DNA of 64,000 bases from Siminovitchia terrae (GTDB lineage: Bacteria > Bacillota > Bacilli > Bacillales > Bacillaceae_C): the NCBI RefSeq assembly GCF_003605405.2, contig NZ_QYTW02000004.1, positions 124,001 to 188,000 of the forward strand. The letters run 5' to 3'. Below, piece after piece: positions 1 to 64,000 of this stretch (the stretch's first letter is position 1; each line of letters begins with the position of its first letter). The translations under genes were made by a program, and so were the position numbers. The notes under the pieces are model-generated. The model did no database searches and had not been told where the DNA came from. It saw only the letters and a list, made by a program, of their open reading frames with translations.

Positions 1-136
1 GAATATCGTAAAAGAAAAACTTCTTTTGTTCATGGGCACTTTCCAATTTCCTTTTCGGATCCAGTATAAATTTGATTGCTATATAAAATAGATAAATAAT
101 TAAAGCCAAAATGACGAATCTAAATAATAAGATCAT
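1..136 (-). CDS. ysdB: YsdB, sigma-W pathway membrane protein (5' part only)
   Basis: The minus strand from 136 to the window edge encodes 45 residues beginning MILLFRFVILALIIYLFYIA, one N-terminal membrane segment followed by a DPKRKLE-type basic stretch, as I know from Bacillus YsdB. The start is fixed by a GGAGGG ribosome binding site about 10 bases upstream. The gene runs off the left edge, so the C-terminal two thirds are unseen. In B. subtilis ysdB is a sigma-W-dependent gene next to ysdC, and the same neighbour is present here. The function of the family is poorly defined. Confidence 0.8.
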   Translation of the reverse strand, partial: MILLFRFVILALIIYLFYIAIKFILDPKRKLESAHEQKKFFFYDI

Positions 137-164
137 GATGATGAGCCCTCCAATCCATAATCTA

Positions 165-200
165 CCTAATATACGGACAAACGCGATAAAAGGTTTCAAC
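165..200 (-). promoter_or_regulatory. Sigma-W-type promoter of ysdB
   Basis: On the minus strand TGAAAC (198-193) is followed after 17 bases by CGTA (175-172), matching the sigma-W consensus of TGAAAC, a 16-17 base gap and CGTA. It lies about 40 bases upstream of the ysdB start. ysdB is a known sigma-W target in B. subtilis, which supports the call. Confidence 0.7.
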
Positions 201-235
201 TTTGTTATAATTTTTTCATGGAGGATTGATAAATA

Positions 236-727
236 ATGACAATACAGGAATGGTTTGCTATGCAGCATGAATTGGACCGTTACATAGAAAAGGAACATGG
301 GCTGCAAGGAGAAGATTTATTTGAAAAAAAGGTTCTAGCTTTGCTTATTGAAATTGGTGAATTGGCGAACGAAACGAGAAGCTTTAAGTTTTGGAGTAAA
401 AAGCCCCCAGCCCCCCACGAGGATATTTTGGAGGAGTTTGTAGACGGTATCCATTTCATTTTATCTCTTGGACTGGAGCTTGGTTTCTCAGATCGCGAAT
501 ACTCTCTTGTATCCCAAGAAGCCAATGAAGATTTGAACCGTAGCTTTTTAAAGATTTACAGGCTGATTAATGATTTCCGTCAGTCAAAAGATGCCATGGA
601 TTTCGAGGAGCTTTTCCGGCAATATATTATTTTAGGACAGACGCTTGGCTTCACGCTATATGAAGTGCAGGAAGCGTATAAGAAGAAAAACGAAGTGAAT
701 TTCAAGCGCCAGCAAAACGGATATTAA
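236..727 (+). CDS. Dimeric dUTPase (all-alpha NTP pyrophosphatase)
   Basis: 163-residue, entirely helical protein of the dUTPase_2/MazG-like superfamily. These enzymes hydrolyse dUTP (and often dUDP) to dUMP and keep uracil out of DNA. The two metal-binding signatures are visible: E39-xx-E42 in LLIEIGELANE and E67-xx-D70 in LEEFVDGIHF, each on its own helix. An ATG start follows GGAGG at 8-10 bases. The gene is divergent from ysdB and lies about 80 bases before ysdC in the same direction. Bacillaceae carry such a gene here although B. subtilis does not. Substrate specificity is inferred from the family. Confidence 0.85.
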   Translation: MTIQEWFAMQHELDRYIEKEHGLQGEDLFEKKVLALLIEIGELANETRSFKFWSKKPPAPHEDILEEFVDGIHFILSLGLELGFSDREYSLVSQEANEDLNRSFLKIYRLINDFRQSKDAMDFEELFRQYIILGQTLGFTLYEVQEAYKKKNEVNFKRQQNGY

Positions 728-809
728 CGGACAGCAACTTCTTTGTGAATGCTTCTATTTTTCAGTATAATTTTAAAGAGGGAAAATTTTCAAAAGCGAG
801 GGATAATGA

Positions 810-1895
810 ATGAAACATCTCGACGAAAATTTAACAATGTTAAAAGATTTGACTGATGCCAAGGGGATTCCCGGCAATGAGCAAGAACCGCGTAGCATCA
901 TGAAAAAGTACATAGAGCCATACGCAGATGAGATTGAAACGGATGGCCTGGGAAGTTTGATTGCAAAAAAAACGGGTGATTCTGGCGGCCCCAAAATTAT
1001 GGTGGCTGGGCATTTGGATGAAGTAGGATTCATGATTACACAAATTGATGACAAGGGATTCCTTCGTTTCCAAACGGTTGGAGGATGGTGGAATCAGGTC
1101 ATGCTTGCCCAGCGAGTGACGATTGTTACTGCGAAAGGTGAAATTACAGGCGTTATTGGCTCCAAACCGCCGCATATTTTATCGGCAGAAGCACGGAAAA
1201 AGCCGGTGGAAATCAAAGATATGTTCATTGATATCGGAGCGTCGAGTAAGGAAGAAGCGAGAGAATGGGGAGTCTGCCCAGGTGACATGGTAGTTCCTTA
1301 CTTTGAATTTACTGTCATGAACAATGAGAAAATGCTTCTTGCCAAAGCTTGGGACAATCGGATTGGCTGCGCCATTGCCATCGATGTCCTGAAAAATTTA
1401 AAAGGCGAAAATCACCCCAATACTGTATACGGTGTAGGTACCGTACAAGAAGAGGTAGGATTGAGGGGAGCCAAAACAGCTGCAAATAAAATCACGCCGG
1501 ACATTGCTTTTGCAGTGGATGTCGGCATTGCTGGTGATACCCCGGGTGTTTCTGATAAGGAGGCGCAGGGGAAAATGGGAGAGGGGCCTCAAATCATATT
1601 ATATGATGCTTCAATGGTATCCCATAAAGGCCTGCGTGATTTCGTAACAGGGATAGCGGACGAATTGGGTATCCCATATCAATTTGATGCTATGCCTGGT
1701 GGTGGAACTGATGCAGGATCCACTCATCTGGCAGGTGAAGGTGCCCCGTCATTGGCCATTACAATCGCTACTCGCTATATCCATACACATGCAGCCCTTT
1801 TGCATCGTGATGACTATGAAAATGCAGTTAAACTCATTACTGAAGTAGTAAAGCGGCTGGATAAAGAAGCAGTGGGTAAAATTATTTTTGATTAA
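810..1895 (+). CDS. ysdC: M42 family glutamyl/leucyl aminopeptidase YsdC
   Basis: 361-residue cytosolic metallo-aminopeptidase of the M42 (tetrahedral/FrvX) family, which trims N-terminal residues from peptides. The co-catalytic metal ligands are all present: His in [10 protein letters not shown], Asp in KAWDNRIG, the Glu-Glu pair in [11 protein letters not shown], Asp in FAVDVGIAG and His in [10 protein letters not shown] near the C-terminus. Length is normal for the family. The start is ATG after an AAGCGAGG-like site. It is followed by its own terminator. Synteny with ysdB supports the symbol. Confidence 0.92.
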
Positions 1896-1902
1896 TTGTC
1901 TG

Positions 1903-1934
1903 AAAGTGGGGAATAGAGTTCCCCGCTTTTTTCT
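1903..1934 (+). terminator. Rho-independent terminator of ysdC
   Basis: The stem GTGGGGAA / TTCCCCGC with a 4-base loop is followed by a T-rich run just after the ysdC stop codon. Confidence 0.85.
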
Positions 1935-1993
1935 TTTCAGCAAATCAATTTTGCTGTATTGTCTAATAAGAATACATAAAAAGGGAGAATAGT

Positions 1994-2446
1994 ATGGGGA
2001 ATGTATGGGAATATATTGTTGTTTTTCTTTTGGCTGGAGTACCCTGGATTGAAATAGCGGCGGCAATCCCGATTGCCATTATCAGCGGGTTGCAGCCTGT
2101 TCTGGTTGTGATACTCGGTTTTGCGGGAAATTTATTGACAACCATCCTTGTCGTCTATTTATTTGAACCTATTAAGAATTATCTTTTCAAAAAAAGAGGC
2201 GAACTAAAAGAAAGCAGCAAACGGGAGGCGCGGGCAAAAAGAATCTGGAACAAATATGGTCTGCCGGGCCTGGCTTTGCTTGGTCCTATTTTGATCGGCA
2301 TCCATATCGCTGCATTTATCGGATTGACTCTTGGTGCCGCAAAAAACTGGACTCTTCTTTGGACAACAATCAGTCTGCTGATCTGGTCAATCGTTTTCGG
2401 CGTCACCGCCTATTATGGAGTGGAGGCATTCAAGGTGTTTTTTTAG
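1994..2446 (+). CDS. Small multi-drug export family protein (COG2426)
   Basis: 150-residue integral membrane protein of the Sm_multidrug_ex family. The sequence shows an N-terminal helix (WEYIVVFLLAG), the family signature PWIEIAAAIPIAIISG, a second hydrophobic segment up to about residue 55, a basic cytoplasmic loop (KKRGELKESSKREARAKRIW) and two more membrane segments. The family name rests on sparse functional data, so actual transport of drugs is unproven. It stands alone between ysdC and repeat copy 1, with an AAGGGAGA ribosome binding site before ATG. Confidence 0.8.
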   Translation: MGNVWEYIVVFLLAGVPWIEIAAAIPIAIISGLQPVLVVILGFAGNLLTTILVVYLFEPIKNYLFKKRGELKESSKREARAKRIWNKYGLPGLALLGPILIGIHIAAFIGLTLGAAKNWTLLWTTISLLIWSIVFGVTAYYGVEAFKVFF

Positions 2447-2569
2447 CTTTAAGCGTGGGCAGTCTTAAGCGGAAGTTTGAATTGCTTTAACAAACAAAGA
2501 CTTCATAGCGTTCATACCTTGTTGCATCATTTGTGTGTTTGGGAGAATTTGAGCTGCCTGTAAGGCATT

Positions 2570-2763
2570 TTAACTTCATTCAGCAGAAGTCTCCCACTTC
2601 TGTAAATGGTGAGATGAATGCCTATTGGTATTCGATTCAGTGGGGGTTCAAACCCCGGCTGAATAAAGTTAAAGCCCCCGGCAGATGCCACAGATTTTCA
2701 GAGGAAACTTATCGAGCGGAGCTCGATAAAATCTGGGCGCAAATACGCCAAGGCGCATTTGAT
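2570..2763 (+). repeat. 194-bp structured repeat, copy 1
   Basis: Full-length member of a ten-copy family in this window. It runs from TTAACTTCATTCAGC to GCATTTGAT. It lies in the gap between the small export gene and sspI, immediately 3' of a short hairpin (TGCCTGTAAGGCA). It carries a few private substitutions, including GTAAATGG in the first hairpin and GCCCCCGGCAGATG. The open frame across it belongs to the repeat and is not a gene. Confidence 0.95.
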
Positions 2764-2787
2764 TTGGATCCGTTAAACTTTCATCTC

Positions 2788-2823
2788 ATAAAAAAAGCGG
2801 ACGGTTACACCGCCGCTTTATGT
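2788..2823 (-). terminator. Terminator of sspI
   Basis: Read on the minus strand, AAGCGG...CCGCTT is followed by a run of T just beyond the sspI stop. Confidence 0.8.
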
Positions 2824-3030
2824 CTGTTTCAAGCCATTTTCAAGTGTACCAAGCATCTTGTTTTTCTCCTGATCATCTGCGTTCTGCCAGATCACTTCAA
2901 AAAGCACGCCTAGTCCAGGCAAATATTTCTCCTCGCCTTTCTGCATGGCGTCTACAATCGTGTCACGTAATTGTTCTTGATTGTTTTCAGCAACATTGTG
3001 GATTACGGCTCTTCTAATGTTAAGATCCAT
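2818..3030 (-). CDS. sspI: Small acid-soluble spore protein I
   Basis: 70-residue SspI-family protein made in the developing forespore. The conserved blocks are clear: [13 protein letters not shown] at the start, [30 protein letters not shown] in the middle and LGTLENGLK at the end. The ATG at 3030 was chosen over a TTG one codon earlier because AAGGAG sits 8 bases upstream and the B. subtilis protein begins MDLN. It has its own terminator. B. subtilis also places sspI next to ysgA. Confidence 0.95.
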
Positions 3031-3254
3031 CAAATTGGCTCCTTTTCAAAAGATTCTTCCTTTAGCTTTTCGCAAACGAGTTGAATTATGCATAAAATTA
3101 GGCGGCAAAGTAACGAGCAACGGATGTTTGCTTTTTGATACAGGAGCAGTACATAAACAAGCCAACGAAGAGATTTTGCCGCTTATTATTTGGTGACTCT
3201 TTGAACTTCCACTATAATGAAAAAAGAATTGTCCCGAAAGGAATTGGATGATGC
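3031..3254 (+). other. Short intergenic stretch with a possible 49-codon frame
   Basis: Between sspI and ysgA a plus-strand frame ending at 3196 (...LGGKVTSNGCLLFDTGAVHKQANEEILPLIIW) looks peptide-like, but it has no good start site and overlaps the divergent sspI promoter region. I do not recognise a family. It may be chance or a gene remnant. Confidence 0.2.
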
Positions 3255-4013
3255 ATGGAAGAACTTAAATCCGCGAAAAATGTGCGGGTCAAGGAATGGA
3301 AAAAATTACTTACAAAAAAAGGGCGGGATCAATCCGGCAAATATATATTAGAAGGCGCCCATTTAATTGAAGAAGCTTTGAAATCCGATGATATTATTGA
3401 AATAATGGTTCAAAGCAATTATACTGCTTTCGAGCTTGAACGGTTGAGAAAGTTTCCGGTAACATTGATCTCTGCAGAGATCAGCCAATCCATCTCAGCA
3501 ACTGAAACTCCCCAGGGTATATTTGCAGTATGTAAAAAAAGAACTGCGGGAGTGGATCCTGCCATTCATCGAAAACTGCTTCTTCTTGACGGGGTACAGG
3601 ATCCCGGCAATATTGGAACGATGATCCGGACGGCAGATGCAGCAGGAATCGATGCCGTTATTTTTGGGGAAGGAACAGGGGATCTTTATAACCCCAAGGT
3701 GATTCGTTCAGCTCAGGGAAGTCATTTTCATTTGCAAATGGAAACTGGAGATTTAATGGAGTGGATAAAAAAGTTACATGCTGCTAATATTTCGGTTTAC
3801 GGAACGGCCCTTGAAAATGCAGTACCTTTTACTAATGTTCCCGCATCAGATTCCTTCGCTTTGATTATGGGCAATGAAGGAGCCGGAGTAGCCCCCGCCC
3901 TTCTTCAGCAGACGGATAAAAACTTATATATTCCACTCTATGGAAAAAGTGAATCCCTCAATGTTGCGATAGCTGCGGGCATATTGCTTTATCATTTGCG
4001 AAAACCGATTTGA
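3255..4013 (+). CDS. ysgA: TrmH/SpoU family RNA 2'-O-methyltransferase YsgA
   Basis: 252-residue SpoU-class (SPOUT knot) methyltransferase that uses AdoMet to modify a ribose in rRNA. An N-terminal substrate-binding domain of about 90 residues (VKEWKKLLTKKGRDQSGKYILEG) precedes the catalytic domain, where the three SpoU motifs are visible: QDPGNIGTMIRTADAAG, LIMGNEGAGV and IPLYGKSESLNVAIAAGILLYHL. The exact rRNA position is unknown. It sits directly before the pheST leader, whose promoter overlaps its stop codon. Confidence 0.9.
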   Translation: MEELKSAKNVRVKEWKKLLTKKGRDQSGKYILEGAHLIEEALKSDDIIEIMVQSNYTAFELERLRKFPVTLISAEISQSISATETPQGIFAVCKKRTAGVDPAIHRKLLLLDGVQDPGNIGTMIRTADAAGIDAVIFGEGTGDLYNPKVIRSAQGSHFHLQMETGDLMEWIKKLHAANISVYGTALENAVPFTNVPASDSFALIMGNEGAGVAPALLQQTDKNLYIPLYGKSESLNVAIAAGILLYHLRKPI

Positions 4014-4038
4014 AATTATTGCTCGGAACGTCTATAAT
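4010..4038 (+). promoter_or_regulatory. Sigma-A promoter of the pheST leader
   Basis: TTGAAA at 4010-4015 and TATAAT at 4033-4038 are separated by 17 bases. The -35 overlaps the ysgA stop codon and the -10 precedes the T-box leader. Confidence 0.75.
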
Positions 4039-4044
4039 GTGAAT

Positions 4045-4320
4045 ATCTTAATATAGTGAATGACTATGATGGAGAAAAGTAGCCGGAGGACGCTTACAGG
4101 GAGAAAGTGCCATGACTGCAAGCACTTTTAGTTGGAAATCCAGGTGAAGTTCACCTCCTGAGTCGGCATCGGGACCGTCATTGCAGATTTTTATCTATAA
4201 TTTCGTAAAGATGCACCGGCCTAGCCGTTATGACAATGAAGTGAACATGAGAATGTTTATAAGGGTGGTACCGCGACCATAGCCTCGTCCCTTTTTGGGG
4301 GCGGGCTTTTTTTATTGTCT
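4045..4320 (+). ncRNA. T-box leader (tRNA-Phe responsive) of pheST
   Basis: The near-universal T-box motif AAGGGTGGTACCGCG is at 4261-4275, just before the terminator. Upstream are an AG-bulge-like GGGAGAAAGTGC with its paired GCAAGCAC and, on the 3' side of stem I, GAAGTTCACCTCCTGAGT. TTC at 4150-4152 is the likely specifier, a Phe codon. Uncharged tRNA-Phe would pair with the specifier and the T-box bulge, stabilise the antiterminator and allow pheST transcription. Confidence 0.95.
4281..4313 (+). terminator. Regulated terminator of the T-box leader
   Basis: AGCCTCGTCC pairs with GGGGCGGGC, followed by seven T. Its 5' arm competes with the T-box antiterminator. Confidence 0.9.
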
Positions 4321-4373
4321 TCGTTTCGGCTTGCCGTAACTTTGTATTGGATTAAAAGAAGGAGGATATATAA

Positions 4374-5411
4374 ATGGAGCAAAAGTTGAAAGAACTGGAG
4401 CGGAAGGCTCTTGAGGAAGTTAGAGCTGCTTCGGATTTAAAAGAGTTGAACCAAGTGCGTGTTTCTTATCTTGGAAAAAAAGGACCGATTACCGAAGTAT
4501 TGCGGGGAATGGGGAAACTGTCAGCAGAAGAGCGGCCAAAAATGGGAGCTCTCGGAAATATGATCAGAGAGACCATTACAAAGGCGATTGAAAATAAGAA
4601 TGTGGAACTTGAAAATGAAGCTGTCGCCAAGAAGCTAGAAGCTGAAACAATTGATGTGACGCTTCCAGGAAGGTCGGTCGCAACAGGGAACCGTCATCCG
4701 CTCACAAAAATCATCGAAGAGATCGAGGATTTGTTCATCGGGATGGGATATAAAATAGCGGAAGGACCTGAAGTCGAGCAAGATTATTACAACTTTGAAG
4801 CTTTGAACTTTCCGAAAGGACATCCTTCGCGAGACATGCAGGATTCCTTTTATATCACTGAAGAAATTTTAATGCGTACTCATACATCGCCGGTTCAGGC
4901 CAGAACAATGAAGAAGCATGAAGGAAAAGGGCCTGTTAAAATCATTTGCCCGGGAAAAGTGTATCGGCGCGACAACGATGATGCTACACACTCTCATCAG
5001 TTCATGCAGATCGAAGGCCTTGTCGTCGATGAAAATATCACAATGGGTGATTTAAAAGGGACGCTTGAAGTATTCGCTAAAAAGATTTTCGGTGCTGACC
5101 GTGAAATTCGTCTGCGCCCAAGCTTCTTCCCATTTACAGAGCCTTCTGTGGAAATGGATATTTCCTGCAAAATTTGTCACGGAGAAGGCTGCAGGGTATG
5201 TAAACAAACTGGTTGGATCGAAGTGTTGGGTGCAGGTATGGTTCATCCGAACGTTTTGGAAATGGCCGGTTTCGATTCAAAGAAATATACAGGTTTTGCT
5301 TTCGGAATGGGGCCCGACAGGATTGCTATGCTGAAATACGGAATTGAAGACATTCGCCATTTCTATACGAATGATATCCGGTTCCTTAAACAATTTGCTG
5401 TTCAAGAATAA
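4374..5411 (+). CDS. pheS: Phenylalanyl-tRNA synthetase alpha chain
   Basis: 345-residue catalytic subunit of the alpha2-beta2 enzyme that charges tRNA-Phe. An N-terminal coiled coil (about residues 1-90) contacts tRNA. The class II core follows, with motif 2 around [12 protein letters not shown] and [19 protein letters not shown], and motif 3 as [18 protein letters not shown]. The zinc-like cysteine cluster [17 protein letters not shown] is intact. An AAGGAGGA site precedes ATG. pheT follows 17 bases later, and both are controlled by the T-box leader. Confidence 0.98.
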
Positions 5412-5428
5412 TTCGGGAGGTTAAACAC

Positions 5429-7843
5429 ATGTTGGTTTCATATAAATGGCTGCAGGATTATGTCGATTTAAATGGTGTTTCCGCAGCTGAATTAGCTGAA
5501 AAAATAACAAGAAGCGGTATTGAAGTAGATGGAGTTGAAAAATTGAGTGATGGAGTGAAGGACGTCGTTGTTGGGGAAGTCCTTGATTGCACTCAGCATC
5601 CACAAGCCGATAAATTGAAAGTGTGTAAGGTTGATATTGGTGAAGGAGAGCCCGTCCAAATCATTTGCGGGGCACCGAACGTTGCTAAAGGACAAAAGGT
5701 GCCTGTTGCAAAAGTAGGTGCTGTCCTTCCAGGCAATTTTAAAATAAAAAGGGCTAAACTCCGCGGCGAGGAATCAAATGGAATGATTTGCTCACTTCAG
5801 GAGCTTGGCTTTGAAGGAAAGCTTGTACCAAAAGAGTTCGCCGAAGGAATCTATGTATTCCCTGCAGACGCTGAGGTTGGTTCCGATGCATTGTCATTGT
5901 TAAACATGGACGATGAAGTACTTGAGCTTGATTTGACTCCCAATCGTGCAGATGCGCTTAGTATGATTGGCGTCGCTTATGAATCAGCGGCTATTTTGGG
6001 GGAAACAGTTCAGTTACCGGAAATTTCCTATGAAGCTTCTAAAGAGAAAGCTTCTGACTATATTGCTGTAAAAGTAGAAGCTCCAAAGGAAAATCCACTT
6101 TATACAGCAAAGGTCATAAAAAATGTGAAAATCGGACCTTCTCCTTTATGGATGCAGGGCCGTCTGATGTCAGCGGGCATTCGACCTCACAATAATGTCG
6201 TCGATATCACAAACTATATTTTACTTGAATATGGCCAGCCTCTTCATGCTTTCGATTATGACCAGTTCGGTTCAAAGGAAGTGGTTGTCCGTCTGGCAAA
6301 AGAAGGAGAGAAGATCACAACGCTTGATGATGCGGAGCGTAAATTGACTTCCGATCAGCTTGTCATTACCAATGGAACTGTTCCTGTAGCACTCGCAGGT
6401 GTGATGGGGGGAGCGGATTCAGAGGTAAGTGATGAAACAACAACCATTTTGTTGGAGTCTGCTTATTTTACAGGTGGATCGATTCGGAGAACGTCAAAAT
6501 ATCATGGCTTGAGAAGTGAAGCAAGCAGCCGCTATGAAAAAGGTGTTGATCCGAATAGGGTAAAACCGGCAGCAGAGCGTGCGGCTGAGTTAATAGCAAA
6601 ATATGCTGGCGGAGAAGTGCTTGAAGGGCTTGTAGAAGATGACCAGTTAACAATCGAGCCAGCGGTTGTATCGATATCTTTGGAAAAAGTTAACCGTGTT
6701 CTCGGTACGGACATCACTTCAGCAGAAGTCGTGAAGATTTTTGAAAGACTGCAATTCGATGTAGTAGTTGAAGAAGATGTATTTACTGTAACCGTACCAA
6801 CCCGCAGGGGAGACATTACAATCGAAGAGGACTTGGTTGAAGAGGTTGCACGTCTATATGGCTATGACCATCTTCCGAAAACTTTGCCTAGAGGAGAAGC
6901 AACTCCAGGCGGTTTGAGCAAAATTCAAGAAAAGCGCAGAACAGCAAGGGGCTTCCTTGAAGGAGCCGGCTTGTTTCAGGCGATCACCTACTCTTTGACT
7001 AGCGAAGAAAAGGCATCCATGTTTTCAATTGAAAAACGTCCGCCTGTCACTCTATCTATGCCGATGAGCGAAGAGCGGAGCCGGTTGAGATTAAGTCTTG
7101 TTCCACAAATGCTTGAAGCAATCTCGTATAATGTGGCCAGGAAAAATGAATCAGTGGCCCTTTACGAAATAGGCTCTGTTTTTCTGAATAAAGGTGAAGG
7201 TAAGCAGCCGGAAGAACGGGAGCATATTGCCGGAGCTGTTACAGGCCTATGGGTGGATAATGCCTGGCAGGGAGAGAAAAAGCCGGTTGACTTTTATGTA
7301 GTCACAGGAATCCTGGAAGGCTTGTTTAAGAAGCTGGGGCTTGAGGAGCATATCTCATGGCAGGCCGTTCAAATGGATGGTATGCATCCAGGACGAACAG
7401 CGGAAGTCTTATTGGATGGAGAAGTCATAGGATTTGTCGGGCAGGTTCATCCCAACTTGCAAAAAGACCTTGACCTGAAGGAAACCTATGTATTTGAAAT
7501 CCAAGCTGAACCAGTTTTTGATTACGAGCTTCCTGAATTGCGCTATGTCCCAATCCCTCGTTATCCATCAATTGCACGAGACATTGCACTTGTTGTGGAT
7601 AAGGATGTCCATGCAGCAACGCTCGAATCAATCATTAAAGATTCCGGCAGAAAGCTATTGAGAGACGTTCATGTATTCGATCTCTATGAAGGAAAGAATA
7701 TGGAAAAGGGTAAAAAATCCATTGCCTTTTCACTGACCTATGCTGATCCTGAAAGAACACTAACGGACGAGGAAGTCACAAAAACCCATGAAAAAGTATT
7801 GTCAGCATTGAAAGAAAAAGCTGGTGCAGAGCTTCGCAGCTAG
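5429..7843 (+). CDS. pheT: Phenylalanyl-tRNA synthetase beta chain
   Basis: 804-residue beta subunit, normal length. Domains in order: an EMAP/tRNA-binding fold (about 40-150, [23 protein letters not shown]), B3/B4 editing domain that removes mischarged Tyr (about 205-380), B5 domain (about 405-475), a catalytic-like core and the C-terminal ferredoxin-like anticodon-binding domain (about 710-804, [16 protein letters not shown]). It is co-transcribed with pheS; a GGGAGG site precedes ATG. Confidence 0.98.
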
Positions 7844-7876
7844 GAACAAGAAGCACAAGCGCCTTTTATTTCCTCC

Positions 7877-7905
7877 AAAGACCGGGACATCAATCCCAGT
7901 CTTTT
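7877..7905 (+). terminator. Terminator of pheST
   Basis: AAAGACCGGGA pairs with TCCCAGTCTTT around a short loop, followed by a weak T run. Confidence 0.75.
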
Positions 7906-7970
7906 CAAATGTTTTTCATGGATTGAGGGAGACGCTTTGCTGAAATGTGATAGAATGTCCTTATAGAAGA

Positions 7971-8112
7971 AGTTCAAAAAGTCACCGAATATAAGCGGAA
8001 AATCTCTTCGTTGACTTGTTTCTGTGGGTTTATGTATCTAAAAGGCATACATTCCGCTGTGTGAAACAAGCCGCCTCGCCCTTTTTACTTCTAATTTGGA
8101 AACTTTTTGAAC
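7971..8112. repeat. MITE-like hairpin repeat, about 142 bp
   Basis: A perfect 11-base inverted repeat (GTTCAAAAAGT / ACTTTTTGAAC) bounds the segment. Inside are nested inverted pairs, AAGCGGAAA / TTCCGCT and CTTGTTTC / GAAACAAG, so the segment can fold into a long imperfect cruciform. It has no coding frame. It resembles miniature inverted-repeat elements scattered in Bacillus genomes; that comparison is from memory. It fills the gap between pheT and ctaG. Confidence 0.7.
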
Positions 8113-8173
8113 ACACACTTATAAACCTGTTTCATCCTTCATGGCTGTCCATGAAAGGGGGAGGAGGATCAAT

Positions 8174-9031
8174 GTGAATTGGAATATTTTCTCGGGCTTT
8201 ACTTGGTACGAGATGTGGAGCCCGATAACTTTTATGGTCGTTGCATTAGCTTCGGTCATTTATGCAAAAAAAATCATGCATTCTTCCAACTATAAGGTTA
8301 CAAAGAAGCAAATGGCCTATTATTATACAGCGGCAGTTTTGTTTTATATTGTTAAAGGCAGTCCGTTAAAAATAGCTGCTGACTATTTTTCTTTCAGTGC
8401 TCATGTAATCGAGGTCATGACAGTATTGTTCATTGTACTGCCATTGTTCATTTTAAGTATGCCTCCCCAATGGATTCGGCAATATTTCTGGAATCACAGG
8501 CTGAAATTTACGATTAAGCTGCTAGGACACCCATGGATGGCTGCATTGCTGTTTAACGGAGCATTAACTGTTTATTTTGCGCCGCCATTATTCAACGTTA
8601 TTCAGCAAAGTGTAATACTTTCGATTATCAGCCAAATCTTTCTGATTTTTACCGGCTTCTTGATGTGGTGGACGATTATTATGCCATTGCCGGAGATTAG
8701 CAAATTCTCGTATTTCACGAGGGTTGCGTATATTTTTCTGAACTCAGTTTTACTGATGCCGATTGGAATTTTTCTACTTATTGGGATAACGGAGGCACAT
8801 TATACGTTATATACGGCAGTGGCTGGAGAACTGTTTCCATCGCTGTCAGCGGTTTATGACCAGCAGCTTGGCGGAGGTATTTTGAAAGTCATCCAACTCA
8901 CAAGCTATGGAATTGCCCTTTTTTGTCTCATTGGAAACTGGAGTAAGAAAGAAGATGAGCGTGAAGGCCAGATTGATGATGAAAATATTCGTGTTGTCCA
9001 AGGTGTAGTGATTCATTTGCCGAAAAAATAA
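8174..9031 (+). CDS. ctaG: Cytochrome c oxidase assembly factor CtaG
   Basis: 285-residue polytopic membrane protein of the caa3_CtaG family, needed in B. subtilis for active caa3 oxidase and thought to help copper delivery. About seven hydrophobic segments can be counted, with the N-terminal family signature FSGFTWYEMWSP and MTVLFIVLPLFILSMPPQWIRQYFW. A GTG at 8174 was chosen because GGAGGAGG lies 6-8 bases upstream and homologues begin near there; an in-frame ATG at 8141 has no ribosome binding site. It is monocistronic between the MITE-like repeat and a convergent gene. Confidence 0.85.
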   Translation: MNWNIFSGFTWYEMWSPITFMVVALASVIYAKKIMHSSNYKVTKKQMAYYYTAAVLFYIVKGSPLKIAADYFSFSAHVIEVMTVLFIVLPLFILSMPPQWIRQYFWNHRLKFTIKLLGHPWMAALLFNGALTVYFAPPLFNVIQQSVILSIISQIFLIFTGFLMWWTIIMPLPEISKFSYFTRVAYIFLNSVLLMPIGIFLLIGITEAHYTLYTAVAGELFPSLSAVYDQQLGGGILKVIQLTSYGIALFCLIGNWSKKEDEREGQIDDENIRVVQGVVIHLPKK

Positions 9032-9070
9032 AAGCTGCTGTGGCTTAAAAATGCCAATAGCAGCTTTTTA
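9029..9070. terminator. Bidirectional terminator between ctaG and the NRDE gene
   Basis: AAAAGCTGCT and AGCAGCTTTTT form a long stem with A and T tails on both sides. It serves the two convergent genes. Confidence 0.85.
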
Positions 9071-9832
9071 GTTTTTCTCCGATATAAACGTAAACTCTTT
9101 TTCATCTGCCCCATGTGACATAAACGTCTTTTCAATAAAATGGATTTTTTGATTTTGATCAATAGTCAGAACGGTTGAGCAGCGTGTCCCATAATCAGGG
9201 CTTTTGATAAAGATGGAAGATAGTGTCTTTTCAAGCTGTAAAGGAACGCCGGTTCGCGGTAATTTCTCTTCTGGCGCTGTTTCTTGATCGCCAAGGAGGG
9301 CAAAGAGTTGTTCATGATTCAATCCGTTGTCCAGCATCTGTTTTAATTTTCGCTTGCCTTTTTCAACTTTAGGCCATGGAGTATCAAGCTGGTCATTGCT
9401 CAGCCCGTAAATACCAGGCTCCAGTTGTTTGATTTCGTTCCCGATATTAGAGTAATACATCAGGCTGTCCCCATCTGAAACGAATAAATTGAATCCTCTA
9501 TAGTTCAAATTTTCTTGTTGAAGCTTTTTTAAAAACTCGAAAGAGGATTCGTCTCCGGCCAAAAAGTCGCGGACGATATGTCCCCTTGATTTTTTATCTG
9601 CTTTTTCAAATTCCGAAGGGTTCCTATAATTAGTAAGCGCGGCAAATCTGCCAGTCCGGGTGACACCCATCCAAGTGCCCATTTGTTCCAAGTCCCTGCC
9701 AGCTAAAATAGAAGGATTGTCTTCCCAAAAATATGCCGCTTTAGTAGGACGTTTGTAAAATTCGTCCCGATTTGCTGCTGTAATCAAGTTATAATTTGGA
9801 TGGCAGCGATAAGCAATAAAAATGATACACAT
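9068..9832 (-). CDS. NRDE (TANGO2) family protein
   Basis: 254-residue protein of the NRDE/TANGO2 family, an N-terminal nucleophile-like fold whose bacterial function is not established. The start MCIIFIAY exposes Cys2, as the family requires. The eponymous AANRDEFYKRPT follows at about residue 22, then GTWMGVTRTGRFAALTNYR and GLSNDQLDTPWPKVEKGK. The ATG at 9832 is preceded by GGAGAG, and upstream in-frame codons are not needed. It is convergent with ctaG and upstream of the MFS gene in the opposite sense of the backbone. Confidence 0.88.
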   Translation of the reverse strand: MCIIFIAYRCHPNYNLITAANRDEFYKRPTKAAYFWEDNPSILAGRDLEQMGTWMGVTRTGRFAALTNYRNPSEFEKADKKSRGHIVRDFLAGDESSFEFLKKLQQENLNYRGFNLFVSDGDSLMYYSNIGNEIKQLEPGIYGLSNDQLDTPWPKVEKGKRKLKQMLDNGLNHEQLFALLGDQETAPEEKLPRTGVPLQLEKTLSSIFIKSPDYGTRCSTVLTIDQNQKIHFIEKTFMSHGADEKEFTFISEKN

Positions 9833-9879
9833 AATATCTCTCCAATTTTGATAGAATGTCATCCTGCTTTAACGCGTTA

Positions 9880-9912
9880 CCGCACTGGGGGTCCGCACTG
9901 GGGGTCAGACCC
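9880..9912. repeat. Short tandem repeat plus GGGGTCAGACCCC palindrome
   Basis: CCGCACTGGGGGT occurs twice in tandem and runs into a palindrome GGGGTCAGACCCC that supplies the last codons and stop of the downstream MFS gene on the minus strand. A sister palindrome GGGGTCTGACCCC lies inside yslB near 29583. Confidence 0.7.
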
Positions 9913-11263
9913 CTAATTTTTTTCTCCGGCCCGGAAGCCTGATAGAAAGGAAAAGTACTACAGCACAGAAAACAAGGCAGATCATCGCGACGTTATGCAG
10001 GTGCTGGATGTCCAAATGGCGGTTAAAAGCCAAGCCCAGTAAGCTGGATGATAGGATAGATCCCAAATACCTGCTTGTTTGGAATAGTCCCGATGCTGAT
10101 CCTGTATCCTCCGGTCTCACGTGCTCATAAAGGGCTGTCTGCATGGAAATATTGCTGAATCCGTTGCTCATTCCCAAAACTGCCATGATGACCAGTAGCC
10201 AAGAAAGGGATGATGTTTCACGCAAGGTAAGTAGAAGTGCGGTTCCAATAAAAAGAATCGACGAGCCGATAATCAGAGCGGGCTTAGGTCCATGACGGTC
10301 AATCAGCCTTCCTACAAACGGCGATACAATGACACCGAATCCTGCTAGGGCAAGCATAATTAAGCCGGTATTTCCAGGACTGTATTTTTTGACCTGCTGT
10401 AAAAACGTCGGAAAGCCGAAAAAATAACAATAATAGACGAGATTTATAGTGATAAACTGAAGATAAATCAGCGTGACATTTGGATTCCTTTTAAGTCTTT
10501 TGACATCAATAAATGGCTCTGCCTGCCTCTTTTCATAATAATAAAAACTAATGGACGAAACGGCAAAGATTATAAATGCCCACCAATGAATCTGCGTATC
10601 TAATGATAAAAGAAACAGAATTAGGCCGATCACTGCAATGATAAACAGGGTGATGCCAAGGAAGTCGATGCGCGCCAGTTCAAATTTTCCTTGTCCTTTT
10701 TCAGGTAAAATAAAAATGGCCATGAAAAATGAGACAATGATAAAAGGAAAGTTTACAATGAAAATGGAAGGCCAATCCCATGAATCAATCAAGAGCCCGC
10801 CGATGGATGGACCAAAAGCGGCAGAAGTAGAGGCAAAAATTGAAAGCGTTGCCAGAGCTTTCGCCTGTCCTTTTGTAATGCTTGTCCGCACAATGCTCAT
10901 TCCACTTGGAAATAAAGTGGAGCTGCCAATCGCCTGCAGTGCCCGGCAGCCAAGTAAAAAAGGAAAGTTGGGAGAGAACGGTGCCAACATTGAAGCGGTT
11001 GCAACCGTAACAAGTCCAGCAAGAAACATTCTCTTTGGGCCGAACATATCGCTCAATTTTCCCATGACGGGTTGACCAGCGGCACTGGCAAGATAAAATA
11101 CTGAAATCAGCCAGGAAGCATCGGCAAATGTAAGTTCGAAATCCTGCTGCATCCGTGTCAATGCTACAGAAATCATGGATGAATTCAATGGGTTCAATAA
11201 TGTGCCGAGACCAATAGTTAAAACAAGAACCCATGGTTTATGCGTTTTCTTTGTTCCTGTCAT
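9905..11263 (-). CDS. MFS drug-type transporter (DHA family)
   Basis: 452-residue proton-driven permease of the major facilitator superfamily with 12-14 membrane segments. The motif A-like loop GKLSDMFGPKRMF follows the second helix, and motif C-type GPSIGGLLID lies near helix 5, typical of drug/H+ antiporters. A second motif A-like loop, GRLIDRHGPKP, opens the C-terminal half. The substrate cannot be told. The last residues (KKLGV) lie in the GGGGTCAGACCCC palindrome, so the natural end may have been altered. It is not part of the B. subtilis order here. Confidence 0.85.
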   Translation of the reverse strand: MTGTKKTHKPWVLVLTIGLGTLLNPLNSSMISVALTRMQQDFELTFADASWLISVFYLASAAGQPVMGKLSDMFGPKRMFLAGLVTVATASMLAPFSPNFPFLLGCRALQAIGSSTLFPSGMSIVRTSITKGQAKALATLSIFASTSAAFGPSIGGLLIDSWDWPSIFIVNFPFIIVSFFMAIFILPEKGQGKFELARIDFLGITLFIIAVIGLILFLLSLDTQIHWWAFIIFAVSSISFYYYEKRQAEPFIDVKRLKRNPNVTLIYLQFITINLVYYCYFFGFPTFLQQVKKYSPGNTGLIMLALAGFGVIVSPFVGRLIDRHGPKPALIIGSSILFIGTALLLTLRETSSLSWLLVIMAVLGMSNGFSNISMQTALYEHVRPEDTGSASGLFQTSRYLGSILSSSLLGLAFNRHLDIQHLHNVAMICLVFCAVVLFLSIRLPGRRKKLGV

Positions 11264-11410
11264 TACGAATCACCTGACTTTTCTCATCCGCTACGTTAAA
11301 AAACATCCTAACGATTTATTTAAGGATAGTCAATTAATTGGCATTTTTAGCCTTTTTAATTCATTTCATTACTGTTCTTGCTTTTTTCATATATGGGAGG
11401 TCAAAGATTA

Positions 11411-11596
11411 TTAACATCATTTAGCAGAAGTCTCCCACATCTGTAAGTGGTGAGATGAATGCATATTGGTATTCCATTCAGTGGGGTTCAAACCCCGGCT
11501 GAATAAAGTTAAAGCCTCCGGCGAATGCCACAGATTTTCAGAGGAAATTTATCGAGAGGAGCTCGACAAAATCAAATACGCCAAGGCGCATTTGAT
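11411..11596 (+). repeat. 194-bp structured repeat, copy 2 (diverged, 186 bp)
   Basis: The most diverged copy: TTAACATCATTTAGC at the left, one G missing in the GGGGTTCAAACCCC hairpin, and seven bases (TGGGCGC) deleted near the right end. It lies between the MFS gene and the sugar dehydrogenase. The frame across it is broken by the single-base loss while the hairpins remain. Confidence 0.9.
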
Positions 11597-11872
11597 TTTG
11601 TCGGCACTTACTACAGATAAAGATCGTAATCAGTGAGGACCCTTTTTTTGGGGGACATGGAACTAAGCTCATTTGTCTTAAGCTGGTTCAGCAGGAGCCT
11701 GTCCATTTGAAGATTGAAAGAAGGCGCGAATAGGCTTACTGATGGTCACTAGTTGCATTTCAGATGTATATCAATTGTTATTGGATGTCCATCATGTTGG
11801 ATGAGTCATGAAGGACATGGAAAAAGTCGCAGGAAAATATCTAAAGATTGTCCATCGGATGGAGGGGCTATA
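11597..11872 (+). other. Intergenic, no gene recognised
   Basis: About 275 bases between repeat copy 2 and the dehydrogenase start. I see no convincing gene or RNA. It presumably holds the dehydrogenase promoter. Confidence 0.5.
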
Positions 11873-12943
11873 GTGAAAAGATTTCTTCTGATCTCGCTCA
11901 TATTGTTTCTGTCGGCTTGTTCACAATCCAAATCGCACAAGAAACAAATGGATCACAGTGAAGAGGAGAATCAGCCGGCATCCGGAATGACCATCGAGGC
12001 TCGATTTGCTGACCGGCTGCAAACTCCCTGGTCCATTACGAAGAAAAGCTCTACTTTTTTTATAAGTGAACGAAACGGAACAATTGCTGAAGTAGCAGTT
12101 AAGTCCGCTAAGGTAAAACGTGACCAAGTCTTATTGAATAAGCCCTTATACACTGAGGGAGAAGGAGGTCTACTTGGTCTTGAGCTGATACCGGATACGA
12201 ATGTTGAAGCACTGGCTTATCATACCTATCTAGAGGATGGCAAGATTTTGAATCGACTGATACGCTTACAGAAGGATGAGGATCAATGGCTTGAAACGGT
12301 TGCATTATTGGAAGGAATACCGGGTGCCAACATCCATAATGGGGGTAGAATCAAAATAGGTCCGGATCACAAGGTATATGTGACAACTGGAGATGCAGCA
12401 GAGCCTGGGCTTGCCCAGCAACTGGAAAGTCTTGCTGGGAAAATCTTACGGTTGGAATTGGACGGCTCTGTTCCTGAGGACAATCCATTTGCGGGCTCAC
12501 CTATCTATTCATTCGGACACCGTAATCCACAAGGTCTTGCATGGGATGAGTCGGGCCAGTTATATGCAACTGAGCATGGACAAAGTGCCCATGATGAAAT
12601 CAATAGAATTGAATCAGGACAAAATTACGGATGGCCGATTATTCAGGGTGATGAAGAAAGTCATGGAATGGAGCCACCCTTATTTCATACAAAAGGAAAT
12701 ACCTGGGCACCAAGTGGAATAGCTTATCATGATGGTAGCCTCTATATCAGTAATCTCCGTGGAGAGGCTGTAAGACTTTTTGATTTGCAACAAAGGAAGG
12801 CAGAAATTTTTGCAAATGGAAATGGACGAATTCGGGACGTTATCATTGAAAAAGGCACACTTTATTTTATTACGAATAATACAGATGGAAGAGGCAAGCC
12901 TTCAGCAAACGACGACCAATTGATCGGAATGTCTCTGGAATAG
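11873..12943 (+). CDS. PQQ-dependent sugar dehydrogenase-like lipoprotein (GSDH family)
   Basis: 356-residue secreted lipoprotein: signal VKRFLLISLILFLSAC with a lipobox ending in the lipidated Cys, then a low-complexity linker. A six-bladed beta-propeller of the glucose/sorbosone dehydrogenase family follows. Family hallmarks are NGGRIKIGPDHKVYVTTGD, FGHRNPQGLAWDESGQLYATEHGQ, DEINRIESGQNYGWP and WAPSGIAYHDGSLYISNLRG. The GTG at 11873 is used because GGAGGGG lies just upstream and it begins the signal peptide. Such proteins oxidise aldose sugars when PQQ is available. Bacillus usually does not make PQQ, so the real substrate is uncertain. Confidence 0.85.
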   Translation: MKRFLLISLILFLSACSQSKSHKKQMDHSEEENQPASGMTIEARFADRLQTPWSITKKSSTFFISERNGTIAEVAVKSAKVKRDQVLLNKPLYTEGEGGLLGLELIPDTNVEALAYHTYLEDGKILNRLIRLQKDEDQWLETVALLEGIPGANIHNGGRIKIGPDHKVYVTTGDAAEPGLAQQLESLAGKILRLELDGSVPEDNPFAGSPIYSFGHRNPQGLAWDESGQLYATEHGQSAHDEINRIESGQNYGWPIIQGDEESHGMEPPLFHTKGNTWAPSGIAYHDGSLYISNLRGEAVRLFDLQQRKAEIFANGNGRIRDVIIEKGTLYFITNNTDGRGKPSANDDQLIGMSLE

Positions 12944-13122
12944 GACATTTTTCTTATCATGCAGCTGCAAGTCAGGACTGGGGCAATGCCTTTAGTTTGG
13001 AAGCCGGAACAATTGTTGGTATTTCTGCCAGCAGTCGACTCCGGCCTTTCGCTAGTAAAAAATAAGCCCATACAAGCCTGAAGTGAGTGCAGCGACCAAC
13101 CTTCCATCTCGAGCTCGCTTTT

Positions 13123-14055
13123 CTACATCCCCGCCAGCTTTTTGGCTTTTCCCGTATTTGCAAAATGCAGTTTTGTAAACTCGTTCAATGCGTAAATGCC
13201 TTTTTCTTTAATGAGTCTGGCAGCAGCTTGGTCAACTTTGGCGCCTGCTCCTTTTGGAATTGTAAATCCAACTTTTTTGCTTAATCCATCAAAAGCGCGA
13301 ATAAAAGAGTAGCGGGCTAGGATAGATGCTGCAGCTACCGCTAAATGGATACTCTCTGCCTTCGTGCTGAAATAGACCCTCTCATTCTGAATCACTTTTT
13401 GCCCTTTTAAGTGTTTGTAATAGACAGGAGCCTGGGCAAATTGATCAACCAGAATGGCATCCGGCTTTTCAGGTGAAATCTTCTCGAGAAGATAATGATG
13501 TGCTTGGTTGTGCAGGATGGCCGTCATTTTTCCTTGCGTCATGCCTGATCCTTGAAGTTTGTTGTATTTGGGATTATCCAGCTTCAATAGGCTGTATGGT
13601 AAAAAAGCTAGCAAATCTTTGGCAATCTTGATAATTTGGGAGTCTGTCAGATCCTTTGAATCCTTAACACCCAGTTCTTTCACGAGAGGAATCTGGTCGG
13701 CTCTTACATATGCTGCCACAACAATGAGCGGCCCAAAGTAGTCTCCCTTGCCGACTTCGTCGGAGCCTACGATTGACATACTCGAGATATTGGTCGGCAA
13801 CGGATTTCCTGATCCCTTCGGTGAAGAAGAATGTTTTGTCTGATTTGAGTCAGGTTTGCTCCATTGTTTTGCTTCTTCTTCATTTCTGGCTCCCTGAAAC
13901 ATGACTTTCCCTGATTTATAGGCAGTGATGACACAGCCGTTTTTCTTTGCAAAAAAAATACTCCCGGGAGGGGTCTTTTCTGAAAGGTAAGGCTGATAAT
14001 ATTCTTTCATCTTCTTAATTTCTTCCATTGTTGTTTGAATCACTGTATTAGCCAT
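13123..14055 (-). CDS. rnhC: Ribonuclease HIII
   Basis: 310-residue type 2 RNase H that cuts RNA in RNA-DNA hybrids. An N-terminal TBP-like substrate-binding domain (about 1-95, with GSIFFAKKNGCVITAYKSGKVMFQG) is joined by a polar linker to the catalytic domain. That domain opens with GSDEVGKGDYFGPLIV, whose Asp and Glu bind metal; further acidic residues are in KDSKDLTDSQI and AILVDQFAQ. ATG at 14055 follows GGAGG; the longer frame upstream lacks a site. It is divergent from zapA, as in B. subtilis. Confidence 0.95.
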   Translation of the reverse strand: MANTVIQTTMEEIKKMKEYYQPYLSEKTPPGSIFFAKKNGCVITAYKSGKVMFQGARNEEEAKQWSKPDSNQTKHSSSPKGSGNPLPTNISSMSIVGSDEVGKGDYFGPLIVVAAYVRADQIPLVKELGVKDSKDLTDSQIIKIAKDLLAFLPYSLLKLDNPKYNKLQGSGMTQGKMTAILHNQAHHYLLEKISPEKPDAILVDQFAQAPVYYKHLKGQKVIQNERVYFSTKAESIHLAVAAASILARYSFIRAFDGLSKKVGFTIPKGAGAKVDQAAARLIKEKGIYALNEFTKLHFANTGKAKKLAGM

Positions 14056-14212
14056 AAGACGGCATCCTCCTGATCTATACTTCGCTTGTATCATGATAAA
14101 TAATTCCCATCTTTTTTTATTCATGCTATGATATAAGGTAGGATTTTTCACATGAAAAAGTATTTTTAAACACGCACTTTAAAGCTTTATATGAAGAAAT
14201 GGGGGCATAACG

Positions 14213-14473
14213 TTGTCGTCAAGTGAAAAGACCCGCACTCCAGTTACAATCTATGGGCAACATTATATCATTACAGGGGCAGAGACGTCAGCGCATATGA
14301 GACTAGTAGCAAAGCTTGTTGATGAGAAAATGCGGGAAATCCGATCGGTAAACCCCAGTCTTGATACTAGCAAGCTGGCCGTTCTAACGGCTGTTAATGC
14401 TGTCCATGAGCAAATTAAACTTCAAGAGCGCCTGGAGCATCTGGAACAAGAGCTTTCGCGTTTAAAGGAATGA
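14213..14473 (+). CDS. zapA: Cell division protein ZapA
   Basis: 86-residue ZapA, which binds and bundles FtsZ at midcell. The globular N-terminal part (VTIYGQHYIITGAETSAHMRLVAKLVDEKM) is followed by a C-terminal coiled coil (EQIKLQERLEHLEQELSRLKE). The start is TTG at 14213. It overlaps nothing and is 7 bases from yshB, forming the zapA-yshB unit that lies next to rnhC in B. subtilis. Confidence 0.95.
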   Translation: MSSSEKTRTPVTIYGQHYIITGAETSAHMRLVAKLVDEKMREIRSVNPSLDTSKLAVLTAVNAVHEQIKLQERLEHLEQELSRLKE

Positions 14474-14480
14474 AATATGT

Positions 14481-15023
14481 ATGTTAAGTTTATCTTTATT
14501 GATCATCTTGATCATTGGTTTTTTTGTCGGCCTTAGAAGGGGATTTATTCTTCAACTGATTCATATGATCGGTTTCGTTGTTTCTTTTATCTTAGCCTAT
14601 ATTTTTTATGATGATCTGGCTCCCAAACTCCGTCTTTGGATTCCATATCCGGACTTTGATCCGGGAAAGACATTGCAAATGGTCTTTGATGGGGTTGGGA
14701 TGGATGAGGCCTTTTATCGTGCTATTGCATTTGTCATTATCTTTTTTGCTGTCCGGATCGTTCTCGGTATCATCGGGTCAGCACTTGATTTTGTTGCGAG
14801 CCTTCCAATCTTAAAAACACTGAATGTCTGGGCCGGCGGCATTCTTGGATTTTTGGAAGTTTATTTAATGATTTTTATATTGCTGTATATCGCGGCATTA
14901 CTTCCGATTCCGGCAATCCAGGAGGCCATTAATGGTTCATTCCTTGCCAAAGGGATGATTCATTATACACCTTTTTTATCTGCTGAATTGAAAAAATGGT
15001 GGATTGACTATATTCAAAGTTGA
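14481..15023 (+). CDS. yshB: CvpA family membrane protein YshB
   Basis: 180-residue protein of the CvpA family with four predicted membrane segments (LSLSLLIILIIGFFVGLRRG, IGFVVSFILAYIF, AFVIIFFAVRIVLGII, YLMIFILLYIAALLPI). The first-helix signature GFFVGLRRGFILQL is conserved. The family is linked to colicin V production in E. coli, but its role in Bacillus is unknown. It is translated with zapA and ends at a strong terminator. Confidence 0.9.
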   Translation: MLSLSLLIILIIGFFVGLRRGFILQLIHMIGFVVSFILAYIFYDDLAPKLRLWIPYPDFDPGKTLQMVFDGVGMDEAFYRAIAFVIIFFAVRIVLGIIGSALDFVASLPILKTLNVWAGGILGFLEVYLMIFILLYIAALLPIPAIQEAINGSFLAKGMIHYTPFLSAELKKWWIDYIQS

Positions 15024-15052
15024 CTTCTCTTTGCGAAGAGAAGTTTTTCTTT
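15021..15052 (+). terminator. Terminator of zapA-yshB
   Basis: A perfect 9-base stem ACTTCTCTT / AAGAGAAGT with a TGCG loop is followed by a T run. Confidence 0.85.
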
Positions 15053-15098
15053 TAGCATTCTTATTTGTTAAAATGAGAGGCAGGAGAATGGAGAACGG

Positions 15099-16832
15099 TT
15101 GGTGACAGAAATGGGAGTAAATAAAAAAGATGTCATTCGTTTATTGGAACAAATTGCGGTTTATATGGAGCTCAAAGGGGAAAATCCATTCAAGACGGCC
15201 GCATTCAGAAAAGCGGCTGCTGCAATGGAAGCGGATGACAGGAGCTTATCCGAAATCGAGGACTTTACAAAAATTCCATCTATCGGAAAGGGAACGGCTG
15301 CAGTCATTGAGGAATTTATAGAAGACGGCGTGTCTTCTGTCCTTCAGGAACTCCAGGAAACGGTGCCTAAAGGATTAATTCCTCTTTTGCAAATTCCCGG
15401 GCTTGGTGGCAAGAGTATTGCAAGATTATATAAAGAACTTGAAGTTGTTGATGTGGTATCACTAAAAGAAGCTTGCGAAACAGGTAAGCTTAGAACAATC
15501 AAGGGTTTTGGCAAAAAAACGGAAGAGAATATCAAAGAGGCATTGGCATCAATGGGCAAGCAGCCAGATCGATTGCCTATTTCCTATATGATTCCGATGG
15601 CGGAGTCGATTGAAGCTTCTTTGAAAGAGATAAAGGAAATCTCAAGCTTTTCAAGAGCTGGAAGCCTTAGGCGGGTAAGGGAAACGATTAAGGATCTTGA
15701 TTTTATCATTGCAACAGAACATCCGCAGACTGTCAAAGAAAAGTTGCTTGAACTTGAAGGAGCTGGAGAAGCGACTGCAAGCGGGAATACTAAAGTGACC
15801 CTCTTGATGGAAGGCGGGCAGTATCGAATTTCCGTCGATTTTCGTATCGTCGCTCCCTATGAATTTGCAACGGCTCTGCATCATTTTACTGGTTCGGCTG
15901 AACATAATGTCCGCATGCGCCAGCTTGCAAAAGCAAGAGGGGAAAAAATCAGTGAATATGGCGTTGAGAATACTGAAACAGGTGAAGTCAAAACCTTCCA
16001 ATCCGAAAGCGACTTTTTCCATCACTTTGATTTACCGTTTATTCCACCGGAAATTAGGGAGGACGGCAAAGAGGTGGAGGAATATGATGGCAACAGGAAG
16101 TTAATCCATATTGATGATATAAAAGGCGATCTTCACATGCATACAACCTGGTCAGACGGTGCTTTTTCCTTAGAGGAAATGGTGGAAGCTTGTCGGAAAA
16201 AAGACTATCAATATGTGGCGATAACGGACCATTCCCAATTTTTAAGAGTGGCCAACGGCTTGACTGTAGACCGTATCAAAAGACAGAATGAGGAAATTAA
16301 AGAGTTAAATGAGAAGTATGATGATATTTTAATTTTATCGGGCATTGAAATGGATATTTTGCCAGACGGAAGCCTTGATTATGACGATGAACTGCTGGGG
16401 GAACTTGATATTGTCATTGCATCCATTCATTCAAGTTTTTCCCAGTCGCGGGAAAAGATTATGGAGCGATTGAGAAATGCTTTGGAAAATCCCCATGTGG
16501 ACATTATCGCTCATCCGACTGGCAGGCTGATAGGCAGGCGTGAGGGTTATGATGTAGATGTTAAAAGGTTGATTGAGCTGGCCAATGAAACGGATACAGC
16601 ATTGGAGCTGAACGCTAATCCCGCCAGACTGGATTTAGCCGCGGAACATTTACGACATGCCCAGGAACAAGATGTGAAGCTGGTAATCAATACGGATGCG
16701 CATAATATCAGAAACCTAGACTTCATGGAACTCGGGATAGCATTTGCAAGAAGGGGATGGGTACAGAGCTCATCTGTTATGAATACATGGGAACCGGATG
16801 AATTAGTCAAGTTTTTACAACGGAATGATTAG
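15099..16832 (+). CDS. polX: DNA polymerase/3'-5' exonuclease PolX
   Basis: 577-residue family X polymerase for gap filling in base excision repair. Order: helix-hairpin-helix 8-kDa domain ([31 protein letters not shown]), polymerase palm with the metal Asp pair in [10 protein letters not shown], and a C-terminal PHP exonuclease domain beginning [15 protein letters not shown] (about residue 345) with further ligands in ITDHSQF, GIEMDI and NTDAHNI. GTG at 15099 has GGAG 8 bases upstream; ATG four codons later is an alternative. It precedes mutS2 as in B. subtilis. Confidence 0.95.
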
Positions 16833-16864
16833 GTTTTTGGGAAAGGGGACTTAAAACAAAGTTC

Positions 16865-19225
16865 ATGAATGAAAAAATATTAAAGACGCTTGAATTTAAT
16901 AAAATTCTTCTGCAATTGGAGGAATTCGCGGCCTCTGAGTTGGGAGTGGAAAGAATCAGAAAGCTGAAGCCGTCCACATCTTTTGAGGAGGTTGTATTGC
17001 TTCAAGAAGAGACGGACGAAGCAGCTCATGTACTTAGGCTAAAGGGACATGCCCCTTTAAATGGGATCTTTAATATCACCCCGCATATTAAGCGTACGCA
17101 AATCGGCGGGGTGCTGAATCCTATTGAGCTTGTACAAATCGGAAGCACGATCCATGCTGGCCGTTCAATGAAGCGTTTTATAGAGGAACTAATCGAAGAT
17201 AACGGATTGGACATTCCAATTTTATCAGGAAAAGCCGATCAAATTGCTGTAATGACACCATTGGAGCATGAGATTAAGAACGCCATTGATGAAGGCGGTG
17301 AAGTGCTAGATTCTGCAAGCCCGGAATTAAGGAGCATCAGGCTTAAAAAAAGAAGGGATGAAAACAGGATAAGGGAGAAGCTTGAGAGCCTTATCCGTGG
17401 AAGAAATGCACAGAAGATGCTTTCCGACGCTATTATCACAATTCGGAATGAGCGCTTCGTCATTCCGGTTAAACAGGAATATCGCTCTAACTACCCTGGG
17501 ATCGTACACGACCAGTCATCTTCAGGGCAGACCTTGTTCATTGAACCACAGGCAGTCGTTGATCTGAACAATGGTCTTCGTGAATTGCATGTGAAAGAAA
17601 ACCGTGAAGTCGAGCGGATTCTCATCGAATTGTCCGGGAAAGTGGCTGAAGCAGCGGATGATCTGTTTGTCCTTGTAAAAGTCATGGAGTCCCTTGATTT
17701 TATTTTTGCAAAGGCCCGTTTTGGAAAAGCGATGAAGGGAACAAGACCTGGTGTCAATAAAGAAGGTCGCATTCAATTGTTTAAAGCCAGGCATCCGTTG
17801 ATTCCTCCAGAAGAGGTTGTGGCAAATGATGTTACCCTTGGGATAGATTTTTCCACGATCGTCATTACCGGACCGAATACTGGGGGAAAGACCATTACTT
17901 TGAAAACGGTCGGGCTTCTTACACTGATGGCGCAATCAGGCCTGCTTATTCCAGCATCAGAAGAATCGGAGCTGGCGGTTTTCAAGGAAGTATTTGCAGA
18001 TATCGGCGATGAACAGTCAATCGAGCAGAGTTTGAGTACCTTTTCTTCACATATGGTCAATATCGTAGAGATATTGAAACATGTAAATGATGAAAGCTTG
18101 GTTCTTTTTGATGAGCTTGGTGCTGGGACGGATCCTCAGGAAGGTTCGGCGCTGGCAATCTCTATATTAGATGATGTATATAGTCGGGGAGCTCGCGTGA
18201 TCGCTACAACACATTATCCAGAATTGAAAGCATATGCGTATAATCGTGAAGGAGTTATCAATGCGAGTGTGGAATTTGATGTTGAGACTCTAAAGCCGAC
18301 ATACAGACTTCTGATTGGTGTGCCTGGACGAAGCAATGCATTTGAAATTTCCAAGCGGCTTGGATTATCCGAAGACATCATTACACATGCAAAATCGTTC
18401 ATAGATACGGAAAGCAATGAAGTGGAAAACATGATTGCGTCTTTAGAGAAGAGCCGAAAAGAGGCTGAGAGTGATTATGAAGAGGCTCATTTTTATTTGA
18501 AAAATGCTGAAAATCTTCATCGGGATCTTCAGAAGCAGATGGTTGAGTTTTATGAGCGGGAAAAAGAAATGTATGCAAGTGCTGAGCAAAAAGCAGTCGA
18601 GATTGTGGAGAAAGCTAGGACCGAAGCTGAAGATGTCATAAGTTCATTGCGGAAAATGAGAATGGAAGGCAATGCACAAGTAAAAGAGCATGAATTGATA
18701 GAGGCTCGTAGAAGGCTCGATACCGCTGTTCCTGAATTGGATAAAGGAGTTGGCCGTGCTAAAAATTCCAAGCAAAAGCGCAAGCTGCAGCCGGGTGATG
18801 AGGTCATGATTACCACATTCGGCCAAAAAGGTACTTTGCTGGAAAAAATGGGCGAGAACGAATGGCAGGTACAGGCGGGTGTTCTAAAAATGAAAGTGGC
18901 CGAAAAGGATATGGAATTTATCAAATCTGAACCAAAACCTGAGCCAAAGCCTCTTGCCACCGTTAAAGGAAGGGATTATCATGTCGGGCTCGAACTCGAC
19001 ATACGCGGTGAGCGGTATGAAGATGCCCTGCGTGAAGTGGAAAAATATATTGACGATGCTCTTCTTGCCAACTATCCGCGTGTATCTATCATCCATGGGA
19101 AAGGAACAGGTGCACTTCGGTCGGGAGTTACGGAATATTTGAAACATCATCGAGCAGTTAAACGTATAAGACTTGGAGAAGCAGGGGAAGGCGGGAGTGG
19201 CGTCACAGTTGTCGAATTTAAGTAG
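16865..19225 (+). CDS. mutS2: MutS2, ribosome-rescue/recombination ATPase
   Basis: 786-residue MutS2. It has a helical lever/clamp region, an ABC ATPase with Walker A GPNTGGKT, signature-like FSTFSSHM and Walker [19 protein letters not shown] long coiled coil (about 515-630) is followed by a KOW-like segment ([16 protein letters not shown]) and a C-terminal Smr nuclease domain with [11 protein letters not shown] and HGKGTGALR. MutS2 lacks the mismatch-reading domain of MutS. Recent work on B. subtilis links it to splitting collided ribosomes, older work to limiting recombination. Confidence 0.96.
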
Positions 19226-19263
19226 CTCCAGCTGAACCCCTGTTAAAAAGGGGAATGATTTGA

Positions 19264-19671
19264 ATGGACTCTTTTTGGGAAAATTCATTTGTACAAACGG
19301 CGGGCTATTACAGTGTTACAGTCCTTTGCATGGTTCTCTTCCTGTTTATATTTGAAATAGTGACCAAATATAAGAACTGGGAAGAAATAAAAAAAGGAAA
19401 TGTAGCGGTTGCAATGGCTACCGGAGGAAAGATTTTTGGGATTGCCAATATTTTCAGGCATTCTATTTTACACCATGATTCTTTATTCATAATGATTGGG
19501 TGGGGAATGTACGGTTTTTTCCTCTTGTTGACTGGATACTTTATCTTTGAATTTTTGACGCCAAAGTTTAGAATTGATGAAGAGATAGAAAAAGACAACC
19601 GCGCTGTTGGCTTTTTGGCAATGGTCATTTCCGTCGGATTGTCATATGTCATCGGTGCTGGCATTCATTAA
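19264..19671 (+). CDS. yshE: DUF350 family membrane protein YshE
   Basis: 135-residue protein with four membrane segments and the DUF350 hallmark GNVAVAMATGGKIFGIANIFRHSI in its first half. A related repeat, DNRAVGFLAMVISVGLSYVIGAGIH, occurs in the second half. The family often accompanies genes for envelope or glutathionylspermidine-like functions, but nothing is established. It lies 38 bases after mutS2 and is likely co-transcribed with it and the 26-residue gene that follows. Confidence 0.88.
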   Translation: MDSFWENSFVQTAGYYSVTVLCMVLFLFIFEIVTKYKNWEEIKKGNVAVAMATGGKIFGIANIFRHSILHHDSLFIMIGWGMYGFFLLLTGYFIFEFLTPKFRIDEEIEKDNRAVGFLAMVISVGLSYVIGAGIH

Positions 19672-19681
19672 GGAGGAAACC

Positions 19682-19762
19682 GTGGAAAAACTGGCAAAAG
19701 TGCTGTTTGTAGTTTGCAGCATCTTTATCATAGTTGGGATTATATACTTAGTACGAGTATAA
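19682..19762 (+). CDS. 26-residue single-span membrane peptide
   Basis: GTG at 19682 has an excellent AAGGAGGAAACC site and opens a 26-codon frame, MEKLAKVLFVVCSIFIIVGIIYLVRV. It has one hydrophobic helix with a charged N-terminus and a basic end. It starts 10 bases after yshE and stops right before the operon terminator, so it is positioned to be translated. I know no family for it. Confidence 0.6.
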   Translation: MEKLAKVLFVVCSIFIIVGIIYLVRV

Positions 19763-19792
19763 AGCCGTCTGTAAATTACAGGCGGTTTTTCA
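19762..19792 (+). terminator. Terminator of the mutS2-yshE unit
   Basis: GCCGTCTGT pairs with ACAGGCGGT (one G-T pair), followed by five T. Confidence 0.85.
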
Positions 19793-19983
19793 TTTGTAAC
19801 AAAGCAGCCTTTGACGCCAAAAAGCGAGGGCGGAAAAGCTCATTCCTCAAAATTCATCTTGCACCTTTCTTATATTGTTCCGATAATTTAGTCAATTGGT
19901 TGTACTATCGCCTATCGTTGTAATATAATATTTATAAGTTGAAATTTTCTTACTGTTCATTAGAAAAGGAGGAATGTAAATTT

Positions 19984-21675
19984 ATGAAGCCTTGGTTGGA
20001 GCTTTATCCGGACACCCTTCCCAAAACTCTGGATTATGATCGAAAACCAGTGCAGCAATATTTGACAGATGCAGCCCAAAATTATCCTGACAAAACGGCT
20101 ATTCATTTTATGGGCAAAGAACTAACGTACCGTGAGCTCTACAAAAGCTCTCTCAGAATGGCGACATATTTGCGAACGCTGGACATCAAGAAAGGCGACC
20201 GGGTTGCAATTATGCTTCCGAATTCTCCGCAAGCTGTCATCAGTTATTATGGAATTCTTTATGCAGGAGCCATTGTGGTGCAGACAAATCCCCTTTATAC
20301 GGAAAGGGAACTCGAGTACCAAATGAAGGATTCGGGTGCAAAAGCAATCATTGGGCTAGATATCCTTTATCCACGGATCATGAAAGTGATCGGGAATACA
20401 GAACTGCAACATGTTATTGTAACCGCAGTCAAAGATTACTTGCCGTTTCCTAAAAATGTCATTTATCCTTTTATACAAAAACGCGATACTGGCCTCGTTG
20501 TCAAGGTAAAGCATGAAGGCAATCAGCACCTGTTTAAAGAGATAATGACCAGAACATCACCAAAAGAAGTACCGTTGGAGTTCGATTTTGACAAGGATCT
20601 AGCACTCTTGCAATATACAGGCGGAACGACAGGAAATCCTAAGGGGGTTATGCTCACTCATAAAAACTTGATTGCCAATGCAACTGCGTGTGATGCCTGG
20701 CTTTACAAAATGAAAAAGGGAGAGGAAAAAATCCTTGGTGTGCTTCCGCTGTTCCATGTTTATGGAATGACAACTGTACTGATTTTAGGGGTCATGCAGG
20801 GCTATGAAATGATTCTGCTTCCGAAATTTGATGCGGAAACTACTTTAAAAACCATTCATAAACAAAGGCCGACTTTGTTTCCAGGAGCACCGACTATTTA
20901 TATCGGGCTGATGAATCACCCAGATATTAAAAAGTATGACTTGTCTTCCATCGAATCATGTATTAGCGGATCAGCTCCTTTACCTGTGGAAGTCCAGGAG
21001 AGGTTCGAGAAGTCAACCGGAGGAAAGCTAGTTGAGGGATTTGGTTTGACCGAAACTTCCCCAGTCACCCACGCTAATTTCCTTTGGGATCGTGAACGAG
21101 TGAAGGGCAGCATAGGTGTTCCGTGGCCTGATACCGATGCAATGATTGTTTCTACGGAAAATGGGGAACCTTTAGCGCCGGGAGAAGTTGGAGAAATAGC
21201 GGTAAAAGGTCCGCAAGTCATGCAAGGATACTGGAATATGCCTGAAGAAACAGAACAGACGCTAAAAGACGGGTGGTTATTCACCGGCGATTTGGGATAT
21301 ATGGACGAAAAGGGATATTTCTATGTTGTTGATCGTAAAAAGGATATGATTATTGCAGGAGGGTTCAATATATATCCACGCGAGATAGAAGAAGTGCTTT
21401 ATGAGCATCCTTCAGTCCAGGAAGTTGTGGTTGCTGGTGTACCAGACGTGTATAGAGGGGAAACTGTCAAAGCCTATGTCGTTTTAAAAGAAGGAGAAAA
21501 TGTTACCGAGCAACAGTTGGATGAGTTTGCCCGAAAGCATTTAGCAGCATTTAAAGTGCCTAGAATCTATGAATTTAGGGATGAGCTCCCCAAAACCGCT
21601 GTTGGAAAAATTCTGCGGCGTAATCTAGTAGATGAAGAGAAAAGGAAAATGGGCCAAGAAGAAAAGCTGGGATAA
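19984..21675 (+). CDS. lcfA: Long-chain fatty-acid--CoA ligase
   Basis: 563-residue acyl-CoA synthetase of the ANL superfamily, which activates fatty acids through an acyl-AMP for beta-oxidation. The P-loop-like YTGGTTGNPKGVMLTH, the A5-type GFGLTETSP, FTGDLGYMD and the C-terminal hinge VVDRKKDMIIAGGFNIYPREIEEVL with the catalytic Lys in KTAVGKILRR are intact. ATG at 19984 was chosen over an upstream TTG because the protein then begins MKPWLELYP like B. subtilis LcfA, with AAGGAGG 11 bases before. It heads the fadR-fadB-etfBA cluster. Confidence 0.96.
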   Translation: MKPWLELYPDTLPKTLDYDRKPVQQYLTDAAQNYPDKTAIHFMGKELTYRELYKSSLRMATYLRTLDIKKGDRVAIMLPNSPQAVISYYGILYAGAIVVQTNPLYTERELEYQMKDSGAKAIIGLDILYPRIMKVIGNTELQHVIVTAVKDYLPFPKNVIYPFIQKRDTGLVVKVKHEGNQHLFKEIMTRTSPKEVPLEFDFDKDLALLQYTGGTTGNPKGVMLTHKNLIANATACDAWLYKMKKGEEKILGVLPLFHVYGMTTVLILGVMQGYEMILLPKFDAETTLKTIHKQRPTLFPGAPTIYIGLMNHPDIKKYDLSSIESCISGSAPLPVEVQERFEKSTGGKLVEGFGLTETSPVTHANFLWDRERVKGSIGVPWPDTDAMIVSTENGEPLAPGEVGEIAVKGPQVMQGYWNMPEETEQTLKDGWLFTGDLGYMDEKGYFYVVDRKKDMIIAGGFNIYPREIEEVLYEHPSVQEVVVAGVPDVYRGETVKAYVVLKEGENVTEQQLDEFARKHLAAFKVPRIYEFRDELPKTAVGKILRRNLVDEEKRKMGQEEKLG

Positions 21676-21815
21676 TCATTGTTGTTGGCATCGGGATTTT
21701 TAGCGCCTATCAGCCAATTCCGCTTCGCTATAAACGTTTCATTTTCATTTTACGTCGAGGATCAGGCGCTTGTTTTTTTATCATAATAGCCAGATTTTTT
21801 GAGACGTGTAATTTC

Positions 21816-21844
21816 TTGACAGAAAATTGGATAAGATTTATTAT
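21816..21844 (+). promoter_or_regulatory. Sigma-A promoter of fadR
   Basis: TTGACA at 21816-21821 and TATTAT at 21839-21844 are separated by 17 bases, immediately upstream of the FadR operator. Confidence 0.85.
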
Positions 21845-21850
21845 ATTTTT

Positions 21851-21870
21851 ATGAATGAGCAATCATTCAT
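21851..21870. promoter_or_regulatory. FadR operator
   Basis: A 20-base palindrome of TGAATGA and TCATTCA half sites around GCAA matches the B. subtilis FadR box. It overlaps the start region just after the -10, so FadR should repress its own operon until long-chain acyl-CoA releases it. Confidence 0.9.
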
Positions 21871-21894
21871 TTTACTGTACAGAAGGTGAAACAA

Positions 21895-22491
21895 GTGAAA
21901 AGAAACAGACCAAAGTATAAACAAATCATTGAAGCGGCCGTTGTTGTTATTGCTGAAAATGGCTATCATCAGGCACAAATTTCCAAAATAGCCCGGCAGG
22001 CTGGAGTGGCGGATGGCACTATTTATCTCTACTTTAAAAATAAAGAAGATGTACTCATCTCAGTTTTTCAAGAAAAAATGGCCATGTTTGTTGAAACAAT
22101 TAATGAAGGGATTGCAGGAAAAGAAACGGCTTCGGAGAAATTATTAGTAATGTTTGAAAGCCATTTCAAAATTTTATCTGCAGACAAAAAGCTTGCGATT
22201 GTCACTCAATTGGAATTAAGACAATCCAACAAAGATCTGCGGTTTAAAATTAATGAAGTACTGAAGGATTATTTAAGTGTATTGGAAAGCATCCTGGAAT
22301 ATGGAAAAGAACGCGGAGAGTTTGCGGCTGACCTCGACATCCGGCTGGCAAGGCAAATGATTTTTGGAACTATGGATGAAACAGCAACAACTTGGGTGTT
22401 AAACGAACATAAATATGACTTGGTCGCGCTCGCTCCCAAAGTACACAAGCTAATTTTGAATGGGTGCATATCCGAGAACGCTGCTTCATAA
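21895..22491 (+). CDS. fadR: Fatty acid metabolism repressor FadR (TetR family)
   Basis: 198-residue TetR-family repressor. The N-terminal HTH is AAVVVIAENGYHQAQISKIARQAGVADGTIYLYFKNKEDVL, nearly identical to B. subtilis FadR. The C-terminal ligand domain shares LAIVTQLELRQSN and RLARQMIFGTMDETATTWVLN. GTG at 21895 gives VKRNRPKYKQ, aligned with the known start, with AAGGTGA 6 bases before; an in-frame GTG three codons upstream overlaps that site. A FadR operator precedes it, implying autoregulation. Confidence 0.95.
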   Translation: MKRNRPKYKQIIEAAVVVIAENGYHQAQISKIARQAGVADGTIYLYFKNKEDVLISVFQEKMAMFVETINEGIAGKETASEKLLVMFESHFKILSADKKLAIVTQLELRQSNKDLRFKINEVLKDYLSVLESILEYGKERGEFAADLDIRLARQMIFGTMDETATTWVLNEHKYDLVALAPKVHKLILNGCISENAAS

Positions 22492-22520
22492 AAAAACCGT
22501 CTTGAAGGGAGCTAGCTCAC

Positions 22521-23294
22521 ATGGAGTTTTTGACAGTTTCAAAGGAAAACAATGCAGCTTTTATCAAAATCGAAAGGCCTCCCGCTAATGCACTTTCAAC
22601 GGCTGTAATTCAGGAGCTTGGCCAGCAAATGGAAGAGCTTGAGAACGACAATAGCATCAGGGCAATCCTTTTATATGGTGAAGGCCGCTTCTTTTCCGCA
22701 GGAGCAGATATAAAGGAATTTACAGAAGTACAAAGCGGTGAGGCATTTTCCGAACTGGCCGCTGACGGCCAAAGGATATTTGAAAAAATTGAAACGTTCC
22801 CGAAACCGGTTGTCGCTGCCATCCATGGGGCAGCACTTGGAGGAGGCCTTGAATTGGCAATGGCTTGCCACATCAGACTTGTTAGCGAAAATGCGAAGCT
22901 CGGACTTCCGGAACTTCAGCTTGGGCTAATACCGGGATTTGCCGGAACACAGCGTCTTCCGCGATACGTAGGAGTAGCCAAAGCAGCGGAAATGCTTTTT
23001 ACAAGTAAGCCGCTGACTGGAAAGGAAGCGGTGCAATGGGGGTTAGCCAACCAAAGCTATCCGGAAGAAGAGCTGTTAAACGAAGCGAAAGAGCTAGTAC
23101 GATTAATCGCGAAAAAGAGTCCGGCCTCTCTCAAGGCTGCTATTGAACTTCTCCAGTTTGGAAAGGGAAGGAGTTTTTACAACGGAGTCAATCTGGAAGC
23201 CGCAAAATTTGGTGAAGTTTTCACAACGAGGGATGGACAGGAAGGTATCCGGGCTTTTATTGAAAAAAGAGAGCCAAAATTTACGGGAGAGTAA
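22521..23294 (+). CDS. fadB: Enoyl-CoA hydratase FadB
   Basis: 257-residue crotonase-fold hydratase that adds water to trans-2-enoyl-CoA in beta-oxidation. The oxyanion-hole segments FSAGADIKEF and HGAALGGGLELAMACHIRL are intact, and the catalytic Glu pair lies in LPELQLGLIPGFAGTQRLPR. It is a stand-alone hydratase, not the two-domain E. coli FadB. It lies 29 bases after fadR and just before etfB. Confidence 0.94.
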   Translation: MEFLTVSKENNAAFIKIERPPANALSTAVIQELGQQMEELENDNSIRAILLYGEGRFFSAGADIKEFTEVQSGEAFSELAADGQRIFEKIETFPKPVVAAIHGAALGGGLELAMACHIRLVSENAKLGLPELQLGLIPGFAGTQRLPRYVGVAKAAEMLFTSKPLTGKEAVQWGLANQSYPEEELLNEAKELVRLIAKKSPASLKAAIELLQFGKGRSFYNGVNLEAAKFGEVFTTRDGQEGIRAFIEKREPKFTGE

Positions 23295-23332
23295 TAGTTA
23301 TTTATCAGTTTCATATTATAGGAGGTTCGATC

Positions 23333-24097
23333 ATGAATATTTACGTGCTTATGAAAAGAACATTCGACACTGAAGAAAAAATAGCCATTTCAAACGGCCA
23401 GATTGAAGAGGATGGGGCAGAGTTCATCATCAACCCTTATGATGAGTATGCGATTGAGGAAGCCATCCGTATTCGCGATGAGCATGGGGGAGAGGTGACT
23501 GTCGTTAGTGTCGGCGAGGAAGATGCCGAAAAGCAGATTAGGACAGCGTTGGCAATGGGAGCCGATAAAGCGGCATTGATTGATATTGAAGACGATTTGG
23601 ATAATTATGATGAGTTTTCGGCGGCTGCGATTTTGGCTGAATATCTGCAGGATAAAGATCCGGATCTGATTTTGGCAGGAAATGTTGCCATTGACGGAGG
23701 TTCTGGGCAGGTAGGGCCGCGTGTTGCAGATATTTTGGATATTCCATACGTAACGACTATCACCAAATTGGAGATTGATGGTGAAGCAGTGAAAATCGTT
23801 CGTGATGTTGAAGGGGACTCCGAGATCATTGAAACATCTCTTCCATTACTTGTGACTGCCCAGCAAGGATTAAATGATCCGCGGTATCCATCTTTGCCAG
23901 GAATCATGAAAGCGAAGAAAAAGCCTTTGGAAGAATTGGAATTGGATGATTTGGACCTGGATGAGGATGATGTTGAGCCGAAAACGAAAACGGTTGAAAT
24001 ATTCCTTCCTCCAGAAAAAGAAGCGGGCCGGATTCTAGATGGTGAATTGAAGGACCAAGTAAAAGAGCTTGCAGGTTTGCTCAGTAAAGTAATATAA
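23333..24097 (+). CDS. etfB: Electron transfer flavoprotein beta subunit
   Basis: 254-residue ETF beta chain. It pairs with EtfA to carry electrons from acyl-CoA dehydrogenase to the quinone pool. The AMP-binding fold is visible (EVTVVSVGEEDAEKQIRTALAMGADKAALI, DLILAGNVAIDGGSGQVGPRVADIL), followed by the signature VEGDSEIIETSLPLLVTAQQGLNDPRYPSLPGIMKAKKKP. AGGAGG precedes ATG. It is co-directional with fadB and etfA, so these form one beta-oxidation operon. Confidence 0.96.
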   Translation: MNIYVLMKRTFDTEEKIAISNGQIEEDGAEFIINPYDEYAIEEAIRIRDEHGGEVTVVSVGEEDAEKQIRTALAMGADKAALIDIEDDLDNYDEFSAAAILAEYLQDKDPDLILAGNVAIDGGSGQVGPRVADILDIPYVTTITKLEIDGEAVKIVRDVEGDSEIIETSLPLLVTAQQGLNDPRYPSLPGIMKAKKKPLEELELDDLDLDEDDVEPKTKTVEIFLPPEKEAGRILDGELKDQVKELAGLLSKVI

Positions 24098-24132
24098 CAT
24101 CCCTTTTACAGAGAAACAGGAGGTATGAAGCA

Positions 24133-25110
24133 ATGGCTAAAAAAGTATTGGTACTCGGTGAACTCCGGGATGGCAGTTTAAGGAATGTTTCATTTGAAGC
24201 AATAGCGGCAGGAAAGAAAGTAGCTGAGAGTGGAGAAGTGGTCGCTGTTCTAATCGGTGATTCCGTGAAGGACAGTGCGAGTGAGATGATTCATTACGGG
24301 GCGGATCGTGCGATTACAGTAGAAGACGAACAATTAAAGCATTATACTTCAGACGGTTTTTCACAGGCGTTTATGGCAGTTGTCAATGAAGAAAATCCGG
24401 ACGTTATCGTCTTTGGGCATACTTCTCTGGGAAAAGATCTTTCTCCAAAGATTGCCAGCAAATTGAACACAGGCCTTATTTCTGATGTTACGGCCATTGA
24501 AGAGGGCAATGATGGAATGGTGTTTACCCGCCCTATTTATTCAGGAAAGGCATTTGAAAATAAGGTCATTACGGATGGAATCACATTCTTTACGATCAGG
24601 CCAAATAACATCGAACCAATGGCGAAGGATGAGTCTAGAAGCGGTGAAGTCACGCCAGTTAGTGCAGAAATAAAAGATTTGCGAACAATTATTAAAGAAG
24701 TCATTACAAAAGCAAGCGAAGGTGTAGACTTATCTGAAGCGAAAGTCATTGTTGCAGGTGGACGAGGTGTAAAAAGTGCGGAAGGCTTTGAGCCTTTGAA
24801 GGAGCTTGCGGATGTTCTGGGCGGTGCCGTGGGAGCCTCACGTGGCGCTTGTGACGCTGATTATTGCGACTACTCACTGCAAATCGGACAAACTGGAAAA
24901 GTTGTTACGCCGGATCTTTACATTGCTTGTGGAATATCTGGAGCCATTCAGCATATGGCAGGCATGTCCAACTCAAAAGTGATCGTCGCCATAAACAAGG
25001 ATCCAGAAGCAAACATCTTTAATGTAGCGGACTATGGAATCGTCGGCGACTTGTTTGAAGTGGTCCCATTGTTAACTGAAGAATTTAAAAAAATGAAAGT
25101 CACCTCATAA
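24133..25110 (+). CDS. etfA: Electron transfer flavoprotein alpha subunit
   Basis: 325-residue ETF alpha chain. The N-terminal domain is paired with EtfB. The C-terminal FAD domain shows VIVAGGRGVKSAEGFEPLKELADVLGGAVGASRGACD, QIGQTGKVVTPDLYIACGISGAIQHMAGM and VAINKDPEANIFNVADYGIVGDLFEVVP. AGGAGGT precedes ATG. It is the last gene of the fad-etf unit. Confidence 0.97.
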   Translation: MAKKVLVLGELRDGSLRNVSFEAIAAGKKVAESGEVVAVLIGDSVKDSASEMIHYGADRAITVEDEQLKHYTSDGFSQAFMAVVNEENPDVIVFGHTSLGKDLSPKIASKLNTGLISDVTAIEEGNDGMVFTRPIYSGKAFENKVITDGITFFTIRPNNIEPMAKDESRSGEVTPVSAEIKDLRTIIKEVITKASEGVDLSEAKVIVAGGRGVKSAEGFEPLKELADVLGGAVGASRGACDADYCDYSLQIGQTGKVVTPDLYIACGISGAIQHMAGMSNSKVIVAINKDPEANIFNVADYGIVGDLFEVVPLLTEEFKKMKVTS

Positions 25111-25216
25111 AAAGTTTCGCTGCGGGAATATTAAATCACAGGCAGATTGTTAGCGTGTATGAAATCCTGATGATATACTTGCCTTAGTTTCGGATAGTAT
25201 ATTAGGAGGTAAAAAA

Positions 25217-25531
25217 ATGGCTATTATTAATGCAACCGACGAAAATTTCAAAGCTGAAACTGGCGAAGGAGTCGTTCTTGTAGACTTTTGGGCACCTTGG
25301 TGCGGTCCATGCAAAATGATTGCTCCAGTTCTTGAAGAATTGGACGGTGAGCTTGGCGATAAAATGAAAATCGCAAAAGTGAACGTGGATGAAAACCAAG
25401 ATACAGCCAGCCAATTCGGTGTCATGAGCATTCCGACATTAATCGTAATGAAAGACGGAGAAGTCGTTGATAAAACTGTAGGCTTCCAGCCAAAAGAAGC
25501 GTTGGCAGATTTGGTGAATAAACACCTATAA
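25217..25531 (+). CDS. trxA: Thioredoxin
   Basis: 104-residue thioredoxin with the active site WAPWCGPCKM and the cis-Pro segment MSIPTLIVMKDGE. It reduces disulfides of cytosolic proteins using thioredoxin reductase. A strong AGGAGGTAAAAAA site precedes ATG, and it ends with its own terminator. Its place between etfA and uvrC matches B. subtilis. Confidence 0.98.
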   Translation: MAIINATDENFKAETGEGVVLVDFWAPWCGPCKMIAPVLEELDGELGDKMKIAKVNVDENQDTASQFGVMSIPTLIVMKDGEVVDKTVGFQPKEALADLVNKHL

Positions 25532-25540
25532 GCCACTGAA

Positions 25541-25571
25541 AAGCCCGAGCACCCGCTCGGACTTTTTTTTT
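25541..25571 (+). terminator. Terminator of trxA
   Basis: CCGAGC / GCTCGG stem with a short loop, then a run of eight T. Confidence 0.9.
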
Positions 25572-25894
25572 GAAAAAAAGTATGTTTGAGACTATGATGA
25601 GTATTAATTATGGAAAAAATATCGGCTTTGTCCAGCTTCGAAGGGCATGACGTCCCAGTTTTATCAATGCCACAGGCCTTGGGCTTGGAAGCGGCGAGAC
25701 ACTGGAAGACCTAGTGCCACCGAATCGCGTCTTAGCCTGCCTGCGTCACAGGACGTGGAGTTTTTAAAATCAGCCAAGTGCTATTGTGAAAGCCTCAAGA
25801 CAAATGGTTGTGGTGGTAAAGCTTCTGCCCTGCATTTTGTCTTGTCTATGCTGATTCAAAGCGTTTGTGCATTTCATTTTGGGAGGTCACTTCC
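25572..25894 (+). other. Intergenic, trxA to uvrC
   Basis: About 320 bases without a recognised gene. The middle part (25650-25760) is more GC-rich than its surroundings. It presumably contains the uvrC promoter. Confidence 0.4.
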
Positions 25895-27667
25895 TTGAAT
25901 CATTTAATAAAACATAAATTGGAAATTTTACCTGATCAACCTGGATGTTATTTAATGAAGGACAGACAGGGTACCATCATTTATGTGGGGAAAGCAAAGA
26001 AGTTAAAAAATCGAGTGCGGTCCTATTTTACAGGGTCTCATGACACCAAAACGCAGCGGCTCGTCTCTGAGATCCAGGACTTTGAATATATCGTTACTTC
26101 TTCTAATGTTGAAGCACTTATCTTAGAAATGAATCTGATTAAAAAACACTCTCCAAAGTATAACGTCTTGCTCAAAGACGATAAGAGCTACCCATATATT
26201 AAATTGACGAATGAGCGTCATCCAAGACTGATCATCACACGTAAGGTGAAGAAAGACAAAGCAAAGTATTTCGGCCCGTATCCAAACGCACAGGCGGCCC
26301 ATGAAACGAAAAAGCTGCTTGATCGGTTGTACCCCCTTAGAAAATGTCAGTCGCTTCCTGATAGAGTCTGTTTGTATTATCATCTCGGCCAATGTCATGC
26401 ACCGTGTGTCAATGAAGTCAGCCAGGAAACGTACAAGCAGATTACGGATGAAATTACGAGATTCTTAAACGGGGGATATAAGACGATCAAAAAAGAATTA
26501 CAGAACAAAATGATCGAAGCTGCCGACCAACTTGAATTTGAGCGGGCGAAAGAATATCGGGACCAAATCAGCAATATTGAAACAACAATGGAAAAACAGA
26601 CGATCATTTCTTCGGATTTTATCAATCGGGATGTGTTTGGATATGCAATCGATAAAGGATGGATGTGTGTACAGGTGTTCTTTATCCGTCAGGGAAAATT
26701 GATTGAACGGGATGTATCTTTATTCCCGGTCTACGGAGATCAAGAAGAAGAGTTTCTTACTTTTTTAGGCCAATTTTACCTCCAACCTCAGCATTTCAAG
26801 CCAAAAGAGATCCTTTTGCCCGATTCCGTTGATGCATCCATGGCGGAGCAGCTGGTTCAGACAAAAATCCTGATACCGAAAAGGGGACAAAAGAAGGATC
26901 TGGTTCAGTTGGCCGAAAAAAATGCGAAGGTTTCCCTTCACGATAAATTTGCCCTAATTGAAAGGGACGAAGAGAGAACAATCCGTGCGGTTGAGAAGCT
27001 TGGGGAAGCGATGGGCATTTATACTCCGTATCGGATTGAAGCTTTTGACAACTCCAATATCCAAGGGGCTGATCCGGTATCAGCTATGGTTGTTTTTATA
27101 AATGGAAAGCCGGATAGGAAGGAATATCGCAAATATAAAATCAAGACGGTGGAAGGACCCGATGACTATGAGTCAATGAGGGAAGTCGTCAGAAGAAGGT
27201 ATTCCAGGGTGTTAAAAGATGGTCTTCCGCTGCCGGATCTGATTCTTATTGATGGGGGAAAAGGGCAGGTTGAAGCGGCTAAGGACATATTGGAGCAGGA
27301 GCTTGGCTTGGAAATTCCTGTGGCAGGATTGGCAAAGGATGAAAAACATAAAACTTCTCAGCTTTTGTTTGGAGATCCACTGGCTGTCGTTCCGTTGGCA
27401 AGGAACAGCCAGGAGTTTTATTTGATGCAAAGAGTTCAGGATGAAGTCCATCGCTTTGCCATCACATTTCATCGCCAACAGAGAGGGAAATCCGCATTCC
27501 AGTCGATCTTGGACGAGATATCTGGCATCGGGCCGGCAAGGAAGCAGAAGCTTCTTAAGCATTTTGGCTCATTGAAGAAAATGAAAGAAGCAGATATTGA
27601 AGAAATAACCAAACTGGGCATCCCAATGCCCATCGCAGTCAGTTTGATTGAAAAATTGAAAGAATAG
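25895..27667 (+). CDS. uvrC: UvrABC system protein C
   Basis: 590-residue excinuclease subunit that makes both incisions in nucleotide excision repair. Domains: GIY-YIG nuclease ([19 protein letters not shown]), Cys-rich segment ([21 protein letters not shown]), UVR motif ([18 protein letters not shown]), RNase H-like nuclease ([35 protein letters not shown]) and a C-terminal helix-hairpin-helix ([18 protein letters not shown]). TTG at 25895 is preferred because GGGAGG lies 8 bases upstream and the protein then aligns with B. subtilis UvrC. Confidence 0.95.
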
Positions 27668-27696
27668 TTGAATATGAACAAACTGCGTGCTATAAT
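27668..27696 (+). promoter_or_regulatory. Sigma-A promoter of the lysC leader
   Basis: TTGAAT at 27668-27673 and TATAAT at 27691-27696 are 17 bases apart, directly after the uvrC stop and before the L-box. Confidence 0.8.
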
Positions 27697-27713
27697 GAGT
27701 CGAAATCAATAAA

Positions 27714-27893
27714 TTGATAGAGGCGCAAACCTTAAAGAGTAGTAATCTGGAGAAGCGTGGGCTTCGAGGAAGGGTTTATGAAAGGGAAGGATTGCCGAAG
27801 TAAAAATAAGCCCCATGATTATTTTTACTGGTTCTGTTATTGAATAAATGCAGAATTGTCAGTATGAACTGGTTCATACTGGAGGGCTATCTC
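27714..27893 (+). ncRNA. Lysine riboswitch (L-box)
   Basis: The conserved L-box core is present: GATAGAGGCGC, AAGAGTAGT, GAAAGGGAAGGATTGCCGAAG, and a closing GGCTATCTCA that pairs with TTGATAG to form P1. Lysine binding would favour the downstream terminator and switch off lysC. Confidence 0.95.
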
Positions 27894-27931
27894 ATGTTGT
27901 GGCTTTTTCACTTTTATTTACTGTGACTCAC

Positions 27932-27966
27932 AAGCAATGAGAGGAGACTCTCATTGCTTTTTTTTA
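27932..27966 (+). terminator. Regulated terminator of the lysine riboswitch
   Basis: A 12-base stem AAGCAATGAGAG / CTCTCATTGCTT with a GAGA-type loop and a long T run lies between the L-box and lysC. Confidence 0.92.
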
Positions 27967-28021
27967 TGCTAAGGAAAGTATAAAGGTAACCAGAACTTTC
28001 CTTTCAAAGTCTATGAGTAAT

Positions 28022-28116
28022 GTCTAGCTCTAGCGCCTATCGATTAGCAGACTTCGCGTCCTCTCTTGCGATAAGCCAACATCGGCTCCAATAGACAGGC
28101 GTTTGCGCTTATCTTA
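28022..28116. repeat. Dispersed Bacillus-type intergenic repeat, about 95 bp
   Basis: The stretch starting GTCTAGCTCTAGCGCCTATC and ending CAGGCGTTTGCGCTTATC, with GATAAGCCAACATCGGCTCC in the middle, resembles a non-coding repeat I recall as very common between genes in Bacillaceae. AGCGCCT / AGGCG near its ends can pair. A shorter related piece (AGCGCCTATC...AGGCGCTTG) lies at about 21705-21776 before fadR. Confidence 0.55.
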
Positions 28117-28140
28117 ATTATTAAAGAAAGAAGGTAGATT

Positions 28141-29373
28141 ATGGGTACCGTAGTCATCAAATTCGGGGGCTCGTCACTTAGCACAACCGATAAAATCAAA
28201 AATGCTGCAAGAATGATCATTGCAGAAAAGGAAAATGGAAAAAATGTCGTGGCTGTTGTTTCGGCAATGGGCAAAACGACTGACCAGCTATTGACTCTGG
28301 CTGGGGAAATTACAGCTCGTCCAGCCAAGCGGGAAATGGACATGCTGCTTACCACTGGGGAACAAGTATCCATTTCACTATTGTCGATGGCTTTGACAGA
28401 AATGGGAGCTGAAGCTGTTTCTTTGACCGGCTGGCAGGCAGGGATCATCACGGAAAAAGTGCATAATAATGCAAGAATTGTTGATGTTAAAGCGGATCAT
28501 ATAGAGAAAATTTTACAAGAGGGAAAAATAATCGTAGCGGCCGGCTTCCAAGGTGTAACGGAAGACGGAGAAATCACTACTCTCGGTAGAGGTGGGTCAG
28601 ACACGACTGCGGTAGCCCTTGCAGCTGCGCTCAAAGCCGAACGCTGCTCCATCTGCACAGATGTAACCGGAGTCTTCACATCCGATCCACGCTACGTTCC
28701 GAAGGCGCGCAAGCTAGCATCCATTTCCTATGATGAAATGCTCGAGCTAGCGAATCTTGGCGCGGGTGTACTCCACCCACGTGCTGTTGAGTTTGCAAAA
28801 AATCACTCCGTCTCACTAGAAGTAAGATCAAGTAGTGAAAGTGAAAAAGGTACAGTAATTGAGGAGGAAGCTTCCATGGAAAAGAATTTGATTGTACGTG
28901 GTGTAGCATTTGAAGATAACATTACAAGAATGACAGTATTTGGGTTGAAAGATGAAATAACCGGACTTCCGTCTGTTTTCTCCACCCTGGCTGCCAATCA
29001 GATTGATGTGGATATTATTATTCAAAGTCAAACAGATAACGAGACGAACTTATCATTTTCGATCAAAGATAAAGACCGCCAGGAAGCGGTTGAAGTATTG
29101 GAAAAAGAAAAAGAGGCAATCGGATTTGATCATATTGAATGTGAGACCGGTCTTTCCAAAGTGTCCATTGTTGGATCAGGAATGGTTTCCAATCCTGGGG
29201 TGGCAGCGAAAATGTTTGCTGTATTGGCGGACAATGGAATCCAATCAAAAATGGTCAGCACATCTGAAATCAAAGTGTCAGTACTTGTGGATGCCGAGCA
29301 AATGAAACCGGCTGCTCAGCATTTGCATGATGCCTTTGAATTAGGTGCACTTGAAGAAACGGCCTCAAAATAA
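28141..29373 (+). CDS. lysC: Lysine-sensitive aspartokinase II
   Basis: 410-residue aspartokinase, the first step to lysine, methionine, threonine and diaminopimelate. The kinase domain begins [11 protein letters not shown] and contains [30 protein letters not shown]. Two ACT domains follow (from about residue 250: [16 protein letters not shown] and [20 protein letters not shown]). An internal in-frame ATG at 28876, preceded by GAGGAGG, would give the separate 165-residue beta subunit known for B. subtilis LysC. It is controlled by the L-box leader. Confidence 0.96.
28876..29373 (+). CDS. lysC: Internal translation product: aspartokinase II beta subunit
   Basis: In-frame ATG at 28876 has GAGGAGG 8 bases upstream inside the lysC reading frame. 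It would yield 165 residues covering both ACT domains. B. subtilis makes such a beta subunit from an internal start and forms an alpha2-beta2 enzyme. The site is seen; its use here is inferred. Confidence 0.75.
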
Positions 29374-29378
29374 AAGAA

Positions 29379-29404
29379 CAGCCTGCCTAATTAGAGGCAG
29401 GCTC
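29379..29404. terminator. Hairpin between convergent lysC and yslB
   Basis: GCCTGCCT / AGGCAGGC with a 6-base loop lies just after lysC. There is no strong T run, so termination may be partial. Confidence 0.5.
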
Positions 29405-29436
29405 TGCTTATGCAGCGAGACATACTCATCATTTGT

Positions 29437-29898
29437 TTAATCTGTCAGTATGGCTTTATGATCCCAGCGGACGACAAAAGTCACTTTACCTTGTTTTTTA
29501 TTGACTTCTTCGAAAGCCTCGGCTGTCGCTTGTTTCATGGATTGCACCTGCTCGGCAAGAAATCCTGCTTCAAGGCGGAAACTGGGGTCTGACCCCATGA
29601 CAAGACGTCTCTCGACAATGTCACCACTTAATTCCAGACGGAATTCGTTTTTCTTTTCATGGACTATATGTAGGTGTCCCCAGCCAGCTTCCTTGAAGAA
29701 CTCTATGGCTTCGTCCACTGATAGAAGCGGAAATCTCCGAGCAATATGCTTTCCCGCCCAATAGGAAATTTCATGAGTATCGCCGCCGAGCAGCTCGGGA
29801 ATGAGTATGTCTCTTAACAATTCATACGCAAAAACGGGCACTACTGACTGTTCTTTGTTTTCCAAGGGAGGGGCTTCATGTTTGGATAATGATTTCAC
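29437..29898 (-). CDS. yslB: DUF2507 protein YslB
   Basis: 153-residue soluble protein of the YslB/DUF2507 family, a V4R-like fold. Recognisable blocks are VPVFAYELLRDILIPELLGGDTHEISYWAGKHIARRFPL and EFFKEAGWGHL. Its function is unknown. It is encoded against the flow of lysC and sdhCAB, as in B. subtilis. A GGGGTCTGACCCC palindrome lies within its coding sequence (about 29583-29596). Confidence 0.88.
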   Translation of the reverse strand: MKSLSKHEAPPLENKEQSVVPVFAYELLRDILIPELLGGDTHEISYWAGKHIARRFPLLSVDEAIEFFKEAGWGHLHIVHEKKNEFRLELSGDIVERRLVMGSDPSFRLEAGFLAEQVQSMKQATAEAFEEVNKKQGKVTFVVRWDHKAILTD

Positions 29899-30062
29899 TA
29901 TAATTCCTCACTTTCAAATATGAGTATATTATAAACGAAAGCAAAGTGTAAGTGGGCAGGAAACTTATTACGAATTGGATTCTTTATTCAATTTAGAATA
30001 AATTAAGAATCCCCTTATCTTGACGAGGCAGGGCGAGGGGAGTAGAATGAAATATGGTCACA

Positions 30063-30153
30063 ACTTTGTTACAAACATTTATGTTGTTCGACATGCCCAA
30101 TCGGACAAAAACTGTCAAAGGAGCAGACGCTTAATTACTAAGGGGGGTAAATC
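30063..30153 (+). pseudogene. Possible relic of a histidine phosphatase start
   Basis: A frame just upstream of sdhC reads FVTNIYVVRHAQSDKN, the exact style of the RHG-type histidine phosphatase N-terminus. It then decays and runs into the sdhC ribosome binding site. Only about 30 residues are present. It could be chance; I call it a weak relic. Confidence 0.3.
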
Positions 30154-30780
30154 GTGGCAGGAAAAAATGAGTTTTATTGGCGCAGGTTGCACTCATTACT
30201 TGGGGTAATTCCAGTAGGGGTCTTTTTAGTGCAACACTTGATCATCAACCATTTCGCTACGCTTGGCGAAGAGGCGTTCAACAATGCGGCAGGATTTATA
30301 GGTGATTTTCCTTTTATCATCATCCTGGAGTTTGTTGTTATCTACATACCATTAGTGTTTCACGCCATTTTAGGGATTTATATCGCATTTACAGCGAAGA
30401 ATAATCCGGTGAGATTGAGCTTTTTTCGTAACTGGATGTTCGCCTTGCAGAGAATAACCGGAATTATCTTATTGTTCTTTATTGCTTGGCATGTGTGGGA
30501 AACACGCATCCAAAAAGCACTTGGTGCAGAAGTGGACTTCCAAATGATGTCGGATATTCTGTCTAACCCGGTCATGTTGATCATCTATATTCTTGGGGTT
30601 TTGTCCGCTACATTCCACTTGTCAAATGGCCTATGGGGATTCCTGGTAAAATGGGGCATTACACAATCACCAAGAGCCCAATACATCTCTTCTTGGGTAA
30701 TGGGAATTGTCTTTGTGATTATTTCTACTGTCGGAATTCGTGCGGCTCTTGCTTTTGCCTATCCACAATGGTTTGTATGA
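30154..30780 (+). CDS. sdhC: Succinate dehydrogenase cytochrome b558 subunit
   Basis: 208-residue membrane anchor with five helices that binds two haems b and menaquinone. The family start MAGKNEFYWRRLHSLLGVIPVGVFLVQHL and the haem histidines in VFHAILGIYIA, IAWHVWETRIQ and TFHLSNGLWGF are present. GTG at 30154 has AAGGGGGG upstream. It opens the sdhCAB operon of complex II. Confidence 0.95.
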   Translation: MAGKNEFYWRRLHSLLGVIPVGVFLVQHLIINHFATLGEEAFNNAAGFIGDFPFIIILEFVVIYIPLVFHAILGIYIAFTAKNNPVRLSFFRNWMFALQRITGIILLFFIAWHVWETRIQKALGAEVDFQMMSDILSNPVMLIIYILGVLSATFHLSNGLWGFLVKWGITQSPRAQYISSWVMGIVFVIISTVGIRAALAFAYPQWFV

Positions 30781-30849
30781 TGGACCCAAAATGACTTTGT
30801 TGCGGGAAGACGACACAATTAGATGTATGAAAAGGAGTGTAACCTTTCG

Positions 30850-32610
30850 ATGAGCAAGGGCAAAATCATTGTCGTCGGCGGTGGATTAGCCGGCCTGATG
30901 GCAACTATTAAAATTGCAGAAGAAGGAAATTCGGTGGATCTTTTCTCCCTTGTACCCGTAAAGAGATCCCACTCTGTCTGTGCGCAGGGCGGTATCAACG
31001 GTGCGGTTAACACAAAGGGTGAAGGCGACTCGCCTTTGATCCATTTTGACGATACAGTATACGGTGGAGACTTTTTGGCCAACCAGCCGCCAGTTAAGGC
31101 GATGTGCGAGGCAGCTCCTTCTATAATCAATCTTTTGGACAGAATGGGCGTTATGTTCAACAGGACACCGGAAGGCTTGCTTGACTTCCGACGTTTCGGT
31201 GGTACTCAGCATCACCGTACAGCTTTTGCGGGTGCTACAACAGGCCAGCAGCTGTTATATGCTCTTGATGAGCAGGTTCGCCGCCATGAAGTGGCTGGAC
31301 TTGTTAACAAATATGAAGGCTGGGATTTCCTGGGTATCATCCAAGACGATAATGGAGAATGTCAAGGAATCGTAGCCCAAAACCTGAATACAATGGAAAT
31401 CCAATCATTCCCTGCAGATGCTGTTATTATGGCGACTGGCGGACCTGGAATTATCTTTGGTAAGTCGACTAACTCTGTTATCAATACTGGATCAGCGGCT
31501 TCCATCGTCTACCAGCAGGGTGCTACCTATTCGAATGGTGAATTCATCCAAATTCACCCGACTGCTATCCCTGGTGATGACAAGCTTCGTCTGATGAGTG
31601 AGTCAGCACGTGGTGAAGGTGGACGAGTTTGGACGTATAAGGATGGAAAACCTTGGTATTTCCTTGAAGAAAAATATCCGGCATATGGAAACCTCGTACC
31701 GCGTGACATTGCTACACGGGAAATTTTCCATGTCTGCGTAGATATGAAACTTGGAGTAAACGGGGAAAACATGGTTTACCTTGATCTTTCCCACAAAGAT
31801 CCAAAAGAACTGGATATTAAACTTGGCGGAATCATCGAAATCTATGAGAAGTTTACTGGAGATGACCCTCGAAAAGTTCCAATGAAAATCTTCCCAGCAG
31901 TCCACTACTCAATGGGCGGTTTATGGGTTGATTATGAACAACATACAAACATCAAAGGTTTATTTGCAGCAGGTGAATGTGATTATTCACAACACGGAGC
32001 GAACCGCTTAGGTGCAAACTCATTGCTTTCAGCGATTTATGGAGGAATGGTAGCGGGCCCTGAAGCTGTTAAATATGTAAATGGACTAGAGAAGAGTGTT
32101 GAAGATCTTCCTTCTTCATTATTTGATGCAGCAACTAAAAAAGAAGAAGAAAAATGGGCGGATATCACATCTCTTGATGGAACAGAAAATGCTTATGTAC
32201 TCCATAAAGAGCTTGGCGAATGGATGACAAACAACGTAACTGTTGTTCGTGAAAATAAAAACTTGAAAGCAACCGACGATAAAATTCTTGAGTTGATGGA
32301 ACGCTGGAAAAACATCAATATCAACGATACAGCCAGCTGGAGTAATCAGGGTGCTATGTTCACAAGACAGTTGTGGAATATGATGCAGCTTGGGCGTGTC
32401 ATCACAATCGGTGCTTTGAACCGTAATGAAAGCCGCGGTGCTCACTATAAGCCTGAATTCCCTGATCGTAATGACTCAGAATGGCTGAAAACAACTATGG
32501 CTGATTTCAACCCTGCTAAAAACCAGCCGGAATTCAGCTACGCGGATGTAGATGTATCCCTTATTAAGCCTCGTAAAAGGGACTATACTAAGAAGAAAGA
32601 GGAGAAATAA
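30850..32610 (+). CDS. sdhA: Succinate dehydrogenase flavoprotein subunit
   Basis: 587-residue subunit that oxidises succinate with covalently bound FAD. The dinucleotide fold IIVVGGGLAGLMATIKIAEEG, the flavinylated His in HSVCAQGGINGAVN, HPTAIPG, and the catalytic Arg region ARGEGGRVW are intact, with the FAD site GECDYSQHGANRLGANSLLSAIYGG. ATG at 30850 was chosen because the protein then begins MSKGKIIVVGGG with GGAG 12 bases upstream; a further ATG at 30823 lacks a site. Confidence 0.97.
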   Translation: MSKGKIIVVGGGLAGLMATIKIAEEGNSVDLFSLVPVKRSHSVCAQGGINGAVNTKGEGDSPLIHFDDTVYGGDFLANQPPVKAMCEAAPSIINLLDRMGVMFNRTPEGLLDFRRFGGTQHHRTAFAGATTGQQLLYALDEQVRRHEVAGLVNKYEGWDFLGIIQDDNGECQGIVAQNLNTMEIQSFPADAVIMATGGPGIIFGKSTNSVINTGSAASIVYQQGATYSNGEFIQIHPTAIPGDDKLRLMSESARGEGGRVWTYKDGKPWYFLEEKYPAYGNLVPRDIATREIFHVCVDMKLGVNGENMVYLDLSHKDPKELDIKLGGIIEIYEKFTGDDPRKVPMKIFPAVHYSMGGLWVDYEQHTNIKGLFAAGECDYSQHGANRLGANSLLSAIYGGMVAGPEAVKYVNGLEKSVEDLPSSLFDAATKKEEEKWADITSLDGTENAYVLHKELGEWMTNNVTVVRENKNLKATDDKILELMERWKNININDTASWSNQGAMFTRQLWNMMQLGRVITIGALNRNESRGAHYKPEFPDRNDSEWLKTTMADFNPAKNQPEFSYADVDVSLIKPRKRDYTKKKEEK

Positions 32611-32612
32611 GG

Positions 32613-33380
32613 ATGAGCGAAAACAAAACTGTCACTTTTATTATCACTCGACAAGATCATCCTGATTCCCAGCCATACGAAGAAGAATTCAAACTGAATT
32701 ACCGCCCGAACATGAATGTCATTTCGGCGTTGATGGAAATTCGCCGTAATCCGGTAAATGCCAAAGGGGAAAAAACTACACCGGTCGCATGGGATATGAA
32801 CTGTCTTGAAGAGGTTTGTGGAGCATGTTCTATGAAAATCAATGGCAAGCCGCGTCAATCTTGTACGGCTTTGATTGACAAGCTTGAGCAGCCGATTCGC
32901 TTACAGCCTATGGATACTTTCCCGGTTGTCCGCGACTTGCTCATCGATAGAAGCAGAATGTTTGATTCTTTGAAACGGATCAAAGCCTGGATTCCAATCG
33001 ATGGTACGTACGATCTCGGACCTGGTCCGCGCATGCCAGAAAGAAAACGCCAATGGGCGTATGAGCTTTCAAAATGTATGACATGTGGCGTATGTTTGGA
33101 AGCTTGTCCGAATGTTAACAGCAAATCTGATTTCATCGGACCTGCATTCCTTTCATTGCCTCGTCTGTATAACACGCATCCAACTGGAGCAATGAACAAG
33201 GACGAACGTCTTGAAGCACTTATGGGAGATGGAGGAATTACTGGTTGTGGTAACTCCCAAAACTGTGTTCAAGTTTGTCCCAAAGGAATTCCGTTGACAA
33301 CGTCGATTGCTGCGATGAACCGTGCTACAAGCATACAAATGTTTAAGAAATTCTTCGGAAGCGACCACATGGTGGATTAA
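32613..33380 (+). CDS. sdhB: Succinate dehydrogenase iron-sulfur subunit
   Basis: 255-residue subunit carrying the three Fe-S clusters. The [2Fe-2S] ligands are in CLEEVCGACSM with a later Cys in RQSCTAL. The two C-terminal clusters are bound by CMTCGVCLEACP and CGNSQNCVQVCPKGIP. It starts 2 bases after the sdhA stop and ends at a strong terminator. Confidence 0.98.
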   Translation: MSENKTVTFIITRQDHPDSQPYEEEFKLNYRPNMNVISALMEIRRNPVNAKGEKTTPVAWDMNCLEEVCGACSMKINGKPRQSCTALIDKLEQPIRLQPMDTFPVVRDLLIDRSRMFDSLKRIKAWIPIDGTYDLGPGPRMPERKRQWAYELSKCMTCGVCLEACPNVNSKSDFIGPAFLSLPRLYNTHPTGAMNKDERLEALMGDGGITGCGNSQNCVQVCPKGIPLTTSIAAMNRATSIQMFKKFFGSDHMVD

Positions 33381-33412
33381 TTCTAAATACTATCTTGCTT
33401 GTTTACACATAA

Positions 33413-33450
33413 AACAGCAGCTGTCCACATTGAGGCAGCTGCTGTTTTTT
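33413..33450 (+). terminator. Terminator of sdhCAB
   Basis: AACAGCAGCTG / CAGCTGCTG stem followed by six T. Repeat copy 3 begins inside the T run. Confidence 0.9.
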
Positions 33451-33642
33451 AACTTCATTCAGCAGAAATCTCCCACTTCTATAAGTGGTGAGATGAATGC
33501 ATATTGGTATTCCGTTCAGTGGGGATTCAAACCCCGGCTGAATAAAGTCAAAGCCTCCGGCGGATGCAACAGATTTTCAGAGGAAATTTATCGAGCGGAG
33601 CTCGATAAAATCTGGGCGCAAATACGCCAAGGCGCATTTGAT
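33449..33642 (+). repeat. 194-bp structured repeat, copy 3
   Basis: Full-length copy abutting the T tract of the sdhCAB terminator and ending about 20 bases before ysmA. Changes such as AGAAATCTCC, GGGGATTCAAACCCC and AAAGTCAAAG leave the stems largely intact. Confidence 0.95.
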
Positions 33643-33663
33643 TAAAGGGAGGAAGATGGGGAT

Positions 33664-34116
33664 ATGTCCCGAATTTCATACATAGAAAGCCTGGAACAAT
33701 GGAAAAGCAATTTTTCATTTTACCAGGAAGTGAAAGTTCGCTTTTCAGAAACCGATATGTTCGGACACCTGAATAACACAGTGCCACCAGTCTATTTTGA
33801 GCAAGCGCGTATAGGTTTCTTTAAAAAGACGGGATTGATGCAGAAATGGGTGGAGTCCTCCCAGGAAACGATGCCAGTTGTGGCAGATTTGCAATGTGAT
33901 TTTTTGTCGCAGGTGTATTTTGACGAACAGTTGAAGGTTTTTGTAAAGGTCAAAAAAATAGGAACCTCCTCTGTAGACCTTCATTATATGGCGGTGCGGG
34001 AGGATGGAACTCTCTGTTTTACCGGCAGGGGAGTGATCGTCCAAGTTTCCAAAGCAACCGGGAAAAGCGTTCCTTGGTCGGAAGAATTTAAAGAGCGACT
34101 GATGTCGAAAGTTTAA
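33664..34116 (+). CDS. ysmA: Acyl-CoA thioesterase, 4HBT family (YsmA)
   Basis: 150-residue hot-dog-fold thioesterase. The 4-hydroxybenzoyl-CoA thioesterase-type segment VRFSETDMFGHLNNTVPPVYFEQARIGFF holds the catalytic Asp and the HxN motif. The substrate is unknown. Its place after sdhB and before gerE matches B. subtilis ysmA. The stop codon TAA is supplied by the first bases of repeat copy 4, so the natural C-terminus may have been trimmed or replaced. Repeats 3 and 4 flank it as direct repeats. Confidence 0.88.
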   Translation: MSRISYIESLEQWKSNFSFYQEVKVRFSETDMFGHLNNTVPPVYFEQARIGFFKKTGLMQKWVESSQETMPVVADLQCDFLSQVYFDEQLKVFVKVKKIGTSSVDLHYMAVREDGTLCFTGRGVIVQVSKATGKSVPWSEEFKERLMSKV

Positions 34117-34288
34117 CTTCATTCAGCAGAAGTCTCCCACTTCAGTAAGTGGTGAGATGAATGCCTATTGGTATTCCATTCAGTGGGGGTTCAAACCCCG
34201 GCTGAATAAAGTTAAAGCCTCCGGCGGATGCTACAGATTTTCAGAGGAAATTTATCGAGCGGAGCTCGATAAAATCTGGGCGCAAATA
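34113..34288 (+). repeat. 194-bp structured repeat, copy 4 (3' truncated)
   Basis: Matches the family up to GGGCGCAAATA and lacks the last 18 bases, the CGCC/GGCG hairpin. Its 5' end provides the ysmA stop codon. Confidence 0.95.
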
Positions 34289-34315
34289 TAATTTTTAAAA
34301 AAAGGAAGTTGAAAT

Positions 34316-34528
34316 ATGAAAAGACTCGTACTGTTTCCTTTACCAATCGCCATTATAGTATATTTAATGGCGAGTTGGTGGTTGAATAAATATTATACCG
34401 ACATAGAATTGAATATGCGGACATATCTTGCCATTGGTGCTGCCCTCGTCTCTGGAGTTATTTCTTATTTTCTATTTACGAATGATACAGATAAGTTTAA
34501 TTCCACTGATGAAAAAAGAAAAAAATGA
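34316..34528 (+). CDS. Hypothetical two-span membrane protein
   Basis: 70-residue protein with two hydrophobic helices (VLFPLPIAIIVYLMASWWL and YLAIGAALVSGVISYFLF) and a charged C-terminal tail. AAAGGAAG precedes ATG. I do not recognise a characterised family. It lies right after truncated repeat copy 4. Confidence 0.6.
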   Translation: MKRLVLFPLPIAIIVYLMASWWLNKYYTDIELNMRTYLAIGAALVSGVISYFLFTNDTDKFNSTDEKRKK

Positions 34529-34963
34529 AGTGAATGTTTTCACACAAAATGCTGCATGCATGGTGTGGCAATAAGGCTGTGGGAAAGGGAAAGGCAACGA
34601 TAATTGAAAAAGAATGAATTTCATAAAAGTAAGAAGAAGGAATTGAACAAAAGAAACCGTAAATAAATGGGCTATATGAGCGGAGTCGATTCTCCATCAA
34701 TACACCATTCAAAATAGTAATCAGCTAAGTGGCAAGGGAACTCTTGGCTGATTTATTTTATGCTCAGTTAGGGGATTTTCGCGGTATGCAAAATCATTGA
34801 TCAAAAATAGTACATAATCTTTGTGAAAATATGCACTTAAGAACATTCTAATTTAAGCAAGTAATCTCAAAAAATGATCGACTAATTGGAAGAGATTTCT
34901 ATATAATAAATTTAGGAAGGCGCTAATGATGAATTATTCGATGAAAAATGGAGGTGAATAGCA
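34529..34963 (+). other. Intergenic, nothing recognised
   Basis: About 435 AT-rich bases. A 20-codon lysine-rich frame near 34605 lacks a convincing ribosome binding site. AATCAGC / GCTGATT around 34720-34750 could be a weak terminator. Confidence 0.4.
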
Positions 34964-35434
34964 ATGTCTAATGATAATGAAATTGTATTAGATAAGGAGA
35001 AAGAAAAGCACCCAAAAATCAAAGTAGAAAGAAAAGAAGGGGAACCAACCTCAGCTTTCAAAGGAGCTGCCTGGGCAGCGCTGTTTGTGGGTGTTGTAGC
35101 TTATCTTATAGGATTGTATAATGCGGCAATGCAGTTGAATGAAAAAGGATATTACTTTGCAGTTCTAATATTCGGACTTTACTCAGCCGTATCTTTACAA
35201 AAAGCAGTAAGAGATAAAGATGAAGGAATACCAGTCACTGGTATTTATTATGGCATTAGTTGGTTTGCACTAATTGTATCAATTTTATTAATGGCGATTG
35301 GTTTATACAATGCGGGAAGTATTGTTTTAAGCGAAAAAGGATTTTATGGCATGGCATTCGTTCTCAGCATATTTGCTGCTATAACAGTTCAGAAGAATAT
35401 TAGAGATACAAATAGGGCGAGAGAAAGAGATTGA
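34964..35434 (+). CDS. YiaA/YiaB family inner-membrane protein
   Basis: 156-residue protein with a charged N-terminus (about 35 residues) and two tandem YiaA/B two-helix modules: [50 protein letters not shown] and [49 protein letters not shown]. The family is widespread but of unknown function. GGAGGTGA precedes ATG. It is an accessory gene between ysmA and gerE. Confidence 0.85.
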
Positions 35435-35524
35435 TCATTAATAGGAGAGTTTCTTAGAAAAATGGAAGCTTTATGGAAAGCTCCATTAGACTTTGAATGC
35501 GTCACCAGAAAATAAAGAATTTTA

Positions 35525-35569
35525 GTTCATCCCTGTCTTCCAATGAGGACAGGGATGAGCTTGTTTTTT
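35525..35569 (+). terminator. Terminator after the YiaA/B gene
   Basis: TCATCCCTGTC / GGACAGGGATGA with a short loop, then a T run. Confidence 0.8.
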
Positions 35570-35818
35570 AATTAATCGTAAATGTGTGAAGCTAATGTCA
35601 AATGGGTAATTGAATACAATATGATGGTCATCCCCACGCTTAAAGCTGGCGAAGGAGAACGGATTCATTCATAAACAGCTGCTCACGAAAAGATAAAAGA
35701 AGTATTTGAGCTATTAGTACAGGATAAAACTACAAAGAGGAAATCACGAACGAACTGTTCATAAGCGAGAAGCAGTTCGCAATCATATATACAACGAGAT
35801 ACATACCCTTTGCAAAGA
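35570..35818 (+). pseudogene. gerE: gerE pseudogene, upstream region and 5' two-thirds
   Basis: Base-level similarity to the intact gerE region at 40045-40500. The shared leader TCCCCACG...GCTGGCGAAGG is followed by the coding part (TATTTGAGCTATTAGT, GGATAAAACTACAAAG, CGAACTGTTCATAAGCGAGAAG, GTTCGCAATCATATAT). About 27 bases containing the ribosome binding site and start have been lost between GAAGG direct repeats, and several frameshifts and stops follow. Homology stops near 35800 after CAACG. It cannot make GerE. Confidence 0.85.
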
Positions 35819-35824
35819 GAAATC

Positions 35825-35862
35825 AGTCAGGAGCTGTGAGGAGCTCCTGACTGTTGTTTTTA
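35825..35862 (+). terminator. Hairpin terminator after the gerE pseudogene
   Basis: AGTCAGGAGCT / AGCTCCTGACT with a short loop and a T-rich tail. Confidence 0.8.
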
Positions 35863-36189
35863 CTAAAGTAATAGATCGTGCAACAGAATGACATGTTAGA
35901 CAGCTTCAATATTCTTGTCTATTGCATATCCATATATCACTTTTATAGATTTGCCCGTATAGTTTTTATTTTCTTCTCTAATTCTTTGATTCTGCTAAAG
36001 TTCTTGAAGAATTTTGGTATATATTTTTCTTGAAATTACACCTATCGGAGACAGGAAAGCTTTCGATGCTCAAATTTATGCCGGGCAACTTCAACCCGCC
36101 TGTAGTTATCCGGTTATAGAAATACACATTCAAAAAAAGGTTGAATAGGCTAGAAATACTACAAATGATATTTAGATTGGAGTGAAGGA
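35863..36189 (+). other. Intergenic upstream of tgl
   Basis: About 330 AT-rich bases with no recognised gene. It presumably contains the tgl promoter; I could not assign a sigma-K site with confidence. Confidence 0.4.
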
Positions 36190-37038
36190 TTGTTGATACG
36201 ACTGGCAGGGGTACAATTTCAACAAAGTGGCATGTGGCCATCTGATAGTATTGAAAGTGTAATCATTCAACGAATGCATGAAGATCCAATCGTTTATAGG
36301 TATCAATCCATGGATGAATTATCGTTTGAACTCAAGTTGCGAAAAAACATCATAGTAAGTGCAAGATCCATGAATCAAGGCCATTCAGATTTTGCAATCT
36401 TTGCAAAGTCTCGTTGTAATCCCCAATATTGGCTATTGACAAGTGTCGGCGGATTCCAGTTAAGGTATGGTGTAAAACCATCTGATGCGATTCGAGACAT
36501 TTACAAAAATAGTTCACTATATGCGTTTGAATGTGCTACTGCAATGATGATTATCTATTACCATGCTGTTCTAAATAGTATTGATGAACATTTATTTAAT
36601 CAATTATTCCAAAACCTCTATTTATATAGCTGGCATTCTGATCCTGACCTCGGAATACACAACGTTAAAACGAGTCATTTCTTACCCGGAGATGTCGTCT
36701 ACTTTAATAATCCAGATTTTAATCCAGAAACCCCTTGGTGGAGAGGAGAAAATGCCGTTGTTCTCGATGATGGCACATATTTTGGACATGGAGTGGGAAT
36801 AAGGAACGCTAACCAAATGATCCAAGCTCTAAATAAGACTAGGAGGCCGGGGAGTAATCAATCAGTCTATCTGGAAAATTTAGCCACAAGACCAGCGTTT
36901 CAACATTTGGCAAAATATTCGATGATGCCACGCGGTTATAATCGGCATATCATAATCTTCCATAACGAAACTTCAATTTCATATGATCGATACCTATACT
37001 ATTTAACTTCATTCAGCAGAAGTCTCCCACTTCTATAA
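36190..37038 (+). CDS. tgl: Protein-glutamine gamma-glutamyltransferase (spore transglutaminase)
   Basis: 282-residue Tgl-like enzyme that cross-links spore coat proteins such as GerQ. Catalytic Cys115 lies in [16 protein letters not shown], with Glu187 in WWRGENAV and His200 in YFGHGVGI, matching the Bacillus Tgl active site. [14 protein letters not shown] and [16 protein letters not shown] are family blocks. TTG at 36190 follows GGAGTGAAGG. The last 12 codons ([12 protein letters not shown]) are read from repeat copy 5, so the native C-terminal end has been replaced. B. subtilis keeps tgl elsewhere on the chromosome. Confidence 0.87.
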
Positions 37039-37196
37039 GTGGTGAGATGAATGCCTATTGGTATTCCATTCAGTGGGGGTTCAAACTCCGTCTGAATAAA
37101 GCTAAAGCCCCCGGCGGATGCAACAGATTTTCAGAGGAAATTTATCGAGCGGAGCTCGATAAAATCTGGGCGCAAATACGCCAAGGCGCATTTGAT
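37003..37196 (+). repeat. 194-bp structured repeat, copy 5
   Basis: Full-length copy overlapping the 3' end of tgl. It has AAACTCCGTCTGAAT in the second hairpin and GCTAAAGCCCCCGG after it. Confidence 0.95.
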
Positions 37197-37435
37197 ATAA
37201 GGTTTATAATCAGATGAACAATATAAACTTTATCCCCATGAAAATGCTCAAATCAGACGACAAATCCCAATGTGGCTTTAAGATTAAGCGGACGGCAGCA
37301 GCCAGTTATTTTTCCTTTGTAGGAGCTTTCCGGTTTGGATGGGTCTTTTTTTTTGCGATTACCCACTATGATGGGAGGAACTGATTGATGAACAATAGTT
37401 GTAAAGAATCAGCATATTTACAGATTACTGACCCA

Positions 37436-37755
37436 GTTCAACATTTCCAGTAAAGCGCCTTTATATCCCATATTCCACACATCGGTAACACTGATCAAGG
37501 CTATGTAGATTTGGTTGTAAATGGTATTCTTGTTTTTTCCATACAGCTTTTTCAAGATTTACTTACTTGAAAAACAGTGCAATCGGCTTTCGGGTAGAGG
37601 TCGCTGATTTCCTGTGCGTTAATTTTTGCATCGCTGCACACAATGGAAATGTTGTTTCTCCTCACTGTCCACGATTTCTATCAAACGGAGAGGATGTTTC
37701 ATACGGCCGATTTTGACGACGACATCCCGGGTGATTGGAGATGACAAATCAACAG
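37436..37755 (-). pseudogene. IS4-family transposase remnant
   Basis: On the minus strand, pieces in different frames read VDLSSPITRDVVVKIGRMKHPLRLIEIVDSE, then NISIVCSDAKINAQEISDLY, then LYGKNKNTIYNQIYIALISVTDVWNMGYKGALLEML, the C-terminal part of an IS4-type DDE transposase. The YREK-motif region between the second and third pieces is lost, the N-terminus is absent and at least two frameshifts are present. No terminal inverted repeats were found. It is a dead relic showing past IS activity. Confidence 0.75.
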
Positions 37756-37782
37756 GTAATTCTTAAATGATATGTACACTGT

Positions 37783-38736
37783 TTAGGAATTTACACTAGA
37801 ATGTTCACCTATTATTAATTTAAACTCTTCCTCGTTAAGGATTTTTAAGTCTTTCCCTTTTTCAATAAATTCATAGGCTTTACGTTCCTTGGAACTCATC
37901 CCACTTTCGCCAACAACCTTGTTATCTTGTTTACCAACGACAAGATAATCAGTCGTTCCACTTACCCCACTTTTAATTTTTCCACCAAGGTTAACAACTG
38001 TTTGCATCGCATCTCTTCGATCAAAAGCCTTAAGCTCTCCAGTAAAAACGATATTTTTATTGTATAACGGATGATTGGCGTCAAAGCTTTCGGTGGTTGC
38101 AGTAATATCCGTAACTTTTATCTTTTTAAAATTACCTTTCCCTTGCCGAAAGGTGGAATTAGCCTTTAATTCTGTAAAACTTCTTACAGGGATGGAGGGA
38201 AAAGTACTCAAATATGTATGAATTGATCTTCTTCTTTTTGTTTCAATGGATTTAATTACAAGCTCTGCACATGCCCTAGCATCGGAAAGAGCGTTATGGT
38301 GACCATTTAATGTTATTCCGAACCTTTTAGTTCTCTCTTTTAAGGAATTACCGATTCCTTCTCCTCTGCAAGCTCTAGTACTAATAGGGATACTACATAT
38401 ATAGTTGAATTCTGGCAACTCAAAGGAATATGTGGTCAGGCAATTTTTGAGTACACTCATATCGAATTGAGCATTATGTGCAATCACGTAATTTTCCTTG
38501 TTGAAATAATATGAAATTTCGTTCCAAACCTTATCAAATTTAGGGGCATCTTTAATATCTACCAAATTAATACCATGCACTTTGGAAAAGTCCGGATCCA
38601 TTACTAAAGTGGGAGGTTGAATTAAAAAGTACTTTTCGTCAATAATCTTCTTCTCCTGAACAAATACGATCCCTAATGAGCATGCACTATCCAGCTTATT
38701 GTTTGCGATCTCAAAATCAATAGCTATAAAATCCAT
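37783..38736 (-). CDS. DnaQ-like 3'-5' exonuclease fused to a BRCT domain
   Basis: 317-residue protein. Residues 1-165 form a DEDDh exonuclease: DFIAIDFE (motif I), HNAQFDMSVL (motif II) and HHNALSDARACAE (motif III His and Asp). Residues about 222-310 form a BRCT domain of the ligase/DinG type (NKNIVFTGELKAFDRRDAMQTVVNLGGKIKSGVSGTTDYLVVG). The middle is a basic linker. Such fusions occur in Firmicutes and on mobile DNA; a role in DNA repair or end processing is inferred. It is monocistronic on the minus strand in an otherwise decayed region. Confidence 0.88.
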   Translation of the reverse strand: MDFIAIDFEIANNKLDSACSLGIVFVQEKKIIDEKYFLIQPPTLVMDPDFSKVHGINLVDIKDAPKFDKVWNEISYYFNKENYVIAHNAQFDMSVLKNCLTTYSFELPEFNYICSIPISTRACRGEGIGNSLKERTKRFGITLNGHHNALSDARACAELVIKSIETKRRRSIHTYLSTFPSIPVRSFTELKANSTFRQGKGNFKKIKVTDITATTESFDANHPLYNKNIVFTGELKAFDRRDAMQTVVNLGGKIKSGVSGTTDYLVVGKQDNKVVGESGMSSKERKAYEFIEKGKDLKILNEEEFKLIIGEHSSVNS

Positions 38737-38817
38737 TTTTTCATCATCCTCCTATTTTTCTAGTGAAATTTACCTAGCGATTATATACAAATAAACACGA
38801 CCTTTTTTCGATCGTGC

Positions 38818-39093
38818 TCAACCCTCTGTATGTTCTCTTTTTGGCTTGAAAATTTCTAATTCGTTTTTCGATGTTTTTTCATAAGTGAATTCAATTTCAC
38901 CTTTAATATCTGTGACTGTGTCCTTTATAGAAACGATGTCACCATGCAGCTTATGGACATTAAAAGAAAGGTTTTCTAATTTTGCATCTGATTCTTGCTG
39001 ACGATCACGTAAGGCCAATGCCATTTCTTTTACCTCGTCTAACGCTTCTAGTTTTTATAGAATTAAGTCTAGCTTATTTTCCAAGGGAATCAT
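38818..39093 (-). pseudogene. Coiled-coil protein gene interrupted by a stop codon
   Basis: The minus strand from ATG at 39093 (after AGGGAAAG) reads MIPLENKLDLIL, then an in-frame TAA, then KLEALDEVKEMALALRDRQQESDAKLENLSFNVHKLHGDIVSIKDTVTDIKGEIEFTYEKTSKNELEIFK. The heptad pattern suggests an amphipathic coiled coil. The intact part could still be translated from an internal ATG at 39024 (68 residues). Function unknown. Confidence 0.6.
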
Positions 39094-39099
39094 CTTTCC

Positions 39100-39245
39100 C
39101 TGTAGTAATTGCAACGCTTTTGGTTAATCATCCAATTCATCAAATCCATCACCATATTCCTCGTTATCCTCATGTTATACAACTTTATCAGCTCTTTAAC
39201 CTTTTTCTCCGGATTTGACGCCAAATCATGGAACACCGCAGGGGG
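39100..39245 (-). pseudogene. Possible fragment of a helical protein
   Basis: A minus-strand frame reads VFHDLASNPEKKVKELIKLYNMRITRNMVMDLMNWMINQKRC, coding-like but lacking a start, and its upstream side meets repeat copy 6. I do not recognise a family. Confidence 0.3.
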
Positions 39246-39250
39246 GTTCC

Positions 39251-39444
39251 TTAACTTCATTCAGCAGAAGTCTCCCACTTTTATAAGTGGTGAGATGAAT
39301 GCCTATTGGTATTCCATTCAGTGGGGGTTCAAACTCCGGCTGAATAAAGCTAAAGCCTTCGGCGGATGCAACAGATTTTCAGAGGAAATTTATCAAGCGG
39401 AGCTCGATAAAATCTGGGCGCAAATACGCCAAGGCGCATTTGAT
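39251..39444 (+). repeat. 194-bp structured repeat, copy 6
   Basis: Full-length copy with ACTTTTATAAGT in the first hairpin, AAACTCC in the second and TATCAAGCGGAGCTCGATA in the third. It forms a direct-repeat pair with copy 7, 343 bases away. Confidence 0.95.
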
Positions 39445-39508
39445 TTTTTCAAAAGCTTTCCTCTGAAGAAAAAATAACTTCTTGCCCAGCCCACATTCAC
39501 TTTATAAT

Positions 39509-39720
39509 TTATTTGATTATTATCAGTTCTTCCGAGTAAATAGTTTTTGACATTTCAAAAAGACTCGTTATTTTATTTACTGTATCAATTGGCGGCATTT
39601 TAGTGCCATTCTCGTATGCTGTATATGTTGTCCGCGCTACACTTGATTTTTCAGCTACGTAGCCCTAAGACACTTTCTCTGGGCTACTTTAACCGACGCG
39701 AAAAAACTGCCACCAGGCCT
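39509..39720 (-). pseudogene. XRE-family HTH regulator fragment
   Basis: The minus strand reads GYVAEKSSVARTTYTAYENGTKMPPIDTVNKITSLFEMSKTIYSEELIIIK and a stop, the second half of a Cro/C1-type helix-turn-helix with its C-terminus. The N-terminal half is broken by a stop and a frame change near 39665. It sits between repeat copies 6 and 7. Confidence 0.65.
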
Positions 39721-39787
39721 TATTTTATATACTCTATTATGACTGTTTCTATTAGTAACTTCAATTGATATTCTTTTTTGTTAGACT

Positions 39788-39981
39788 TTAACTTCATTCA
39801 GCAGAAGTCTCCCACTTCTGTAAGTGGTGAGATGAATGCTTATTGGTATTCTATTCAGTGGGGGTTCAAACCCCGGCTGAATAAAGTTAAAGCCTTTGGC
39901 GGATGCCACAGATTTTCAGAGGAAATTTATCGAGCGGAGCTCGATAAAATCTGGGCGCAAATACGCCAAGGCGCATTTGAT
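39788..39981 (+). repeat. 194-bp structured repeat, copy 7
   Basis: Full-length copy close to the family consensus. It follows TTAGACTT and is followed by TACGTCACCA. A related unoccupied sequence, TTAGACTTTGAATGCGTCAC, exists at 35484-35503 before the decayed gerE copy. Confidence 0.95.
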
Positions 39982-40344
39982 ATACGTCACCAAAAATAAT
40001 TAAAAAACTTTATTTTATCTCGGGTAATCCAATGAGGATAAAGATGAGCGTGTTTGATCGCAAATGCGTAAAACTAATGTCAAATGGGGCTTTGGATACA
40101 TATGATGGAATGAAGGACATTTCGTGCTCCACCTTGTTTTTGAAGGCTTTTCCTATAGATAAAAACCATGGGAAGTTTGATGGAACAGGCATCAGCATGA
40201 AAAATGCAGTGAATCATTGCCTATTTATGTTTTTCTTGCCATTCCCATGTCACTCCCATTATTGGATTCACATATGATGGTGATGACAAAGTTAATACCC
40301 ATCCCCACGGTTGAAGCTGGCGAAGGCAAGGAGGGTTACAATAG

Positions 40345-40569
40345 TTGAAGGAGAACGAATTCACTCATAAACCGCTGCTCACGAAAAGAGAAAAAGAAGT
40401 ATTTGAGCTATTAGTTCAGGATAAAACTACAAAGGAAATCGCGAACGAACTGTTCATAAGCGAGAAGACAGTTCGCAATCATATATCCAACGCCATGCAA
40501 AAGCTTGGAGTTAAGGGGCGTTCTCAAGCTGTAGTTGAACTTTTACGCATGGGAGAACTAAAGCTATAG
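40345..40569 (+). CDS. gerE: Spore germination/late mother-cell regulator GerE
   Basis: 74-residue LuxR-type HTH protein, the last transcription factor of the mother-cell cascade. It adjusts sigma-K genes, including coat genes. The sequence LLTKREKEVFELLVQDKTTKEIANELFISEKTVRNHISNAMQKLGVKGRSQAVVELLRMGEL is almost identical to B. subtilis GerE. TTG at 40345 follows AAGGAGG. Parts of this gene and its flanks recur at 35.6 kb and 46.05 kb as dead copies; this is the only intact one. Confidence 0.96.
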   Translation: MKENEFTHKPLLTKREKEVFELLVQDKTTKEIANELFISEKTVRNHISNAMQKLGVKGRSQAVVELLRMGELKL

Positions 40570-40572
40570 CTG

Positions 40573-40606
40573 AAAAACCGGCTGTCCGTATGGAGGCCGG
40601 TTTTGT
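40573..40606 (+). terminator. Terminator of gerE
   Basis: AAACCGGC / GCCGGTTT with a loop, then T-rich. The same hairpin is duplicated at 46137-46172. Confidence 0.8.
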
Positions 40607-40731
40607 TGTGGAGTAAGCTTACATTAATTTAAGAAATATGGTCAACTTGAGAAGTGTCCGTTCGATCGTCTCTGTGCTATATCTAGATTCGTTTATAATT
40701 AGTCTCAACTATTAAGGATATTTTCTTTAAT

Positions 40732-41472
40732 TCAGTTTTCGAAATTATGCACCTTAAAACAGAGGCTCGTACGATTATTAACCTCAAACTTGTCGTAAAG
40801 GCTCTGCACATGTTTCTTTACAGTATTCACGCTAATAAATAACATGTCGGCAATTTGTTTATTTGAGAATCCCTTCTGTACATAGCGTAACACTTCTCTC
40901 TCTCTTGGTGTCAAGGAATTTTCAAAGAAAAAATTTCCTGTTTTTTTCAATAACAAGTGCTCATGGAATCTTTGTGCTAAATATCTTGATATGATTTCAA
41001 GACACATGACCTTATTTTCATTAATTTTCTTTTTGTTTCTTGAAGAAATATCTACTAACCCAACAACTTGGCTGTCCTTTACTAAAAATATTGCCGTGTT
41101 GTTGTAAATTCCATATTTTTTCATAAAACTATTGAAATACTCATTTTTTTCATATTCTATTTTTGGAAGGTCGAGAAGCCCAATTACGCGACGCTTAGGG
41201 ATAATGTGCTTTAGTTTGTGAGGAAGTACTGGATCTGCTTCCAAATAATTGTCTAAATAATCTTTAGTGATGTCTTTATCAATATTGATAGTAACTGGGT
41301 CAAAGAGGTTATTTTGCTCGTCGCACAGCCAAAAGTTCATTTTATGAAATCCGAACAACTTTTCAAAAGCAAGCAGGACCTCTTTACGAAAATTATTATC
41401 TTCTACTTTTATATCATCCATAAAAGAAAGTATTTTTTGATAACTTTTTTCATTTAAAGAAAATTGACTCAT
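40732..41472 (-). CDS. LuxR-family regulator with a GAF-like sensor domain
   Basis: 246-residue regulator. The C-terminal 65 residues are a LuxR HTH (SLTPREREVLRYVQKGFSNKQIADMLFISVNTVKKHVQSLYDKF). The N-terminal 160 residues look like a GAF/autoinducer-type sensor (FLVKDSQVVGLVDISSR). No phosphoacceptor receiver domain is seen. GGAGGTTACGTC precedes ATG. It is divergent from the amine-oxidase genes and may control them; a palindrome lies over its promoter. Confidence 0.85.
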   Translation of the reverse strand: MSQFSLNEKSYQKILSFMDDIKVEDNNFRKEVLLAFEKLFGFHKMNFWLCDEQNNLFDPVTINIDKDITKDYLDNYLEADPVLPHKLKHIIPKRRVIGLLDLPKIEYEKNEYFNSFMKKYGIYNNTAIFLVKDSQVVGLVDISSRNKKKINENKVMCLEIISRYLAQRFHEHLLLKKTGNFFFENSLTPREREVLRYVQKGFSNKQIADMLFISVNTVKKHVQSLYDKFEVNNRTSLCFKVHNFEN

Positions 41473-41487
41473 GACGTAACCTCCTGT

Positions 41488-41502
41488 TTTACATAATGTA
41501 AA
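41488..41502. promoter_or_regulatory. Perfect palindrome upstream of the LuxR gene
   Basis: TTTACATAATGTAAA is a 15-base perfect palindrome overlapping the likely -10 of the minus-strand gene, with a second half-type TTACATTAT about 20 bases away. It is a candidate binding site for the LuxR protein itself. Confidence 0.45.
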
Positions 41503-41649
41503 GGCTTTCTCAGGTCAATATATTACATTATTTTTCTATTTAGTCAAATAGTCCATAAATATGGTCTGTTTGGGTAATACAATTTTTGCTATGTGTTTTA
41601 GATAATAAATTTATAGAAGTTAATAATCTGTCATAAAGGGGCAGAGCAA

Positions 41650-42066
41650 ATGGCGGCTAAACACTATGATGTCATTTTCATTGGACCAGGTTTTAGAGGA
41701 ATTACTGCAGTCTGGAAGCTGCACTTTATTTGGAGCGGCGGGCATGATAGTCTAGGGCGGCAGAGCCAGCTTGACATATATACCTGGCTTCCTGGCTGGG
41801 AAATCATGCCCGCAGAGGCCCCATTTCAAGTTGCTGGAGGTCATTCTTCGGATTTTTCCTGTATTATGCAGGGGAAATTTCGCCCAATATGCCCCTTGAA
41901 ATGGGAAAAGCCATTACGAGAAGGAGGTTTTTGCAATGGCAAGTGTACACGTCCTGTATGGAACATAAGTCATGGAAGAAGCACTATCAATGGTGCCGAA
42001 ATCATTAACGCGGATTCTGTCATTGATGCATTGATAAGTTTCAAGAAAACACTTCAATTAAATTAA
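41650..42066 (+). pseudogene. Probable relic of an FAD-dependent oxidoreductase
   Basis: A 138-codon frame begins MAAKHYDVIFIGPGFRGITA, a weak copy of the FAD dinucleotide fold seen in the next gene (YDAIIIGAGFAGLTA). After that it shows no family pattern, is rich in unusual Trp/His/Gly, and is far shorter than any amine oxidase. The ending INADSVIDALISFKKTL may be from a second gene. It is most likely decayed. Confidence 0.4.
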
Positions 42067-42093
42067 AATATATACAATAGGAGGATGACAGGT

Positions 42094-43431
42094 ATGGGAA
42101 AAAGTGTTACAGAGGTTTATGATGCCATTATTATTGGAGCGGGATTTGCGGGACTTACGGCTGCCCGTGAATTGGAAATGCTTGGACGCAGTGTTCTTAT
42201 CCTAGAGGCACGGGAGCGCTTGGGTGGCAGGACCTGGATGGATAGAAGGCTTGGCTGTGATCTCGAATTGGGAGGTACGTATGTACATTGGTACCAGCCG
42301 CATTTATGGAGTGAACTCACACGTTATAATCTGGACATATTCGAAGCGGAACCTGCTAAGAAGGCTTACTGGATAACGGATAGAAAGGTTAAATCCGGAA
42401 CAATGGAAGAGCTCCGTTCTATTCTAAATGAGAGCTATGAACGAATGATGAAAGAAGTAACTGCATTTTATCCTTTTCCGTTTGAGATGCAAAAGAATAT
42501 TTCTAAGGAATTTGACAGCATATCAATCTCTGAGTTTATTGAAAAATTTGATTTAACAAAGGAACAACAGGATTTGATCAGCAGTTCAATGGGGATTAAT
42601 TACAGTGGTCCTCCGGAAGAAGGCGCGGCCACCCAGATGTTCCGTTGGTGGGCTTTTTCACAGGGGAACCGGGCTATTTTTACCGACACTGCCGGGCGAT
42701 TCAAAATCAAAGGGGGGACAAGGGCTCTCGTAGAGGCGATTGCATCAGATGTAGAAGCGGAAATAAAATATTCTTCCGTTGTTTCTTCCGTGGAAAACAA
42801 CGATGGGAATATGGGTGTTCAAACGAAAGACGGGGAAATATTTTATTCGAAAACGGCGATTGTAACAGTACCGTTGAGCACATTGGATAAAATTGATTTT
42901 AAACCCGCGCTTTCAGAATTGAAGCAGGCTTTTATAAGCGAAAAGCAAGTTTCTAAAGGAGTAAAAGTATGGGCGAGGATCAAAGGGGTGCTTGAACCAT
43001 TCGTAACATATGCTCCTGTTGGCTATCCACTGCAGTCCATTTACTATGAATCTCAAGTGGAGGGAGATACAATTGTTGTCGGATTCGGATCGGATGCAAA
43101 CAGGTTGAATTTGAAGGACCGAGACGCGGTGGAGCAAGCTATTAGGCTTTGGCTGCCTGAGGTCGAAGTGATGGAAGTGACCGGGCATGACTGGACGAAT
43201 GATGAATTTTCAAAGGAAACATGGCCCATGTTAAAACCGAACCAATTGACTTCTTATGTAGAAGAAATGCGGCGTCCGGAAAATGGATTATATTTGGCAG
43301 GGACTACTTATGCAAATGGCTGGGCAGGATTTATCGACGGGGCCATTGAAAATGCCATTAATACCGGGAGAAAGGTTCATCATTATTTGAAAAAGGAGGA
43401 CAGCTGTTTAAAACATAAAGATATTTTTTGA
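42094..43431 (+). CDS. Flavin monoamine oxidase family protein
   Basis: 445-residue FAD oxidase. The Rossmann motif YDAIIIGAGFAGLTAARELEMLGRSVLILEARERLGGRTW opens the protein, and the C-terminal FAD motif YLAGTTYANGWAGFIDGAIENAINTGRKV closes it. GLYLAGTTYA and MFRWWAFSQGN are typical of the amine oxidase family. It should oxidise an amine to an aldehyde, ammonia and peroxide; the substrate is unknown. ATG at 42094 is preferred because GGAGG is 9 bases upstream, while the earlier ATG overlaps that site. Confidence 0.88.
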   Translation: MGKSVTEVYDAIIIGAGFAGLTAARELEMLGRSVLILEARERLGGRTWMDRRLGCDLELGGTYVHWYQPHLWSELTRYNLDIFEAEPAKKAYWITDRKVKSGTMEELRSILNESYERMMKEVTAFYPFPFEMQKNISKEFDSISISEFIEKFDLTKEQQDLISSSMGINYSGPPEEGAATQMFRWWAFSQGNRAIFTDTAGRFKIKGGTRALVEAIASDVEAEIKYSSVVSSVENNDGNMGVQTKDGEIFYSKTAIVTVPLSTLDKIDFKPALSELKQAFISEKQVSKGVKVWARIKGVLEPFVTYAPVGYPLQSIYYESQVEGDTIVVGFGSDANRLNLKDRDAVEQAIRLWLPEVEVMEVTGHDWTNDEFSKETWPMLKPNQLTSYVEEMRRPENGLYLAGTTYANGWAGFIDGAIENAINTGRKVHHYLKKEDSCLKHKDIF

Positions 43432-44041
43432 TATGAGTAAAATGCTTATGGGCGAATAAAATGGGATTATGCCTTTTTATACCAGTAAATAGATAACGAT
43501 AGCAGTAGGAGGTTACTCATTCAAAATGATGTCCGCGGATTTATACGGAGTGGAGGGCATGATAGCGTTAATTGGTGAGTCAACTTACACAAAGTGGGCT
43601 TACTGGCAGGAAGAGGGGGTGGCGGGTTTTATTGCTGCCCGTGATTTTTCCAACTAAGGTTAGCGATATTTTTAATGATCATTTTTAGGACATTGTCATA
43701 CAATGTAGGAAGGTCCAATGTTGTTGTCCTAAAAGCACTATTGTTTTTTCTCGAATTACTGATTGGACACATTATAAAATTTTTAGTAGAAAGTACTTCA
43801 CATTTCGTCTAATGTAATCTTTGGTATATATTGTTAAAATGATGATTAAATATTTGAATCAATAGAATCGAGAGTCTTAATTAGCTAAATATTATTGAAA
43901 ATTAAGATTAAAAGAAATAAGAAGATCAAAAATATAAAAAGGAAATTTGATATGAAAGCTACATTTAAGCCTAAAAAAGGGTGGTTTGACATTTTTTTGA
44001 TAACGCTTACTTTTTTTATTAGACAGCAACTATTCATTTAT
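43432..44041 (+). other. Long intergenic stretch with one 43-codon frame
   Basis: Mostly AT-rich and unassigned. A frame at 43526-43657 (MMSADLYGVEGMIALIGESTYTKWAYWQEEGVAGFIAARDFSN) has AGGAGG about 12 bases upstream and could be a small gene or the start of a lost one. I do not recognise it. Confidence 0.35.
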
Positions 44042-44236
44042 TTAACTTCATTCAGCAGAAGTCTCCCATATCTGTAAGTGGTGAGATGAATGCATATTAG
44101 TATTCCATTCAGTGGGGGTTCAAACTCCGGCTGAATAAAATTAAAGCCTCCGGCGGATGCCACAGATTTTCAGAGGAAATTTATCGAGCTTAAGCTCGAT
44201 AAAATCTGGGCCCAAATACGCCAAGGCGCATTTGAT
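44042..44236 (+). repeat. 194-bp structured repeat, copy 8 (195 bp)
   Basis: Full-length copy with an in-frame TAG in the former reading frame and one extra base in the loop of the GAGC...GCTC hairpin (GAGCTTAAGCTC). This shows that the hairpin, not a peptide, is maintained. Confidence 0.95.
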
Positions 44237-44396
44237 TAAAGAAATGGGGGGATTATTAGTAAATGCCGTCATTTTTGTATGTGCATCATTGATGACTCAG
44301 CCGGTATCTAAAGAAACAATTGAATTTTTCCCTGACATGGTTGAGGGACTCTACGAAGATCAAACACCAGTCTCATTACATGTTGGAATAAAATAA
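44237..44396 (+). pseudogene. C-terminal fragment of a sodium:solute symporter
   Basis: Immediately after repeat copy 8 the frame reads MGGLLVNAVIFVCASLMTQPVSKETIEFFPDMVEG and ends at 44396. This matches the last membrane helix and tail of SSS-family symporters. The rest of the transporter is gone, so the repeat marks the breakpoint. It lies just upstream of the amidohydrolase gene, which may once have been its partner. Confidence 0.5.
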
Positions 44397-44419
44397 TAAT
44401 TATACAGGAGGGTCCATCA

Positions 44420-46042
44420 TTGGAAAGTCAATATCTTTTTATCAACGGTGACATCATTACAGTTAACGAAAAGGATCAAGTGGCAGAAGCAGTTGCTGTA
44501 AGAGGAAATAAAATTATCGCAGTCGGATCAAACGAAAGCATTTTAAAATTAAAGGATGATCATAGTGAAATCATAGATTTGAATGGAAAAACTCTTTTAC
44601 CAGGTTTCATTGATTCACATTTACATATTTCTGTTTATGGAACAAATTGTTTATCCATTTCTTGTCAAAGTGAGAAGATAAAATCTATTAAGGAGCTGCT
44701 CCAAGAAATCAAAATGAAAGCAGATCATACGCCAAAAGGCCAGTGGATCAGGGCTTGGGGATACAATGAATCTCTCATTTCGGACAAGCGGTTTCCCACC
44801 AAGGAAGAACTGGATGATATTACGTCAGAACATCCTATCATGGTTTCCAGAATATGTGGACATATTTCAATGGTCAATAGCTATGCCCTTCGGGTGGCAA
44901 ATATAGACAGGAATACCCCAGATCCCCAAGGAGGAATAATTGATAAAACGGCAGCAGGGGAACCTTCGGGATTATTAATTGAAAATGCGCATATGAAGAT
45001 GTTTAATATCTCAGCTTTTTCAGAAGAAGAACTATCCAAAGCACACACAATTGCCTCAGAGCATTTCGCTGAAAAAGGAATTACCTCTATTCATGATGCG
45101 ACGGGCTATGGCCTCGATAATCTTAGGGTATTACAAGCCGACAGTAAAAAAGGGTTAATAAAACAAAGAGTCTACGCTATGGTTGGGGCTCTCAATAATG
45201 CTCAGGATATTGTTAAACATATGGTGAAGGCGGGCATCTTTACTGGCTTAGGAGATGATAAATTCAGAATAGGTCCAGTAAAGCTTTTTCTCGATGGCAG
45301 TAGCAGCGGGCCTACCATTTGGACTCGTGAGGCTTACACTAGTGACCCAAATAATTATGGAGTTCACTATTTTTCCCAGGAAGAAGTAGATGAACTGCTC
45401 ATTCCTGCCCATGAAAAAGGCTGGCAAATCACCTCTCATGCACAAGGGGACGCTGCTATCGAAATGCTTTTAAATACTATTGAAAAAGCACATCAACTTT
45501 ATCCACGGGAAGAAGCAAGGCATCGGATCGAACATGCTGGAGTCGCTGCGCCAGATTTGATTGAACGAATGAGAACATTAAATGTAGTTCCTATACCAAA
45601 TCCTGCTTTTCTCTATGAGTATGGGGATGGTTATGTTAAGAACTATGGTGTTAGAGCCAATGATATGTATCCAATGAATGCTTATCAAAATGCTGATATT
45701 CCAGCGGCGATTTCTTCTGACAGTCCGGTAACAGGCTTCAATCCATTACGCGGCATTTATGTTGCGGTTACTCGAAAATCATCCTCCGGGCAAGTTATTG
45801 GGGATGGCAATAGAGTGTCTTTACTCGAAGCTATTCGTATGTATACTTTAAACGGTGCCTATGCATCCTTTGAGGAAAATATTAAAGGTAGTATTGAACC
45901 TGGTAAACTGGCCGATTTAGTTTTGCTTGATCGTTCCATTATTCAAACGGACATCGATGAACTGTTAGAAGCCGAAGTAGAATGGACAATGATAGACGGA
46001 GAGATGGTTTATACTAATTCCAATATTGGAATCAAGGCCTAA
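44420..46042 (+). CDS. Amidohydrolase (YtcJ-like)
   Basis: 540-residue metal-dependent hydrolase of the amidohydrolase 3 family. Metal ligands appear in the LLPGFIDSHLHISV segment, in WQITSHAQGDAAI and RHRIEHAGVA (His), and in AAISSDSPVTGFNPLRGIY (Asp). A small beta-sandwich at both ends (LFINGDIITVNEKDQ; GKLADLVLLDRSI) completes the fold. TTG at 44420 has AGGAGG upstream. The substrate is not predictable; the context suggests amide or amine catabolism. Confidence 0.87.
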   Translation: MESQYLFINGDIITVNEKDQVAEAVAVRGNKIIAVGSNESILKLKDDHSEIIDLNGKTLLPGFIDSHLHISVYGTNCLSISCQSEKIKSIKELLQEIKMKADHTPKGQWIRAWGYNESLISDKRFPTKEELDDITSEHPIMVSRICGHISMVNSYALRVANIDRNTPDPQGGIIDKTAAGEPSGLLIENAHMKMFNISAFSEEELSKAHTIASEHFAEKGITSIHDATGYGLDNLRVLQADSKKGLIKQRVYAMVGALNNAQDIVKHMVKAGIFTGLGDDKFRIGPVKLFLDGSSSGPTIWTREAYTSDPNNYGVHYFSQEEVDELLIPAHEKGWQITSHAQGDAAIEMLLNTIEKAHQLYPREEARHRIEHAGVAAPDLIERMRTLNVVPIPNPAFLYEYGDGYVKNYGVRANDMYPMNAYQNADIPAAISSDSPVTGFNPLRGIYVAVTRKSSSGQVIGDGNRVSLLEAIRMYTLNGAYASFEENIKGSIEPGKLADLVLLDRSIIQTDIDELLEAEVEWTMIDGEMVYTNSNIGIKA

Positions 46043-46046
46043 AGGT

Positions 46047-46172
46047 TCGTATCACCAATCCCACAAAAGCTTGGAGTTAAGGGGTGTTCTCAAGCTGTCA
46101 TCGAACTTTTACGCATGTGAGAACTAAAGCTATAGCTGAAAAACTGGTTGTCCGTATGGAGGCCGGTTTTTT
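46047..46172 (+). pseudogene. gerE: gerE fragment, 3' part with its terminator
   Basis: Matches the 3' third of gerE and the following hairpin almost base for base: AAAGCTTGGAGTTAAGGGG, TTCTCAAGCTGT, GAACTTTTACGCATG, GAACTAAAGCTATAGCTGAA, TGTCCGTATGGAGGCCGG. A small internal deletion lies at its left end. Together with the 5' fragment at 35.6 kb it accounts for roughly one full second gerE, split by about 10 kb. Confidence 0.85.
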
Positions 46173-46459
46173 TGTTGCAGGTGTATTTGAATTTTACTAA
46201 AACGTACATTGTAAATAACGTCTCCTTTTTGAGGGCGACAACTTTCTCAATACTTGATAAAGCTTGTTGTATTCCTAAAATGAAAGTAGCAATATTCTAA
46301 TCAAAAAATATATTAACAATTGAAACGCACTCCATCTTCCTGAACAACAGACCTCGTTCCCCCTTACTTAGCCAATATACAGTGTTTCTGAAATTTCATA
46401 AAGATTTCAGGAATCCTTTTTAAAATTTATGTTAATTTGGTAACAAAGGGGGACCGATT
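46173..46459 (+). other. Intergenic upstream of the two-component system
   Basis: About 290 bases without a gene. A stretch at 46218-46275 (GTCTCCTTTTTGAGGGCGAC...) resembles one at 51202-51260. It likely holds the response-regulator promoter. Confidence 0.4.
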
Positions 46460-47137
46460 ATGAAAATATTACTAGCTGAGGATGACAGCAGACTGGGCAA
46501 GGTGCTTTACCATATGCTCGTTAAACAAGGTCATCAAGCTGATTATGTGCAAAATGGACAAGATGCATTAGATTATGCCTTCATTACTTCATATGATGTC
46601 ATTATCCTTGATTGGATGATGCCAAAAGTAAATGGACTGGACGCTTGTTCTAAGCTGCGTCATCATGGATATCAAGGCGGTATTATTATATTAACTGCAA
46701 AAGATGAACTCGATGACATTATTACTGGTTTGGATTATGGTGCAGATGATTACATCGTAAAGCCCTTTAAAATGGAAGAATTGCTCGCAAGATTACGGGC
46801 TCTATCCAGAAGAAGCGACAAACCATTTGAACAAGAACTGAAAGCGGGAAACATTGTTTTAGATATTGCTTCACGCAGGCTGCTACACAGCAATGAGAAA
46901 ATAGAACTAACAAGAAATGAATTTCAATTTCTCGAATATTTATTTCGCAATAAGGGCAGAGTGCTGACACGTGAACAGATTATCGAGCGGATTTGGGGAT
47001 ATGACAGTGATGTGACTGACAATGCGCTTGATGCCCTCGTTAAGCTGGTCCGCAAAAAGGTTGACATAAAAGGTAAGCCTTCTGTCATTCAAAATGTTAG
47101 AGGAATTGGCTATAAAACGAGAGATGACGATGCTTAA
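46460..47137 (+). CDS. OmpR-family response regulator
   Basis: 225-residue regulator. The receiver domain has the acidic pair in LLAEDDSRLG, the phosphoacceptor Asp in DVIILDWMMPKVNG (about residue 51) and the Lys in DDYIVKPFKMEEL. The C-terminal winged helix shows LTRNEFQFLEYLFRNKGRVLTREQIIERIWGYDSDVTDNALDALVKLVRKKV. AAAGGGGGA precedes ATG. It overlaps the kinase gene by a few bases, so the pair is translationally coupled. The target is probably the adjacent ApbE/stalk cluster. Confidence 0.93.
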   Translation: MKILLAEDDSRLGKVLYHMLVKQGHQADYVQNGQDALDYAFITSYDVIILDWMMPKVNGLDACSKLRHHGYQGGIIILTAKDELDDIITGLDYGADDYIVKPFKMEELLARLRALSRRSDKPFEQELKAGNIVLDIASRRLLHSNEKIELTRNEFQFLEYLFRNKGRVLTREQIIERIWGYDSDVTDNALDALVKLVRKKVDIKGKPSVIQNVRGIGYKTRDDDA

Positions 47138-48368
47138 TCCGATACGAAGGAAATTAACCATTTTATTTACCATTTCCTTCTTTTTATTTTTGCTGATTAT
47201 ATTAATTTTGGTGTATTTGTTAATGTTCAAGACAATGGAACAGCAACAAAGAGAGGAATTGGAAAACCATTACTTAGCCCAACAGCATGATTTAATAGAA
47301 CACATGGATGATGGGGGCCCTACGATCTCTTATGATCCCAATCGTTCCTATTTTTATTACGTTTTTAATGCGGAAAAAGAGATTATTCATGGAGATGAAC
47401 AATTCAAAGGGTTTTTTAAAACATTAATCAATCATCTGCCCGCAGACATCAGCGAGTCAAGACTGGCTAAGGTTGAGTGGCAACAGGAACACTTGATGTT
47501 GCTGTATCGGCCGATAAAATCAAAGGAACAATTAATGGGATTTATTGTTGTTGGGCAATCCATAACGGATCAATATCATTTTTTTCAGAGAATGTTATGG
47601 GTTTTTATTATTTTAACTTTGATAGCGACGTTGTTGTTATCTATCTTAAGTTACTATCTAGCGGGAAAAGCAATGGAGCCGATTGAAGAGTCTTTTGCCA
47701 AGCAAAAAAGATTTGTGTCAGATGCATCCCATGAGTTGCGAACGCCGTTAAGCATTTTCTATAGTTCATTGGAGCTGATTGAATCAGAGGATAAAGAGCA
47801 TCTTAGCCCGATCAGCAATGAAGTTCTGGATGACTTAAAATCAGAAGCGATCTCGATGAAGGAATTATTAGAGGATCTATTATTTCTTGCTAGGAATGAC
47901 CAAAAGAACTTTTCTTTAAAGAAAGAATTTTTCACTTTAACTGATTTAGTTTTATCAATAGGAAGAAAGTTTTCTCTTATCTTGCCTGATTCCATTCAAT
48001 TTAACATGAACATTGAACAAAATATACAAATGTTCGGGGATCAAAATAGGATCCAAGAGCTTTTATATATATTATTAGATAATGCCAGGCGATATACAAA
48101 AGAAGGAATTATCATGCTTTCCCTGGAAGTGAGTGGAAAGAATTCGATCATCACCGTGCAAGATAGCGGCATTGGCATAAGCGAAAATGCTCTGACAAGA
48201 ATTTTCGAACGCTTCTATCGCGGCGATACTGCTCGGACAGGGTCTGGTACAGGATTAGGCCTTTCTATTGCAAAAACCATTGTCGATTTGCATCAAGGCA
48301 CGATAAAGGTTAAAAGCGAAAAAGAAAAAGGAACCATTTTTATCATCATTCTTCCAATGGAAAAATAG
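47124..48368 (+). CDS. Sensor histidine kinase
   Basis: 414-residue membrane kinase. Helix 1 (LTILFTISFFLFLLIILILVYLLMF) and helix 2 (LWVFIILTLIATLLLSILSYYLAG) flank an extracytoplasmic domain of about 120 residues. A DHp helix with SDASHELRTPLSIFYSS (phospho-His) and a HATPase domain (LLDNARRYTKEG, VQDSGIGIS, FERFYRG, GTGLGLSIAKTIVDLH) follow. ATG at 47124 or 47130 overlaps the end of the regulator gene. The signal is unknown. Confidence 0.92.
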   Translation: MTMLNPIRRKLTILFTISFFLFLLIILILVYLLMFKTMEQQQREELENHYLAQQHDLIEHMDDGGPTISYDPNRSYFYYVFNAEKEIIHGDEQFKGFFKTLINHLPADISESRLAKVEWQQEHLMLLYRPIKSKEQLMGFIVVGQSITDQYHFFQRMLWVFIILTLIATLLLSILSYYLAGKAMEPIEESFAKQKRFVSDASHELRTPLSIFYSSLELIESEDKEHLSPISNEVLDDLKSEAISMKELLEDLLFLARNDQKNFSLKKEFFTLTDLVLSIGRKFSLILPDSIQFNMNIEQNIQMFGDQNRIQELLYILLDNARRYTKEGIIMLSLEVSGKNSIITVQDSGIGISENALTRIFERFYRGDTARTGSGTGLGLSIAKTIVDLHQGTIKVKSEKEKGTIFIIILPMEK

Positions 48369-48415
48369 AGCAAAAAACAAGTTCTATTTTTCCATTGTAC
48401 TGATGTCTTTCCCCA

Positions 48416-49009
48416 TCACTTTCTTGTTATTTGCAACCTAGTTGGTGTGAGTTCTTTTTGCTGCATTTCTTTCCTTTTTTTCTTCTGTTGCATCATGGTT
48501 GAAAGAAGAATGACTAACACAATGAAAATGGAGATAATGTAAAACCAGTAAACAGCGATATTTGAAGAATCTGTTCCTAAAAATAAACCGTGAATGACCA
48601 TCCCAAGCCAGGCTGGGAAGACAAGGATATGAATTTTCTTCCACAGTGGGCGTCCAAGTACCTTTACCATGGTATCAGATGTAAATATAACTGATAAGGA
48701 CATCAAGAAAGCGATGGTTCCAATTCCGGATAAAATGGGACTGTAGGAGGCGGAGAAAGGGATGAGGAGCTCATCTAACTCATATGGCTGATAAGAGTCA
48801 ATCAGTAACAGCAGCACATGAACAAGAACCGTCATCATTCCCGCCCAAGCGGAAGACAAGTGAATCTGAAACAAGAGCGCTTTTTTTGCTTTAAGGGACC
48901 GAAATTGTCCCAGCATTCCAAAACTAACGGATAAGGTAAAGAAAAGGTATGACAATAATCCGAAAAGACGAATCAGAACCCATGTGTTGAATACCTCAAA
49001 AAGCTCCAT
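48416..49009 (-). CDS. Ferric reductase-like transmembrane protein
   Basis: 197-residue polytopic protein with five or six helices of the ferric reductase/cytochrome b-like (YedZ/MsrQ) fold. Paired histidines that could bind haem b sit in LFQIHLSSAWAGMMTVLVHVLLLL and IHILVFPAWLGMVIHGLFL. The C-terminus is basic. Its start overlaps the apbE-like gene by 14 bases, pointing to coupled expression. A role passing electrons across the membrane to an extracellular flavoprotein is inferred from the fold and partners. Confidence 0.8.
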   Translation of the reverse strand: MELFEVFNTWVLIRLFGLLSYLFFTLSVSFGMLGQFRSLKAKKALLFQIHLSSAWAGMMTVLVHVLLLLIDSYQPYELDELLIPFSASYSPILSGIGTIAFLMSLSVIFTSDTMVKVLGRPLWKKIHILVFPAWLGMVIHGLFLGTDSSNIAVYWFYIISIFIVLVILLSTMMQQKKKRKEMQQKELTPTRLQITRK

Positions 49010-49916
49010 TTACAACTGCCTCCTTTTCAAGGTTTTTTCGATCACTTTCCCTCACAAGGAAGTAACGGCAATGCGGATAGTGATCTTTAAACCAGTGTTC
49101 CCGCCCTTCTTCAGACAACAAAAAGCACATTTTCGCAAGCACTTCTCCATCAAGTAGATGCTTAGTCATCACCGTTGCTTGTACAACGTCTGTCCTTATC
49201 GGAGCACCCGTTTTTCCATTTAAGAGATGATGTTTCATTTCGTTGCCATACATCCAGCTTCTATATAGCCGATTGGATGTAGCGATTGCACCGCTTTTTA
49301 TCCGAATGAGGCCAATTTCTGTCCCTTCCTTAAATGGATTGGCTATGCCGATTTTCCATTCCTTTTCACCATCTGACCACATGGTTATATCCCCGCCGCC
49401 ATCAACTATTCCATACTTTGCGCCGCCAGTATTCCTTAACCATTGTGCTGCACATTCCATTGCGTATCCTTTTGCAAACCCGCCGATATCCACTTTTTGA
49501 TTTGTAATTTTTTTAATGATGTTATGACCTAGAAAAAGAAACGGTTTTGTTTCTTTCATCATATCTTCATGAAAATTCGCAAGTGAAGTCCTTGGTGCAC
49601 CGGAAAAAGGAAATGATTTTACATATCCGTTTGATTCCATTTGCATTTTTAAATAGGGAGAAAACAGACCCCTTGTTTTTTCCCGGTATTCATTGGCACG
49701 ATATAAAACATCATAAAAGGGGTCTGATAATTGAATGCTTTCACCTTGAGGAAGCCGATTTAACATGGACAGTTCATTATCATCACGGAATCTGGACCAT
49801 TCCTGATCAACATACAAAAGCCATGCTTTTATTTCCTCTCTCCAATTGCTTTTTTGGCTATTAGATATCTCAATGTAGACATCTGTGTTCATCACGTTGA
49901 TTGAAAAGGTCTCCAT
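48996..49916 (-). CDS. ApbE-family FAD:protein FMN transferase
   Basis: 306-residue enzyme that attaches FMN to Thr/Ser of target proteins. Signatures seen: DQEWSRFRDDNELSMLNRLP, VDIGGFAKGYAMECAAQWLRNTGG, YGIVDGGGDITMWSDG and HHLLNGKTGAP. ApbE is often a lipoprotein, but no signal peptide or lipobox is visible here, so it may act in the cytosol. It is co-directional with the membrane reductase and the two small genes upstream. Confidence 0.88.
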   Translation of the reverse strand: METFSINVMNTDVYIEISNSQKSNWREEIKAWLLYVDQEWSRFRDDNELSMLNRLPQGESIQLSDPFYDVLYRANEYREKTRGLFSPYLKMQMESNGYVKSFPFSGAPRTSLANFHEDMMKETKPFLFLGHNIIKKITNQKVDIGGFAKGYAMECAAQWLRNTGGAKYGIVDGGGDITMWSDGEKEWKIGIANPFKEGTEIGLIRIKSGAIATSNRLYRSWMYGNEMKHHLLNGKTGAPIRTDVVQATVMTKHLLDGEVLAKMCFLLSEEGREHWFKDHYPHCRYFLVRESDRKNLEKEAVVNGAF

Positions 49917-49932
49917 TTTTCACAATCCCCTA

Positions 49933-50178
49933 TTAAGTCCTTCTTGTTGTTCGATCGCTGCGTTTTTTTTCATATGACTGATCCGGAGTTATTTCATAAT
50001 TCGTCCAGTCTAATGCAAGTAATTCTTTTTCCCGGTCAGACATCGATTCATCCATGACGATGTCTGGCTGATTAGGATCTTCCGCTGTTTCCGGGTTATC
50101 GATCTGTGTAAGAACAAAGGCCGAAAAGGCTGCTCCCGCTGCACCAATAAACCATTTGGCTTTTTTATCAGGTTTCAT
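49933..50178 (-). CDS. Hypothetical single-span protein
   Basis: 81-residue protein with one N-terminal hydrophobic segment (AKWFIGAAGAAFSAFVLTQI) and an acidic-then-basic tail. No family was recognised. AGGGGGACACATAAA precedes ATG. It lies between the stalk protein and apbE-like genes and is probably in their operon. Confidence 0.6.
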   Translation of the reverse strand: MKPDKKAKWFIGAAGAAFSAFVLTQIDNPETAEDPNQPDIVMDESMSDREKELLALDWTNYEITPDQSYEKKRSDRTTRRT

Positions 50179-50193
50179 TTTATGTGTCCCCCT

Positions 50194-50835
50194 TTAATTG
50201 TTCATTTCTTGAAAATAAATAACTTGCTGTTCTGTATCCCATTTTATAGAAAAACCCAAGCCATTTGCTACGACACTAATTGGCAAGTAAACATCTTCAT
50301 TAAAAAACATTGCTCTAGCCGGAATGGGGGTTTTTATTTTATTTTCATATGATACATTGGTATCGACGCGAAAAATCAGTTCTGTATCATTCATATTCAG
50401 TTCAAGAATACGGCTGGCAGAATAGAATGAAGCTTTTGCACCTAAGAATTCACCAACGCTTTTGCCCGGGATAAAAAGTTCCCCATTCATCGGAATACAG
50501 TATAATGAAAGTTGTTTTTTTGAGCTGTTATTTTGAAAAGTCATATTTTGGGGTTCGGAAAACGGCAATTCACCTTTTGCCGTCCCTGCCATTCTAGTCC
50601 ATAGGTACCATTGGGAAGTTATACTCTTACTGTTATCCGTTCGCTCATTATTATAGTGTTCATTATCTTCGTCATAATCATCATCATAATCATCGTCATC
50701 ATCATCATCATCTCCCCAGTCTCCCTTATAATATTTGTACTTCTTATGATCGTGGTCGTCATCTGCTTTAACGGTAAAATGTACAATGTTTAGTAAAAAG
50801 AAAACAGACATCATCATAATCAAAAGCTTTTTCAT
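50194..50835 (-). CDS. Secreted stalk-domain (copper amine oxidase N-terminal-like) protein
   Basis: 213-residue exported protein: signal peptide KKLLIMMMSVFFLLNIVHFTVKA, a His/Asp-rich segment DDDHDHKKYKYY, a run of aspartates encoded by repeated GAT/GAC codons (about residues 42-60), then a beta domain. That domain contains FIPGKSVGEFLGAKASFYSASRILEL and VYLPISVVANGLGFSIKWDTEQQVIYF, the pattern of the copper amine oxidase N-terminal stalk domain. ATG at 50835 follows AAGGGAG. The acidic stretch may bind cations. It heads the minus-strand cluster with apbE. Confidence 0.75.
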   Translation of the reverse strand: MKKLLIMMMSVFFLLNIVHFTVKADDDHDHKKYKYYKGDWGDDDDDDDDYDDDYDEDNEHYNNERTDNSKSITSQWYLWTRMAGTAKGELPFSEPQNMTFQNNSSKKQLSLYCIPMNGELFIPGKSVGEFLGAKASFYSASRILELNMNDTELIFRVDTNVSYENKIKTPIPARAMFFNEDVYLPISVVANGLGFSIKWDTEQQVIYFQEMNN

Positions 50836-51399
50836 TTTGTTTTCTCCCTTCTCATCTGGTTTATAAGTATAAAAAGGGAGTCTGAAAGAAAACTGAAAAT
50901 CAAATAAAAAGTCCTTCAAAAGTTTGTTTACTTTTATGGGTAAAAATAATGAGGAGGGAACTGACATGACAGTGCGTTAATGGTTGAAATGAGGAATAGA
51001 ACCTTATCCGAGCTTAAATGAAGAACTTGAGAAGGGGGCCTCAAAGGGGAGATCCAAATGGCAGATTAAAACCGTTCATACAATTATAAGAAATTCTGCT
51101 TATTTCGAGGTATTTGTTCACAACAAATGTATGAAGGTAAAAATTAGCGGGCGGGAAAACAGAGTCAACACCTATGAGAGAAGTGGAGCGTACAATATGA
51201 AAAATGGCTCCTTTTTGAGGGAGATAAACTTTTCGATACTTGTTAAGGTTTGTTATATTTTTTCTTTTATTAATGTCAGTGTATTGGTGCTGGGATCATC
51301 CGCCCAGAAACAATTTTTGACACTTCCATAAAAAAAACAGAGCATTCCCCGATGAAAATGTTCTGCTAAAATGTTGCCTGGACACGGGCCAGTACACCG
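50836..51399 (+). other. Intergenic between the stalk gene and the broken agmatinase
   Basis: About 560 bases with only short frames. It contains the stretch at 51202-51260 that resembles 46218-46275, and a hairpin at 51331-51362 whose T run reads on the minus strand. Confidence 0.4.
51331..51362 (-). terminator. Orphan minus-strand terminator
   Basis: On the minus strand CAGAACATT pairs with AATGCTCTG (one G-T) and is followed by eight T. No minus-strand gene lies upstream of it, so it may be left from a lost gene. Confidence 0.5.
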
Positions 51400-52032
51400 C
51401 TTCTTGAGAAAAATGTCATCCCTGTCATTATGGGTGGGGACCATTCCATTACATTGGGTAACCTTAGGGCTTTCCATAAAAAATTCGGTAAAATTGCTCT
51501 TGTCCATTTTGATTCCCATGGAGTTACATGGGATCAGTATTACGGAGAAAAATATATGCACGGAACCCCTTTTAGACGTGCTGCTGAAGAAGGACTACTC
51601 GACATGGATCATTCGATTCAAGTCGGGATGAGAGGGCCGCTTTACGGGCCAGGAGATATCCAAGATGCAAGAGACCTTGGCTTCGAAGTTATTCCGATGA
51701 AGGAAGTGCGCCAAGTTGGTTTTGAAAATGTAATGAAAAGAATCCATGATCGGGTAAAGGACCGTCCGGTATTTGTCACGTATGATATCGATTTTATTGA
51801 TCCAGCGTATGCACCAGGAACCGGAACACCTGAAGTTGGAGGTCCAAGTAGTTATGAAGCTTTGGAATTTGTACGCGCCTTAGACGGACTCAATGTTGTT
51901 GATTTTGACTTGGTAGAGGTACTGCCGGCTTATGATGCCAATGAAATCACGGCGGTGCTCGCATCATCTGTCATTTATGAAATGATCACATTAATTGCGT
52001 TAAAGAAAAGACGACAGCAGGAGAATAGATGA
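51400..52032 (+). pseudogene. Agmatinase/arginase-family gene, 5' truncated
   Basis: The frame begins in the middle of the fold (LEKNVIPVIMGGDHSITLG). About 110 N-terminal residues and a start site are missing. GGDHS, HGTPFRRAAEEG and YDIDFIDPAYAPGTGTPEVGG are present, but the manganese motif that should read HFDAHxD is HFDSHGV, so one metal ligand is lost. The longest frame from ATG at 51430 gives 200 residues. It belonged to a ureohydrolase that makes putrescine or a similar amine. Confidence 0.75.
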
Positions 52033-52046
52033 AAGGGGAAAACGAC

Positions 52047-53519
52047 TTGATCAACTTGAAAATGTATATAGATGGTGAATGGAGAGATTCAAGCAATCAA
52101 GTAGTACGTGATATTATAATCCTGCAAATGGAGAAGTCATTGCCTTGGCTGCGGAAGGAACTCTGGAGGATGCGGAAGTAGCCATTCAGGCTGCGAGAGC
52201 GGCATTTGACAGCGGGGTTTGGGCAGATCTGCCAGCCGCAAAGCGAGCAAAATATTTATATGACATAGCTGATAAGCTGGAAGAACAATTTGATGAATTT
52301 GTTGATTTAGAGGTTATGAATAACGGAAAAACAAGAGCTGAAGCCGAATTTGATATGCAAGATGCGGCAACCTGTTTCCGTTACTACGCAGGATTGATTA
52401 CGAAACCTGGCGGCGAGACATACGATGTACCGGATCCTGATATTCAATCGATGGTTGTTCGTGAGCCTGTTGGTGTCGCAGGACTTATCGTGCCATGGAA
52501 TTTTCCTCTACTGATGGGTGTCTGGAAAGTAGCTCCCGCTCTTGCTGCAGGGAATACAATTATATTCAAGCCTGCCGAAATCACCCCTATTACAGCAGTG
52601 AAATTGTTTGAAATCATGGAACAGGTTGGAATTCCGGCGGGAGTTGCCAACCTAGTTTTAGGTGAGGGAGAAGTAATCGGGCAGACAATAGCAGAAAGCC
52701 ATGATGTGGATGCCATCTCCTTCACAGGGAGTACACTGACCGGAAGGAAAATCATGCGAGCTGCTTCTGAAAACTTAAAAAAGACTTCGCTTGAATTAGG
52801 CGGAAAATCGCCCAATATCATTTTTGATGATGTTGATTTGGAGAGTGCGGTTGATCAAGCTTTGTTTGGCATTTTTTGGGGGCTGGTCAAATATGCGCAG
52901 CAGGAAGCCGCATCCTTGTTCAGGAAGAAATATATGACGCCTTTGTTGAGCGATTTGTTGAACGTGCCAATAAGATAAAAGTTGGTCCGGGAAATGAAAG
53001 GGCGTGGAAATGGGCGCCATTGCCAGCGAGAAACAAATGAAGCAAATTTTGAACTATATCAAGATTGGTCAGGAAGAGGGAGCTATTCTCAAAACTGGCG
53101 GGAACCGGATCTTGGATAGGGGATTGGATAAAGGCTTTTTCATTGAACCGACTGTTTTCACAGATGTAAATCAGGAGATGCAGATCGTGCAGGAGGAAAT
53201 CTTTGGTCCTGTCGTCACCATTCAAAAGTTTAAAGATGAAAAAGAAGCTGTTGAATTGGCTAATGATGTTGATTTCGGATTGGCAGGCGGTATTTTTACG
53301 AATGATGGGGCCCGTGCTTTGCGCGTCATCAAAAAACTACGAGCAGGCATCACTTGGATCAATACTTATCATCCGGCATTTGTTGAAGCGCCGTGGGGTG
53401 GCTATAAACAGAGCGGTATAGGGCGCAGTCTCGGAACATATGGATTGGAAGACTTCCAGGAGATTAAGCAGATCAATAGCAATATGAATGTAGGGCTGAC
53501 AGGCTGGTTCAAAAATTGA
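52047..53519 (+). pseudogene. Aldehyde dehydrogenase gene with three frameshifts
   Basis: A full-length NAD-dependent aldehyde dehydrogenase (about 490 residues) can be reassembled from three frames. The shifts lie near 52113 (before NPANGEVI), near 52873 (before GQICAAGSR, which holds the catalytic Cys) and near 53002 (before [11 protein letters not shown]). IVPWNFPLLM, FTGSTLTGRKI, LELGGKSPNIIFDD and PWGGYKQSGIGRSLG are intact. In life it probably oxidised an aldehyde from an amine oxidase. Sequencing error is an alternative cause for single shifts. Confidence 0.85.
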
Positions 53520-53523
53520 CAAA

Positions 53524-53561
53524 AAACTCAACAGTGCTAAAGCAGCATTGTTGAGTTTTTT
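53524..53561 (+). terminator. Terminator after the aldehyde dehydrogenase
   Basis: AACTCAACAGTGCT / AGCATTGTTGAGTT with a T run. Confidence 0.88.
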
Positions 53562-53581
53562 GACTTTCAATATTCAAAAGT

Positions 53582-53706
53582 TGGTATCAGTAGGTTCTCC
53601 ATCAACAACGAATTCAGAACCAACACAGTAACTGGTTCGTCGGAAGCGAGGAATAAAACGAGATTAGTTACTTCCTCTGGTTTAGCGATTCTTAATAAAT
53701 TGTCAT
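53582..53706 (-). pseudogene. C-terminal fragment of a short-chain dehydrogenase
   Basis: The minus strand reads NLLRIAKPEEVTNLVLFLASDE and, after a frame change, SYCVGSEFVVDGEPTDTN, the standard SDR C-terminus. The catalytic and cofactor parts are absent. The rest of the gap to 53911 holds nothing recognisable. Confidence 0.6.
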
Positions 53707-53911
53707 AAAAATGCAGAGGCTCTGCAAACAATCTGGGAAACGACTAAGGGATATTCAAAAACAATAAAAGTCGATCCCCTAATGAGCAGGAAATCGACTT
53801 TATCCTTAGCTTGCAACATGATCAGATATATTTCGCAATTAATTTCACAGGAAGCTCTGCACTTTCACCGACACCGTAAATAAGAGCTGATCCTCGTTAT
53901 AATGTGGGTTG

Positions 53912-54541
53912 CTACAAGTGTTTATTATATTCAATCGTCTGAGCTGTTCGAATCCCAGCTTCCTCGTTTAAGAGCCTGCCAACAATATGAAGAGACATAT
54001 CAATCCCTGCAGATATACCCGCAGCTGTTACAACATTTCCTTGATCGACAAACTTAACCCCTCTTACCACTTCTACTTTAGGATAGGACTTTTCTAGAAG
54101 ATCTAGCGCAGTTTGATTGGTTGTTGCTTGCTTTCCTTGTAATAATCCCGCTTGCGCTAAAAAGAAGGCGCCGGTACAAACAGAAAGGATGAGTTTTTCT
54201 TTTGATTGATGGGAAATCCAATTCATTATTTGCTTATTTTGAGATAAAGTCTTTATCGCTCGATATGGACCTCCAGGAACGACGATAATATCAAAATCAG
54301 GTGCCGTTTGAAAACAATAATCTGGATGGACCCTCAATCCATTATGTACGGTTATAGGTTTCCCATCTTCTGAAACAGTGTTGACGATAAATGGTTTTTC
54401 TTCCAAACCCAACTGGTTTAAAAATAACTTTTGCACATCACTGTCTTTATAGGTTGATAAGGTAAAAACTTCATAGGGACCTACGAAATCCATGGCATCA
54501 ACCTCATTGAAAAGTAAAATACCTACATGAAATTGTTTCAT
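53912..54541 (-). CDS. DJ-1/PfpI family protein
   Basis: 209-residue protein of the class I glutamine amidotransferase-like superfamily. The nucleophile elbow LILSVCTGAFFLAQAGLLQGKQATTN carries the reactive Cys, and VVPGGPYRAI and VTAAGISAGIDMSLHIVGRL are family blocks. It resembles isonitrile hydratase-like and AraC-N-terminal-like members but lacks an HTH. ATG at 54541 follows AAGGAGG by 8 bases. Its role is unknown, perhaps in repair of carbonyl damage. Confidence 0.83.
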   Translation of the reverse strand: MKQFHVGILLFNEVDAMDFVGPYEVFTLSTYKDSDVQKLFLNQLGLEEKPFIVNTVSEDGKPITVHNGLRVHPDYCFQTAPDFDIIVVPGGPYRAIKTLSQNKQIMNWISHQSKEKLILSVCTGAFFLAQAGLLQGKQATTNQTALDLLEKSYPKVEVVRGVKFVDQGNVVTAAGISAGIDMSLHIVGRLLNEEAGIRTAQTIEYNKHL

Positions 54542-54564
54542 TTTGATCACCTCCTTATCTTCTG

Positions 54565-54586
54565 ATTTTATACCTATACGGGGTAT
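54565..54586. promoter_or_regulatory. Candidate operator upstream of the DJ-1-like gene
   Basis: ATACCTATACGGGGTAT is an imperfect palindrome in the divergent promoter region. It resembles CsoR/CstR-type operators, which are built from ATACCC and GGGTAT. No such regulator is seen in the window. Confidence 0.3.
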
Positions 54587-54745
54587 GAGTAAACCTTTTT
54601 CATGTCCTAAAAACGTCTTAAAGAAGTTTTATGAATCCTATCGTGCAAGAAATTGTTCGGGAAATTTAAAAAAGGCCAAAAGGAGATTCTGGTTCGATAA
54701 GTGTCGGAACGTATTCAAGCCTGTGAGTCAGCTATGTAGCTTAAT

Positions 54746-54939
54746 TTGACTTCATTCAGCAGAAGTCTCCCACTTCTGTAAGTGGCGAGATGAATGCCTA
54801 TTGGTATTCCATTCAGTGGGGGTTCAAACCCCGGCTGAATAAAGTTAAAGCCTCCGGCGGATGCCTCAGATTTTCAGAGGAAATTTATCGAGCGGAGCTC
54901 GATAAAATCTGGGCGCAAATACGCCGAGGCGCATTTGAT
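54746..54939 (+). repeat. 194-bp structured repeat, copy 9
   Basis: Full-length copy starting TTGACTTC, with GGCGAGATG and CGCCGAGGCG as private changes. It lies 181 bases upstream of copy 10. Confidence 0.95.
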
Positions 54940-54989
54940 AGTACATGTCTATGTTCTTTTTCTACATATTTTTTCTCCTTATAAATTAG

Positions 54990-55019
54990 TTGACAAGGGT
55001 AGGAAGTTGATTATATAAT
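54990..55019 (+). promoter_or_regulatory. Sigma-A promoter upstream of repeat copy 10
   Basis: TTGACA at 54990-54995 and TATAAT at 55014-55019 with an 18-base spacer. It abuts a MhqR-type operator and points to the Fe-S protein gene beyond the repeat. Confidence 0.8.
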
Positions 55020-55037
55020 TATCTCGAATTCGAAATA
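55020..55037. promoter_or_regulatory. MhqR-type operator 1
   Basis: TATCTCGAATTCGAAATA, nearly identical to the B. subtilis MhqR box (TATCTCGAATTCGAGATA). It directly follows the -10 of the promoter at 54990. Confidence 0.85.
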
Positions 55038-55119
55038 ATATATGAATACTTCGCCACCTTGAAGGATTTCTGACTGGATTCGAATTTTCAAGAACGAGGA
55101 AATGAATATGAATGAAACA

Positions 55120-55313
55120 TTAACTTCATTCAGCAGAAGTCTCCTACTTCTGTAAGTAGTGAGATGAATGCCTATTGGTATTCCATTCAGTGGGGGTTCA
55201 AACCCCGGCTGAATAAAGTTAAAGCCTCCGGCGGACGCCACAGATTTTCAGCGGAGATTTATCGAGCGAAGCTCGATAAAATCTGGGCGCAAATACGCCA
55301 AGGCGCATTTGAT
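55120..55313 (+). repeat. 194-bp structured repeat, copy 10
   Basis: Full-length copy with a paired change in the first hairpin (CTACTT...AAGTAG instead of CCACTT...AAGTGG), which keeps the stem. It lies between the MhqR-controlled promoter and the gene at 55339, so it would be transcribed in that leader. Confidence 0.95.
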
Positions 55314-55338
55314 AATCTTAAAGAGGGAGGGACTGTTG

Positions 55339-55746
55339 ATGGATAATGAATATAAGGTGTATCATGGGGAAAACATTGAGGTAAAGTTCCATTCCAAGCG
55401 TTGTATCCATGCTGCAAAATGTGTCAAAGGACTTCCTGAGGTTTTTGATGTGAGCAAGCGGCCGTGGGTTAGCCCTGATCAGGCATTAGCTGATGATGTG
55501 GCCAGAGTGATCGAACGTTGTCCTAGCGGCGCTTTGGAATATGTGAGAAAAGACGGAGAAGCTGGGGAACAACCGCAAGCTGAAACAACCCTTGACTTGC
55601 AACCTGGTCATGTGATGTATATCAGAGGGAATTTGACAATTAAGAACGGGGATGAAACGATTCAATTAAACCGAGCTGCTCTTTGTGGTTGCGGTCACTC
55701 TCACAATAAGCCATTTTGTGATAATGAGCATGAATGCCGTTCATAA
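55339..55746 (+). CDS. (4Fe-4S)-binding YjdI-like plus CDGSH-type protein
   Basis: 135-residue protein. The N-terminal half is a Fer4_19/YjdI domain (KRCIHAAKCVKGLPEVFDVSKRPWV...VIERCPSGALEYV, with its cysteines). The C-terminal half is a CDGSH iron-sulfur motif (LCGCGHSHNKPFCDNEH) that binds [2Fe-2S] through three Cys and one His. ATG at 55339 has GGGAGG 8 bases upstream. The next gene is a YjdJ-like acetyltransferase, a pairing also seen in E. coli. Control by MhqR is inferred from operator 1. Confidence 0.85.
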   Translation: MDNEYKVYHGENIEVKFHSKRCIHAAKCVKGLPEVFDVSKRPWVSPDQALADDVARVIERCPSGALEYVRKDGEAGEQPQAETTLDLQPGHVMYIRGNLTIKNGDETIQLNRAALCGCGHSHNKPFCDNEHECRS

Positions 55747-55780
55747 AAAATGATCCAATTTAAAGGGGTGACTGAGCAAG

Positions 55781-56062
55781 ATGGTAGAGATCAAGAAAGG
55801 GAAGAATACGTTTTTCGTCGGAGAAAATCAAGAGGGGGCTTTAGCCGAAATCCATTTTGTACCGACAGGGGTTGAGAAAATCATCGTTGATCATACGTAT
55901 GTTTCAGACGAGCTTCGTGGGCAAGGTGTTGGGGAAGCCCTCGTAGAACAAATAGTTGCCTTTGCACGTGAGGAAGGAAAGAAAATTATCCCATTGTGTC
56001 CATTTGCTAAGAGTCAAATTGACCGACATAAAGAGTATCAGGATGTGTTAGCAGATCGTTAA
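55781..56062 (+). CDS. YjdJ-type GNAT N-acetyltransferase
   Basis: 93-residue short acetyltransferase-like protein of the YjdJ/GCN5-related family. VDHTYVSDELRGQGVGEALVEQIVAFAREEGKKIIPLCPFAKSQIDRHKEYQDVL includes the acetyl-CoA loop RGQGVG. It is co-transcribed with the Fe-S gene 34 bases upstream. The substrate is unknown. Confidence 0.88.
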   Translation: MVEIKKGKNTFFVGENQEGALAEIHFVPTGVEKIIVDHTYVSDELRGQGVGEALVEQIVAFAREEGKKIIPLCPFAKSQIDRHKEYQDVLADR

Positions 56063-56087
56063 GACTTGGTATTTGAAAAAAAATTAG

Positions 56088-56134
56088 TTGATTAGACTAA
56101 AAATTTATTGTATAGTTATCTTGAATTAGAGATA
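56088..56134 (+). promoter_or_regulatory. mhqR promoter and MhqR-type operator 2
   Basis: TTGATT (56088) and TATAGT (56111-56116), 17 bases apart, are followed at 56117-56134 by TATCTTGAATTAGAGATA. The layout implies autorepression. Confidence 0.8.
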
Positions 56135-56153
56135 TTTTGAAGGAATGATATTG

Positions 56154-56609
56154 ATGGACGAGAAAATTCAAGAACAAACAGAGGAAGAATTGTCCCTAAA
56201 ATTATTTATTGTTTTAACGAGGGCTTTAAATTCAATAAAGAAACGTGTGGAAGAAGATATAAAGTCCTTGGGATTGAATCCAACTGAATTTGCTGTTCTT
56301 GAGATGATTTATAGTAAAGGTGAACAGCCGATACAAAAAATTGGTGAAAAGGTATTGATTGCAAGCAGCAGCATTACTTATGTAGTGGATAAGCTAGAAA
56401 AGAAGAAATTAATAAAGAGAAAAGCTTGTCCAAAAGATCGACGTATCACCTATGCCACTATTACTCAAGACGGAACGGATTTGATGGATGCTGTTTTCCC
56501 TAAACATAAGTTAGCAATTAAAGAAATTTGTGCGGGTCTAACGACAGATGAAAAAAAGGTCATGATTGAACAGTTAAAAAAGTTAGGATATTACGCACAG
56601 AACTTATAA
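56154..56609 (+). CDS. mhqR: MarR-family repressor of the quinone response (MhqR type)
   Basis: 151-residue MarR-family winged helix. LNPTEFAVLEMIYSKGEQPIQKIGEKVLIASSSITYVVDKLEKKKLIKRKACPKDRRITYATIT closely follows B. subtilis MhqR, which represses ring-cleaving dioxygenase and hydrolase genes until quinones appear. ATG at 56154 follows GAAGGA by 9 bases. Its operator-like sites precede this gene and three neighbouring units, so a local regulon is likely. Confidence 0.88.
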   Translation: MDEKIQEQTEEELSLKLFIVLTRALNSIKKRVEEDIKSLGLNPTEFAVLEMIYSKGEQPIQKIGEKVLIASSSITYVVDKLEKKKLIKRKACPKDRRITYATITQDGTDLMDAVFPKHKLAIKEICAGLTTDEKKVMIEQLKKLGYYAQNL

Positions 56610-56939
56610 ATTTTTTTAAACCATTATCTCGAATTAGTAATATATTAATTTAAAATGTTTTGATCTATTGAGGAGAGGTTAATTGGGACATACAAATGAT
56701 ATAGAAGCCTAAGGAGTGGTTACAGCGAGAGCTTTTGGACACTATAAAATAGTGAATTCTCCGGCTGTCATCATCTTGATTACAAGCCTGAAATTTTAGA
56801 AGTTTTAAAATTACTAAATATCATGAATGAGCTAGAATGCCGCCATTTCATTTTATGAGTCAAGTGGAAGATGAAGCGAACGCTTCGTTAGCTGCTTGGT
56901 GGTGAACATAGCTTTCATAATAAATTGGAGGGTAAAGAA
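56606..56939 (+). other. Leader region of the dioxygenase operon with a possible gene relic
   Basis: Contains MhqR-type operator 3. Between 56690 and 56905 fragments such as DYKPEILEVLKLLNIM and MPPFHFMSQVEDEANASLAAWW look like pieces of a decayed gene in shifting frames. No intact gene is present. Confidence 0.4.
56625..56644. promoter_or_regulatory. MhqR-type operator 3
   Basis: TATCTCGAATTAGTAATATA has the conserved TATCTCGAATT half and a degenerate second half. It lies upstream of the dioxygenase operon. Confidence 0.7.
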
Positions 56940-57878
56940 ATGACTAAAAGAACAATGGGAATTCACCACATTACGGCTATTGTAGGCCATCCGCAAGAGA
57001 ATGTAGATTTTTATGCAGGAGTTCTTGGCTTGCGCTTAGTGAAACAAACGGTCAACTTTGATGATCCAGAAACTTACCACCTATACTTTGGTAATGAAGG
57101 TGGAAAACCAGGAACAATCATTACCTTCTTCCCGTGGGCAGGAGCTCGTCAAGGAAGAATTGGTGACGGTCAAGTAGGTGTGACTAGTTATGTTGTTCCT
57201 AAAGGAGCCATGAAGTTTTGGGAACAAAGATTAGAGAAATTCAATATCTCCTTTAGCAAAAGCGAACGTTTTAATGAACAGTACCTACAATTTGATGACC
57301 CGCACGGCTTGCAGTTAGAAATTGTTGAGCGGGAAGAAGGCGAGAACAATTCGTGGACTTTTGGAGAGGTGACTCCAGATGTTGCTATCAAAGGTTTTGG
57401 CGGTGCTACTTTATTTTCAACTCAGCCTCAAAAAACAGCAGAATTGCTGGAAAAAGTAATGGGACTAGAATTGATAGGTCAAGAAGGAGACTATAGCCGA
57501 TTCCGTTCTTTAGCTGACATTGGAAATATCATTGATCTAAAAGTAAATCGTACAGAAAGAGGACAAATGGGTGTTGGAACCGTTCATCACATCGCATGGA
57601 GAGCGAGCGATGACAATGATCAACTGGAATGGCAGAAATATGTTGCTGAAAATGGCTATGGTGTCACCCCTGTCCAGGATCGAAATTACTTCAATGCCAT
57701 TTACTTCAGAGAGTATGGAGAAATATTATTTGAAATTGCGACAGACCCTCCTGGATTTGCCCATGATGAATCACAAGAAACAATGGGAGAAAAATTAATG
57801 CTGCCTGCACAATATGAACACTATAGAGAGCAGCTTGAACGTAGTTTGATACCGATCGAAGTCCGAGAATTAGACTAA
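56940..57878 (+). CDS. Ring-cleaving dioxygenase, VOC family (MhqA/MhqO-like)
   Basis: 312-residue extradiol-type dioxygenase with two vicinal oxygen chelate modules. It would open hydroquinone or catechol-thiol adducts. Metal ligands: His in MGIHHITAIV, His in TVHHIAWRA and Glu in LFEIATDPPGFA. FYAGVLGLRLVKQTVNFDDPETYHLYFGNE is the family block. ATG at 56940 follows TTGGAGGG. It is one of two paralogues here (the other at 58546) and shares an operon with the flavin reductase-like gene. Confidence 0.92.
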   Translation: MTKRTMGIHHITAIVGHPQENVDFYAGVLGLRLVKQTVNFDDPETYHLYFGNEGGKPGTIITFFPWAGARQGRIGDGQVGVTSYVVPKGAMKFWEQRLEKFNISFSKSERFNEQYLQFDDPHGLQLEIVEREEGENNSWTFGEVTPDVAIKGFGGATLFSTQPQKTAELLEKVMGLELIGQEGDYSRFRSLADIGNIIDLKVNRTERGQMGVGTVHHIAWRASDDNDQLEWQKYVAENGYGVTPVQDRNYFNAIYFREYGEILFEIATDPPGFAHDESQETMGEKLMLPAQYEHYREQLERSLIPIEVRELD

Positions 57879-57899
57879 TGTTTGAAAGGGATGAGTTCA

Positions 57900-58508
57900 G
57901 TGCTTTCTATTGATCCTCGTAACAATACAGAGAGGGAGAATTATAAACTTCTTATTGGAAGTATTATACCAAGGCCGATTGCTTTCGTGACGACCTTATC
58001 TGAAGACGGCGTATTAAATGGTGCTCCCTTTAGTTATTTTAATATTGTCTCTTCCAATCCTCCTATGCTTTCTTTATCCATCCAGCGTTCTGGTGGAAAA
58101 CAGAAGGATACGGCTAGAAACATTATAAAGAAGAGGGAATTTGTCGTTCATATGGTGGATGAACAAAATGTTGAGAAAATTAATCAAACAGCTGCCAATC
58201 TCCCCTCTTATGAGAGTGAAATTGAGCTGGCAGAATTAACACAAGTGGAGAGTACCCATATCGCTGTACCAGGTGTTAAACAAGCAAAAATTCGCATGGA
58301 GTGCATGTTGGAGCACTCCTTGGCATTGGGAGATAAAGACCAGCCTGGTTGTGATTTGCTCATCGGCAAAGTCGTTCAATTCCATGTTGAAAATGACCTT
58401 TATGAAAATGGAAGAATTGATGCTAGAGGATTGGCGGCTGTAAGTCGATTAGCTGGTGCTAATTATGCAAAAATCGGAGAGATGTTTGAAATAGAACGAC
58501 CAAAATAG
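57900..58508 (+). CDS. Flavin reductase-like domain protein
   Basis: 202-residue FMN-binding split-barrel protein of the flavin reductase family (DIM6/NTAB). IGSIIPRPIAFVTTLSEDGVLNGAPFSYFNIVSSNPPMLSLSI is the flavin-binding block. It may reduce flavin or quinones. GTG at 57900 is favoured because GAAAGGGA lies 8-10 bases upstream; ATG at 57891 is possible. It is placed between two dioxygenase genes. Confidence 0.88.
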   Translation: MLSIDPRNNTERENYKLLIGSIIPRPIAFVTTLSEDGVLNGAPFSYFNIVSSNPPMLSLSIQRSGGKQKDTARNIIKKREFVVHMVDEQNVEKINQTAANLPSYESEIELAELTQVESTHIAVPGVKQAKIRMECMLEHSLALGDKDQPGCDLLIGKVVQFHVENDLYENGRIDARGLAAVSRLAGANYAKIGEMFEIERPK

Positions 58509-58545
58509 AACCCTGTACGATTATAAGGGAAAGGAGGGGGATAAG

Positions 58546-59490
58546 GTGCAAAAAACATCTGGTATCCATCATATATCTGCAATGGTAAACGATGCCCAAA
58601 GGAATATTGACTTTTATGCAGGAGTACTTGGGTTGCGGCTTATAAAAAAAACCATCAATTTTGATCGTCCCGAAGTGTATCATTTATATTTTGGAAATGA
58701 AACAGGTGAACCAGGAACACTCATTACTTTCTTTCCATGGGATAAACAACTAAAAGGACGCATTGGTAAAGGGCAAGTTGGAGTGACGAGTTATGCGATT
58801 CCGAAACATTCGATTAACTTTTGGAAAAGTCGTTTGAAAAAATTTGGAGTGAAGTTCTTTACATTCGTTCGCTTTGGGGAAACGTATTTGTGCTTTCAGG
58901 ATCCTGACGGTTTAGAGGTTGAGCTGGTGGAACGAGATGAAGGGCCAGTTAATTATTGGAATTTTGCAGGCATTGAACCAGAACAGGCAATTAAAGGATT
59001 TAGTGGTGCTACTTTAATTTCAGCACAGCCCCATAAAACGGCTGAAATGTTTGAGGATTTTTTAGGACTTACATGTGTAGGTGATCAAGAGGGGGTTCTT
59101 AGATTTAAATCGGAATCACAGCTTGGAAATACAATTGATATTAAGCTTACGCCTTCTGTTCGAGGTTTAATGGGAGCCGGAACGGTTCACCATATAGCTT
59201 GGAGGGCAAAGAATGAAGAACAACTTCTAAGATGGCGATCGCTTTTACAAGATAAGGGATATCACCCAACGGAAATATTAGATCGGAAATATTTTAAATC
59301 GATCTATTTCCATGAGGCAGGCGGAATCCTCTTTGAAATAGCGACTGACCCACCAGGTTTTTCAGTCGATGAATCTGTCACTGAACTGGGAGAAAAGTTG
59401 ATGTTGCCGCCATGGTTAGAGTCAAAACGAGCTGAATTGGAGGATACCTTGCCTCCTGTGGAGGTTCGTGTTTTGGAAGGAGAGTCATAA
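58546..59490 (+). CDS. Second ring-cleaving dioxygenase, VOC family
   Basis: 314-residue paralogue of the protein at 56940, with the same ligands (SGIHHISAMV, TVHHIAWRA, LFEIATDPPGFSVDES). FYAGVLGLRLIKKTINFDRPEVYHLYFGNE shows high identity. GTG at 58546 follows GGAGGGGG. The two copies suggest old duplication with possible division of substrates. The hydrolase gene begins on the base after its stop. Confidence 0.92.
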   Translation: MQKTSGIHHISAMVNDAQRNIDFYAGVLGLRLIKKTINFDRPEVYHLYFGNETGEPGTLITFFPWDKQLKGRIGKGQVGVTSYAIPKHSINFWKSRLKKFGVKFFTFVRFGETYLCFQDPDGLEVELVERDEGPVNYWNFAGIEPEQAIKGFSGATLISAQPHKTAEMFEDFLGLTCVGDQEGVLRFKSESQLGNTIDIKLTPSVRGLMGAGTVHHIAWRAKNEEQLLRWRSLLQDKGYHPTEILDRKYFKSIYFHEAGGILFEIATDPPGFSVDESVTELGEKLMLPPWLESKRAELEDTLPPVEVRVLEGES

Positions 59491-60096
59491 ATGAAACATA
59501 TATTCAATAAAGGAAAAGATCAACATAAACCAACACTTTTATTATTGCATGGGACTGGGGGCAGTGAGCTAGACTTATTGCCCCTTGCAGGAAGAATCGA
59601 TGAGGACGCTTCTGTATTAAGTGTTCGGGGAAATGTCTTGGAAAATGGGATGCCACGCTTCTTTAAAAGGTTGGCCGAAGGCGTATTCGATGAAGAAGAT
59701 CTTATTTTTCGGACAAAGGAATTAAATGAATTTCTTGATGAAGCTTCCGAGAAATATGAGTTTGACCGAGACAATATCATAGCTATTGGCTACTCAAACG
59801 GAGCCAACATTGCAGCGAGTTTATTATTTCATTATCAAGATGCTTTGAAAGCGGCGATTCTTCATCACCCTATGGTTCCTAGAAGGGGAGTAGAGCTTCC
59901 TGATTTGTCCGGAAAATCTGTGTTTATTGCAGCTGGAACAAACGATCCTATTTGCTCATCGACCGAATCATTGGAACTCCAAGCATTATTGGAAAAGGCG
60001 AATGCACAAGTTGAACTTCATTGGGAAAATCGAGGTCATCAATTGACTGCTAGTGAAGTTGAAGCAGCTAGTAAATGGTATTCGACCCTTTCATGA
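59491..60096 (+). CDS. mhqD: Alpha/beta hydrolase, MhqD-type
   Basis: 201-residue carboxylesterase/phospholipase-family hydrolase. The nucleophile Ser is in IAIGYSNGANIA, with Asp in GTNDPICSS and His in ENRGHQLT. LLLLHGTGGSELDLLPLAGRID forms the oxyanion region. B. subtilis MhqD is in the MhqR regulon and gives resistance to methylhydroquinone. It follows the dioxygenase without a gap and ends the operon. Confidence 0.88.
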   Translation: MKHIFNKGKDQHKPTLLLLHGTGGSELDLLPLAGRIDEDASVLSVRGNVLENGMPRFFKRLAEGVFDEEDLIFRTKELNEFLDEASEKYEFDRDNIIAIGYSNGANIAASLLFHYQDALKAAILHHPMVPRRGVELPDLSGKSVFIAAGTNDPICSSTESLELQALLEKANAQVELHWENRGHQLTASEVEAASKWYSTLS

Positions 60097-60175
60097 ATGT
60101 CATGGAATAGACCTCGTTGCTCCTGATCAGCAGGTACATATTCTGAATGAATATGTCATAAATAAATCAAAAACA

Positions 60176-60191
60176 TATATCGAGATATATT
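60176..60191. promoter_or_regulatory. MhqR-type operator 4 (candidate)
   Basis: TATATCGAGATATA is a palindrome sharing the CGAGATA half site of the other MhqR boxes, about 30 bases upstream of the quinone oxidoreductase start. Confidence 0.55.
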
Positions 60192-60216
60192 AATTGGAAA
60201 TGGAAGGGTGTTAACG

Positions 60217-60876
60217 ATGGGATTTTGGAGCAAACTATTTGGAAAATCAAAGGAGATGGAAAATATGTCAAACGTTAAATTAGCCGTTGTATTTTACAGC
60301 ATGGGTGGAACAAACTATCAACTAGCAAAGTGGGCAGAAGAAGGAGCCAAAGAAGCTGGTGCTGAAGTAAAAGTATTAAAAGTACAAGAATTAGCTCCTG
60401 CATCAGTGATTGAAGGAAATGAAGCATGGAAAGCAACAGTCGATGCAACTAAAGATGTTCCAGTAGCCACTTCAGAGGATATTGAATGGGCAGATGCCAT
60501 TATCTTTAGTGTGCCGACGCGTTTCGGAAATATGCCATCCCAAATGAAGCAGTTCCTTGATATTCAAGGCGGACTTTGGGCAAGCGGTAAAACAGTGAAT
60601 AAAGTAGTCAGCGCTATGACATCAGCACAAAATCCACATGGTGGTCAAGAAGCTACCTTATTATCCCTGTACACTTCTATGATGCACTGGGGTGCAATTA
60701 TTGCAACTCCTGGTTATACAGACCCAATCATCTTCGGAGCAGGTGGAAATCCATATGGAACAAGCGTAACAGTCGGTCAAGATGGAAAAATGGTTGAGGA
60801 TGTTGAAGCGGCGGTAAAACACCAAGCAAAACGTACAGTTACTGTTGCAGAATGGGTTAAAAAAGGTAATCAATAA
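60217..60876 (+). CDS. NAD(P)H:quinone oxidoreductase (WrbA-like flavodoxin family)
   Basis: 219-residue FMN protein that performs two-electron reduction of quinones. The flavodoxin fold begins VKLAVVFYSMGGTNYQLAKWAEEGAKEAGAEVKVLKV, and FSVPTRFGNMPSQMKQFLDIQGGLW and SAMTSAQNPHGGQEATLLSLYTSMMHWG are WrbA signatures. ATG at 60217 has GGAAGGG; ATG at 60265 (MSNVKLAV) also has a strong AAAGGAG and would give the standard 203-residue protein. The preceding operator suggests MhqR control. Confidence 0.9.
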   Translation: MGFWSKLFGKSKEMENMSNVKLAVVFYSMGGTNYQLAKWAEEGAKEAGAEVKVLKVQELAPASVIEGNEAWKATVDATKDVPVATSEDIEWADAIIFSVPTRFGNMPSQMKQFLDIQGGLWASGKTVNKVVSAMTSAQNPHGGQEATLLSLYTSMMHWGAIIATPGYTDPIIFGAGGNPYGTSVTVGQDGKMVEDVEAAVKHQAKRTVTVAEWVKKGNQ

Positions 60877-60891
60877 TCCTTTGTGATTGCA

Positions 60892-60930
60892 GAAAGAGCA
60901 AATGCGAACGTCGATTTGCTCTTTTTTTAT
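60892..60930 (+). terminator. Terminator of the quinone oxidoreductase gene
   Basis: AAAGAGCAAAT / ATTTGCTCTTT stem followed by a T run. Confidence 0.88.
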
Positions 60931-61035
60931 ATGAAAAAATGGATTGGAGATGTGGGTTTCGGGACATTTCCTGTAATATTTCTTTGTTTGGAGTAAATAA
61001 TACGTTAAGACCCGGGTAAAAGGAGCATACTTTCT

Positions 61036-62139
61036 ATGTTTAAAACACCAAAATCCGTTACATCACCGAAGAAATTTATCATAGGTCAAAACTTACTAGA
61101 AGAATTGTCAACGTATACAAAGATATATGGCGACTATACTTATGTTATATGTGATGAGTTTATTCTCGATAATGCAAAAGAAGAAGCTGGAAAGTCTTTA
61201 GAAGCTGAAGGGCATCAAAGTAAATTCGTTAAGTTTAATTATGAAATTACTCAAGAAGAAATTGATAAACACCGTGAAGAGGTGAGAAAATCAGGCGCAA
61301 ATGTCATTGTTGGGATTGGTGGTGGAAAAACGCTAGATACAGCAAAGGCAACTGCTTATTATGAGCATTTACCTGTTGTCATTTTCCCAACCATTGCTTC
61401 AACAGATGCGCCATGTACAGCACTTGCTGTTATTTACAATACAGATGGTTCTTTTGATCGTTACTTATTCTTACCGGCAAATCCAGATGTCGTATTAGCT
61501 GATACGAAAATTTTAGCAGCAGCTCCGACACGCTTTTTTGTAGCGGGTATAGGTGATGCCCTAGCCACTTATTTTGAAGCACGAGCATGTTATCGTAAAA
61601 ATGGCGATAATTTAGTGAATTTAAAACCATCTCTTTCAGGATTGGGATTAGCTAAAATGTGCTATGATACAATCTTAGAATATGGCTTCCAAGCTAAAAT
61701 TGCAGTGGATCAGGGAATATCTACTCCAGCGGTTGAAAATACAATTGAAGCCACCATTTACTTGAGTGGTGTTGGTGCTGAAGCTGGTGGCTTGGCTGCA
61801 GCCCATGCCATTCATAACGGAATGACTGCTGTTCCATCACTTCATCGCACACAGCACGGTGAAAAAGTAGTATTTGGTTTACTAACACAACTTGTGTTAG
61901 AAGGTGCACCAAAAGAGGAACTCGAAACGGTTATCAATTTTATTAAAGAGGTTGGTTTGCCATTAACTTTAAAAGATCTTGGCCTTGATGAATTTCGAGA
62001 AGAAGAATGGAGACAAGTAGCAGAAGCTGCATGTTCAGAAGAGGACACGATGAAGAATATGCCGCATCCGGTTACTCCCGATGATGTGTATCAAGCCATC
62101 ATTACTGCCAATGCATTAGCAGAAGATTATCAGGGGTAG
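61036..62139 (+). CDS. gldA: Glycerol dehydrogenase
   Basis: 367-residue iron/zinc-type alcohol dehydrogenase of the GldA family, which oxidises glycerol to dihydroxyacetone with NAD. VIVGIGGGKTLDTAKATAYYEHLPVVIFPTIASTDAPCTALAVIY binds NAD. Metal ligands are Asp in GIGDALATYFEA and His in AAHAIHNGM and HRTQHGEKV. AAAAGGAG precedes ATG. It is convergent with the sigma-54 activator gene. I saw no -24/-12 promoter in front of it. Confidence 0.93.
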   Translation: MFKTPKSVTSPKKFIIGQNLLEELSTYTKIYGDYTYVICDEFILDNAKEEAGKSLEAEGHQSKFVKFNYEITQEEIDKHREEVRKSGANVIVGIGGGKTLDTAKATAYYEHLPVVIFPTIASTDAPCTALAVIYNTDGSFDRYLFLPANPDVVLADTKILAAAPTRFFVAGIGDALATYFEARACYRKNGDNLVNLKPSLSGLGLAKMCYDTILEYGFQAKIAVDQGISTPAVENTIEATIYLSGVGAEAGGLAAAHAIHNGMTAVPSLHRTQHGEKVVFGLLTQLVLEGAPKEELETVINFIKEVGLPLTLKDLGLDEFREEEWRQVAEAACSEEDTMKNMPHPVTPDDVYQAIITANALAEDYQG

Positions 62140-62197
62140 TCTTTCTATATAAGGAAGACATGCCCCATGCAGGATTTTTTTGCATAACACTTTCAAA

Positions 62198-62237
62198 CAA
62201 TGGGTGAACCCCTCATTTGGAGGAGGTTCACCCATTT
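62198..62237. terminator. Bidirectional terminator between gldA and the activator gene
   Basis: AATGGGTGAACC pairs perfectly with GGTTCACCCATT. The last codons and stop of the minus-strand gene lie within one arm. Confidence 0.8.
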
Positions 62238-63940
62238 AACCTTTTTAATTTTCTACTAATCGTTGATTGATTTACTTCGAGTACTTCGGCAATTTTAGTA
62301 GCTGTTTTATATTTCTGTTTAGCTAATTTTAGCAGCTGATCTTCAGTAGCTTTTATACATTTTTTTAAAGGAATAATGTTGTTAACAACAACATCTTTAG
62401 AGTGTCTGTGCCCCACTGGAATTAAAAACGCATCTAAATCTGCTTTGTCTATCACGTCGTTTTCAGCTAAAACGACTATTCTTTCAATGATGTTTTGCAG
62501 TTCTCTTACATTACCAGGCCAATCATATTGTTGCAGTATTTCGATTACACCATTCGAAAATGTTTTAGACCGCGCATATTTTTCGTTAAAGACATGAAGA
62601 AAATGGTGAATAAGAGATAAAATATCATCCTTACGATCTCGTAAAGGAGGAATTTTAATCGGAATAACGTTTAAACGATAATAAAGATCTTCACGAAATG
62701 TGCCTTTTTTTACTTCTTCAAATAATTCTCGATTTGTAGCGGTAATAATCCGGATATTTACGTTGATTTGTTCTATCCCGCCAATTCGGGTAAATTTTTG
62801 CTCCTGAAGGAAACGTAATAATTTAATTTGTAGAGTAAGCGGCATCTCGCCAATTTCATCAAGAAATAGCGTTCCATTATTTGCTAATTCTAATAAACCT
62901 CGTTTTTGTTTAGCTGCGCCTGTAAAAGCCCCTTTTTCATACCCGAATAATTCTGATTCAAGCAGATCTTTTGGAATAGCACCGCAATTTATTGTGATGA
63001 AAGGTTTATCAGAACGCTCACTGGAGCAATGGATATAATTAGCTATTACTTCTTTACCAACACCAGTTTCACCTAAGATTAATACTGTTGAATCCACGTT
63101 TGCTACTTTTTGGGCAAGTGAAATAACACGTTCCATTTCAATGCTTTGATATACAATATCGTTATTCTTGCTAGCTTTACTTCGTAAATATTCAAGTTCT
63201 TTTTTGTAACCTTCCATCAATTGTTTGGTCTCATTTAATTCGGTTTGCAGTCGATCTACAGCCGTAATATCTCGAGAAGCATTAACGACTCTAGTTATTT
63301 CCCCGTTCTCATCTTTAATAGGAGTGCCAACAACCATTAAACGTCTCCCTGTTTGAGTCTCTTGGATAAGAGAGACAGTTTCTTTTCTTTCCAGGACTAG
63401 TCTTGTAACGGAAGGTTTATAAATCCCGGACTTTTCAAGTTCATATACGTTTTTTCCAATTAATTCTTCTTTCGCTTTTCCCCATAGCTTTTTACAAGCC
63501 GAGCTAACCCGAAGTGTGGTTCCATTTTCATCTGATACGTAAATAACATCATATGATATATCAAATATCGCTTTTAAATCACTATTTAAATTTTTGTAAG
63601 CATCTAGTTCTTTTAAAAAGACTTCATAATATTGTTCTTCATTAAATAAAAATGAGCCGCCAATCAGTTCATTTTTTTTCTCTGAATAAAGGGGAGAATA
63701 ATTGAAGAAGAATTTACGGTTTGAATAATAGACATCATAAAAAAAATGATCCTTATCAGAAAGTATGTTTTTATTCATGGCCGGAATTAAACTGAAAATA
63801 GACTTTGTTATGATTTTATTTTTATCAACCTGCAGGAGCCCAGCTCCTTTATTATTCATATATTGTATTTTTCCACTTTTATCTGTCATAATATAGCCCG
63901 TTCGCAACGAATTGATGGCTGATTCTATAGACACTTCCAT
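62228..63940 (-). CDS. Sigma-54-dependent transcriptional activator with PAS domains
   Basis: 570-residue enhancer-binding protein. Two PAS-like segments (about 8-110, RTGYIMTDKSGKIQYMNNKG; about 130-235, IFDISYDVIYVSDENGTTLRVS) are joined by a coiled coil to the AAA+ domain. Walker A is GETGVGKE, the sigma-54 contact loop is EKGAFTGA and Walker B is TLFLDEIGEM. The C-terminus has a TyrR-like HTH (YKTATKIAEVLEVNQSTISRKLKRL). It needs RpoN to act. Targets are probably to the right, beyond the window, or nearby. Confidence 0.92.
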   Translation of the reverse strand: MEVSIESAINSLRTGYIMTDKSGKIQYMNNKGAGLLQVDKNKIITKSIFSLIPAMNKNILSDKDHFFYDVYYSNRKFFFNYSPLYSEKKNELIGGSFLFNEEQYYEVFLKELDAYKNLNSDLKAIFDISYDVIYVSDENGTTLRVSSACKKLWGKAKEELIGKNVYELEKSGIYKPSVTRLVLERKETVSLIQETQTGRRLMVVGTPIKDENGEITRVVNASRDITAVDRLQTELNETKQLMEGYKKELEYLRSKASKNNDIVYQSIEMERVISLAQKVANVDSTVLILGETGVGKEVIANYIHCSSERSDKPFITINCGAIPKDLLESELFGYEKGAFTGAAKQKRGLLELANNGTLFLDEIGEMPLTLQIKLLRFLQEQKFTRIGGIEQINVNIRIITATNRELFEEVKKGTFREDLYYRLNVIPIKIPPLRDRKDDILSLIHHFLHVFNEKYARSKTFSNGVIEILQQYDWPGNVRELQNIIERIVVLAENDVIDKADLDAFLIPVGHRHSKDVVVNNIIPLKKCIKATEDQLLKLAKQKYKTATKIAEVLEVNQSTISRKLKRLNG

Positions 63941-63958
63941 ATTTCCCCCTCACAACTT

Positions 63959-63996
63959 CATGCTTTTTTGCATAATAAACGTGCGAAAAAGCATGT
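63959..63996. promoter_or_regulatory. Long palindrome upstream of the sigma-54 activator gene
   Basis: CATGCTTTTTTGCA and TGCGAAAAAGCATG form an inverted repeat around 9 bases. Such dyads are typical enhancer (UAS) sites for this activator class. Its target promoter may be the gene to the right of the window. Confidence 0.5.
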
Positions 63997-64000
63997 TTTT

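Follow-up and report, generated by a model that had tools for sequence, protein, structure and literature searches.

A probable fossil of a gerE-intervening element, with an intact gerE between the halves of the interrupted gene, in Siminovitchia terrae

Several sporulation genes are interrupted by recombinase-bearing elements, the excision of which restores the gene: sigK by skin, spsM by SPbeta, spoVFB by vfbin and yabG by yin (PMC4191935, PMC10747680). The element closest to the subject of this work is gin of Bacillus cereus, which recombines at the AA of the Asn49 codon in gerE; in strain ATCC10987, with the recombinase GirC and with GirX, excision during sporulation restores gerE (PMC5595907). 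At the level of titles and abstracts, PMC5595907 was the only paper found with gerE insertion as its main subject, in a search that left most of the subscription literature outside, so the hot spot described below may already have been reported. What is known of elements interrupting sporulation genes comes from a few live cases, and a fossil shows the outcome when the arrangement fails. The locus considered here lies in a stretch of 64,000 nucleotides of S. terrae (the window; NCBI RefSeq assembly GCF_003605405.2, contig NZ_QYTW02000004.1, positions 124,001–188,000; features are on the + strand unless stated otherwise, and other genomes are given as G numbers). It is best read as a gerE-intervening element of this known kind, here as a fossil: a mobile element bearing a large serine recombinase very probably interrupted the ancestral gerE and is now dead, gerE having probably been regained inside it.

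The intact gerE (40345–40569; PF00196; 74 codons, TTG start) lies between two complementary broken halves, as the sequence-only reading had claimed. The coordinates hold in a genome-wide match search with the intact gene as query (E of 0.001 or better), which returned further matches in the window's genome only at 35651–35796, 46064–46175 and a bit further upstream, 35629–35655. The left-hand match corresponds to gerE bases 3–148 at 93% identity (137 of 146 aligned bases, with indels) and contains the decayed 5′ half, codons 1–48 (35651–35792). The right-hand match, also 93% identical to the intact gene, is extended to 46047–46175 by gapped alignment, and the decayed 3′ half, from codon 49 on and with the terminator, occupies 46057–46175. 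Read by eye, the 5′ half has small indels and is without a start codon, and the 3′ half has indels and an in-frame stop. The halves had also been said to be split in the same short region, and indeed the 5′ half ends at 35793 and the 3′ half begins at 46057, each break falling on the AA of the Asn49 codon; the break at Ile47-Ser48-Asn49, with the Asn49 AA as crossover, is that of a gin-type element.

The broken 5′ half is preceded by a leader (35492–35650) which, by self-comparison, corresponds to parts of the leader and promoter region of the intact gene (39976–40344, delimited by alignment and self-comparison), namely 39976–40108 and 40300–40326 (74% over 141 columns and 93% over 27, respectively), the middle part being absent. 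In alignment, the leader stretch from about 40211 onward is common to G001–G004. The GerE protein of the intact copy is 100% identical in G003 and G004, and the terminator-like hairpin read from the sequence at 40570–40615 is kept in both; to judge from this conservation, the inner gerE would be the working copy. Assembly error is an unlikely source of the three gerE copies, because the pieces are not identical to the intact gene and a comparable arrangement exists in G003.

The halves resemble the attL and attR that a serine-recombinase insertion leaves, and a check for att-like repeats near 35.8 and 46.05 kb, which had been proposed from the sequence alone, found a clear site at 35793 and a half-preserved one at 46057. 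An arm matrix was built from 10 other genomes and the window was scanned on both strands; G295, the alignment of which is displaced, is in neither arm matrix, the split rows of G181 and G295 were read by eye, and the left arm of G123 does not fit the group-2 pattern. The predicted attL (35793–35819), consisting of the Asn49 AA crossover followed by the recombinase-binding arm AACGAGATACATACCCTTTGCAAAGAG, is the best site of the window on either strand (score 26.1, next 15.8), and its score was reached in none of 200 both-strand shuffles (highest 21.5). The predicted attR arm, left of the crossover (46033–46056), resembles an arm in its inner 16 bases only, its outer part holding the end of the amidohydrolase gene. 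At its fixed position, with both strands considered, it ranks 121 of 127950 (full 26 bases), 5 of 127970 (inner 16 without the AA), 18 of 127974 (inner 14) and 1 of 127966 for the inner 18, a cut picked after the sequence had been seen. As a blind scan the result is not significant (an equal or better inner-18 site in 93 of 200 shuffles); the attR arm in G003 ranks between 1 and 82 of about 16300 at its fixed position, on one strand. Both breaks are thus flanked by arms, as in a gin-type element, clearly at attL and at attR through the inner part only; the attR arm appears half preserved and is convincing for its fixed position only. The viral contig L213 has, next to such a recombinase, a full dyad attP built in the same way (score 42.4; second-best on that strand 0.6).

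Also between attL and attR lie the following genes: tgl, a spore-coat transglutaminase gene (36190–37038; PF20085, E 1e-109) that is the sole match of its family in the window's genome; a DnaQ-like exonuclease-BRCT gene (37783–38736, − strand; PF00929 and PF00533); a LuxR-family regulator gene (40732–41472, − strand; PF00196); a flavin amine oxidase gene (42085–43431; PF01593); and an amidohydrolase gene (44420–46042; PF07969) abutting attR. At E 1e-20 the exonuclease-BRCT gene is present in 3 of 10 genomes (G000, G003 and G020), always beside gerE. The regulator gene is absent from the corresponding place in G003, and the amidohydrolase gene adjoins the gerE 3′ half there too. No phage protein was detected among the ten window proteins scanned, and Rfam at gathering threshold gave no match at the locus. 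A dispersed 200-base repeat has a copy in the window that terminates next to the leader, at 39987; it was rejected as an agent of rearrangement, G003 having no copy there. The sequence-only reading had further held that the insert removed the usual ysmB-racE neighbours; this did not survive comparison, since they are also missing beside gerE in Siminovitchia thermophila (G005/L021), which has one gerE match in its genome, and in the Lederbergia sequences L025 and L030, over the 20 kb read. Their loss is a separate event.

The recombinase itself is represented by the remnant of a serine recombinase gene of a gerE-targeting lineage (51014–51193; residues about 216–279), 60 codons with 42–45% identity (E 4e-10 to 5e-10) and, at the DNA level, 64% (E 8e-12); the functional gene that a gin-type element has inside it is lacking. 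The remnant sits 5 kb outside attR, unlike the gene in 12 of the 16 listed split genomes, which lies inside, within 150 bases of the 3′ half, and it has a weak counterpart at the equivalent position of G003 (E 0.004). Directly after it comes a second copy (51190–51259) of the segment found after the gerE 3′ half (46204–46273; 77% over 70 bases, E 3e-10). PF07508 has a single match in the window's genome, on contig C23, and PF00239 has matches on C21 and C23; a query of 52 N-terminal recombinase residues gave no match in the genus, a result that says little.

Relatives were surveyed in 397 sampled genomes of the order and in a 120-genome scan, the two sets overlapping. The gerE gene is split at the Asn49 codon in at least 15 of the 397, or at least about 1 genome in 26, and also in G007, outside the sample. 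A full-length gerE match elsewhere was found in none of the 16 listed split genomes, so an inner copy is no normal part of such elements. G089, with 6% contamination and gerE places spread over two contigs, was left out as a case but still supplied a recombinase and an attR arm, and the tandem gerE 3′ repeats of G097, which start elsewhere in the gene, were rejected as the same phenomenon. In G003, one contig carries the 5′ piece, tgl, dnaQ, the intact gerE and part of the amidohydrolase gene, the rest of which lies with the 3′ piece on another contig. Between the window and G003, the 5′ pieces have only one derived base in common and the 3′ pieces two; with so few, the case for a common origin rests on position and arm. 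In G004 the 5′ piece occurs without a 3′ piece, and a search of its stretch gave no recombinase remnant. The piece of G001 is about equally close to the gene of G005 and to its own (83 of 97 and 81 of 96 bases), and was for this reason not counted as a separate insertion. That the fragments are independent, unrelated insertions, which would have refuted the sequence-only reading, is not what these relatives showed.

In G022, 198 columns at 96.5% are common to the intact gene and a displaced 3′ piece; the shared segment starts at the crossover, runs past the terminator and enters a neighbour gene that is truncated on the intact side. An integrase that brought in a replacement gene end was considered for this combination of intact gene and displaced 3′ piece and set aside; regain fits better, the duplication entering the host's neighbour gene, although the G022 piece lacks a recognisable arm. 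No arm-like score was obtained left of the displaced pieces in G002:C67 or in G022 (rank 6574), and these pieces share only the break point, because their flanking bases do not score as arms.

The history proposed for the window would begin with the insertion of an element with a large serine recombinase into gerE of an ancestor of this species. The break points, the attL arm and, less strongly, the attR arm point to strand exchange at the AA of the Asn49 codon, which would have placed gerE-5′ with attL at the left and attR with gerE-3′ at the right. After loss of the recombinase, of which the remnant is the trace, the element would no longer have been excised in sporulation, excision in the past being supposed from gin. 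A working gerE would then have been regained, most likely through recombination with an allele of the same lineage that had stayed uninterrupted; the leader-gerE segment of that allele may have lodged inside the dead element, and the halves would have decayed into functionless fossils. The earlier suggestion of an ancestral gerE interrupted by about 10 kb carrying a working copy is thus supported in part: the interruption fits, att-like sites having been found, and the intact copy was probably regained later from an uninterrupted allele rather than brought by the element, because the host leader is duplicated with it. Excision restoring gerE in the sporulating mother cell is unlikely here, because no recombinase gene is left at the locus.

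The remnant outside attR and the second right flank at 51 kb imply that more than one element or a later rearrangement was involved, and two or more elements may have entered the same site in turn and been spliced, the halves then stemming from different insertions. G002 has a displaced piece that matches its own gene best (107 of 112 bases, against 93 or fewer for the others), which likewise indicates more than one hit in the genus. The window and G003, however, each have one 5′ half and one 3′ half, complementary at the crossover, and such a succession is considered possible but somewhat improbable. It is doubtful, too, that the element already carried the intact gerE and its leader as cargo at insertion: the intact gene does lie between both att sites, and tgl and the exonuclease gene, not found in G001, G002, G004 or G005, look like cargo, but the intact copy has the same leader as the interrupted one and belongs to the host's own lineage, the listed split genomes carry no such copy, and the duplicated DNA of G022 takes in a portion of a neighbour gene belonging to the host. 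A plain segmental duplication of gerE that later decayed, without any recombinase, would agree with the duplication of leader and flank sequence and with the tandem repeats of G097; it is very improbable, given that both breaks are at the Asn49 AA, that the 5′ half bears a recombinase arm outside gerE, and that a tandem copy made before insertion would have left the intact gene outside attL–attR. Interruption by an element that later died, with regain of gerE inside it, is the reading preferred.

On a wider scale, we lean slightly towards the view that gerE offers, at the AA of codon 49, a standing attachment site throughout the spore-forming Bacillales, and that two or more distant serine-recombinase lineages, which differ in their arms, make use of it. 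Insertion, with excision in sporulation, would be followed by recombinase loss, rescue by a regained allele and fossil halves, with a whole target left for the next insertion, and the window would represent the end stage of this cycle; our confidence is reduced because the G002:C67 and G022 pieces have no recognisable arm. Two recombinase lineages with about 30% identity chose the same two bases, and the arms offer a means of finding further cases; the question of why mobile DNA favours late sporulation genes could thus be put to many insertions instead of one.

The locus has in common with gin the target gene, the codons Ile47-Ser48-Asn49, the predicted AA cleavage point and the use of serine recombinases (PMC5595907). 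It differs in that gin excises and restores gerE, whereas the window has a recombinase remnant of another lineage, different arms and, where a gin-type element would have no other intact copy, an intact gerE. The recombinases of the window's lineage are 27–31% identical to the one beside gerE-3′ in the gin-like element of G113. The skin, SPbeta, vfbin and yin elements involve other genes and sites, and the accessible parts of their descriptions note no fossil with a regained copy. Split-gerE mini-elements in G020 (same family), G042 and G087 have the recombinase lineage and arms found here, with 4–5 kb between the halves; unlike in the window, their recombinase gene is open and gerE is still split, with no full-length match. 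Caldibacillus phage CBP1 (MF595878) is a whole 37 kb phage record, whereas the window proteins scanned include no phage protein; its recombinase is 63.7% identical to that of G020, and the record contains a 5′ half of gerE fused to an arm in which 23 of 27 bases, counted by eye, are those of the window attL.

A whole-genome search of the 5.3 Mb assembly, in which the window forms part of contig C34, recovered at E 0.001 only two gerE matches beyond the intact gene at 40345-40569: a 5' piece at about 35629-35796 and a 3' piece ending at 46175, both of them decayed. In gin, the gerE-intervening element of Bacillus cereus ATCC10987, recombination occurs within CATCTCAAA, which corresponds to codons Ile47-Ser48-Asn49, and the last AA of this sequence is the predicted cleavage point (PMC5595907); the same paper places late mother-cell genes under the control of GerE. 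In the window, the first A of the Asn49 codon (gerE base 145) falls at 35793 in the 5' piece and at 46057 in the 3' piece. The whole-genome matches and these codon-49 breaks uphold the sequence-only description of one intact gerE lying between two complementary broken halves, and its main reading, an ancestral gerE interrupted by an insert that carries a working copy, also stands.

A search for att-like repeats at both breaks had been proposed as a check, and recombinase arms were sought with matrices built without window sequence from recombinase-binding arms (ten group-1 attL arms, group 1 being one of two recombinase lineages, and eleven attR arms). With the attL matrix, 35793 was the top site of the window on either strand (26.1, next 15.8), a score reached in none of 200 shuffles scanned on both strands (maximum 21.5). 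The attR matrix scored highest at the attL arm, on the opposite strand, rather than at 46057, as expected of an inverted repeat. Treated as a fixed position, 46057 ranked 121 of 127950 with the full 26 columns; it ranked 1 of 127966 with the inner 18, 5 with the inner 16 excluding the AA, and 18 with the inner 14. The inner cut was chosen after the outer bases were seen to belong to an amidohydrolase gene. In a blind scan its score was ordinary (93 of 200 shuffles contained an equally good site), so the case for attR rests on the break point and the fixed-position match. The corresponding ranks were 82, 1, 3 and 18 on one strand of the locus bearing the 3' half in the relative G003, and 1, 1, 1 and 2 on contig C95 of G002; the pieces on contig C67 of G002 and in G022 did not score as arms.

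The intact and interrupted copies of the window have a leader in common (35492-35627 matches 39976-40108, and 35629-35655 matches 40300-40326, in self-comparison). A simple duplication pre-dating the insertion is ruled out by the position of the intact gene between attL and attR. In G022, the match between a displaced 3' piece and the intact gene spans 198 columns (96.5%); it begins at the crossover, takes in the terminator and reaches into a neighbouring gene. The copy of this neighbour next to the displaced piece is complete, whereas the one next to the intact gene is truncated. Such a pattern would result if an uninterrupted allele had recombined homologously at one end and illegitimately at the other, and we somewhat favour the view that the working gerE of the window was regained in this way rather than carried by the element.

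G003 has the same order across two contigs (5' piece with its arm, intact gerE, 3' piece), and we therefore date the insertion to before these two species diverged. G004 has the 5' piece, adjoining the leader of its intact gerE, but lacks a 3' piece, an absence that we attribute to a subsequent deletion. A separate insertion is indicated by the displaced 3' piece on G002 contig C95, since it is far closer to G002's own gerE (107/112 bases) than to others (at most 93/112); the G001 piece is almost equally close to its own gene (83/97) and to that of G005 (81/96) and thus decides nothing on the number of insertions. Outside attR, 51014-51193 holds a 60-codon remnant of a group-1 recombinase (E 4e-10), and G003 has a weaker counterpart at the equivalent position (E 0.004). 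The sequence following the remnant (51190-51259) repeats that following the 3' half (46204-46273) at 77%, so the right end is present twice, which a single simple insertion does not account for. Adjoining the remnant, 51430-53519 contains an arginase-like frame of 200 codons, apparently without a start, together with an aldehyde-dehydrogenase-like gene spread over two frames (52145-52978 and 53004-53519), both named by eye.

The suggestion that the insert had removed the ysmB-racE neighbours was not borne out, as relatives with a single gerE also lack them. Tgl is a coat enzyme. The tgl gene at 36190-37038 (transglutaminase from its Pfam name), inside the dead gerE element, is the only tgl match in this genome; among ten genomes searched, tgl was not found in G001, G002, G004, G005, G018 or G020. 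An exonuclease-BRCT gene (37783-38736; 11624-12589 in locus L153) lies beside gerE in only three of ten genomes (this one, G003 and G020), outside the gerE element in G020. A dispersed repeat some 200 bases long, TTTAACTTCATTCAGCAGAAGTCTCCCACTT...GGCGCATTTGAT, possibly a short non-autonomous transposable element, occurs at 33448, 34112, 37002, 39250, 39787 and 44041, with further copies by eye at about 54747 and 55121; of 598 first-look candidates genome-wide, 40 were scored, all at 95-100% identity, and the repeat had no Rfam match. A lysine riboswitch lies at 27710-27897 (RF00168, 113.6 bits).

In a DNA search of 120 relatives, several genera yielded gerE pieces with one end at bases 143-146. 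A protein search covered 397 genomes of the order, with splits judged by eye from the match table and fossils left outside the count; among the matches listed, 23 genomes were picked by eye for a best match scoring like half a protein (E 1e-19 to 1e-27). Eight belong to a single genus, and the two of these examined are not split, because a diverged match covers residues 10/11-74. All 15 others have a two-piece gerE (at least 15 of 397, among the matches listed), and G007, from the relatives, is a sixteenth. A full-length gerE match is absent from all 16. In 14, a single contig holds both halves, separated by about 4 to 52 kb, and in G172 and G348 they are on two contigs; aligned at codon 49, both sides depart from gerE within about 10 bases of the AA (two rows by eye). 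A third small piece (residues 36-59, E 2e-4) lies at 420075-420146 on contig C1 of G413, 7.7 kb beyond the split halves. A different kind of repeat is seen in locus L161 (8509-9025; G097 contig C35), where two copies of the gerE 3' end, each starting at base 127, lie in tandem behind an intact gerE.

Viral contig L213, with an internal recombinase gene, has an undivided group-1 attP (42.4; next on that strand 0.6), and in the record of Caldibacillus phage CBP1 (MF595878.1, 1041-1280) a group-1 arm adjoins a host gerE 5' half that bears the annotation 'transcriptional regulator'. In the viral IMG/VR contigs L211 and L218, an attR-like arm and then a gerE 3' end come after the recombinase gene (by eye), an arrangement that would fit integration in gerE.

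Twelve of the 16 split genomes (G007, G020, G042, G079, G087, G113, G123, G172, G265, G292, G326 and G348) have a large serine recombinase gene no more than 150 bases from the gerE 3' half, and in G295 the distance is 2.8 kb; only a distant recombinase (22-26%) is nearby in G413, and none was found within the stretches examined in G181 and G208. Comparison against four of these recombinases as queries gave two groups, with 45-88% identity within group 1, 50-55% to the G113 protein within group 2 and 27-35% between groups. Their arms also differ by eye: the group-1 right end reads approximately TTTGCAA..TATGCAT..CA|AA and the left end, its inverted repeat, AATG..ATACATACC.TTTGCAAA, while one group-2 end is approximately CAAAACACAT..CG|AA and the other is AATGTAAT.TAGTTTGAAA, or near it, in four of five genomes, G123 deviating. 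The group-2 element of G113 has three recombinases, like gin.
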